From assembly GCA_902478705.1 (NCBI GenBank), contig CABSMB010000001.1, forward strand, positions 1 through 31,765: a DNA stretch of 31,765 bases. The letters are read 5' to 3'. Shown piece after piece: positions 1-31,765 of the stretch. Source of the DNA: an uncultured Collinsella sp. GTDB lineage: Bacteria > Actinomycetota > Coriobacteriia > Coriobacteriales > Coriobacteriaceae. How positions within the stretch are numbered: the stretch's first letter is position 1; the number at the start of each line of letters is the position of its first letter. The position numbers were made by a program, and so were the translations under genes. Under the pieces are notes generated by a model. The model worked only from the letters and a program-made list of their open reading frames with translations, did not search any database and had not been told where the DNA came from.

Positions 1-535
1 CAAAAGTCGAAACGGCTCGCGCGGGCGTTTCGGTTTTTCGTTTCGCATCTCAACTCGCGTCAAAACAAAACGCGATTTGAAAATCGATAGCGACCGAAGG
101 TCGCGATCATAGGCGGCTTGACCGCCGCATGAAAACCGACTCGCTAATCCGAATCGCAATGCGAGCCGCGTCACCTTTCGACAAATCCAACAGCGCTGCG
201 AGTCACGCTAATGACTCTCCGCGCCATTGAAATTGTCGAAAGCTGCCTCAACTTTTTCGCCGGCGTTGCGAAAAACGATTCGACAAGTCGAATGTTTGCG
301 CCGCGGGCGGCGCAAACCCGCTGCGCGATATTGCAAATACTCGGCATCCCTCGCATTCGCAATATCGCTTCGCTCTCGCTACAGCGAACTTCTAACGCTC
401 AGCATCCTTCGCGTTAAAATTTCGCTTTCGCTCACGGTCTTCACGCAGTTACGACGCCGCGAGGCCTCTCGCTTGGAATGAGGCCTCTCATTCCACGTCT
501 ACACTGCGTTTCGCCCAATCCCCGTTCCGGAGATT
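1..535. other. Gene-free, hairpin-rich region upstream of the oriT-like site
   Basis: I see no credible gene here. The stretch is a chain of inverted repeats: 73-78/81-86, 90-95/99-104, 112-116/122-126, 200-205/212-217, 294-302/309-317 (9 bp), 325-334/359-368 (10 bp), 393-398/411-416 and 475-482/487-494 (8 bp, loop gcct). The spacers of the 325-368 and 393-416 hairpins carry near-identical text (ctcggcatccctcgc and ctcagcatccttcgc). A 10-bp direct repeat, gaggcctctc, lies at 461-470 and 480-489. Continued through the circular junction it joins the repeat array at 30.9-31.4 kb, so it is probably part of the replication or transfer control region. No function can be assigned from sequence alone. 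Confidence 0.6.
90..135 (+). repeat. Dual-hairpin cassette, copy A
   Basis: Hairpin gcgacc-gaa-ggtcgc (90-104) is followed by gatcata (105-111), hairpin ggcgg-cttga-ccgcc (112-126) and gcatgaaaa (127-135). A second copy at 11284-11331 keeps gatcata and gcatNaaaa, but its second stem is ggtgcc/ggcacc. The linkers are conserved while the stem bases change together, which suggests a structured RNA or single-stranded DNA element. Confidence 0.55.
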
Positions 536-672
536 GCAAGATGTACATAAATCATGATAACCGGGCCCGTAGTCCCTGTTATCATGATTTACGAATCTTG
601 CTTTTCTCCTGTCACGGAGAAAAGGGAAAGAGTGAACGCAGCACGCTTTTTGCGGGTTGGTTTCACTCTTTC
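536..672 (+). other. Candidate origin of transfer (oriT)
   Basis: Three nested or adjacent inverted repeats stand immediately upstream of mobC. A 14-bp perfect repeat (548-561/578-591, spacer 16 bp) is flanked by a further pair gcaagat (536-542) and atcttgc (595-601). Next is a 9-bp hairpin (601-609/616-624, loop tgtcac). Last is an 11-bp perfect repeat (626-636/662-672) enclosing gcacgctttttgcgggttgg. Inverted repeats beside a mobC gene are the usual form of mobilization origins and their accessory-protein sites. No nic sequence is recognised with confidence. The repeats could instead only be MobC operators. Confidence 0.5.
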
Positions 673-765
673 TAAAAAATTAGGCAACCATAGCAAGAGG
701 TGACGGATGCCAATCCTCAGTTTCTTGCTTACTTTTCCGGAGGCCACTCCGGAGAAAGTAGAAAA

Positions 766-1419
766 ATGGCACGAAATGAATTCGTAAAGGCTCGCGTTTC
801 TCCTGAAGAGAAAGAGATCTATCAACAACTTTGCGAACAAGCTGGTTGTACGGAAGCTGAGTTGATTCGATCCGTACTGATTCATCGGGAAATCTCACTT
901 GATGATCTCGATGACGAAATGCAAGTTCTTGATCGGAAGAAAAAGGCCCTCCATAAGCAACAGGAGGATTACAGGAGAGCACAGGCATCGCGTAAAACCG
1001 ATGAACGTGGCGAGCCGATTTCTGAAAAAAGGAGTATTCCGTTCCAAGTAATGCTCACTGCTCCAGAAAAAAAGGCAATTGAGCAGCGTGCAGCGGCGCT
1101 CGGCATTTCTGCAAGCGAACTGGTTCGCCGCAGCGCAATTTACGGAAAGATCGAATCATTCAATTTTGACATCGCGGAAGTTGAAAAACTCCATCATGAG
1201 TTATTGAAGGAAGGAACAAACCTCAATCAGCTGATGTATTTTGTGAACGCCCAAGGGCTTCCCGCGTACAACGAGAAAGCTGTTTTCCGAACGCTTGAAA
1301 AGGTTTATCAAAATGCTCGAAAGGTCGACCGGTTCATCGAGAAATTAGAGAAGCGTTATCACGTCGACTATATTCCAAGCGATTATTTGGCAGATGAACC
1401 AGACAACAGAAATCTTTAA
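766..1419 (+). CDS. mobC: MobC-like relaxosome accessory protein with two RHH-type segments
   Basis: A 217-aa protein. Residues 1-40 (MARNEFVKARVSPEEKEIYQ onward) look like a ribbon-helix-helix DNA-binding unit of the mobilization type. A charged linker follows, then a second unit near 88-125 (RSIPFQVMLTAPEKKAIEQR). The C-terminal part (about 135-200, with LLKEGTNLNQLMYFVNAQG) resembles the bacterial mobilization protein MobC family, whose members bind oriT and help the relaxase open it. The start at 766 has ggagaaag upstream; an earlier in-frame start lacks a good site. In MobC loci a relaxase gene normally follows directly. Here the next genes are unrelated and only a relaxase C-terminal remnant is present, at 9.4-10.1 kb. 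The tandem RHH arrangement is less common than a single one. Confidence 0.72.
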   Translation: MARNEFVKARVSPEEKEIYQQLCEQAGCTEAELIRSVLIHREISLDDLDDEMQVLDRKKKALHKQQEDYRRAQASRKTDERGEPISEKRSIPFQVMLTAPEKKAIEQRAAALGISASELVRRSAIYGKIESFNFDIAEVEKLHHELLKEGTNLNQLMYFVNAQGLPAYNEKAVFRTLEKVYQNARKVDRFIEKLEKRYHVDYIPSDYLADEPDNRNL

Positions 1420-1719
1420 CTCGGACCTATACTTCGCGAATGATGCGCACAGCGCCATTGCAAGACCGATCGCAAGGCCAACGGCCGCTATCTTTGCATA
1501 GCTCCTGCCCGCGCGTCCCAGTTTTCGGCCTAAAACGGGATGCATTTTCCGAACCGGCGCTCAAAAGGAAACCGTATCCCGCTTTGGGGCGGGGGCTGCG
1601 GAAAATTGGCCCGTGATCTGGTTCGGATTGGAGTATGCGTTAACCGTTGATGTTGGCCGGTGTGGGCATGGAGATAGATGAGTGGATCGAGCGATATAAT
1701 GACATGCTATGGAGGCCAT
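1420..1719. other. Gap between mobC and the regulator fragment
   Basis: No convincing gene. A 66-codon minus-strand frame (1345-1545) overlaps the end of mobC, has a hydrophobic stretch but no ribosome binding site, and is not supported. The relaxase gene would be expected to start here, but no relaxase N-terminal sequence is visible. This is therefore probably the left edge of the island that replaced it. Confidence 0.4.
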
Positions 1720-2091
1720 ATGCTCTTTTCCCGCCGTTCTGCCACATCTGCCTGCGCCATTGTGCTTATCGTAATGGCGGTCACCCCTTATCACCGGTTT
1801 TCATCTTCAATTGGCTTGGTATCAGGTGCAATGACCTGGCTCGTTATCCTTGGCGCGTGCCTAGCGGCGTTTGGTCACGGTGTTGCGCTCCGCAAGGGGA
1901 GAGAAATAAGGCGGCCGGGGTTCCTTGGCGCCTTCGGTATTTTCCTTGCTGCTATTGCGGCGGTTCCCGAGTGGGCCGACTTGGCCTTCTATGCTCGCGG
2001 AGATTCTATTCCATTCGTGTTTGCGCCTATCTGGCTGTTGCGCGGCGTTTCATGCGCCTCGTGCTTTGCTGGGTCGTTGCTCCTCTCATGT
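1720..2091 (+). pseudogene. N-terminal fragment of a membrane LuxR-type regulator, cut by the IS element
   Basis: The frame starts at ATG 1720 behind ggagg (1711-1715); an upstream ATG at 1678 behind ggag is the alternative. It encodes about 124 residues with roughly four hydrophobic segments before the sequence runs into the right end of the IS200/IS605 element at 2092. Read from codon 2089-2091 straight into 3854, the frame continues without a stop into the long downstream regulator. So this is the missing front half of that gene and not an independent one. Its third and fourth segments (PEWADLAFYARGDSIP) resemble a stretch of the downstream half (VEWAFVYIAAWRCIRDP), as expected for an internal duplication. 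In the present state it would end a few codons inside the IS. Confidence 0.7.
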
Positions 2092-2250
2092 TTGACACTC
2101 CCCGTAGTTGAAACCAGGGGATTCTCGGTTCTGCGAGGTCTGCCGTCGGGGACCGATATGGTCCTCTAGGGTCTTACGTCCTCTCCCCGAGCGTTTAGGC
2201 GGCTACAGCCGCCCCGGTTCCCGCGTGCCCCACGGTACCTTCCGTGTTGG
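2092..2250 (-). ncRNA. Predicted omega RNA (reRNA) of TnpB at the element right end
   Basis: In IS200/IS605 elements the TnpB guide RNA covers the 3' end of tnpB and the right end, and takes its guide from DNA just outside the element. This interval lies between the tnpB stop (2195) and the right boundary. It contains the right-end hairpin (2100-2120) and further dyads (cgggga near 2147 with tccccg near 2185; gaccgatatggtc). The predicted guide is the complement of about 2072-2091 (5' acatgaggagagg-like order is to be read from the complement, beginning acatgagagg). The 5' limit is a guess. Confidence 0.45.
2100..2120 (-). repeat. IS right-end hairpin (IPR)
   Basis: A 21-nt imperfect palindrome with four-base CCCC/GGGG foot, preceded on the element strand by the guide GAAT and followed by a 4-nt linker and TCAA. 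Distance from foot to cleavage is 8 nt. Confidence 0.75.
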
Positions 2251-3370
2251 AGAGGATGCGTTTCCCCTCCGCCAGTATGTTTCTCGCCGCATTGACGTCG
2301 CGGTCGTGGTGCGCACCGCACGCGGGGCAGTCCCATGACCGTACCGACAGCGGCAGGGCGTCGAGCCTGTGCCCGCAGGCCGAGCAGGTCTTGCTCGACG
2401 GGTAGAACCGACCGACCTTGACGAGCGTACGCCCGCGCTCGGCGCACTTGTACTCAAGCAGTCGCGCGAGCTCTCCGAACGAGACATCCGACACGGCTTT
2501 CGCCAGATGATGGTTTCGTACCATGCCCTTCGCATTCAGATCCTCCATGCACAGGACTTGGTTCTCGTCCGCGAGCATGGTAGTGACCTTGTGCAGGGTA
2601 TCGGTCCTGGCATCGGCGATCTTCGCATGGATCCTGGCGACCCTCTTTCGCTGCTTCAGGTACCTGCCGCTCGGCTTCTCGCCGCTGCGGGCGCCCGTTC
2701 TGCGGGAAAGTCTGCGCTGCTCCCGCGCAAGCTTGCGCTCGTGTTTCTTGAGATGGCGCGGATTCCCGATTTTCGTGCCGTCCGAAAGAGTCACAAGCGT
2801 CTCGACGCCGAGATCGATTCCGACTTCCCGGTCGGTCGCGGGCGTGTCCTTGGTTGGCACGTCGGTGCAGAGAAAGGTGGCGAAGTAGCGACCGGCTGCG
2901 TCCAGGGAGACCGTGACCGACATGAAGCGTCCCTGGAGCGGTCGGGATACCTTAGCCCGGACAGTCCCGAGCTTTGGCAGCGTGATATGGTTGCGGTCGA
3001 GGACCTTGCCGCCGTTGGTGCGGTACGACTGTCGGGCGTGCCGGCGCGACTTGAACTTGGGGAAGCCCGGCTTTCCGCCCTCGCGCACGCGTCGGAAGAA
3101 GTTCTTGTAGGCGCGGTCGAGGTCGCGGACGGACTGCTGGAGCGCCATGGAGTCCGCTTGCGCGAGCCAGGAGGTCTCAGAGTCGCGCTTCCACGCCGGG
3201 AGCATTCGGGAGAGCTCCGCCCACGAGACCGTCTTGCCCGTCTTCGCATAAGCGGACTTCTTGACATCGAGGGCGCGGTTGTACACGAAACGGCAGCAAC
3301 CGAGCGTCCGCGCGATCTGGTCGCGCTGTGACGCATCCGGGTAGATTCGGTATTTGAACCCGCGTTCCAT
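2195..3370 (-). CDS. tnpB: TnpB RNA-guided nuclease of the IS200/IS605 family
   Basis: A 391-aa protein, normal length for TnpB. The RuvC-like catalytic residues are visible: D186 in GIDLGVE, E276 in LCMEDLNAKG and D358 in HHDRDVNAARN. The zinc ribbon cysteines are C329/C332 (CSACGH) and C348/C351 (CPACG). The N-terminal start, ERGFKYRIYPDASQRDQIAR, is typical of the family. All key residues are kept, so the protein is probably active. TnpB proteins cut DNA specified by the element-derived RNA next to a motif equal to the element's target tetranucleotide, here predicted TTAC, and so act against the empty site left by excision. It starts 3 nt after the tnpA stop and is probably translated with it. 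Confidence 0.93.
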   Translation of the reverse strand: MERGFKYRIYPDASQRDQIARTLGCCRFVYNRALDVKKSAYAKTGKTVSWAELSRMLPAWKRDSETSWLAQADSMALQQSVRDLDRAYKNFFRRVREGGKPGFPKFKSRRHARQSYRTNGGKVLDRNHITLPKLGTVRAKVSRPLQGRFMSVTVSLDAAGRYFATFLCTDVPTKDTPATDREVGIDLGVETLVTLSDGTKIGNPRHLKKHERKLAREQRRLSRRTGARSGEKPSGRYLKQRKRVARIHAKIADARTDTLHKVTTMLADENQVLCMEDLNAKGMVRNHHLAKAVSDVSFGELARLLEYKCAERGRTLVKVGRFYPSSKTCSACGHRLDALPLSVRSWDCPACGAHHDRDVNAARNILAEGKRILSNTEGTVGHAGTGAAVAA

Positions 3371-3373
3371 CGG

Positions 3374-3766
3374 CTAGACCTCCTTCTGGTCCTCGATGTA
3401 CTTCCTTACCTGCGCAAGGGACACCTCTCCCACAGTCGAAACGAAGTAGCTGTTCGTCCAGAGCGTGGGGATGCGGCTTTTCAGCCACGGGAACTCCGCA
3501 CGCAGGTCGTGGCTCGACCTGCCCTTGATTCGCTTCACCGTGCGATGGATGCTCAGCTGGGGATCGACTGACAGGAGCAAGTGCACATGGTCTGGCATGA
3601 CCTCCATCTCGACGATCTCGAAACCGAGCTCGTCGGCGACTTTCCGAGCGATCTCCTTGAAGCGCTCGTCGACTCCGTCCACGAGGACGGGCCGGCGGTA
3701 CTTCGGGCAGAAGACCACATGGTAGTTGCAGGAGAAAACTATGTTGCGGTTGCTCTTGTACTTCAT
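3374..3766 (-). CDS. tnpA: Y1 (HUH) transposase TnpA of the IS200/IS605 family
   Basis: A 130-aa protein of the usual length. The HUH motif is PDHVHLLL (H60 and H62), and the catalytic tyrosine is probably Y123 in VRKYIEDQ. The front half, NYHVVFCPKYRRPVL, is characteristic. Such enzymes cut and rejoin single-stranded DNA at the hairpin-bearing ends and move the element by peel-and-paste into lagging-strand or other single-stranded DNA. Intact, and adjacent to tnpB in the same orientation. Confidence 0.93.
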   Translation of the reverse strand: MKYKSNRNIVFSCNYHVVFCPKYRRPVLVDGVDERFKEIARKVADELGFEIVEMEVMPDHVHLLLSVDPQLSIHRTVKRIKGRSSHDLRAEFPWLKSRIPTLWTNSYFVSTVGEVSLAQVRKYIEDQKEV

Positions 3767-3816
3767 GGTATAGATATTATACAGTATTGAGCTGCATAAT
3801 ATCTACCGACTTATAT

Positions 3817-3837
3817 CCCCATAGATAAATCCAGGGG
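3817..3837 (-). repeat. IS left-end hairpin (IPL)
   Basis: A 21-nt imperfect palindrome: CCCC/GGGG foot, then TGGA/TCTA with one G-T mismatch, an unpaired T before the GGGG and loop TTTA. The guide AAAG lies immediately 5' on the element strand, and TTAC lies 12 nt further out. The unpaired T matches the hairpin form bound by IS608 TnpA. Confidence 0.78.
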
Positions 3838-3853
3838 CTTTACGACGGTCTCG

Positions 3854-5617
3854 GTAATTTGGGATACGGCGGGCTTTCCTTTGACGCAGGGGGCGACGCG
3901 GGCTGACGAAAGAGAAACTCGTCATCCGCAGGACGCGATTTTTACAGAAACAATAGCCGTCCTGTCTTGTCTGCTGTTCTGCTGTCGAGTTTCATGGAGA
4001 GTCGTTCCCGAGCCATGGGGGATGCCCTCTGTAATGGCCGCATCAATTGGCCTTATGCTTTTAATTCCTCTGTTCTATCTCGTATTGGCTGCGGTCCCGC
4101 TGCTTTGCTGTCCCCGCGCCTTTGGTCGGGGACAGAGCGACGTGCTCGCCCGTTCTGTGCTCGTAGCAGTTCCCATTGGCCTTGTTCCCGCTGTTGAGGT
4201 GGCATACTTCGCAAACGATGCCGCGATCATTGCGTCGCTGACGATAGGGTCCGCTATTGCTGCCTTCGTATGCACGTTGCTCAGGAAGAAGCGGAACAAC
4301 GATTCGGATATCCCCCGCACGTCCGACCCATTCGATGCGGGAGCGTTTTCTCCCTCTCTGTCGCCTCGAGAAGAGCAGTTTGTTCGACTGCTGCTCAAAG
4401 GGAAAACGCCGGCGGAAATTGCCAAGGAGACGGATACGAGGCCATCGACGGTGCGGACCACGCTTCACCGAGCATACGGGAAGGCGTCGGTTGCGGGCTC
4501 GCGTGAGCTGGTGGCGCTGTTTGCGGGTGGGGGCGAAGCTGTAGAGTCTGAGCTGTCGCAGCGGCATGCCGGCGATATGTTGGCATTAGCTCGGACGCAC
4601 CGGCTGCTTCGATATCTGCCCACATCTTTTTTTATTTTCCTTGCGGCAGGCCCCTTGGTAATGGCGGATAGCGATTGGGGGTCCGGTGTTTCGTGGGCAG
4701 TCGCCTTTTCTCTTACAAGCTATACATTGGGCCTCGGACTGTTTCTTTCGCCGTATTGCGCGGTTGTAAAGACAAATCATGACGCTGATCTGGATAGGGC
4801 AGGCGAAGCGATTGGGCTCGGAAGCCCGTGCGTGTGGGCGATACTGTCTGCCGTGGAATGGGCTTTTGTTTATATCGCGGCATGGAGGTGCATACGCGAT
4901 CCGTTGATGGCTGCACCGGTCCTGTTTTGCGGCATAGCGTCTATGGCTTCGCTCGCTGTTAAGCTGCGCCCGTTTAAGGTTCATGCCCATACTCGGGCTA
5001 TCGTGCCGTTGGCGTTAATAGGTGTATCCGCTTTAATCTATGCAGCAACTAGGGGGCGAATTCATGGACTTGCGGTACTGACGGGGATGCTGCTCACGTA
5101 TATAGTGCTGCGAAGCTGTCCGCAGCGCAAAATGCTTGGGGTATGGATGCTCTGCTTTGGGGCGATGGCTCCTGTTTGGGTTGTCTTGCTCAACATGGTG
5201 CAGGATCTGACGGTTTTCAAGCCGTTGTTCCTCGCGTCGTTGTTGGGGCATAGTTCGGCTGTCAATGTCGTCGTGGCAACGGTGATCGTCTGCTGGTCTG
5301 CGCCCATATTCGTCACGCACATCGCGCTCGCCCGCTCGGTTGAGGACGAGAAAGCCGTCTTGGAGTACCGCGCGAACGGGTCCACCGAAACAGCCCGCGT
5401 GCGCCAGCTGGCCCTGCTTATGTCTCGCTCCCTTTCTGATGTTCAGTCGCAAATCTTGCTGATGACGGCAGAGGGCGCAACGACAAAGGCTATTGCGGAG
5501 GATGTCGGTTACGCTGCATCTACGGTGCAAGCACTGCGGTCTGCATCTTACCGCCAGTTGAGGATCAAGAACAAAGCGGAGCTTATTTCATTGCTATCGC
5601 AGGTAGATAACGTGTAA
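3854..5617 (+). pseudogene. Large membrane-bound double LuxR-type regulator, 5'-truncated by the IS
   Basis: The open frame runs from the IS border (GTA at 3854) to the stop at 5615-5617. The first possible start is TTG 3881 without a clear ribosome site, giving 578 aa. Order: about four membrane segments; a LuxR/GerE helix-turn-helix (LSPREEQFVRLLLKGKTPAE, about residues 160-220); about eight membrane segments; a second LuxR-type helix-turn-helix (SLSDVQSQILLMTAEGATTK, about 515-575). Joined with 1720-2091 it would be 711 aa, organised as two repeats of eight membrane segments plus HTH. Regulators with one membrane half and one C-terminal LuxR domain are common in Coriobacteriia; two units in one chain is unusual. 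It precedes the secreted-protein/ABC operon and probably controls it. The truncated product could be partly active. Confidence 0.7.
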
Positions 5618-5726
5618 ACGCCTGAGCAATCAACTCAATAGCGGGTGTTTACAGACATCTTTCTCCATTCATGCAAAGGTTGCCGTGCGTCGACGCATTG
5701 TTAACCGCTTTTGATTGGAGAAGGCC
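5618..5726 (+). promoter_or_regulatory. Presumed promoter and leader of the island operon
   Basis: A 109-bp gap between the regulator and the secreted-protein gene. It is relatively AT-rich, has no strong -35/-10 match that I trust, and ends in ggagaagg (5717-5724) before ATG 5727. It is the likely control point for the following five genes because later junctions overlap. Confidence 0.35.
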
Positions 5727-6239
5727 ATGATTAAGCCAAGGAGCGCTATTGCTCGAATCGGAGTCGGCTTGGCGATTGTTGCGGGCTTGTCGATGGGTGC
5801 ACCTGCCGCATCATTTGCTCAAGAGGAGTTTGACACTTCCCAGGTTTCTAGCATTTCGCAGAGCGCGGATGCCGGAATTGCCACATGCAAGAACAACGAA
5901 GATAGAGATTTCGCTTTTCAGTGTTCTGGCACGAGCGCAACTGGCTATCGCCGGAAAGAAGATTCATCCTCAGTCTACATTTGGATTCAAGGCTATTCGG
6001 GAAAGCCATTGCGCCTGTACGTGGACGGTGCCTATGACACTAAAGGAACGGGCAACATGAATTGCACGCAAGGCGTGTATCGCTCCAACCATGCGGATAA
6101 ATGGGAGATATACAACCTCGTCCGTGAGAATGGGCGCAGTCATGCTCGTCTGACTGCATGGGCCGAGTCCGGATACGGCACGGTCTATGGAAAGTGGAGC
6201 CCCGATTGCTTCGGTCATTTTAACAAACTTCCCTCCTAG
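5727..6239 (+). CDS. Secreted protein of a bacteriocin-like ABC locus
   Basis: A 170-aa protein with a Sec signal peptide (IGVGLAIVAGLSMGAPAASFAQ), cleavage expected after about residue 32. The mature part has cysteines (ATCKNNED, FQCSG, MNCTQG, SPDCFG), a segment GYRRKEDSSSVYIW and a C-terminal YGKWSPDCF. Small secreted proteins of this build (YRRK...VY, then W-S-P-D) occur beside LuxR or two-component regulators and ABC transporters in Gram-positive bacteria; I recall them as bacteriocin-locus partners, but their activity is not established. It starts at ATG 5727 with an excellent site, first gene of the operon. It could be the exported effector or a surface factor. A different secreted protein at 30.5-30.8 kb shares a short YRSN motif. 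Confidence 0.6.
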   Translation: MIKPRSAIARIGVGLAIVAGLSMGAPAASFAQEEFDTSQVSSISQSADAGIATCKNNEDRDFAFQCSGTSATGYRRKEDSSSVYIWIQGYSGKPLRLYVDGAYDTKGTGNMNCTQGVYRSNHADKWEIYNLVRENGRSHARLTAWAESGYGTVYGKWSPDCFGHFNKLPS

Positions 6240-6267
6240 CCAATCCGCAGCTTCTTGTTGTGATTAG

Positions 6268-6299
6268 GGCCGGGCCGAGCAGCAACGCTCGGCCCGGCC
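6268..6299 (+). other. Intercistronic stem-loop (13-bp perfect stem)
   Basis: Arms 6268-6280 and 6287-6299 with loop agcaac. Very GC-rich and not followed by a T-run, so it is more likely an attenuator or RNA-stabilising stem than a full terminator. It would let the secreted protein be made in excess of the transporter genes. Confidence 0.65.
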
Positions 6300-6318
6300 A
6301 ATGGGAGGGCGATGTTGC

Positions 6319-7200
6319 TTGAATGGAAATCTATTACGACATGAGTTATCCAAGATATTTGGAAACCATATATTTGCGTTGGCTCTTATTTTGGCGACTG
6401 CCATTTCGATGGCAGCTGCCATCGAGGCGTGGTGGACGCTCGAAATTGAGCGCAAGCAGCTGTTATCTTTTGGCTACGGCATTGGTCTGCAGTCTCAGAC
6501 ATACCTCGGCCAAACGCGTGAAAGTAGCTTTGGCAACTGGATTGTTGTGAGCGCGAACGCGCCGTTGTTAGCGTCGGTGTTTTTCTATTCGCTGCCGTTG
6601 CTTGCCATGTTGGCCGGGTCGTGGTCATGCCTGTCCGAGCGTTTGAGCGGGTACGAGGCACAGATCTGCACGCGTGTTTCTAGAAATGCATACGTGAACG
6701 TGAAGATGCTGTCTGCTTTCCTCTCTGCGTTTGCGGTCACGGCTATTCCGCTACTCGTGAACTTTCTGATTGTCTCCATACTGTTTCCCGCGTATCTCCC
6801 CCGAGTCGACGAATCGACTTACGTCGGGCTCTATCTGCATAGCTATTTTTCTGGCCTGTTTTATTCCCGGCCTCTGTTATACGTGCTGGTTTATACGCTG
6901 TTCGATGCGGTGGCGCTGGGGGTTCTATCCATGGCCGTGACCGGTCTGTCGGTTGTGTTTCGCAGCAGAATCAAGGCGATGGTCGTTCCATATCTGATTA
7001 TGGTTGCATGGCACTTTGTTAACGACTGGATTTTTAGCGTCCTTTCATGCGTTGGCTTTAACTGCAACATTCTTAACAGCATCAGGTCGGAATCGCTAAA
7101 TAACTGGCCCGACATCCGAGCGGGGGTTGCGGAAATCATCTTGCTGTTCGTCTTTTCTTTGGTTTCCGCGAGATTCTTAAAAAGACGCGAGGTGGTCTGA
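6319..7200 (+). CDS. ABC transporter permease (first of two)
   Basis: A hydrophobic protein of about 293 aa with roughly six membrane segments, starting NLLRHELSKIFGNHIFALAL, the usual beginning of ABC-2-like permeases in bacteriocin-resistance or export loci. The start is uncertain. TTG 6319 has gggaggg 9 nt upstream; ATG 6301 has no site and lies within the hairpin trailer. An ATG at 6312 with the same site is out of frame and stops after ten codons, which could be a short leader or the trace of a frameshift. The stop overlaps the next start by one base. With the next two genes it forms an ABC exporter or immunity complex. Confidence 0.7.
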   Translation: MNGNLLRHELSKIFGNHIFALALILATAISMAAAIEAWWTLEIERKQLLSFGYGIGLQSQTYLGQTRESSFGNWIVVSANAPLLASVFFYSLPLLAMLAGSWSCLSERLSGYEAQICTRVSRNAYVNVKMLSAFLSAFAVTAIPLLVNFLIVSILFPAYLPRVDESTYVGLYLHSYFSGLFYSRPLLYVLVYTLFDAVALGVLSMAVTGLSVVFRSRIKAMVVPYLIMVAWHFVNDWIFSVLSCVGFNCNILNSIRSESLNNWPDIRAGVAEIILLFVFSLVSARFLKRREVV

Positions 7201-8036
7201 TGCTGTTTAGGCTGGTCGCCGCGGACCTGAGGACCGTTTTGAAGAAGAACATCATTGCTTTTATTGCGGTTGCGGCAGTGACCGTTGCGAACTTGGTGTA
7301 CGCCTACGGATTGTCTTCTGTGTATGGGGTCAGGACGGATACCTTGGGGTTTGCGGATAATCTTGCGCTCGTGTTTGCCGGATCTGCTCCGTTTGAGCCT
7401 AGGCCCGGGGTCATGTTTGTGCCTCCGCTAGGGTGGCTATTCCTCATTCTGCTTATTCTCTATACAACACTCGATTATCCGACCGAATCGTTGCACGGGC
7501 TTGGTTTACAAGCGCTTGTTCGATGCCGGGCAAGAACCCTTTGGTGGGCCTCGCGTTTTATCTCAGTGGCGGCGGTAACGGCATTTTCACTGCTCGTGGT
7601 GGTTTGCTCTGTTGTGATTTGGAGCTTGGTGGTGAGCTCCTCGTTCAGCGCGGTCATTCATGGCGAGTCGCTTCAGCTGGCTAATTTGGCGCCGTGGTTT
7701 CTCAAAGCTGCCGAGGCGGATGCGCTGCCGTTTTTCATAGGTCTCTTATTTGCTTTCGAGGCGCTTGCGTTTGCGCAGGCAGCGGTTGGGTTTGTGCTTG
7801 GGCCGTCAGTCTCGTTTGTGGTTTTAATGAGCTACCTGATCTGCTCGGCATATGCACGACATTGGGCGCTATTGGGTAACGCCTTGATGCTGTTGCGCTG
7901 GGGCGGAATTGTCAAAGAGGGAATCGCGGCGGGCTCGAGCGTCTTGTTTTCAATTGTGATTATGTCGCTATGCCTATCGTTGGGTGGACTGTGGTTTCGA
8001 AGGGCCGACCTTATAGAAAAGGGGGACAAGATATGA
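7200..8036 (+). CDS. ABC transporter permease (second of two)
   Basis: A 278-aa membrane protein with about six hydrophobic segments, starting MLFRLVAADLRTVLKKNIIA. It has no recognised enzymatic motifs. Its start shares a base with the previous stop and its stop overlaps the ATPase start by 4 bp (ATGA), so the three are translationally coupled. The pair of dissimilar permeases with one separate ATPase resembles lantibiotic-immunity or bacteriocin-export transporters. Substrate unknown, but the secreted protein upstream is the obvious candidate. Confidence 0.7.
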   Translation: MLFRLVAADLRTVLKKNIIAFIAVAAVTVANLVYAYGLSSVYGVRTDTLGFADNLALVFAGSAPFEPRPGVMFVPPLGWLFLILLILYTTLDYPTESLHGLGLQALVRCRARTLWWASRFISVAAVTAFSLLVVVCSVVIWSLVVSSSFSAVIHGESLQLANLAPWFLKAAEADALPFFIGLLFAFEALAFAQAAVGFVLGPSVSFVVLMSYLICSAYARHWALLGNALMLLRWGGIVKEGIAAGSSVLFSIVIMSLCLSLGGLWFRRADLIEKGDKI

Positions 8037-8677
8037 GCGTGATCGTTAGGGACGTATCGAAGCGCATGGGCAAAAACGATGTCCTGCGCAACGTGTCCAT
8101 CGAGGTTGACCCTGGGACCGTGGTCGGACTTCAGGGGATAAACGGTTCGGGTAAGACCATGCTTATGCGAGCGGTCTGCGGATTGATCAAGCCTACCGAA
8201 GGCGAAATCTCTATCGATGGACAAAGGCTTGGGGCGGACATCTCGTTCCCGCCGAGTCTGGGGATGTTGATCGAGGCGCCTTCCTTTTTGGGATATCTGT
8301 CTGGCTACGACAATCTGGAGCTCATCGCTCAGATCAAGGGCGTTGCCACCCCCGAGGACATTCGCTCTGCCCTGCGGCTCGTGGGGCTCGATGCAGACGA
8401 AAAAAAGAAGTTCCGAGCATACTCGCTTGGGATGAAGCAACGTCTGGGGATAGCTGCGGCAATTATGGAAAAGCCGAAGCTGCTTGTTCTCGATGAGCCA
8501 ACAAATGCCCTCGACGAAGCGGGCGTTGAAATGCTCAAGCGCGTTGTGGCGATGGCGGCCTCAACGGGTCGCGAGGTTATTCTGTCCAGCCATGACGGAG
8601 AGGTGCTCGAGGAGCTGGCCGATCGGGTTTACTGCATGCGCGACGGTGCCGTTGTGAAAGTTCGGGAAAGGTCGTGA
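8033..8677 (+). CDS. ABC transporter ATP-binding protein
   Basis: A 214-aa single nucleotide-binding domain. Walker A is GINGSGKTM (about residue 35-43), the signature is YSLGMKQRLGIAAA, Walker B is LLVLDEPTNALD and the switch histidine is in SSHD. The start is ATG 8033, overlapping the permease stop; the longer frame from 7970 runs inside the permease gene and is not used. It energises the two upstream permeases. All motifs are intact. Confidence 0.92.
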   Translation: MSVIVRDVSKRMGKNDVLRNVSIEVDPGTVVGLQGINGSGKTMLMRAVCGLIKPTEGEISIDGQRLGADISFPPSLGMLIEAPSFLGYLSGYDNLELIAQIKGVATPEDIRSALRLVGLDADEKKKFRAYSLGMKQRLGIAAAIMEKPKLLVLDEPTNALDEAGVEMLKRVVAMAASTGREVILSSHDGEVLEELADRVYCMRDGAVVKVRERS

Positions 8678-8682
8678 GCGCG

Positions 8683-9342
8683 ATGAAGAAGACCCTGTGG
8701 ACGAGAAGGTCGGTGCTCGCTCTTTTCGGCTGTGCTGCTACCGGCCTTGCGGGCATGAGGGTGAGCGCCGTTAACGGGAACCGGACGGTCATTCCTGAGA
8801 AATATTATGCGGAGGGCGAATGGCTCTCGATGGATGGGGCGTTTCTGGGTTCGAAGGATGTGGCGACTGACGGGTATTCGTTTTGCATAGACGGGGCAGA
8901 GCTGCTCACGCCGCGCGAGTATCTCAAGCGTGCGCATGATGATTATTCAAAATATGGCGTCGTGGATACGAAAACGAAATTGAAGGACGCCGACATCACG
9001 TGTGTTATCGCCGTAAAGATGCGTGTCAGGAATAAGGACAATGTCGAAGGCGGAATCAAGACGTATGTTTGGCATTTGGTGCCGGAGTCTGCGCCAAACT
9101 ATGACTTTATGGTCAATACCGATCTGATGGCGCAGGCAATGCCGGCTCTAAGCGGTTCTGCTGCGTTTGCCGTGCAGGTTGGGGCGGAGAACGAGTTGCT
9201 CGTCCCATTCATGATGCAAAACACCAACGACTATTTCGAAGGTTACGAGACCGTCCGTTTTGAGAAGGCTTTTCCTGGGACTTATACGATGAAGATGACC
9301 GATCTGCCGGAGAGAAGGCTCTTAAGGTTTGAAGTGAAGTGA
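8683..9342 (+). CDS. Exported protein at the end of the ABC operon (DUF5028-like?)
   Basis: A 219-aa protein from ATG 8683, or 222 aa from GTG 8674, which overlaps the ATPase stop. The N-terminus KKTLWTRRSVLALFGCAATG has a twin-arginine-like pair followed by a hydrophobic stretch and a cysteine in LFGC, so it could be a Tat substrate or a lipoprotein. The mature part is mostly beta-rich in appearance (AVQVGAENELLVPFMMQNTN) without a catalytic motif I recognise. It resembles, from memory, the DUF5028 proteins that accompany ABC transporters in Gram-positive bacteria; this is tentative. Likely role: surface accessory or immunity factor of the transporter. Confidence 0.55.
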   Translation: MKKTLWTRRSVLALFGCAATGLAGMRVSAVNGNRTVIPEKYYAEGEWLSMDGAFLGSKDVATDGYSFCIDGAELLTPREYLKRAHDDYSKYGVVDTKTKLKDADITCVIAVKMRVRNKDNVEGGIKTYVWHLVPESAPNYDFMVNTDLMAQAMPALSGSAAFAVQVGAENELLVPFMMQNTNDYFEGYETVRFEKAFPGTYTMKMTDLPERRLLRFEVK

Positions 9343-9365
9343 CTCGAAGGTCCTGTTGGGGGAGC

Positions 9366-9391
9366 CTCATCCTACGCTGAAGCGGGATGAG
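9366..9391 (+). other. Stem-loop at the end of the island
   Basis: ctcatcc (9366-9372) pairs with ggatgag (9385-9391). There is no T-run. It sits between the last operon gene and the relaxase remnant and may mark the junction. Confidence 0.4.
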
Positions 9392-9439
9392 ATTCCCTTC
9401 GCAGTGGCGCTCGGCCCTAGTGCTTCTTCTTGCTCTTCT

Positions 9440-10063
9440 TCTTACAGTTACAAAAACAATCTGCGCGAGCTGATCCATATCGCGATCAACGACTGTCACC
9501 CGAAGAATATGGAGCAATTCAAAAAGCTACTCGCCTCATGGGGCGTGGACATTTTCATCAAGAACAATCGAGTCTATGCGACAGATCTCGATATCAGGGA
9601 GGCCGGCAATCCGAAGTGCACTTTCAACCTGACTCGACTCGACGGACGTTTCGCGGTCAAACAACTTGAAGCGGCGTTCGAAAAGAACGTGCTGGAAGCC
9701 GAGCAAGCCCTTCCTTATGAGAAGCGCTGCGAGATTTACATCCAACGTCTCAAGAAAGCGTATTCGGCGTGGGTCGAACAGGCGAAAGCGAGCAAAGGCG
9801 TCGCCTACAATTCATTCCCCAAATTCATCGCACCGAAGTGCGATGAGGATTTGCTCGAAGATCCAGCGGTTCGCGATGAGCTTCTTGCGCGTCGCGGCTA
9901 CGCAAGGGAGATTCGCAACCGCTATGCCGGCGCCGTTCCCGATGCCGGCGACGACCGCGTTCGCGCCGCCGGCCAGGCGCACGGCGGTAGCGACGCGCCT
10001 CACTATCGGTCCGATCGCACTGTCGATCGTGGCGATTATACGCGCGGCGACTCGGCCCGCTAG
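9440..10063 (+). pseudogene. mobA: C-terminal remnant of a relaxase (mobilization nuclease)
   Basis: The open frame (extending back to 9356) carries NNLRELIHIAINDCHPKNME and FKKLLASWGVDIFIKNNRVY, the alpha/beta unit that follows the catalytic domain in MobA/VirD2-type relaxases (family recognition by pattern, not search). A charged helical part and an Arg/Asp-rich tail follow. The N-terminal tyrosine and histidine motifs of a relaxase are nowhere in the window. With mobC at 0.77-1.42 kb in the same orientation, the simplest reading is that the original order was mobC-mobA and that the 8-kb island removed the mobA front. It may still be translated from an internal start, but cannot be a nickase. 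Confidence 0.6.
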
Positions 10064-10070
10064 CCTTTTT

Positions 10071-10190
10071 GCCAATAGTTCCAGCGAAGAGCGGTGGAAC
10101 TATTGGCGCTAATAGTTCGGAATTTCCTCTAATTACAAACTATTAAGAGTTATTAGTTACAGATTCACTAATAGTCAGCTATTGGCGGCA
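10071..10190. repeat. AATAGT/ACTATT repeat cluster
   Basis: A 13-bp perfect inverted repeat (10071-10083/10095-10107, gccaatagttcca) is followed by further copies of aatagtt, actatt, ttattagt and actaatag up to about 10185. The same word family reappears at 18.46-18.57 kb and 19.21-19.31 kb. This may be iterons or operator sites for a plasmid protein; the first hairpin may also end transcription of the relaxase remnant. Confidence 0.55.
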
Positions 10191-10199
10191 CCGCAAAGA

Positions 10200-10490
10200 G
10201 CCATACCGTAGTACCAATGTATTAAGTTTTCGCAGGTAGATAGCTAAAAATTTGATAACCCGCCCGCCGTTAAGACGGGCGGGCGTGCTATCATCGAGGT
10301 TGTTCCAGCGGTGGTACCAACACCGTGGAACCGCGTAGAGTGAGGTACCAACTCAACATCTACACCGTCAGACGCTTAAACCACAAGCCATCTGACAACT
10401 CCATTTTATCCAGACCCGCAGGTCAGGACAACACGGAGAAGTAGATAAGAGAAAAAACGGAACCTCCTTACCGGGAGGTTTTTTCATATC
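10200..10490 (+). other. Structured intergenic region ending in a terminator
   Basis: An 8-bp hairpin (10259-10266/10276-10283), the dyad ttcca-ggtggtaccaacacc-tggaa around 10303-10331, and the word gtaccaa at about 10211, 10313 and 10354. A canonical terminator ends the region: aacctcc (10461-10467), gggaggtt, then tttttt to about 10485. The interval could encode a short plus-strand RNA ending there. No ORF is supported. Confidence 0.5.
10460..10486 (+). terminator. Rho-independent terminator
   Basis: Stem aacctcc/ggaggtt with loop ttaccg, followed by a run of T, plus strand. Confidence 0.75.
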
Positions 10491-11090
10491 GACCGGGCGT
10501 GTGACATATGCCGTTCCCGGTCGGCCAGGCCCCAGGGCCTGCGAAAAAGGTAGCGTTTTGCTCGAATAATCGGTGACTGAGCTGTACAGGTCTGCCGTCC
10601 CGTCTCCACGAGGAGACTTCGACGAGGGTAGTGCCTTCCCTGTGACCCCTGCGCTGCCTCGGCCCATAAGGGCGGGGACGGCGTGCCAGGATCCGAGCGC
10701 TCGTCCTGCTGCGATACTGCAGGAAAGTAGGTTAAAAGCTGAAGAGCAGGAGTCGGTGGGATATCCACGCGGCGACGCGTGTGTTTGGCGGTGAGTAGCC
10801 GCAACGTCAAGCAAGGAGGACTGCGGTAGGCGTGCAGCCGTGACGGACTTTGTGCCCCACCCTGGGCCCTGTCATGTAGAGGGGCATCGGTGAGGACGGC
10901 CGATGCGTTAAACGAATGGTCCGGATACATGGCGGAGCCATGTGGAGACCCGCGAGATCGTCGAGCAAAAGGCCAAGGGGCGGGTGAGGTCTTCCCAGCT
11001 ACATGCTGGTTTCGAAGATTTAGGGAGGGTCCACGACTGTGCCCAAAATCTGTGGATACTCCACCACCTAACAATTCAACCCGCAAGCCA
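10491..11090 (+). ncRNA. Candidate large structured non-coding RNA (about 600 nt)
   Basis: No frame here looks coding, yet the sequence is packed with stable hairpins: 10491-10497/10516-10522; 10526-10531/10536-10541; 10602-10607/10612-10617 (loop acga); 10662-10665/10670-10673; 10705-10709/10719-10723; 10767-10771/10776-10780 with loop gcga, a GNRA tetraloop; 10853-10858/10881-10886; 10884-10890/10900-10906 (7 bp); 10927-10933/10937-10943 (7 bp, loop gga); 10990-10994/11014-11018 enclosing 10995-10999/11005-11009; and 11030-11034/11052-11056. Boundaries, strand and transcription are inferred. Size and plasmid location are like the ornate large RNAs ROOL and GOLLD, but I cannot assign a family. 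Group II intron domain V and tmRNA features were looked for and not found. Confidence 0.5.
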
Positions 11091-11156
11091 ATCAGACCTC
11101 GCGGGCAGTCTTATAAACAAGCAAGCCCTTAGCGCGAGGCGTACCAGCTGTCAGCC

Positions 11157-11251
11157 CTCAGCGCCGGCGTCGCTTCGCTCCCCGGGCGGACCAGAACATC
11201 TGGCTGTAACACCTACAATTCGGCAAGGACGCCGAATCCGTTTTTGGTTGT
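11157..11251 (+). repeat. Dispersed repeat B, copy 1
   Basis: Shares ctcagcgccggcgtcgcttc and the following gctccccgggcgga with 21195-21229. Then, at the same spacing, it shares taacacctacaattcggc and an attcggc/gccgaat hairpin followed by ccgttttt, which has the form of a terminator. The two copies are about 10 kb apart. Confidence 0.75.
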
Positions 11252-11283
11252 AGTCGAAAATGTACAAAGAGATATATAAATCA

Positions 11284-11331
11284 GCGAGCTTCGCGAGCGG
11301 ATCATAGGTGCCGTTAGGCACCGCATCAAAA
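11284..11331 (+). repeat. Dual-hairpin cassette, copy B
   Basis: Hairpin gcga-gct-tcgc (11284-11294), then gatcata (11300-11306), hairpin ggtgcc-gtta-ggcacc (11307-11322) and gcatcaaaa (11323-11331). Compare the copy at 90-135: same linkers, different but still complementary stems. Confidence 0.55.
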
Positions 11332-11357
11332 GCGATTCGCAATCATTTCGGAATGCA

Positions 11358-11385
11358 TCTAGAAATGTTCTAGAGCTTTTCTAGA
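11358..11385. repeat. TCTAGA array, three copies at 11-bp spacing
   Basis: TCTAGA at 11358-11363, 11369-11374 and 11380-11385, exactly 11 bp apart and embedded in ttctaga-like context. Related arrays are at 16169-16207 and, in degenerate form, 30104-30150. Regular spacing near one helical turn suggests cooperative binding of one plasmid-coded protein. Confidence 0.7.
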
Positions 11386-11491
11386 AAAACGCACGAGAAA
11401 GGGCCGAGCCGAAGTGTCTGGCCAGACGCCAATTGTCCGGGAACTGCTCGGTTCGACCCTCTTTCACTTTATTCGATGGCCATACGGCGGT

Positions 11492-11776
11492 CTAGTACTC
11501 CTTGACCGGGTGCTCTTCGCCGAAACCGCCGTCGATACCGAAGCGGCACAACTTGTCGATGGCGAGAAGATGCTCGTCGATGGCGTTGGCGATCTGAGTG
11601 TCAACGATGCTGTCATGGTCGTTAAGGATGCGGACCGCGCTGTCTGCATCCATGAAGGCCTTGATGGCCTGCGCGAGCTGGTTTTTAAAGGCATCGACTT
11701 TCTCAACCGCAGCGGCACGGTCTGCCATCTCGCGCTCAAGTCGATGTATGACTTCCATTGAATCGCTCATGGCCAT
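11492..11776 (-). CDS. Small acidic helical protein of unknown function
   Basis: A 94-aa protein starting MAMSDSMEVIHRLEREMADR. The start at 11776 has aaggaaag a few bases upstream. The chain is mostly charged helix (AAAVEKVDAFKNQLAQAIKA) and ends in GFGEEHPVKEY. No domain is recognised. It stands alone between the TCTAGA array (on its 3' side) and a gene-free stretch (on its 5' side), reading towards the array. It could be a coiled-coil accessory or anti-defence protein, but nothing shows this. Confidence 0.55.
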   Translation of the reverse strand: MAMSDSMEVIHRLEREMADRAAAVEKVDAFKNQLAQAIKAFMDADSAVRILNDHDSIVDTQIANAIDEHLLAIDKLCRFGIDGGFGEEHPVKEY

Positions 11777-11833
11777 TTCTTTCCTTGTTGGTGTCTCACC
11801 TAGTATATCGTGCCGCGCGGACACGATCCTCAC

Positions 11834-12227
11834 CCGGTGGTAGCGAATTTAGCAAAACCGCAGGTAGACGGCTTAACAGGATTCGATTTACGGGGTATTT
11901 GGACCAGAGCTGGTGCGGATGCCCGCATCAACCCTTTTTCGGGCCGTAAATCGAATTTGGTAAGGTCGATTTTTAGGCGAGACAGTCCCAAAACGTATGC
12001 GGGAACCGCGGTACCGTCAGAAAATGCAGGAGGAAATTTGACGGTCCCGTTAATAGATTTTGTGACAAGGGCATGACAGGGGGACAGGTCATTCGCCAGG
12101 TTTCTGGCAGACGATATGAGCGGGACATGGAAAATGGAAGCCCCTCCTGTATGCATATCCGCTGGTAAGGCCTGGCCTGGTTTCACCATCGCACGCGGTG
12201 ACCGAGCACCCATCCAACGCCCAAGTC
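11834..12227. other. Gene-free stretch with two dyads
   Basis: A 13-bp perfect inverted repeat, attcgatttacgg (11881-11893) and its complement (11944-11956), encloses an inner gcgg/ccgc pair. A second dyad, accgtca/tgacggt, lies around 12015-12044 and brackets gcaggaggaaa. A 127-codon minus-strand frame covers it but crosses both dyads and has no ribosome site. It may be chromosomal intergenic DNA carried along with the adjoining ATPase gene. Confidence 0.4.
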
Positions 12228-12230
12228 AAA

Positions 12231-12276
12231 ATACTCAGTACACTGAGTGATTTCACTCACTATACTGAGTATTTTC
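12231..12276. repeat. ACTCAGT/ACTGAGT dyad downstream of the ATPase gene
   Basis: aaaatactcagt and actgagtatttt form a 12-bp perfect inverted repeat with a further gagtga/tcactc pair inside. It can act as a terminator for the minus-strand ATPase. It uses the same words as the dyad upstream of that gene (13508-13554). Confidence 0.65.
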
Positions 12277-12290
12277 TCAATTTGCTCAGA

Positions 12291-13484
12291 CTAGTTAAAC
12301 AGCGGCACCTTATCGAGCAGAAAATCCTCCACGGTGCACGCCCCGGCCGCCGCTCCTCCCACGACGATCCGCTTGGCTCGCGGATACTTTTTTAGGAGCG
12401 TCGACATGCCGCTCTGGCCGGACTCTCCACCGCTTTTGACCTCGATGGCGCTCAGTGCATCATCCCTTCGCAGCACAAAGTCGACCTCTTTGACGCCTTC
12501 ACGCCACCACATAACCTCAAAACCCTCTTCCGGCGCGCGCGCAAGCAGTCGTGCACCCACTGCCGATTCCACCAAATGACCCCGCCGCGCCGAATCTTCC
12601 AGCCATTCTGCACGGCCCTTATCGCCGAGCGCCGTCATAAACGCCGTGTCATAAACCATGAGCCGCGGGGTGCTTCGGCGCTTTGCGAGCTCCTTGTCAC
12701 TGAACTTGGGGATCGCCGTAACCAAACCGGCCTTGCCCAGCAGGTCCAAATACCCGGCGACCGTGACCGTGTTACCGGCATCCTGCAGCTGGCCTACCAT
12801 TTTTGAATACGAAAGCTCCTGTCCCGAATAGCTCGCCGCGAGCCAAAAGAGCGCGCGCATCAGCGCCGGTTTGCGGATATTCTCCAACGAGAGAACATCG
12901 CGCGAGATCGCCGGCTCGACGATCGCATCTCGGATATAGTTTCGCCAACGGGCGTCATCGGAAACCAGCGGCGCCGCACCCGGATATCCGCCGTGATAGA
13001 GATAGTCTTCAAAAGAAAAGTCAAAGGCCTCGCTGCACTCGCGATAGGACCAATGCGGCGACCGAATGAGCTCGTAACGGCCCATAAGGGATTCTTCCAA
13101 GCCCTTATGCAGCAGCAGCGACGACGATCCGGTCAACATGACCTTGAGCGGCGTCCCCTCCCGGCGATCCCGGTCGTACAATCCCTTGACGACCGTGGAC
13201 CAACTCTGCACCTTTTGAATCTCATCAACAACGAAAACGGCCGGGGCCTTACCTCCAGACGTGAGGTTTCTTGCCTGTTGCCACTCGATTTGCAGCCAGC
13301 TGGCATCGGGATTCACAACATCGTCCGCATTGACCACGTGACAGGGCATGTCTACATGGTGCAACGCCTGCACGAACATGGTCGACTTTCCCGTTTGGCG
13401 GGGCCCGATTATAAATTGCATCAACGGATTATTCGTTTCCCGCATCCTCTGGGCTATCACGGCAACTTGATGGCGCTCAAACAT
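12291..13484 (-). CDS. AAA-type ATPase with C-terminal DUF4143/nuclease-like domain
   Basis: A 397-aa protein. The AAA_14-type N-domain has Walker A GPRQTGKST (about residues 27-35) and Walker B VFVVDEIQK; LMLTGSSS-like sensor text (KVMLTGSSSLLL) follows. The C-terminal half fits DUF4143, with a PD-(D/E)XK-like pair VDFVL...AIEVKSG. Proteins of this type are common in gut bacteria; their role is not settled, with defence or DNA handling suggested. ATG 13484 lies just downstream of aaggagg (about 13491-13497, complement). It is bracketed by near-identical dyads, and a second, divergent member is at 28.8-30.1 kb. Confidence 0.82.
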   Translation of the reverse strand: MFERHQVAVIAQRMRETNNPLMQFIIGPRQTGKSTMFVQALHHVDMPCHVVNADDVVNPDASWLQIEWQQARNLTSGGKAPAVFVVDEIQKVQSWSTVVKGLYDRDRREGTPLKVMLTGSSSLLLHKGLEESLMGRYELIRSPHWSYRECSEAFDFSFEDYLYHGGYPGAAPLVSDDARWRNYIRDAIVEPAISRDVLSLENIRKPALMRALFWLAASYSGQELSYSKMVGQLQDAGNTVTVAGYLDLLGKAGLVTAIPKFSDKELAKRRSTPRLMVYDTAFMTALGDKGRAEWLEDSARRGHLVESAVGARLLARAPEEGFEVMWWREGVKEVDFVLRRDDALSAIEVKSGGESGQSGMSTLLKKYPRAKRIVVGGAAAGACTVEDFLLDKVPLFN

Positions 13485-13507
13485 GTCAATCTACCTCCTT
13501 GTTTCTT

Positions 13508-13554
13508 AAATACTAAGTATACTGAGTAAAATCACTCAGTATACTGAGTATTTT
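13508..13554 (-). promoter_or_regulatory. Palindromic operator upstream of the ATPase gene
   Basis: Two near-copies of the 16-bp palindrome actcagtatactgagt (one reads actaagtatactgagt) separated by aaaatc, just upstream of ATG 13484. Together they form a 20-bp inverted repeat with one mismatch. The position over the expected promoter suggests autoregulation. The palindrome words recur downstream of the gene. Confidence 0.65.
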
Positions 13555-13891
13555 TTGAACCGGGAGATCGAACCCGCCAACTTAACTCCCTTCACCAGCG
13601 GGTTGCCGCCGCCCCTCCGCGAGTCGAGTTTCTGGTCCTTCGTGCTCACTCGATATATAAAAACTGCCATAGCCATATCGAAAAACCGGTATAGCCGGTC
13701 CCATCATCGAACCATCGCGAACTGATACGCATCTTATTGCTCATATTCAAGGCCCCGACGTCTCAAAAGGTATGCCTCTGGGCACTCGAAAATCGAACCC
13801 TCGATGCCGTGAACGTCGAGTGCCAAAACCCAGTGTCAAAACCTCCGCGTCAATTCCCATGGGAAAATCAAATACGAGGCAGGAGGATGAA
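13555..13891. other. Non-coding region before the recombinase, with candidate recombination or operator dyad
   Basis: Contains a 9-bp inverted repeat ggcactcga (13781-13789) and tcgagtgcc (13816-13824), plus ccggtatagccgg near 13688-13700. Such dyads directly upstream of a serine recombinase gene may be res or operator sites. A tRNA-like piece near 13560 (gagatcgaacccgcc) was considered but does not fold into a tRNA. Confidence 0.4.
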
Positions 13892-14476
13892 ATGACACGT
13901 TACGGATATGCTCGCGTGAGCACGAAAGACCAGAGGTTGGACCGCCAGATCGAGGCTCTGGTGAACGCCGGCGTGGCCTATGGCCATATCTACAAGGACA
14001 AGGTCACGGGTGCCCAGGACGGCGACCGGACGCAACAGAAGCGCCTGTTCAAGAAGATGCGGGCGGGCGACGAGGTGGTGGTCGAATCCTGGGAGCGCTT
14101 GACCAGATCGACCAGGCAGCTGCTCAACTATGACCTTATGTTTCGAAACCTCGGCGTGAAGCTCACGTCCCTGAAACAGCCCGTGGATCTAGATACCGCA
14201 TTCGGGCGCTTCGTGCTTGGCACCCATGCTTGCACCGCGGAACTTGAGCGAGATCTGATCAGGCAACGCCAGGCCGAGGGTATCGCCGTCAAACGGAGCC
14301 ACGGCGGCAACGTGGGTGGCAGGCCTCGCACTGCCGGCGTCAAAGCCGATGCCGCAGTAAGGCTCTATCTTGGAGGAGAGACTCCTATTCCCGATATTTG
14401 CGCTGCGACTGGCGTCTCCAAATCAACGCTGTACCGCATCCTTCGTGAACGCGGATTGGTGGGCGTCAGGAAATAA
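13892..14476 (+). CDS. Serine recombinase (resolvase/invertase family)
   Basis: A 194-aa protein starting MTRYGYARVSTKDQRLDRQI, with catalytic serine in ARVSTKDQ (S10) and the arginine motif ERLTRSTRQLL. The C-terminal helix-turn-helix includes DICAATGVSKSTLYRILRER. Length and order match small resolvases. The start is ATG 13892 behind aggaggat; the longer frame from 13772 is leader. On plasmids such enzymes resolve multimers at res or flip invertible segments. A candidate site is the dyad upstream; another possible substrate is the inverted-repeat element at 31.0-31.3 kb. All key residues are present. Confidence 0.93.
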   Translation: MTRYGYARVSTKDQRLDRQIEALVNAGVAYGHIYKDKVTGAQDGDRTQQKRLFKKMRAGDEVVVESWERLTRSTRQLLNYDLMFRNLGVKLTSLKQPVDLDTAFGRFVLGTHACTAELERDLIRQRQAEGIAVKRSHGGNVGGRPRTAGVKADAAVRLYLGGETPIPDICAATGVSKSTLYRILRERGLVGVRK

Positions 14477-14658
14477 GTCCGTCTGTCGTTTCGCGATTTG
14501 CCTAATAGGCCCGAGTGCGGCGGCGTTACTATATAAGGGTGCGGTATTTCTCTAACCGAAAACCTGCGTGAACGCATGACTTGAGACGCCTTTTTAGAAC
14601 TCACCGATCGCAGGAAAAAGACAACTCAACAGCGGCCGTGCATTGTTCCCAGCCATAT

Positions 14659-14677
14659 GGCATGGCGGAGCCATGCC
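14659..14677 (+). other. Leader hairpin ggcatggc-gga-gccatgcc
   Basis: An 8-bp perfect stem, loop gga, 24 nt upstream of the next start. The core catggcggagccatg is also the 7-bp hairpin at 10927-10943 inside the candidate large RNA. Confidence 0.55.
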
Positions 14678-14701
14678 CGTTGTTGATTGGAGTGCCGCAT
14701 C

Positions 14702-15394
14702 ATGGCCGAAAACCAAGTCCAGTCCGAAAAGAAAATGACCAGTCTGAATGTCTCATCGGAGACCCGTGACGCCATAAAGGACATCAGCACGAGCCTTGGT
14801 CTCTCGCAGGCCGATACCGTCGCCCGTTTGGTCGACGGCTACCACCCTAACGCCACTCCCGGCGTGAAGGCTGCGCTCGACGCATCGGCCGTCCTCGATG
14901 AGGCGGTCGAGCGGGTCAAGCGCATCATCGTGGGCGCTGCCGAAGCTGCCGCGATGGAGGCTCGTGCTGCCCGCGAGGACGCCGACGCCGCCAAGAAAAG
15001 TGCAACGGAACAGATTCAGAGCATCAAATCTAATTGCGTCGAGCAGGTCGCCGCCATCAAAGAGAAATTCGAGCTGGATACTGCGAGCTTGGAGATTGAG
15101 AACGATGAGCTCCACGCCACCGTCGCCGATTACCTCTCGCAGCTCAAGAAGCTCGATTCCGAGAACAATCAGCTCTTGGCAGAATCAGCCGCAAAAGACG
15201 ATCGAATTGAAAGCATGAGGGACGCGGTCGACGCTGCGGCCAAGGCTCAGGCCGATCTCAACGTCTCCCTCCTCGCCCAGCGTGACCTGATGGCCGAGGT
15301 CGCCGCCCTCAAGGACCGCCTCGCCGCCTCCGAGCAGCGGGCGGCCGTGGCCGAGGCCAAGGTCGAGGTCATGACCCAGACGAGGGGCGAGTAG
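14702..15394 (+). CDS. RHH/coiled-coil protein (KfrA- or partition-like)
   Basis: A 230-aa protein. Residues 10-45 (KMTSLNVSSETRDAIKDIST) form a probable ribbon-helix-helix or similar small DNA-binding unit. From about residue 60 to the end the chain is a long alpha-helical coiled coil rich in A, E, K, D and Q. This layout resembles KfrA-type plasmid proteins, which bind DNA at the N-terminus and support segregation or copy stability through the coil. ATG 14702 has tggag 9 nt upstream. Followed after 2 nt by a small membrane protein gene, so it may be tethered or co-regulated with it. Function is inferred from architecture only. Confidence 0.6.
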   Translation: MAENQVQSEKKMTSLNVSSETRDAIKDISTSLGLSQADTVARLVDGYHPNATPGVKAALDASAVLDEAVERVKRIIVGAAEAAAMEARAAREDADAAKKSATEQIQSIKSNCVEQVAAIKEKFELDTASLEIENDELHATVADYLSQLKKLDSENNQLLAESAAKDDRIESMRDAVDAAAKAQADLNVSLLAQRDLMAEVAALKDRLAASEQRAAVAEAKVEVMTQTRGE

Positions 15395-15396
15395 AT

Positions 15397-15606
15397 ATGT
15401 CCGACAAGCTAAGGCCGTCTCGCCGTGAGTTGATAACGGCAGGGCTAGTCGTCTTTTTGGTCATGGCACTTGTTTGGACTGTCATTGATGGTGCCGGCGC
15501 AAATGCGCTCACCATCAGCGGTGTCATCACCCGTCAAAATGCCGTCTGGGCTTCGCTTGCAGCAGTTTCAGTGGTCATGCTCATTGGGGCTTGGCTGTTT
15601 GGCTGA
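15397..15606 (+). CDS. Small membrane protein
   Basis: A 69-aa protein with two hydrophobic segments (ELITAGLVVFLVMALVWTVI and WASLAAVSVVMLIGAWLFG). The start is two bases after the stop of the coiled-coil protein, so the two are an operon. No family recognised. It may anchor a partner at the membrane. Confidence 0.6.
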   Translation: MSDKLRPSRRELITAGLVVFLVMALVWTVIDGAGANALTISGVITRQNAVWASLAAVSVVMLIGAWLFG

Positions 15607-15640
15607 TGGCATTCAAAAACAATTAAGTTTGGAGTAGTCG

Positions 15641-16150
15641 ATGGAACATCTCTCTGTTAAAAAGGCAATCAACCTAGCTCGGAACTTTGGGGCTGCTGGT
15701 GTTCTGGCAGCCGCCCTAGTTATGACCTCTGGGTGCAGCCAGGCAGACGATCGTCAGACGGCAGTTCAGGTCGCTGATTCTGATAACGCGCAGGAAGACG
15801 GGGTTTACGGCAAGATGGAGTATTCAGTCACCGGCGTCGAGGTGCATGATTCCTCGGCTGGCGATGGCGGGAAGGTTGCCGTTGTTCGCTGGCACGCCAT
15901 TAACAACCGATCGGCAGATTCATGCGCTGTTGGTAGCTACATCACGGCTTATCAAAATAAGCAGATGCTATCTCGCGGGTTTGCCGCCGATTTGCAGGAA
16001 GACCGCTTCTCTTCGCAAGGGCTTGCGCCGGGAGGCGAATGCGACGGCGTGTCGATTTTCGAACTCAATGACATGTCCCCCATCGAAGTGAAGATCGACG
16101 GAGTTGGGGCTGGATCGAACTCCGTCGACCAGAGCTTTGAATTGGAGTAG
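15641..16150 (+). CDS. Lipoprotein, DUF5067-like
   Basis: A 169-aa protein. The signal peptide has a lipobox MTSGCSQ; lipidation is expected at Cys 32. The mature part (KMEYSVTGVEVHDSSAGDGG, KVAVVRWHAINNRSADSCAV) looks like the immunoglobulin-like DUF5067/telomeric-repeat-type beta fold of Gram-positive lipoproteins. That is family recognition from memory. Start ATG 15641 with ggag upstream. Probably surface-exposed; role unknown. Confidence 0.65.
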   Translation: MEHLSVKKAINLARNFGAAGVLAAALVMTSGCSQADDRQTAVQVADSDNAQEDGVYGKMEYSVTGVEVHDSSAGDGGKVAVVRWHAINNRSADSCAVGSYITAYQNKQMLSRGFAADLQEDRFSSQGLAPGGECDGVSIFELNDMSPIEVKIDGVGAGSNSVDQSFELE

Positions 16151-16168
16151 GCCGCATAGCGGTTGATT

Positions 16169-16207
16169 TCTAGAAACCTTCTAGAGCATTTCTAGAGGGT
16201 TTCTAGA
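16169..16207. repeat. TCTAGA array, four copies at 11-bp spacing
   Basis: TCTAGA at 16169-16174, 16180-16185, 16191-16196 and 16202-16207. The last two lie within the 3' end of the minus-strand phosphoesterase gene. Spacing is exactly 11 bp throughout, as at 11358-11385. Confidence 0.75.
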
Positions 16208-16918
16208 GCCGGGCGCAGCATTTTCGATCGGCACGATGTCTCGGTAGATAAGGCGGTGCCTGGCGTCGCACCATTTGTCGCCGTGGTAGTGGCCGAAGAA
16301 CCAGGCGCGGTAGCCGATCCGCCCATCGAGCTCGCCAAGGAATCGCTGAAGCTGGTCGTCCCGATACTCGCGCCCGAGCTCGTGGCACAGCCCCTCAGCA
16401 AGGGCAGCCGGCGCCTCGTGAGTCACAACGTAGTCGACCTTCCAGCCCACGCGGTCGAGCGAGGCGCGGCAGTGCCCCATCTCTTCCTCGCTCGGCATCT
16501 CCTCGGGCCACCAGCTCCTCCCCTCCCTGCGATACTGCCTGTCATGGCTCGCGGCGCCGCCCATGGCGAGGACTGTGAGCCCGTCGATGTCGAACACCTC
16601 GCCGCGCATCAGGTGCAGCACGTGCGGTCGCGCCTCGTGGACGAGGCCGCCGTTCCAAACCCGTGCCGGCAGTCCTGCCAGCATCCGATGGTTCTCGTGG
16701 TTGCCGTCCACGAAGCACGTGGTCCACGGCTTCGACCCGAGCCAGTCGAGCCAGTATTTCTCGGCGTTGGACCCATCCCAGACAAAGCCGAAGTCGCCGG
16801 CCACGATCACCACGTCATCGCGCGTCAGCGTGCGGCCCAGTGGCCAATTCTTGAAGGCAAACCGGCTGGACCCGTACTCGGCCCTGCCGTGCACGTCGCC
16901 CGTCACATAGATAGCCAT
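16181..16918 (-). CDS. Metallophosphoesterase 1 (calcineurin-like)
   Basis: A 245-aa protein starting MAIYVTGDVHGRAEYGSSRF. Metal-site motifs are in order: GDVHG, GDFGF, GNHEN, VVTHEAP and GHYHGD. The start at 16918 overlaps the stop of the next gene upstream (ATGA). Such phosphoesterases hydrolyse phosphomono- or diesters or cyclic nucleotides; the substrate here is unknown. It is closest in sequence to the neighbouring protein, so the two probably arose by tandem duplication. Its last codons contain part of the TCTAGA array. Confidence 0.9.
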   Translation of the reverse strand: MAIYVTGDVHGRAEYGSSRFAFKNWPLGRTLTRDDVVIVAGDFGFVWDGSNAEKYWLDWLGSKPWTTCFVDGNHENHRMLAGLPARVWNGGLVHEARPHVLHLMRGEVFDIDGLTVLAMGGAASHDRQYRREGRSWWPEEMPSEEEMGHCRASLDRVGWKVDYVVTHEAPAALAEGLCHELGREYRDDQLQRFLGELDGRIGYRAWFFGHYHGDKWCDARHRLIYRDIVPIENAAPGSRNPLEML

Positions 16919-17643
16919 CAGTACGCGCCCCACGGCAGGAGTTTGTCCCCGAGTCTCACGATCCGGTCATACAGCACCGTGTGCCGTTCGTCCGGATTGC
17001 CGTCTCGGTGAAAATGTCCGTAATACCAGCGCTTGTAGTCCAGGCGATCCTCGAGCTCGTCGAGAAATCCGGTCAGCCGGTCCACATCTGGGCGTTCCCA
17101 GCCTGGGTCTGGGTAGAGCGTCGGCGAGAGCATGCGCGTCGAGCAGGTATGGGTGATGACGCAGTCGACTTTCCAGCCGGCCTCGCCGAGCCTTGCCCGT
17201 GCGGCATCGAAATCGCGCTCGTCCGGCAGCTCCTGCGGCCACCACGAGCTGTACGGGATGCGGTACGCCCTGTCGACGCTCGTCGCCCCGCCCATGGTGA
17301 AGACCGTCTTCCCGTCGAGCTCGAAGACCTCCCCGCGCATGAGGCGGCGGATGGACGAAGCATCCGACAGGCGTTGCGTCAGCCCGCCGTGCCACGGCTC
17401 CATGGGGCGCTCCTCCCAGTGGTCGAAGCGCTCATGGTTGCCGTCGACGAAGAGAACTGTGTAGGGGCGCGACTCGAGCCAGGCGATATCGGCGCATTCC
17501 TCGGCAGAGAAGTTCCACGGAAAGCCAAAGTCACCGGCGACGATGAGATAGTCGTTGCTGGTAAGACTATCGCCAAGCTCCCAGTCGCGGAGCTTTTGCA
17601 TGTCGAGTCCACTGTGGATGTCGCCTGTCACGTAGACCGTCAT
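16918..17643 (-). CDS. Metallophosphoesterase 2 (calcineurin-like)
   Basis: A 241-aa protein starting MTVYVTGDIHSGLDMQKLRD. Motifs GDIHSG, AGDFGFPW, DGNHERFD, ITHTCS and GHFHRDG are all kept. Overlaps its neighbours on both sides by 3-4 bp, so all three genes form one tight operon. Shares MRGEVF...TVLAMGGA/TVFTMGGAT and SWWPEEMP/SWWPQELP with protein 1. Confidence 0.9.
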   Translation of the reverse strand: MTVYVTGDIHSGLDMQKLRDWELGDSLTSNDYLIVAGDFGFPWNFSAEECADIAWLESRPYTVLFVDGNHERFDHWEERPMEPWHGGLTQRLSDASSIRRLMRGEVFELDGKTVFTMGGATSVDRAYRIPYSSWWPQELPDERDFDAARARLGEAGWKVDCVITHTCSTRMLSPTLYPDPGWERPDVDRLTGFLDELEDRLDYKRWYYGHFHRDGNPDERHTVLYDRIVRLGDKLLPWGAY

Positions 17644-18278
17644 CGGATTACCACTTCCCTCTTGTACGCCGCCAGCTCGCGCTCGACCTGCCTGTCGCCG
17701 GTCTCGTTGACCCACCAGGGCCATTTCACCCGGCCGCACGGCTCGTCGACTCCGGCGAACCATTCCCTCAGCCCGTCGAGGCTCACCGGGGAGTGCCCGT
17801 TGGCATCGCAACCGACGTCGTAGCGCAGAAGGCCCTGCTTGCGGTTGAACTCGTTGTACGCGCCGCCGCTGCTGTGGATGTGCCCGTGGAGGTGCCACGA
17901 CCCATGGTTCATGCCCTGCCAGTCGGCCATGGGGTAATGGCTCAGGACGATCTTCTGCCCGTCGATCTTGAGCACGCAGATCGGCGGCTCCACGGTGAAG
18001 GCGCCCGCGACCGCCGGCTGGGTCCAGTCCTTGTCGTGGTTTCCCGGGACGAGGTGGATGCGCCTGCAGGCGATCTGCTTGCGCAGCCCGTAGGCATCCT
18101 GGGCGGTCATCTTGAAACTAAAATCCCCCAGGATGTAGAGCTCGTCGTCCACGGCGACCCTGCTGTTGATGCTGTCGATGATGGCGTCGTTCATCTGCCA
18201 AATCGTCTCCCACGGGCGGTCGGTGAACTTCAGCACGTTCTCATGCCCGAAATGGGTGTCGCTGGTGAACCAGATCAT
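17640..18278 (-). CDS. Metallophosphoesterase 3 (phage-type)
   Basis: A 212-aa protein starting MIWFTSDTHFGHENVLKFTD, the form common in phages and plasmids. Motifs are SDTHFGHEN, LGDFSF, VPGNHDK, LSHYPM and HGHIHSS. First gene of the operon, with ggagaca upstream at 18285-18291 (complement). More divergent than the other two. Three different enzymes of one fold in one operon suggests processing of a phosphorylated substrate or nucleotide signal, possibly counter-defence; this is inference. Confidence 0.9.
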   Translation of the reverse strand: MIWFTSDTHFGHENVLKFTDRPWETIWQMNDAIIDSINSRVAVDDELYILGDFSFKMTAQDAYGLRKQIACRRIHLVPGNHDKDWTQPAVAGAFTVEPPICVLKIDGQKIVLSHYPMADWQGMNHGSWHLHGHIHSSGGAYNEFNRKQGLLRYDVGCDANGHSPVSLDGLREWFAGVDEPCGRVKWPWWVNETGDRQVERELAAYKREVVIR

Positions 18279-18461
18279 TCCATTGTCTCCTTGTCGCTAA
18301 AAACCGTTCTCCTTTGCGCAGTTGAGGAGACGTATTTTGAGCGACATGAGGCGTTCGAACCTCATGTTCTGTGCTCCAATCTGCCGGATTGTCCCAGCTA
18401 AAACTTCAAAACCTCGTGCGGGCAGAAAACCGTGTCCCGTTTGTGGGGTCATAGTATAGGC

Positions 18462-18570
18462 ACTGTTAGAACTAATAGCCCAAATCCGTTGCCAACTAGC
18501 CATTATTAGCAACTATTAGGCCTTTTGGACAGCCGAACTGACTAATAGCCGCTATTTGTTGGGCTGTTTT
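18462..18570. repeat. ATTAG/CTAAT repeat cluster, copy 1
   Basis: Copies of actaatag, attattag, actattag and gctattt, including attagcaactattag and aatagcccaaatcc, which are found again at 19.25 kb. The two clusters bracket the small toxin-like gene and the 18.9-kb frame. Also contains gccttttggac, a partial match to the 22-bp iterons. Confidence 0.6.
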
Positions 18571-18609
18571 GCGACCACGAGCACTGCCGTGGATTCTTGA
18601 CACGGCGCA

Positions 18610-18735
18610 TCGACAACAGCAATGTCAAACGGGTAGAATGGTGCCGACGGCAGCCCAAGTCGTAGGAAGCTGGGCAGAGCCGTTGCTTTGAAGAGTTAGG
18701 TCACCGCCTTAGCGACGGTGGCCTTTCTTTTTGGG
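18610..18735 (+). ncRNA. Candidate antisense antitoxin RNA
   Basis: A promoter-like TCGACA (18610-18615), 18-nt spacer and TAGAAT (18634-18639). Then about 85-90 nt: a stem acggcagccca/tgggcagagccgt, and a terminator hairpin (caccg...cggtg, 18702-18720) followed by gcctttcttttt. It ends over the 3' end of the convergent 41-aa gene, as in Fst/RNA II-type systems. Confidence 0.5.
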
Positions 18736-18834
18736 CTTCGAACCCTGCTTGAGTGCCTTGGAAAGGCCGACGAGGGCCGTGAGGAGCGAGACCAGGGCGG
18801 TCAGGAGCTTCACGAACTCGGTGAAATCGGTCAT
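18709..18834 (-). CDS. Small hydrophobic peptide, candidate type I toxin
   Basis: A 41-aa peptide starting MTDFTEFVKLLTALVSLLTA, with one membrane segment and a strongly basic tail (KQGSKPKKKGHRR). A perfect site ggaggtg lies 8 nt before ATG 18834; an ATG at 18840 is too close to it. Short hydrophobic peptides with charged tails, encoded opposite a small convergent RNA, are the form of Fst/TxpA-like plasmid-addiction toxins that act on the membrane. The sequence itself matches none I remember. Alternatively a holin-like or regulatory peptide. Confidence 0.65.
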   Translation of the reverse strand: MTDFTEFVKLLTALVSLLTALVGLSKALKQGSKPKKKGHRR

Positions 18835-18911
18835 GGGCATCACCTCCCATCGGATGGAGGGCTCTGCCCGGCACGAGGGCTGCCGACAGCGCTGCTGATT
18901 CTAGCAGAGCG

Positions 18912-19214
18912 TCATTCTTCTTCAATCAATCCGTGCTCCACTCCCTCGCCGGAATCCAGTCTTTCCGCAGCTCGACGAAGGTGTTCTTGATTCCCGCGAC
19001 CCCAAAACGGATCGTCTTCGCGCTCGTCACGGGCCTTGAGCTTGCCCCTGGCTCTCTCGACGGCCTTGCCAATCGCTTGCCGCCGAACCTCATCCTTAAC
19101 TTCCTCGCCGATCTCCCCAAATTCCAACGCCGGCCCGTTCTTGCTCACCGGTCCGTACATGCTCGGCCCTCCCCTGCTCGCGACCTGTTTTCCAGCCAAG
19201 ACCGTACTCGCCAT
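18912..19214 (-). CDS. Hypothetical protein, possibly truncated or frameshifted
   Basis: Up to 100 aa starting MASTVLAGKQVASRGGPSMY, with a charged helical middle (EFGEIGEEVKDEVRRQAIGK). The frame is open upstream of the ATG and reads WPDEELFKLLEA, which looks like protein, so the true 5' end may be lost in the repeat cluster. Near the 3' end an alternative frame (GIKNTFVELRKDWIPAREW) looks at least as protein-like, suggesting a frameshift. No family recognised and no good ribosome site. Confidence 0.35.
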   Translation of the reverse strand: MASTVLAGKQVASRGGPSMYGPVSKNGPALEFGEIGEEVKDEVRRQAIGKAVERARGKLKARDEREDDPFWGRGNQEHLRRAAERLDSGEGVEHGLIEEE

Positions 19215-19216
19215 TG

Positions 19217-19315
19217 CTTCTAATAGCTTGAACAGCTCTTCATCCGGCCACTATTAGCAACTATTAGCCCAAATCCTCCAGCCCAGCAGCCAATAACCAC
19301 CATTAGCCCAGCTAA
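19217..19315. repeat. ATTAG/CTAAT repeat cluster, copy 2
   Basis: ctaatag, actattagcaactattag, attagcccaaatcc, caataaccaccattagccca. Shares 15-bp words with 18462-18570. Confidence 0.6.
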
Positions 19316-19431
19316 ACGACCAAAACAAATCGCCCGGTGCACAGAATCTGAACAGTCACGAGACGCGTTGAACTCAACATGCGTGGCCTGTCCCGCGTGG
19401 ACAGCTACAGGGTCGTCTGCGTCGCCGGCCC

Positions 19432-19454
19432 TGTGCCCTTTTTGGCAACTTTTG
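19432..19454 (+). repeat. Outlying 22-bp-type iteron
   Basis: tgtgccctttttggcaactt matches the iterons at 20777-20936 and the copy at 22481-22503. Confidence 0.7.
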
Positions 19455-19555
19455 TCTGCCATGGATTATCTCAACCCATAGGGGCAGCAAAAAACTAACG
19501 ACAATCCATTTTTAGCCACTAAGGTTTTGTTCACCAATATGCCTAAATCATTCAG

Positions 19556-19589
19556 AACTGTAACAGTTTAGTTAGAAGTGGTATATACT
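19556..19589 (+). promoter_or_regulatory. Promoter and operator of the CopG-like gene
   Basis: aactg-taa-cagtt palindrome (19556-19568) followed by a -10-like TATACT (19584-19589). The position fits repression by the RHH protein encoded next. Confidence 0.5.
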
Positions 19590-19616
19590 GTCTTCAACCG
19601 AAAGGAGGATCATCGT

Positions 19617-19799
19617 ATGAGCAACACGCCCGTTGCGACTAACAAAAAACGGCTTATGATTACGCTACCAACCGAGCTGACCGAACAAATGGATACAAAG
19701 GCTCGGGAACTCGGTTTAACGAAATCTGGACTCGTTGCGCTCGCGATTCAGAACCTGTTAAATGCGGAGGAGATTCGTCTTCATCAGCAGAAACAGTAG
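19617..19799 (+). CDS. CopG-like ribbon-helix-helix repressor
   Basis: A 60-aa protein starting MSNTPVATNKKRLMITLPTE. The beta strand KKRLMITLP is followed by two helices (ELTEQMDTKARELG and SGLVALAIQNLL), the full RHH fold. Start ATG 19617 has aaaggaggat. Located just upstream of the initiator gene, it probably represses its own promoter and limits rep expression, as CopG does in small plasmids. An antitoxin role is possible but no toxin gene follows. Confidence 0.75.
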   Translation: MSNTPVATNKKRLMITLPTELTEQMDTKARELGLTKSGLVALAIQNLLNAEEIRLHQQKQ

Positions 19800-19814
19800 G
19801 AATATATAACGCAA

Positions 19815-19850
19815 AAAGGACCCTCATTAGCTTGGCGGCTTGGGTCCTTT
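19815..19850 (+). terminator. Stem-loop after the CopG-like gene
   Basis: aaaggaccc (19815-19823) pairs with gggtccttt (19842-19850). 18-nt loop. May partly stop transcription entering rep. Confidence 0.55.
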
Positions 19851-19902
19851 AAGCGAAGTGTCATCAACTTGTTGGTAATATTCTACCACTCAAAACATGT
19901 TG

Positions 19903-19921
19903 GTGACCTTGGAAAGGTCAC
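19903..19921 (+). promoter_or_regulatory. Hairpin holding the rep ribosome binding site
   Basis: gtgacc/ggtcac with the Shine-Dalgarno-like ggaaagg in and next to the loop, 3 nt before ATG 19925. Could control initiator translation. Confidence 0.5.
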
Positions 19922-19924
19922 TTT

Positions 19925-20731
19925 ATGGACGTAAATGGCGCTCCGCCCAGCGGGGGGAGCACGTTCAAAAACACAATCTCGAAGGAGGACTTCGCAGCCC
20001 TCCTTGCCCAGTCCAAGCCGAGCAACGCACAGATGACATCGAGCCACGTTTCCGCTTTAAACGCAGAATCATGGCTCAAGGACAGCTCAGCCGACAGCGG
20101 TCGTTTCATCGCGCTCCCTCTCTCGATGCTTTCGCTTCGCAAATCCGAGGCAAAGCTATCCCTAAGCGAGCTCCTTGTCCTAGCATATATCCACGGATTC
20201 CAGCGCAGGGATCCCCTGAAGGGATGCCGCTCGAACGCCAAGACGATTGCCGAAGCCCTGGGCATCTCTCCCTCGGCGCTCAGCAAGAGGCTGCAGAAGC
20301 TCAAAAACTTCGCTCTAATCAAAAAAGAAGGCCATGGCGAAGAAATCACCTACAGGGTCGATGAGACTAGGTGGGCGGAGCTCTGCGGCATCGAGTTCAT
20401 CGATGCGGTGGCTCTTCACGAGTGGACTTCGCGCGGAACTTTCTGCCGGATCCCCCTTTGGGCGATTCGCGATACCGATCTCTCCGCTCTCGACAAGGTT
20501 CTTTTCGGCTACATCTTTTCGTTCTTCGCGGCAAAGGAACCAAAGCCGTTTCGAGTATCGACCCAGAATGCCGCCGATCAGCTCGCCGTCAGCAAAAGCA
20601 AACTTCGCGTCTCCCTCGAAAAGCTCACGAGCCTGAATCTCGTCGTGAAAACCGTCATCTCGCCCAGGGCACCCGCCGAGTACAGCGTCGATCCGCAGTC
20701 ATGCATGGATCGCGGTTCCAGGAACCTCTGA
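19925..20731 (+). CDS. Plasmid replication initiator-like protein with two winged helices
   Basis: A 268-aa protein. The first HTH lies around residues 95-130 (SNAKTIAEALGISPSALSKR). A second lies around 210-245 (STQNAADQLAVSKSKLRVSL). Two winged-helix domains are the plan of iteron-binding initiators (RepA/RepE-like). Immediately downstream follow a terminator, 22-bp iterons and an AT-rich stretch, as expected of an origin. Start ATG 19925 has ggaaagg. I see no helicase or primase domain. An alternative is a phage-type replication or regulatory protein, but the iterons favour an initiator. Confidence 0.75.
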   Translation: MDVNGAPPSGGSTFKNTISKEDFAALLAQSKPSNAQMTSSHVSALNAESWLKDSSADSGRFIALPLSMLSLRKSEAKLSLSELLVLAYIHGFQRRDPLKGCRSNAKTIAEALGISPSALSKRLQKLKNFALIKKEGHGEEITYRVDETRWAELCGIEFIDAVALHEWTSRGTFCRIPLWAIRDTDLSALDKVLFGYIFSFFAAKEPKPFRVSTQNAADQLAVSKSKLRVSLEKLTSLNLVVKTVISPRAPAEYSVDPQSCMDRGSRNL

Positions 20732-20733
20732 GT

Positions 20734-20763
20734 AGGACGGGCAATAAATCGCCCGTCCTTTTT
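20734..20763 (+). terminator. Rho-independent terminator of rep
   Basis: aggacgggc/gcccgtcct, 9-bp perfect stem, 8-nt loop, then ttttt. Confidence 0.88.
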
Positions 20764-20776
20764 ATTTGCCCCCCGC

Positions 20777-20936
20777 TATGCCCCTTTCGGCAATTTCCTA
20801 TGCCCCTTTCGGCAATTTCCTGTGCCCCTTTTGACATTGGCAGTTTCCAAAAAGGGCACAGGAAGTTTCCAAAAAGGGCACAAAAACCCGAAAACTGTGC
20901 CCTTTTGGACAACCAAAAGTTTCCAAAAAGGGCACC
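20777..20936. repeat. Origin iterons, 22-bp period
   Basis: Two identical 22-bp units (20777-20798 and 20799-20820, tatgcccctttcggcaattt plus cc) and a diverged third (from 20821). Then units in the opposite orientation: gtttccaaaaagggcac at 20843 and 20865 (22 bp apart) and 20919, with another forward unit at about 20895. Single copies stand at 19432 and 22481. Period of two helical turns and position after the initiator gene point to the origin of replication. Confidence 0.82.
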
Positions 20937-21193
20937 AATAATATCTAAAGAGGTTTTAAGAGAAAGAAAAGGGAAGAGGACTTTTTCTTTGATTTGAGAT
21001 TTTTATTCACGTCCATGTCAATCACCGTTTAATCGAAAACTGATCCACTCGCAACGTACTTTCCCGGAAATAAATCCGGTACGGCCCTATTGGTCTTAGC
21101 GACCAGCGAAACGTTATAGGCAAATCGAACGCTCGCTTTTCACCGGAAAGGAGAGCAATCGATCTGACTGAAATCGCTACGTCCTTGCCAACT
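20937..21193. other. AT-rich origin flank, no gene
   Basis: About 75 bp of purine/AT-rich sequence (20937-21010) directly after the iterons is a possible melting region. The rest has a small tggtc/gacca hairpin near 21100 and no supported ORF. Confidence 0.5.
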
Positions 21194-21289
21194 CTCAGCG
21201 CCGGCGTCGCTTCGCTCCCCGGGCGGACTAACCCACTTATCTGTAAACACCTGCAATTCGGCAATGGCCGAATCCGTTTTCCGGTTGCC
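21194..21289 (+). repeat. Dispersed repeat B, copy 2
   Basis: Matches 11157-11251: ctcagcgccggcgtcgcttc, gctccccgggcgga, acacctNcaattcggc and the attcggc/gccgaat hairpin with ccgtttt. The middle part (about 15 bp) differs. Confidence 0.75.
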
Positions 21290-21423
21290 GACATTTGGTC
21301 AACCTCACTTCAATTACCGGAAGGGAGCTACAGAATCGAAAATAAGACGTCCTATCGGTGAGGTTCGACCGTTTTCTCACTGATAGATAAAACGGGTCTT
21401 AAATCGGCTCTCAGAGGCCCATA

Positions 21424-21453
21424 CAAAAGAAAACGGGCACCTGACGGTACCCG
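21424..21453 (-). terminator. Terminator of the parA operon
   Basis: On the minus strand acgggtacc-gtca-ggtgcccgt (two internal mismatches) is followed by ttttctttt. Confidence 0.7.
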
Positions 21454-21462
21454 TGATTCCGA

Positions 21463-21762
21463 TTAGATTTCCTTTTCGGCCAGATAGCGATCGAAAAGCT
21501 CCCGAGCGATATCCGATACGGACTTGTCCTCCTCGAGTGCCACTTGCTTCAGACGTTTTCGGTAACTCTCCGGAACGTACACGGACAGCTGAACAAGCCT
21601 CTCAGATGCCCCTTCAGCGCCCTTTTTGGGGCGCCCGGCTTTCCGTACCTGAGGAGCCGGTTTCTGGGTCTCAGATGCGCTCTCAACGATTTTCTGCTGC
21701 CTCTCCTCGGCCTTTTCCGCTGCGACGTTGAAGTATGAGGTCGCCTTTTTGAACTTTGCCAT
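21463..21762 (-). CDS. parB: RHH partner of ParA (ParB/ParG-like centromere-binding protein)
   Basis: A 99-aa protein. A basic, disordered N-terminal half (KKATSYFNVAAEKAEERQQK, KAGRPKKG) is followed by a C-terminal RHH (RLVQLSVYVPESYRKRLKQV, then SVSDIARELFDRYL). Small RHH proteins encoded directly after a ParA ATPase bind centromere repeats and stimulate ParA through a flexible N-terminus. The ATG abuts the parA stop with no gap. It probably also represses the operon through the repeats at 22.34-22.42 kb. Confidence 0.75.
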   Translation of the reverse strand: MAKFKKATSYFNVAAEKAEERQQKIVESASETQKPAPQVRKAGRPKKGAEGASERLVQLSVYVPESYRKRLKQVALEEDKSVSDIARELFDRYLAEKEI

Positions 21763-22314
21763 TTACAGCACCTCTTCCAGTTCGTTCAGGATGTTTTCAA
21801 TCGCCTGGGCGGCCTTACCGTTCTTGGCGATTTCATACACAGGCTTTCCCAGCGCCGCGCCCTGCTTGAAGGCCGCCGCGGTCGGAACGGTGCCCAGCAC
21901 GGGCAAGTCATCGGCTTCGAGCAGTTCGAGGAACTGGCGGTCGACCGTCTGGTTGCCGGCGAAGTTGTTGACGATGATGGCGAACGACAAGTCGGGGTTC
22001 GCCTCGGTTATGACCTTGATCGTGCGCTTCATGGGCTTCAGGCCCAGTGTGCCGGGCTGCACCGGGATGATTGCGATATCCGCATTCTTGGCGTACTCGG
22101 CGGTGTCGTCGCTCAGAAAGCCCGGCGTGTCGATGACATTCACGGCGTCCTCGTCGTCGAGCAGGTTCTTCTCGTGGTTCGCTCCGCCCTGGGGGTCCAG
22201 GTTACCGAAGCCGACCTTGTGGCCGCGGCGCTCGAGGCCCCAGGCGATCTCGTCGGCGAACGTCGTCTTGCCGACGCCGCCTTTCTGATTGACCAAAAGG
22301 ATGTTCGTCGCCAT
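21763..22314 (-). CDS. parA: ParA-type partition ATPase (small, type Ib-like)
   Basis: A 183-aa protein starting MATNILLVNQKGGVGKTTFA, with deviant Walker A KGGVGKTT, Walker A' text VIDTPGFLSDD and NNFAGN. It lacks an N-terminal HTH, as in type Ib ParA proteins whose operon is regulated by the partner. The start at 22314 has aaagggag upstream; the frame from 22344 is longer by ten codons without a site. It moves plasmid copies along the nucleoid together with its partner bound at the centromere. Confidence 0.9.
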   Translation of the reverse strand: MATNILLVNQKGGVGKTTFADEIAWGLERRGHKVGFGNLDPQGGANHEKNLLDDEDAVNVIDTPGFLSDDTAEYAKNADIAIIPVQPGTLGLKPMKRTIKVITEANPDLSFAIIVNNFAGNQTVDRQFLELLEADDLPVLGTVPTAAAFKQGAALGKPVYEIAKNGKAAQAIENILNELEEVL

Positions 22315-22340
22315 GTTCTCCCCTTTCTGAAATAGCGTAG

Positions 22341-22440
22341 TCATATATTAGCACATTAACATGTGACTACATTAAGTAATTCTAAGTCGCAGTTAGAAAT
22401 ATATGAGCATGTTAAGTAATTAGTATAGTACTACGTTACC
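22341..22440. promoter_or_regulatory. Centromere/operator-like repeats upstream of parA
   Basis: gcacattaacatgtgactac, acattaagtaat, gagcatgttaagtaat and related words, AT-rich. The same words recur at 23611-23645 and 23985-24031. Likely binding sites of the RHH partition protein, and probably the parA promoter region. Confidence 0.6.
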
Positions 22441-22480
22441 GTGCTCATGACTGTGGGTTGGTTTAACCTATAGTCATGCT

Positions 22481-22503
22481 AAAGTTGCCAAAAGGGGCAC
22501 AAA
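22481..22503. repeat. Outlying 22-bp-type iteron
   Basis: aaagttgccaaaaggggcac followed by aaa, same family as the origin iterons, 1.5 kb away from the main set. Confidence 0.7.
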
Positions 22504-22521
22504 GGCCAATACGTTTGAGCA

Positions 22522-22803
22522 GTGCCGGCACAGCGACCTAGCATCGTGTGCACCGGCGGAATCATCGCAGGCCTGCAAGGAGAGCATATCCACGGGCTCA
22601 TTGTCGCCGGAGGCCTCGTGATGCAGTACGCGCCGGGCGGCGACTGGAAGCGCGTCGATTGGGATGCGCTTGCCGCCTGGCTCGACAGATGCGGTTACAA
22701 GGTTGCTGATTGCGAGACGGAGACCCTTCCGACCGCCGACGCGGCGAGGCGGTTACGCGAGTGGGAACGCAAGGGTAAAAACGCATCGTCGCTGAACCAG
22801 TGA
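22522..22803 (+). CDS. Small plasmid protein of unknown function
   Basis: A 93-aa frame from GTG 22522, without a good ribosome site. The central part, LIVAGGLVMQYAPGGDWKRV, is clearly homologous to a broken copy at 30172-30399 (LMVAGGLIVNHAPGGNWKRI). In that copy the homology extends further upstream with KKRALARKARNH, so this gene may lack its original N-terminus. The pattern basic helix, AGGL, then DWDALAAW recalls small TraC/TraD-type conjugation proteins; tentative. Confidence 0.45.
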   Translation: MPAQRPSIVCTGGIIAGLQGEHIHGLIVAGGLVMQYAPGGDWKRVDWDALAAWLDRCGYKVADCETETLPTADAARRLREWERKGKNASSLNQ

Positions 22804-22905
22804 GTCAGTATTCTTTAGTTAGACGATGGATATTGAAATTAATCAGCGAGATAATGTGCATATCTCATAATGTATGCGTTTCACCATGAGAGAGAAGGGT
22901 CTGTC

Positions 22906-23019
22906 ATGAGCTGGAAACCGAAAAAATGCGTTATCGCCGGTCTCGTGACAACCGGTCCTGGCGGCGGCTTGTTTGCAACCGCAATGACATCGTACCGACT
23001 TTTCACTTACTTGTTCTAA
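22906..23019 (+). CDS. 37-aa cationic, glycine-rich peptide
   Basis: MSWKPKKCVIAGLVTTGPGG is followed by a hydrophobic end (GLFATAMTSYRLFTYLF). Start ATG 22906 has gagagaaggg upstream; stop TAA 23017-23019. A positive start, a Gly-rich centre and a hydrophobic C-terminus suggest a leaderless bacteriocin, a membrane peptide or a signalling pre-peptide. The next gene, 12 bp away, is a small membrane protein, the arrangement expected for a bacteriocin with immunity protein. I recognise no family. Confidence 0.5.
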   Translation: MSWKPKKCVIAGLVTTGPGGGLFATAMTSYRLFTYLF

Positions 23020-23031
23020 AAGGCAGTTGCC

Positions 23032-23271
23032 ATGCTGTCGCAAAATCAATCGAGATACTTGGCCACAATCGGCTTTGCCCTGCTTGCATTACTATTTGTT
23101 AGCGACCTTTTGCTGAAACCGCCCAAGGAACTCGTTTCGCTTGCCTTATCCTGCATTTCCGCCCTTTACTTTACGGCAACCCTATTCGTCGGACTAAAGG
23201 AGAGGAAAAAAAGCGCAGTCGCTGCATCTGCCGTATGCGTGGTCATAGCCATTGCCTCATTCTTTATCTGA
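23032..23271 (+). CDS. Small membrane protein next to the 37-aa peptide
   Basis: A 79-aa protein with three hydrophobic segments (YLATIGFALLALLFVSDLLL, LVSLALSCISALYFTATLFV, SAVAASAVCVVIAIASFFI) and a basic loop KERKKS. Site aaagg 9-10 nt upstream of the ATG. Likely co-transcribed with the peptide gene; candidate immunity or holin-like protein. Confidence 0.6.
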   Translation: MLSQNQSRYLATIGFALLALLFVSDLLLKPPKELVSLALSCISALYFTATLFVGLKERKKSAVAASAVCVVIAIASFFI

Positions 23272-23301
23272 CACATTGGTGATTTTAGGGGCGATATCGT
23301 A

Positions 23302-23356
23302 GGAATAAGACCGGGAGAGCCGGGACCAGATTGCCCGGGTCGCCCGGTCTTATTCC
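23302..23356. other. Long inverted repeat (14-bp perfect arms)
   Basis: ggaataagaccggg (23302-23315) and its complement (23343-23356), with an inner ccggg/cccgg pair. No T-run on either strand. Ends the small operon and could be a terminator-like or recombination structure. Confidence 0.6.
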
Positions 23357-23424
23357 GCCCCGCGCCGCAGACGGCGCTCCGATTGCGCCGAGGCGTGACA
23401 CGCGTGGGGTCTTACCTATTTGTA

Positions 23425-23620
23425 TTACGCGACCGCGAGGTGCCTCTTCTGCATGCGGGACTCCGTCAGGTACATGTTGATGATGACCTGATGGGGGGAC
23501 GCCCGTGCAGGCGGCCTCCGCCTTGAAGTAGTCGATGTTCTCGCCGTCGATTTTCATGGTGACGCGGCGGCGCGGATCGAGCTCTAATACATGAGGTGCC
23601 AGCTTATAATACGTGAGCAT
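23425..23620 (-). pseudogene. Frameshifted BrnA/RHH-like antitoxin
   Basis: The frame from ATG 23620 reads LDPRRRVTMKIDGENIDYFK and AEAACTGVP, then loses sense at a C6 run (minus strand; G6 at 23493-23498). With one C fewer it continues HQVIINMYLTESRMQKRHLA to a stop at 23425-23427. The repaired protein of about 65 aa fits the BrnA/CopG-type antitoxin pattern. The homopolymer could be a slippage site, so it may be phase-variable instead of dead, or be a sequencing error. No BrnT-like toxin is next to it. Confidence 0.6.
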
Positions 23621-23645
23621 ATGACTACATTAACATGGTCATGTA
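23611..23645. promoter_or_regulatory. Second copy of parA-type operator words
   Basis: gtgagcatatgactacatta followed by acatggtcatg, matching words at 22341-22440. It overlaps the start of the antitoxin-like frame and lies upstream of the next plus-strand gene, so it may bring both under the partition RHH protein. Confidence 0.55.
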
Positions 23646-23722
23646 TTACCGAGCGTTATATGCTGCGCTGGATCCGCCCGCCTGTTATCTTGGGGGCGAC
23701 AGTTTCTTGCAAGGAGGCAGCC

Positions 23723-23947
23723 ATGTACCAGAATGTCTTTGGATCCGATGGTCAGATCCATCTTGAGAATCAGGTCGGCTACCAGCGCTTAGACCTAACG
23801 ACGGGTGAGGTGAAGACGGTCATCCCGACCGCTAAGAATATGAGCACCGTCTTCGGCAAGGATGGCGTGGAGACGGAGATTCGGGTGGGGCAGATGCGCC
23901 AAACACTGGGCAAGCCAGGATTTGGTCGGCTGTTTAATAAGTGCTAA
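23723..23947 (+). CDS. Small hypothetical protein
   Basis: A 74-aa protein starting MYQNVFGSDGQIHLENQVGY, with two similar short motifs (NVFGSDGQ and TVFGKDGVETEI), hinting at a small beta-repeat fold. Site aaggagg 5 nt before ATG 23723. No family recognised. A candidate -10 (tatctt) lies near 23687. Probably a single-gene transcript ending at the terminator at 24074-24095. Confidence 0.6.
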   Translation: MYQNVFGSDGQIHLENQVGYQRLDLTTGEVKTVIPTAKNMSTVFGKDGVETEIRVGQMRQTLGKPGFGRLFNKC

Positions 23948-23984
23948 CGGTTGAGCTATCGCAGCATAATCGCAGCTGTAAATA

Positions 23985-24031
23985 TGTGACCATATGACCA
24001 TGTTAACATGTGCACACAGTCATATGGTCAC
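23985..24031. repeat. Nested palindrome with parA-type words
   Basis: tgtgaccatatgac (23985-23998) and its exact complement (24018-24031) enclose the 12-bp palindrome catgttaacatg. Third occurrence of the partition-type words. Confidence 0.65.
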
Positions 24032-24073
24032 AGTTGTAGATCGGTTTAATTTGCGGAAGGTTTTGCCCGAAGC

Positions 24074-24095
24074 ATCCGGCACCGCCGGATTCTTT
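24074..24095 (+). terminator. Rho-independent terminator
   Basis: atccggc-acc-gccggat followed by tctttt, plus strand. Confidence 0.7.
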
Positions 24096-24150
24096 TGGAA
24101 CGGCCTCTCGTTTGATTGCTTTCCTATCGTTTGCTCCCAGACTGGGCGTC

Positions 24151-24175
24151 AAAAAAGGCGGCCGAACCGGCCGCC
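24151..24175 (-). terminator. Rho-independent terminator of the surface-protein operon
   Basis: Minus strand cggccgcc-type stem: 24157-24164 pairs with 24168-24175, loop of 3, followed by six T. Confidence 0.88.
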
Positions 24176-24225
24176 CACAAATAAATAAACATTTACCGAA
24201 TGTAGGAGGAGAGGAACGATGCCCG

Positions 24226-24879
24226 TTATTCCCAGTGACCGGCGACGTCGACAACCCAATGCTGTCCCGTAGCCTGCTGCTCATAATGTCCCTGGTCCTC
24301 TTTCGTTTCATAGGAATCGTTTACGATAGATCCGCCGATGCCGCCGGAAAGCATATCATTTTCGCTCCACGAATAGGCGGCATCTTCGGAATCGAAGGGC
24401 CCTACCATAGCACCACCGTGGTTTACCCAATAGCGGGGATGCATCGTGTAAACCCAGTTGGAGACCCAAACCTGTCCATAGTCAGTTTCCCAGTGGCCCT
24501 GCTCGGGAATCCACTTCTTCTGGCTACCGCCGTTGGAAGAGGAATTGTTGCCGCCGGAACCCTGCGAATTGCCGGAATTCTGCTTGGAGTCGGAGGAATC
24601 GCCCTTGCTGTCGGACTTCGACGAGTCGGAAGACTTGTTATCCTCCTTCTTGGAGTCATCGGACTTCTGGTCCTTGCCGTCGGATTCTTTCTTCTCCTCG
24701 GTCTTGGCTGCAGAGGCTTGCGCCGCCTTTTCTTCACTTGGCTTCTTTTTGTCTTTATTCTTTACCGCTGTGGTGGTCCTTTCCGCAGAGCCGCTTTCTT
24801 GCTTTGCAACGCTGGCACATCCAAGTTGAGGTGCCATGAGGCACACCAGAAACGCAACGATAATAGCCTTTGTTCTCAC
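24226..24879 (-). CDS. Lipoprotein with Ser/Lys/Asp-rich stalk and HW-rich C-domain
   Basis: A 217-aa protein from GTG 24879 (gggaga upstream); the longer frame to 24930 runs back through the intergenic hairpin. The signal peptide IIVAFLVCLMAPQLGC ends in a lipobox cysteine. A low-complexity stalk (about residues 35-125, KDDKKS/SDSSKSDSKG-like) leads to a C-terminal domain with repeated aromatic/His words: EQGHWETDYG, VYTMHPRYWVNHGG, DQGHYEQQ and VAGHWE. Repeated GHW/GHY could bind metal or cell-wall ligand. Same strand and about 65 bp downstream of the large wall protein, thus probably the same operon. Likely surface-exposed. Confidence 0.65.
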   Translation of the reverse strand: MRTKAIIVAFLVCLMAPQLGCASVAKQESGSAERTTTAVKNKDKKKPSEEKAAQASAAKTEEKKESDGKDQKSDDSKKEDNKSSDSSKSDSKGDSSDSKQNSGNSQGSGGNNSSSNGGSQKKWIPEQGHWETDYGQVWVSNWVYTMHPRYWVNHGGAMVGPFDSEDAAYSWSENDMLSGGIGGSIVNDSYETKEDQGHYEQQATGQHWVVDVAGHWE

Positions 24880-24901
24880 ACCGATCTCCCTATCCGTGAA
24901 G

Positions 24902-24937
24902 CCGGGCGTTGACCACTGGCCGGTGTCCAACGCCCGG
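24902..24937 (-). other. Intercistronic stem-loop between the two surface-protein genes
   Basis: ccgggcgttg (24902-24911) pairs with caacgcccgg (24928-24937). No T-run. Probable attenuator or RNA processing site. Confidence 0.65.
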
Positions 24938-24944
24938 TTCGCTT

Positions 24945-27900
24945 TTACATCTGCTCGCGGCGCTTCTTCTGGTCGAGAAAGACGCCGGCTGCCACGAGGA
25001 CGGTACCGCCGATGGCGAACGTCTCGCCGATGAGGCCCGCGCGGTCGCCGGTCTGAGCGAGGCTGCCGCGCTTTGCGGTCTCCGTGCCGGCGAGGTGCTT
25101 CGGGCTGTATGCCGCCTGCTGCTTTGCGGCCTCCTCCGCCTCCTGACGAGCGATCTCATCGGAAAGCTCCTGCTCCGCTGCGATGCGGTCGGACTTCGCC
25201 TGCTCGTAGGCGGCGAGTGCCGCATCATAGCCGGACTGGAGCCCGTCCACCGCGGCCTGCTTCTCGTCCAGGATGGCCTTGGCGGGGGCGACCTTGGCAC
25301 GTGCCTCGACTGCTGCGGCGAAAAGCGCGTTGAGGGCGTCATCCGCGTTCGCGTCATGGCCGGAAGCGATCGCCGCATCGGCATCGATGGAGTTCAGCTT
25401 CGCCAGCTTGGCGTCCGCCTGTGCCTTCGACTGCTCGGTGGCGGAGACCAGGGACTCGGCGGCAATGGCGTCCGCCTTTGCGGAGTCGAGCGCGGCCTTG
25501 GTGTCATTGACGGCCTCGGCTGTATCCTGCTCGCGCTGCTGCGCCTCTGCGAGCTTCGCGGCAAGACCGGTGATGATCTCGAGGTTCGACTGGGCGACCT
25601 CGAGATCGGACTGGGAGCCGGTAAGCTTGTCGCCGGCAACGCCGGTGTCGGTCTTTGCGGCATCGACGGCACGCTGGGCATCCGCGAGGGCGCTTGCGGT
25701 GTCGTCCGCCTTTTGCTTGGCGGCGGCGAGGACGGTCGCCTTCTCGGCCTGATCGGCTGCCGCCGCGTCGTGGACGCTCTTTGCGGCATCGAGCGCCTTC
25801 TTGGCGTCGGCGACGTCCTGGAAGAACTTCGCAAGGTCGGCGTTCGCATCGTCCACGCCCTGCTGCTTGGATGCGGTGTCCGCCTTGGCGGAATCCAGCT
25901 TGGACTGTGCGGTCGTTACGGCTGCGTTGGTGGCAGCGAGGGCATCCTGCTTCTGCTGGACGGTCGACTTTGCCGTATCGACTGCCGCATTGGCGGCATC
26001 GAGGTCCGATTTCGCCGCATCAAGCTCGGCCTGGGCATCCGTGACGCCCTGCTGCTTGGCGGCGACATCAGCCTTTGCGGCATCGACCCCACGCTGCGCA
26101 TCGGTGACGCCCTGCTTCGCGGCATCGACACCTGCCTGTGCGGAATCCGCTGCGTCCTGCTTCTGCTGGACGGTTGCTGCGGCGCCGGCGGCTGCCTGCT
26201 GCTTGGTTGCGAGATCGGCCTTGGCTGCGTCGAGTGCGCTCTTGGCGTTCTTGAGACCGTTGGTATAGGAGGTCAGCTTTTGCTCGTACTCGTCGACGGA
26301 GATGTGGTTCATGTTCCAACCGGAGCCGGACCAGCCGGAGATCTCTGCGGTGTAGCACTGCGTCTGAAGCCCGGACATGGTGCCCTTGGTACAGGTTGCC
26401 ATTCCCATAACGGCGAGTTCGGGATTGATGATGTTCATATAATGACCGACGGTGCCGCTGCTGCCGTTCTCCCAACGGCAGTTGTCTGCAATCCAATGGT
26501 TGATTGCGACGCCGTTCTTTGCATAGAAATCATAGGCATCCTTGCCGACAAGACCGGTGACTCCATAAAGGGCCTCCGTTGCCTTGTCGAAAAAGCCCTT
26601 CTCCTGCTCGATCCACTGACCACTTGGATCGATTCCGTAATTCCATGCCAGGTTTTCGGCAAAATCATATTGACGGGCATGATCGAGCATAGTGTCACTG
26701 TAGTTGGCATCCGCAATGGCACCGGCGATGAGCTTGTAGGTGACCTGGAGCTCGGACAGGCCGACCGACTTGCGGTAGTCGTTGACGGACTTCATCCACC
26801 TGATCGCATTGATCATGTTGTCAAGGGACGTGGCGTCCTTGGAGTTGCCGACTTCGGTCTTGCCGGCATATTTGGCGTTCAGGATGATGTTGGCTGCGTC
26901 ATCGGCACCCATGGCCTTGAAGAAGCCGATGGCTCCCTGCTTGAGCTGCGCGTCGGCGGAATCGAGTTTCACCTGTGCCTCGTCGACCTTCTGCTGGGCG
27001 GCGGTCACGGCCGCGTCGGCGGTAACCTTTGCGGTCTTGGCGTTCACAAGCTCTTCGTCGGCGGCTGCCTTTGCGGACTCGGCGTCCTTGACGGCCTGCT
27101 TCGCTGCATCCAGCTTGGCAATGGCGTCGACGTTCGCCTGCTTTGCTGCATCGAGGTCGGAGTTTGCTGCATCGAGTGCGGATTGGGCGTCGTTCACGCC
27201 GGACGCGGCATCGACCGCGGCCTGCTGCTTCGCGGAGAGGGACGCCTGGGCATCGTTCAGCTCGGTCTGTGCCGTCGCTGCGGCGGACTGCGCCTGCTCG
27301 AGCTCGGACTCGCACTGGGACTGTGCCGCTCGTGCGGCGGCGAGGGCTGTCTCTGCGTCCGCGACCTTCTGTTTTGCCGCATCGTACTCCGGACCGCTGG
27401 CGCCTGCCTCCGCTGCGGCGAGGTCGGCTTTCGCCTGCTCATAGGCGGCGCTGGCGGTTGCGGCCTTCTCATCTGCCGCGTCCTTGTTCTGTTTGGCTGC
27501 AGCGAGGACGGTATCGGCGGAATCCTTTGTAGACTGGGCCGCAACCAGCTTGGACTGGGCGTCGGCAAGCGTCGCGTTGGCGTTGGCGAGTTCGGTCTGC
27601 GCCTTGCTCACGGCATCCTGGGCGTCGCGCACGGCCTGCTCGGCGGCACCGATCGCCTCCGGGGTGGCACTTACGGCATCGGCCTTGGCTTTATCGAGGG
27701 CATCCTGAGCGTCCTGGGCCGCCTTGAGGGCGGACTGGTACGCTTCGTCCTTCTCGGACGCATCTGCCTTGGCGTCTGCGAGACCCGCCTTCGCCTGCTC
27801 GAGATCCTTGCTGGCGGCATCGGCGGCGGACTTGCCCTCTGCGACCTGACGGGCGTACTCGTCCATCGCCGCACGGTCGGCTGCCGTGCCGGCACTGACC

Positions 27901-28298
27901 GCCGAATCGTAGGATGCCTTGGCCTGGTCGCGGGCGGAAGCTGCCTCGTTGTAGGGGCCGGCGGCCTCATCGTAGGATGCCTTGGCGGCGTCCTCCTTCG
28001 CCTTCGCCTCGTCGACCTCCTTCTGCAGGTCCGCGATGGTCTGCGCTGCGGACTTCGCGCCGGTACCGGATGCCGCGCCGGCATGGGCGGCGATCGGCGA
28101 CATCACGGCGGGGTGCTGCGTGGTCCCGTCACCGGTCTGGGCGAATGCCGCGAACGGCGAGATGAGGCTCGATCCGGTCATGGCGGCCATAGTCGCCGCG
28201 GTGACGGTCAGACGTGCGATCCCCTTCGGGGCGTGAAACTTTTTGCTTGGCAGTGCGGCGAAGTGATCGCCACCGGCAGCGTGCTTTCCCTGAGTCAT
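24945..28298 (-). CDS. Cell-wall-anchored CAP-domain/coiled-coil protein, SEC10/PgrA-like surface exclusion type
   Basis: A 1117-aa protein. N-terminal signal peptide (ARLTVTAATMAAMTGSSLIS to FAAFAQ). Residues about 70-470 are an Ala/Asp/Lys/Gln-rich coiled coil. Residues about 480-650 are a CAP/SCP-like domain (MINAIRWMKSVNDYRKSVGL, HARQYDFAENLAWNYG, VGHYMNIINPE). A second coiled coil spans about 665-1045. The C-terminus has the sorting signal SLAQTG, a hydrophobic segment and QKKRREQ, so sortase anchoring is expected. Coil-CAP-coil with a sorting signal is the plan of the enterococcal Sea1/PrgA surface-exclusion proteins, which block redundant plasmid uptake. This is notable because the plasmid has an oriT. 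A role in adhesion is the alternative. Repeated Lys/Ala heptads may be unstable by recombination. Confidence 0.82.
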   Translation of the reverse strand: MTQGKHAAGGDHFAALPSKKFHAPKGIARLTVTAATMAAMTGSSLISPFAAFAQTGDGTTQHPAVMSPIAAHAGAASGTGAKSAAQTIADLQKEVDEAKAKEDAAKASYDEAAGPYNEAASARDQAKASYDSAVSAGTAADRAAMDEYARQVAEGKSAADAASKDLEQAKAGLADAKADASEKDEAYQSALKAAQDAQDALDKAKADAVSATPEAIGAAEQAVRDAQDAVSKAQTELANANATLADAQSKLVAAQSTKDSADTVLAAAKQNKDAADEKAATASAAYEQAKADLAAAEAGASGPEYDAAKQKVADAETALAAARAAQSQCESELEQAQSAAATAQTELNDAQASLSAKQQAAVDAASGVNDAQSALDAANSDLDAAKQANVDAIAKLDAAKQAVKDAESAKAAADEELVNAKTAKVTADAAVTAAQQKVDEAQVKLDSADAQLKQGAIGFFKAMGADDAANIILNAKYAGKTEVGNSKDATSLDNMINAIRWMKSVNDYRKSVGLSELQVTYKLIAGAIADANYSDTMLDHARQYDFAENLAWNYGIDPSGQWIEQEKGFFDKATEALYGVTGLVGKDAYDFYAKNGVAINHWIADNCRWENGSSGTVGHYMNIINPELAVMGMATCTKGTMSGLQTQCYTAEISGWSGSGWNMNHISVDEYEQKLTSYTNGLKNAKSALDAAKADLATKQQAAAGAAATVQQKQDAADSAQAGVDAAKQGVTDAQRGVDAAKADVAAKQQGVTDAQAELDAAKSDLDAANAAVDTAKSTVQQKQDALAATNAAVTTAQSKLDSAKADTASKQQGVDDANADLAKFFQDVADAKKALDAAKSVHDAAAADQAEKATVLAAAKQKADDTASALADAQRAVDAAKTDTGVAGDKLTGSQSDLEVAQSNLEIITGLAAKLAEAQQREQDTAEAVNDTKAALDSAKADAIAAESLVSATEQSKAQADAKLAKLNSIDADAAIASGHDANADDALNALFAAAVEARAKVAPAKAILDEKQAAVDGLQSGYDAALAAYEQAKSDRIAAEQELSDEIARQEAEEAAKQQAAYSPKHLAGTETAKRGSLAQTGDRAGLIGETFAIGGTVLVAAGVFLDQKKRREQM

Positions 28299-28381
28299 TG
28301 TGCTGTTCCGTTCCTTTTCCGTGCCCTATCCGACTGGGCATCAGAGTGCTTTCCAATAGAGATAATTATGCGCCTTAACTG

Positions 28382-28422
28382 GGATTGTTGTATATAGTCC
28401 GTTGGCTTTTATACAACAATCC
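28382..28422. promoter_or_regulatory. Operator-like 13-bp inverted repeat between divergent genes
   Basis: ggattgttgtata (28382-28394) and tatacaacaatcc (28410-28422), exact complements, 15-bp spacer. It is immediately upstream of the XRE regulator start and about 85 bp from the wall-protein start, so the XRE protein may bind here and control both genes. Confidence 0.7.
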
Positions 28423-28437
28423 ATGACTCTTTTTGTC

Positions 28438-28656
28438 ATGGATACGACGCTTCAGAAATCATTCGGCATGAGATGCAAAGAGCTCCGCGCTGGACTCGGG
28501 TGCAGTCAGGAGCAGTTCGCCAATTTGATTGAAATGGATCGTTCCTACTACGCGAGCATTGAAGTCGGTCGGCGTAATGTCAGCCTCTCAAATCTCAAGA
28601 AGATTGCCGACGGATTTCAAATCAGCATTTCTGAACTCATGAGAGGCGTCAGCTAA
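28438..28656 (+). CDS. XRE-family (Cro/C1-type) regulator
   Basis: A 72-aa protein starting MDTTLQKSFGMRCKELRAGL, HTH at about residues 20-45 (CSQEQFANLIEMDRSYYASI) and the family ending KKIADGFQISISELMRG. No Shine-Dalgarno precedes either ATG 28438 or ATG 28423, so translation may be leaderless, as in some restriction-modification C proteins, which this resembles in size. It is divergent from the surface-protein operon with a strong dyad between, the usual layout of a local repressor. No restriction genes are adjacent. Confidence 0.85.
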   Translation: MDTTLQKSFGMRCKELRAGLGCSQEQFANLIEMDRSYYASIEVGRRNVSLSNLKKIADGFQISISELMRGVS

Positions 28657-28715
28657 ATTTATCCGTCTCATATCCCATAGTGAATCTCGTTGATTCGTGT
28701 CTTAAGAAAATGGAA

Positions 28716-28784
28716 ATCGTCCCAACAGATTATCGTCAATCGTCCCAATAAGTCATCGTTATTTGTCCCAACGATGCAGATAGA
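28716..28784 (+). repeat. Three 23-bp direct repeats in the ATPase promoter
   Basis: atcgtcccaa at 28716 and 28739 and tttgtcccaa at 28762, exactly 23 bp apart. The third overlaps the likely -35 (ttgtcc, 28763-28768) upstream of TATAAT (28788-28793). Probably operators of the downstream gene. Confidence 0.7.
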
Positions 28785-28787
28785 CAG

Positions 28788-28793
28788 TATAAT
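28788..28793 (+). promoter_or_regulatory. -10 box TATAAT
   Basis: Consensus -10 about 30 bp upstream of ATG 28822. The -35 lies in the last 23-bp repeat with a 19-nt spacer. Confidence 0.55.
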
Positions 28794-28821
28794 TTCAAAT
28801 GAACGATTGAAGGGAAAGTCG

Positions 28822-30087
28822 ATGGATAGGTATATAGGCCGATGCGTTGACTGCTTGGTCGAACGCGATCTTGGCATTTTCGGTGCCGTGCTCATTCAGG
28901 GGCCGAAATGGTGTGGAAAGACAACGACAGCTCAGAGATTTGCCGAGTCATCGTTATCTCTCTCCGACCCATCTGGCGGTTTTGCGGCCCTCCAGCTCGC
29001 TCGTCTCGATCCGGCCCAAGCAATTGTCGGACCGACCCCGAGGCTTGTCGACGAATGGCAGGAAGAACCGAAGCTATGGGATGCCGTGCGATTCGAATGC
29101 GATGCCAGGGGAGGGGAGCCAGGACAGTTCATTCTCACCGGATCTGCGACGCCGCGAGCCGAGAACCAGCCGATGCACAGCGGTGTGGGTCGAATCGCCC
29201 GTTTGCGGATGGATACCATGACGCTTTTCGAGCTCGGTATTTCGTCGGGAGCGGTCTCGCTTGGTGCGCTGCTCGATGGAGATTCCGTTGCGGCGTCACT
29301 CGGATCCATCGCCGGTATCGCCGGTATCGCGGATTTGCTCTGCCGCGGCGGTTGGCCCCAAGCGGTCGGTAAGACAACTGCCGACGCAATGCGGATATCC
29401 GCCGCCTATATTGACGGTGTTTGCGAGTCTGACGTTTCGAGGGCGGATGGAGTGAAACGCGACCCGGTTAAGGTAAGGGCCTTGCTCTCGTCGCTTGCAC
29501 GCAATGAATCGACTCTTGCCGGCATGAGGTCCATCGAAAGGGATTTGGGCGTAGACGTCTCAAAGAATACGATTACCGGCTACATGGACGCGCTGCGCCG
29601 TATCAATATCGTCGACGATGTCCCCGCGTGGCATCCGGCTCTCAGGTCGCCGGTGAAGTTGCGGCAGGGCGCGAAGCGGCACCTTGCGGACCCATCGCTC
29701 GCCGTCGCCCTCATCGGTGCGGACCCGGAGTCGTTGTCATCCGATCCGAAGACCCTTGGCTTGCTCTTCGAATCCCTCGTGCTGCACGATCTCAAGGTTT
29801 ACGCGGCGGCCAGCGATGCGACCGTATCTCACTACCACGACGCTGACGACCTGGAGGTCGACGCGATTGTCCATCGTCGTGACGGCTCGTGGGCTGCCGT
29901 TGAGGTCAAGCTCGGGAGCCCCCAAGTCCCAGAGGCAGTGGAAAATCTGCTTCGACTCGAGCGAAAGCTGGTCAATCGCGGGGAGAGGCCGCCTGCGGCG
30001 AAACTCATCGTCATCGGGTTTGGTATGCCGGCTCACGTAACTGGCGAAGGCATCGTTGTTGCTCCGGTCGACACGCTCGGAATCTAA
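28822..30087 (+). CDS. AAA-type ATPase with DUF4143/nuclease-like C-domain (second member)
   Basis: A 421-aa protein starting MDRYIGRCVDCLVERDLGIF. Walker A is GPKWCGKTT (about residues 27-35), the Walker B region is RLVDEWQEEPKLWD and the sensor text is FILTGSATPR. The C-terminal domain has LEVDAIVHRR...AAVEVKLG, a PD-(D/E)XK-like pair. ATG 28822 has agggaaag upstream. Same family as 12291-13484 but clearly diverged, so not a recent duplicate. Each has its own repeat-based operator. Substrate and role are unknown. Confidence 0.82.
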   Translation: MDRYIGRCVDCLVERDLGIFGAVLIQGPKWCGKTTTAQRFAESSLSLSDPSGGFAALQLARLDPAQAIVGPTPRLVDEWQEEPKLWDAVRFECDARGGEPGQFILTGSATPRAENQPMHSGVGRIARLRMDTMTLFELGISSGAVSLGALLDGDSVAASLGSIAGIAGIADLLCRGGWPQAVGKTTADAMRISAAYIDGVCESDVSRADGVKRDPVKVRALLSSLARNESTLAGMRSIERDLGVDVSKNTITGYMDALRRINIVDDVPAWHPALRSPVKLRQGAKRHLADPSLAVALIGADPESLSSDPKTLGLLFESLVLHDLKVYAAASDATVSHYHDADDLEVDAIVHRRDGSWAAVEVKLGSPQVPEAVENLLRLERKLVNRGERPPAAKLIVIGFGMPAHVTGEGIVVAPVDTLGI

Positions 30088-30103
30088 ATTATTGTTATTT
30101 GCA

Positions 30104-30150
30104 TTTCCAGAAATCCTCTATCTAGACGCCTCCTAGAGGATTTCTGGAAA
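30104..30150. repeat. 17-bp inverted repeat with degenerate TCTAGA spacing
   Basis: Arms 30104-30120 and 30134-30150 are perfect complements. The centre contains TCTAGA (30121-30126), with CCTAGA (30132) and TCTGGA (30143) following at 11-bp steps. Third member of the TCTAGA-type sites, here also a possible terminator of the ATPase gene. Confidence 0.6.
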
Positions 30151-30171
30151 CAACCGGTATTTTGATCTGGG

Positions 30172-30399
30172 CTACGAAAGGTTACGGATCCAGATTCCGT
30201 GCTGCGTGGAGCCGGCGATCTTGTATCCGTAGCGGTCGATTCACGCCGCAAGCCTGTCCCAGTCGATGCGTTTCCAGTTGCCGCCCGGCGCGTGGTTCAC
30301 GATGAGCCCGCCGGCGACCATGAGCGCGTGGTTGCGTGCCTTGCGCGCGAGCGCCCTCTTCTTGTCCGAAATCTGGACCTCGGCCTGCTTCTTCTTGCA
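30172..30399 (-). pseudogene. Broken paralogue of the 22.5-kb small protein
   Basis: Minus-strand reading: KKKQAEVQISDKKRALARKA, then NHALMVAGGLIVNHAPGGNW, KRIDWDRLAA, a TGA (complement of 30241-30243), then IDRYGYKIAGSTQHGIWIRN. At the TGA position the 22.5-kb protein has Trp (AAW), so TGG to TGA is the likely lesion. The 5' end is also out of frame with the nearest ATG. Homology to 22522-22803 covers about 35 residues. Confidence 0.65.
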
Positions 30400-30481
30400 T
30401 TGAAGCTTGAACCAGGTTCAGCTGGCATGGTTAAAAACGGTGGCGACGCTTTTGCGTCGCCCCTCGTCCCAGCCGGTTGCT

Positions 30482-30826
30482 TTAGTTGTACACACGGTAG
30501 TTACACTTGAACTGGGTTATGTGTCCATAGTTGGAGCGGTACCAACCCGACGTATAGCTGATTGCCTCTGCGCCTAGATAGTCGTAGCCCTTGTTGTAGC
30601 GAAGCTGACGGTAGGTCGTGTCGTACTCTGCTACGTAAAACGTGTCTCCAGAGAAGGCTTTGTACCGGTCCTTAACCGTCGAAGCCATGTACGCGGGTTC
30701 GACATCGCCTTTCTCCCCGTTGAGCGCATAGACGGGTGCCGCGATTCCGCATAAAGCCGTTGCCACGAGGATGGCGTAGACAGCCATGCGCGACGCATTG
30801 GACTTCAGCTGTTCAAATAGTTTCAT
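30482..30826 (-). CDS. Small secreted protein
   Basis: A 114-aa protein starting MKLFEQLKSNASRMAVYAIL. The signal peptide ends at APVYA about residue 34. The mature part is Tyr-rich (DTTYRQLRYNKGYDYLGAEA, SGWYRSNYGHITQF). Start ATG 30826 has ggaggtga. It may be coupled to the short frame just upstream, whose stop lies one base before the ATG. No family recognised. Could be a bacteriocin-like or surface protein. Confidence 0.65.
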   Translation of the reverse strand: MKLFEQLKSNASRMAVYAILVATALCGIAAPVYALNGEKGDVEPAYMASTVKDRYKAFSGDTFYVAEYDTTYRQLRYNKGYDYLGAEAISYTSGWYRSNYGHITQFKCNYRVYN

Positions 30827-30827
30827 G

Positions 30828-30944
30828 TCATTCACCTCCCTCATATGTATCGAGGTATTCCTGCTTGAGCGTCTGCGAGGACGACTTGATCTTTTCCACG
30901 AGCGTGCCGGCCTCGATGCGGCCTTTGGATTTATCGGTATTCAC
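30828..30944 (-). CDS. Short frame coupled to the secreted protein (uncertain)
   Basis: A 38-aa frame from GTG 30944: helical, charged (GRIEAGTLVEKIKSSSQTLK, then QEYLDTYEGGE), stop TGA one base before the next ATG. No ribosome site for the GTG. The frame is open upstream (RKYGIAEK) into the 16-bp repeats, so it may be the tail of a truncated gene. Confidence 0.3.
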   Translation of the reverse strand: MNTDKSKGRIEAGTLVEKIKSSSQTLKQEYLDTYEGGE

Positions 30945-31010
30945 TTTTTCAGCAATGCCGTATTTACGTAATGTCGTTATTACATAGTTCTGTTATTTCG
31001 TTTTGCCGTG
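30931..31010 (-). repeat. 16-bp repeats, left block (five units, reverse orientation)
   Basis: Units at 30931, 30947, 30963, 30979 and 30995 fit ATNNCRYAGTTRCGTT with mismatches, for example ATTACATAGTTCTGTT at 30979 and TTTACGTAATGTCGTT at 30963. Period exactly 16. Confidence 0.6.
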
Positions 31011-31011
31011 T

Positions 31012-31092
31012 GCCGGGTTTTAGGGCAGAGCCCTAAATCGTACGCCGCCGGGCAAAGCGCAGTTTTGTACGGCGGCGTACGACTCTTGCGGA
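31012..31092 (+). repeat. Long inverted repeat, left arm
   Basis: Complement of 31245-31313 with two small gaps. Contains agggc-aga-gccct and the 10-bp hairpin gtacgccgcc (31040-31049)/ggcggcgtac (31071-31080). In the other arm the same hairpin is gtgcgccgcc/ggcggcgcac, a paired A-T to G-C change. Confidence 0.8.
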
Positions 31093-31219
31093 ACCGAACT
31101 ATGACACAACGCAACTGTGCCATAACGTAACTACGTAGTAGCGTAGCTGTGCGATAACGCGATTACGGCAAATCGAAATAACAGAACAACGTGACTGTGG
31201 AATAGCAGAACAATTGAAC
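31092..31219 (+). repeat. 16-bp repeats, central block (eight units, forward orientation)
   Basis: Eight consecutive 16-bp units without gaps: AACCGAACTATGACAC, AACGCAACTGTGCCAT, AACGTAACTACGTAGT, AGCGTAGCTGTGCGAT, AACGCGATTACGGCAA, ATCGAAATAACAGAAC, AACGTGACTGTGGAAT, AGCAGAACAATTGAAC. Consensus AACGYAACTRYGNNAT. Units are diverged but the period is exact. Likely protein-binding array (iterons or centromere). Confidence 0.72.
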
Positions 31220-31244
31220 ATTGAACTAATCGCGCCTGAAAATT

Positions 31245-31313
31245 TTCCGCAAGTGTCGTGCGCCGCCGTACAAAGCCCGGCGGCGCACTAGGGCTCTGCC
31301 CTAAAAACCCGGC
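31245..31313 (-). repeat. Long inverted repeat, right arm
   Basis: Pairs with 31012-31092. The hairpin is at 31258-31267/31279-31288. Confidence 0.8.
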
Positions 31314-31333
31314 GCCCTTGGCGGCGTTAAAAA

Positions 31334-31429
31334 GTGACGCAATAACGTTGTTACGTTATTGCGTTATTACACAGTTCGGCAGTCACACTTTTACATTGTT
31401 GCGGCATGACACAGTTATGCAATGTCTCC
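31334..31429 (-). repeat. 16-bp repeats, right block (six units, reverse orientation)
   Basis: Units at 31334, 31350, 31366, 31382, 31398 and 31414 (for example GTTACGTTATTGCGTT and ATTACACAGTTCGGCA). The first two also form a 12-bp hairpin (31337-31348/31353-31364). Orientation opposite to the central block. Confidence 0.6.
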
Positions 31430-31765
31430 GGTGCGTCTCGGTAAAAGGTTCGCTACCGGACAGCCACCGGACACCGAGGCGATCTAAGCGCGGCGATGGT
31501 TTGCCGTGAAATGTGCTGTGAGATGAAAAATCTCGCAAGAGACGCGAACTTGTACCTCCATCGTAAATGTAGCCACAAGTTCGCAGCCGTTGGCTCTTGC
31601 CAGGGCTCCGCCCTTGGACCTGGGTCGGTAAGTTGACTGCGACTGCATCGGTTGATTGATGGCAGTTGGAATCGACGCCGTAGTTTTTAAATCTGTTATG
31701 AAGCGTGAAACTCAAAAACTCATCGTATTGATTTTCATTTGATTCGAAACGCCTGCGCAAAAGTC
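31430..31765. other. Gene-free end of the window, with hairpins and junction stem
   Basis: Hairpins gagat/atctc (31520-31534) and gcgaacttgt/acaagttcgc (31544-31553/31575-31584). No gene is supported. The final bases cgaaacgcctgcgc pair with gcgcgggcgtttcg near 18-37 of the window start (one mismatch), and that stem is followed by gtttttcg, so a terminator-like hairpin spans the two ends. The last 8 bases, caaaagtc, are also the first 8. Confidence 0.6.

Follow-up and report, generated by a model that had tools for sequence, protein, structure and literature searches.

The window analyzed here is a 31,765-nt stretch of Collinsella DNA, of which approximately 19.3 of 31.8 kb (the sum over the listed pieces) can be aligned to NZ_CP084005.1, a 29,994-bp circular plasmid of Collinsella aerofaciens NBRC 114504. 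The circular order is identical in the two molecules and the alignment continues across the ends of the window, which is probably a whole Collinsella plasmid. A second plasmid, NZ_OY725718.1 (27,038 bp), matches parts of its backbone. Within the window, a gene encoding a luxR-type membrane regulator is split by an IS608-like element lying antisense to its host (Table 1). The flanks of the element, 372 nt and 1764 nt long, join in frame into 711 codons followed by a stop codon, as in uninterrupted relatives, and thus bear out the continuous frame that the initial annotation had read by joining 2091 to 3854. The in-frame ATG at 1678 is preceded by GGAG and is kept in two of seven intact alleles (L013 and L057); counted from there, the frame may comprise 725 codons. 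The regulator matches the helix-turn-helix (HTH) families GerE (5.4e-17, two matched stretches) and Sigma70_r4_2 (8.7e-11), with a GerE-type HTH at the end of the protein and another HTH region in its central part, and its intact homologue P0001 displays 12 helix-like hydrophobic stretches.

Five genes follow the regulator, encoding a secreted 170-aa protein, two membrane proteins, an ABC ATPase and a DUF5028-like protein, and the identical five are found 3' of the regulator in relatives, as far as the loci extend. The initial annotation had described a bacteriocin-like operon. The best NCBIfam match of the ATPase is indeed a lantibiotic-protection subfamily, but its 179 bits fall far below the cut-off of 310, and for the secreted protein there is neither a Pfam family nor a meaningful NCBIfam match. 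"Bacteriocin-like" would therefore be a weakly supported guess for the downstream genes. A fold model of the secreted protein, built from five sequences, has a mean pLDDT of 33.5 and is meaningless.

Table 1. Positions of the split regulator, the inserted element and neighboring features in the window
Feature	Position	Strand	Basis or remark
luxR-type membrane regulator, N-part	1720..2091	plus	codons 1-124; alternative start 1678
Putative TnpB guide-supplying flank, 20 nt	2072..2091	minus	comparison with intact alleles
Private base	2090	plus	codon 124 is Cys, against Tyr in 120/120 (best 120 of 1702)
IS608-like IS200/IS605 element	2092..3853	minus	1762 bp; natural empty sites and related copies
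Right end	2092..2124	minus	GAAT guide, CCCC...GGGG hairpin, AGTG, TCAA terminus
Probable TnpB guide RNA scaffold	2092..2200	minus	tnpB 3' end to TCAA; role inferred from family
tnpB, RNA-guided nuclease, 391 aa	2195..3370	minus	OrfB_IS605 and Cas12f1-like domains; NF038281
tnpA, Y1 HUH transposase, 130 aa	3374..3766	minus	PF01797 5.5e-44; NF033573
Left end	3817..3853	minus	12-nt tip, AAAG guide, CCCC...GGGG hairpin
TTAC target / TnpB adjacent motif	3854..3857	minus	left flank; TTAC in 2/7 and TAAC in 5/7 intact alleles
luxR-type regulator, C-part	3854..5617	plus	codons 125-711 and stop; both HTH regions
Downstream genes, adjoining the regulator in relatives as well	5715..9342	plus	five genes

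The inserted element and its ends

Both genes of the element have open reading frames whose products align with the respective families along most of the sequence, and the element looks intact. TnpA is identified as an IS200/IS605 transposase in NCBIfam and contains HVH at residues 60-62 and a tyrosine at 123, presumably the HUH motif and the catalytic residue. TnpB scores 425 bits against the model for IS200/IS605 TnpB (NF038281), which equals the cut-off, and carries GIDLG at 184, EDL at 276 and DRD at 356, which we take to be the RuvC-like motifs. Read along the minus strand from 3853 to 2092, with slashes at the borders, the layout is TTAC / CGAGACCGTCGT-AAAG-CCCC...GGGG ... GAAT-CCCC...GGGG-AGTG-TCAA / ACATGAG. 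The CCCC/GGGG stems of the putative terminal hairpins are conserved in sequence; because their folding energy is not better than that of shuffled sequences, the case for subterminal hairpins is one of conservation.

Three related copies in unrelated surroundings provide a second test of the ends: L018 and L040 in a genome of the same order (G269), and L058 in IMGVR_UViG_2840465043_000002. All three have the terminal sequence in common with the window, while their flanks differ from those of the window immediately beyond TCAA. The 109 nt at the right end are 98.2% identical to each of these copies, compared to ~91% over the whole element. The two G269 copies have AAAA as the guide and TTAT as the target. 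We scanned 44 TnpB loci, including the window, on both strands for left ends, using a pattern that leaves out the target; several of the loci overlap. In all 10 distinct left ends found, guide and target pair as the IS608 rules predict: AAAG with TTAC in three (the window, L058 and L045), and AAAA with TTAT in seven (L018, L040, L019, L021, L023, L025 and L028).

Excision of the element at the RNA level, as in an IStron, was considered and rejected: the window contains no Rfam match at gathering scores, tnpA and tnpB leave little space, and the element lies in antisense orientation to luxR.

Uninterrupted alleles of the regulator

Natural empty sites fix both borders. A DNA search of 39 relatives yielded three genomes with adjoining flanks, and the plasmid record NZ_CP084005.1 supplied a fourth allele; a scan of genome contigs gave six loci, three of them repeating the first three genomes. 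The total comes to seven distinct uninterrupted Collinsella alleles (L001, L002, L003, L013, L052, L055 and L057) of 711-713 codons, one of them on the sister plasmid, and all seven lack any gap within 30 nt of 2091/3854. Four of them—L001, L002, L003 and L055—are near-identical, differing by one to five changes. At the protein level, a search returned 1702 matches, and the comparisons below use the best 120: the border between residues 124 and 125 is crossed without gain or loss in each of these 120, whose lengths range from 710 to 718 with a single exception of 663. The N-part is 82-97% identical to full-length homologues among the matches listed. A protein search of 43 Collinsella genomes found a close homologue in six and an internal stop in none; in genome G048, the homologue spans contig ends.

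These comparisons establish insertion 3' of TTAC without target duplication, with TCAA as the right cleavage site. The ends proposed in the initial annotation, 2092-3853, prove exact to the base, given the seven gap-free alleles and the three copies that diverge after TCAA. Its assignment to the IS608 type agrees with the ends, target, guides, tnpA and tnpB alike, and the absence of target duplication it had assumed is confirmed by the gap-free natural alleles. Intact 711-aa homologues, which it had suggested seeking in related plasmids, do exist, including on NZ_CP084005.1, whereas homologues lacking the N-terminal part or joined elsewhere, which would have spoken against it, are absent among the seven alleles, and the border is continuous in the best 120 of 1702 proteins. 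Judging from these alignments, chance cannot explain a single-base match with natural empty sites.

Conservation of the split gene and the private base

The split gene does not show decay, either in substitution ratios or in residue columns. Its dN/dS against the seven intact alleles is 0.32-0.36, and the values among intact alleles, leaving out pairs within L001/L002/L003/L055, are 0.34-0.49. The insertion therefore looks recent, as in other respects the gene is as conserved as in its relatives. The best 120 of the 1702 homologues have 387 invariant columns, and the window departs from one of them only, at Cys124. The private base lies at the element border, two bases from the TCAA end, and plain insertion does not account for it. 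A shifted element end was tried as its source and rejected, since the two bases adjacent to TCAA in the window are not common to most other copies; Cys124 looks like a point change.

Could the interrupted allele still work? It is conceivable that the C-part, which retains both HTH regions, is expressed from its own start, or from a promoter supplied by the element's left end, and acts as an uncoupled regulator. The first possible start 3' of the border, TTG at 3881, opens a frame of 578 codons (the first ATG is at 4022), and a promoter-like site is located on the plus strand at 3771-3800. This site, however, has 9 of 12 matches, in a region holding three such sites compared to a mean of 1.7 in shuffled sequences; by eye, no good ribosome-binding site precedes 3881 or 4022, and the first membrane helices are missing from the product. 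We give this explanation a slim chance.

Other broken copies of the regulator

Short proteins in the database suggest further routes by which this gene is broken. There are 57 short luxR-derived fragments, nine of which represent 10-46 members, and one might suppose that the regulator is lost repeatedly in gut plasmids by several routes, either because its loss is favored or through phase variation by slippage. The routes would comprise the present IS200/IS605 element, an IS21-like end in fragment P0126 (codon 123/124), and frame breaks at runs of G. A position on the gene can be assigned to 51 of the 57 fragments, and in 11 of these the break lies no more than 8 nt from one of two G5 runs (nt 408 and 536 of the joined gene), P0139 being doubtful; this is a raw count. 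The tail of P0126 recurs in 6 of 43 Collinsella genomes (E<=1e-6), with an IstB_IS21 frame (2.5e-41) in the vicinity of one copy, so the interrupting element is likely IS21-like. Against recurrent loss, contig ends and homopolymer sequencing errors yield the same fragments, the counts cover this gene only, and all seven DNA alleles are intact. Some fragments simply stop, as they would at contig ends. Taken together, we regard recurrent loss as unlikely. Scans of viral contigs for luxR, for P0126 and for the empty junction turned up no relative, the junction pattern fitting GTAA alleles only. Two phage records have weak transposase matches.

Insertion and excision as a proposed switch

The initial annotation proposed that insertion and excision of the element switch the regulator on and off. 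The element is apparently intact, its exact excision would leave a single frame, and elements of the IS608 type seal the donor upon excision (PMC5934647, PMC8612924); the regulator, and hence the downstream genes, could thus be turned off and on reversibly. A restored frame is, however, no sign of a switch, because it follows automatically from any insertion without target duplication. The inserted state is seen once: neither the 57 representatives of luxR-derived fragments nor the seven DNA alleles carry a second instance. The N-part and the IS-coded tail occur together in none of 64 matches (57 luxR-derived and seven with the IS tail only), though the database is clustered at 90%, and large clusters such as that of P0001, with 1467 members, could hide interrupted alleles. 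The seven short proteins ending in an IS-coded read-through tail like that of the window (P0178-P0184; six of them by an exact 8-residue string) join it to non-luxR sequence. Moreover, the excised product would keep Cys124, unlike all of the best 120 of 1702 homologues; any TTAC could serve as a target, so that return to the luxR site would not be assured; and TnpB, described as counteracting element loss (PMC8612924, PMC11870625), would be expected to oppose excision. Use of the insertion as an on/off switch is not supported, and we consider it very improbable.

TnpB, its guide and the TTAC alleles

TnpB is proposed to cut the sealed donor site and thereby bring the element back from a sister copy (PMC8612924), and TnpB-driven spread of IS200/605 elements through plasmid populations has been reported (PMC11870625). 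By the latter mechanism, TnpB with a luxR-derived guide could cut co-resident plasmids carrying TTAC, allowing the regulator-off plasmid to displace or convert them, while TAAC plasmids are immune. The highly conserved guide-RNA region would suit such a drive, as would the division of the seven intact alleles into two with TTAC and five with TAAC. Yet both TTAC-keeping alleles encode Tyr124 and consequently fail to match position 2 of the putative guide, and four of the five TAAC alleles are nearly identical, so the split may reflect descent and not escape, TAAC being plain ancestry. A drive of this kind has, in our estimation, a small chance of being correct. We would likewise give little credence to an extended version, in which the drive fixes the regulator-off state, TAAC alleles are escape variants, and the private base, at position 2 of the guide, dates from the insertion event or later, changing the strength of cutting on the original allele.

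Discussion

The locus is probably explained by one insertion event, recent and of an ordinary kind, of an IS608-like element at a TTAC in the luxR-type regulator gene of a Collinsella plasmid. TnpA would have transferred the element in single-stranded form to the position 3' of TTAC. The regulator, probably inactivated or truncated, would now consist of a membrane stub of 124 residues that ends in an IS-coded tail, accompanied at most by an N-truncated C-terminal piece made from a weak internal start, and its control over the downstream genes has probably been lost or altered. TnpB, supplied with a guide from the luxR flank, would cut element-free copies and favor the inserted state. Excision would be possible in principle, as a side effect of how the element propagates rather than an evolved switch.

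The case provides a base-exact natural IS608-like insertion in a gut plasmid, together with natural empty alleles with and without the adjacent motif. The TTAC and TAAC alleles open TnpB retention and plasmid gene drive to experiment; the switch, if true, would matter more. Our literature search found no paper on an insertion sequence in a LuxR gene of a Collinsella plasmid, and we do not claim its absence from print.

Comparison with known systems

The reported gene drive of IS200/605 elements in plasmids (PMC11870625) likewise involves a TnpB-bearing element on a plasmid; the present case differs in concerning a natural Collinsella plasmid whose known empty alleles either mismatch guide position 2 or lack TTAC. 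The TnpB of ISDra2 shares the RuvC-like motifs with the protein described here, and derives its guide from transposon-adjacent DNA, with an adjacent motif identical to the target (PMC8612924). That motif is TTGAT in ISDra2 and would be TTAC here. The closest parallel in layout is IS608 of Helicobacter pylori, which also keeps TTAC in the left flank and has AAAG as the left guide, GAAT as the right guide and TCAA as the right cleavage site, along with a Y1 tnpA accompanied by tnpB, and insertion without target duplication (PMC5934647, PMC8612924). IS608 has two subterminal hairpins, to which the conserved CCCC/GGGG stems of the window's element may correspond. IS608 prefers TTAC followed by C (PMC5934647), whereas the empty alleles have A after TTAC; the window's element belongs to a sequence group found here in Coriobacteriia.

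Derivatives of the IS family in related plasmids

Sister plasmids carry a 45-bp derivative of the IS608-like IS200/IS605 family: after TTAT, the target paired with guide AAAA in related copies, come the left-end tip, a single hairpin and AGTGTCAA. At window positions 30919-30935, TTAT immediately adjoins the right flank common to these derivatives, and approximately 1.9 kb of sister-plasmid sequence, including most of an ABC-transporter gene, is absent. TnpA may have linked a different TTAT to the right flank of the derivative, which would give this arrangement.

In genome G043 (contig 52, locus L051, positions 1-1900), the 45-bp derivative apparently served as the insertion site of another, distinct IS200/IS605 element, which has tnpB (TnpB identity 46%) and, judged by eye, a tnpA-like frame.

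Other changes in luxR and further window genes

Two bases from the end of the IS608-like element, at window position 2090, luxR has a private Cys124 codon; the residue is Tyr in all 120 listed homologues. Among luxR fragments from metagenome proteins, frame breaks recur close to G runs, at about nucleotides 177, 408 and 536 of the joined gene, and could reflect slippage, recurrent loss or sequencing error. In a separate luxR allele (protein cluster representative P0126), the gene sequence gives way to another kind of repeated element, likely IS21-like, no more than about 3 bp from where the IS200/IS605 element is inserted. Elsewhere in the window, a long open frame occupies the position of the sister plasmids' CAP-domain protein, the length of which varies from plasmid to plasmid.

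Coordinates of the derivative and of further window genes
Feature	Location	Strand	Remarks
45-bp single-hairpin derivative	L013 26581-26625		sister plasmids; also in loci L048, L057
1117-aa open frame	window 24945-28298	minus	position of CAP-domain protein
ATPase	window 12291-13484	minus	PADLOC candidate PDC-S01 model, 2.4e-162
ATPase	window 28690-30087	plus	PADLOC candidate PDC-S01 model, 7.5e-63
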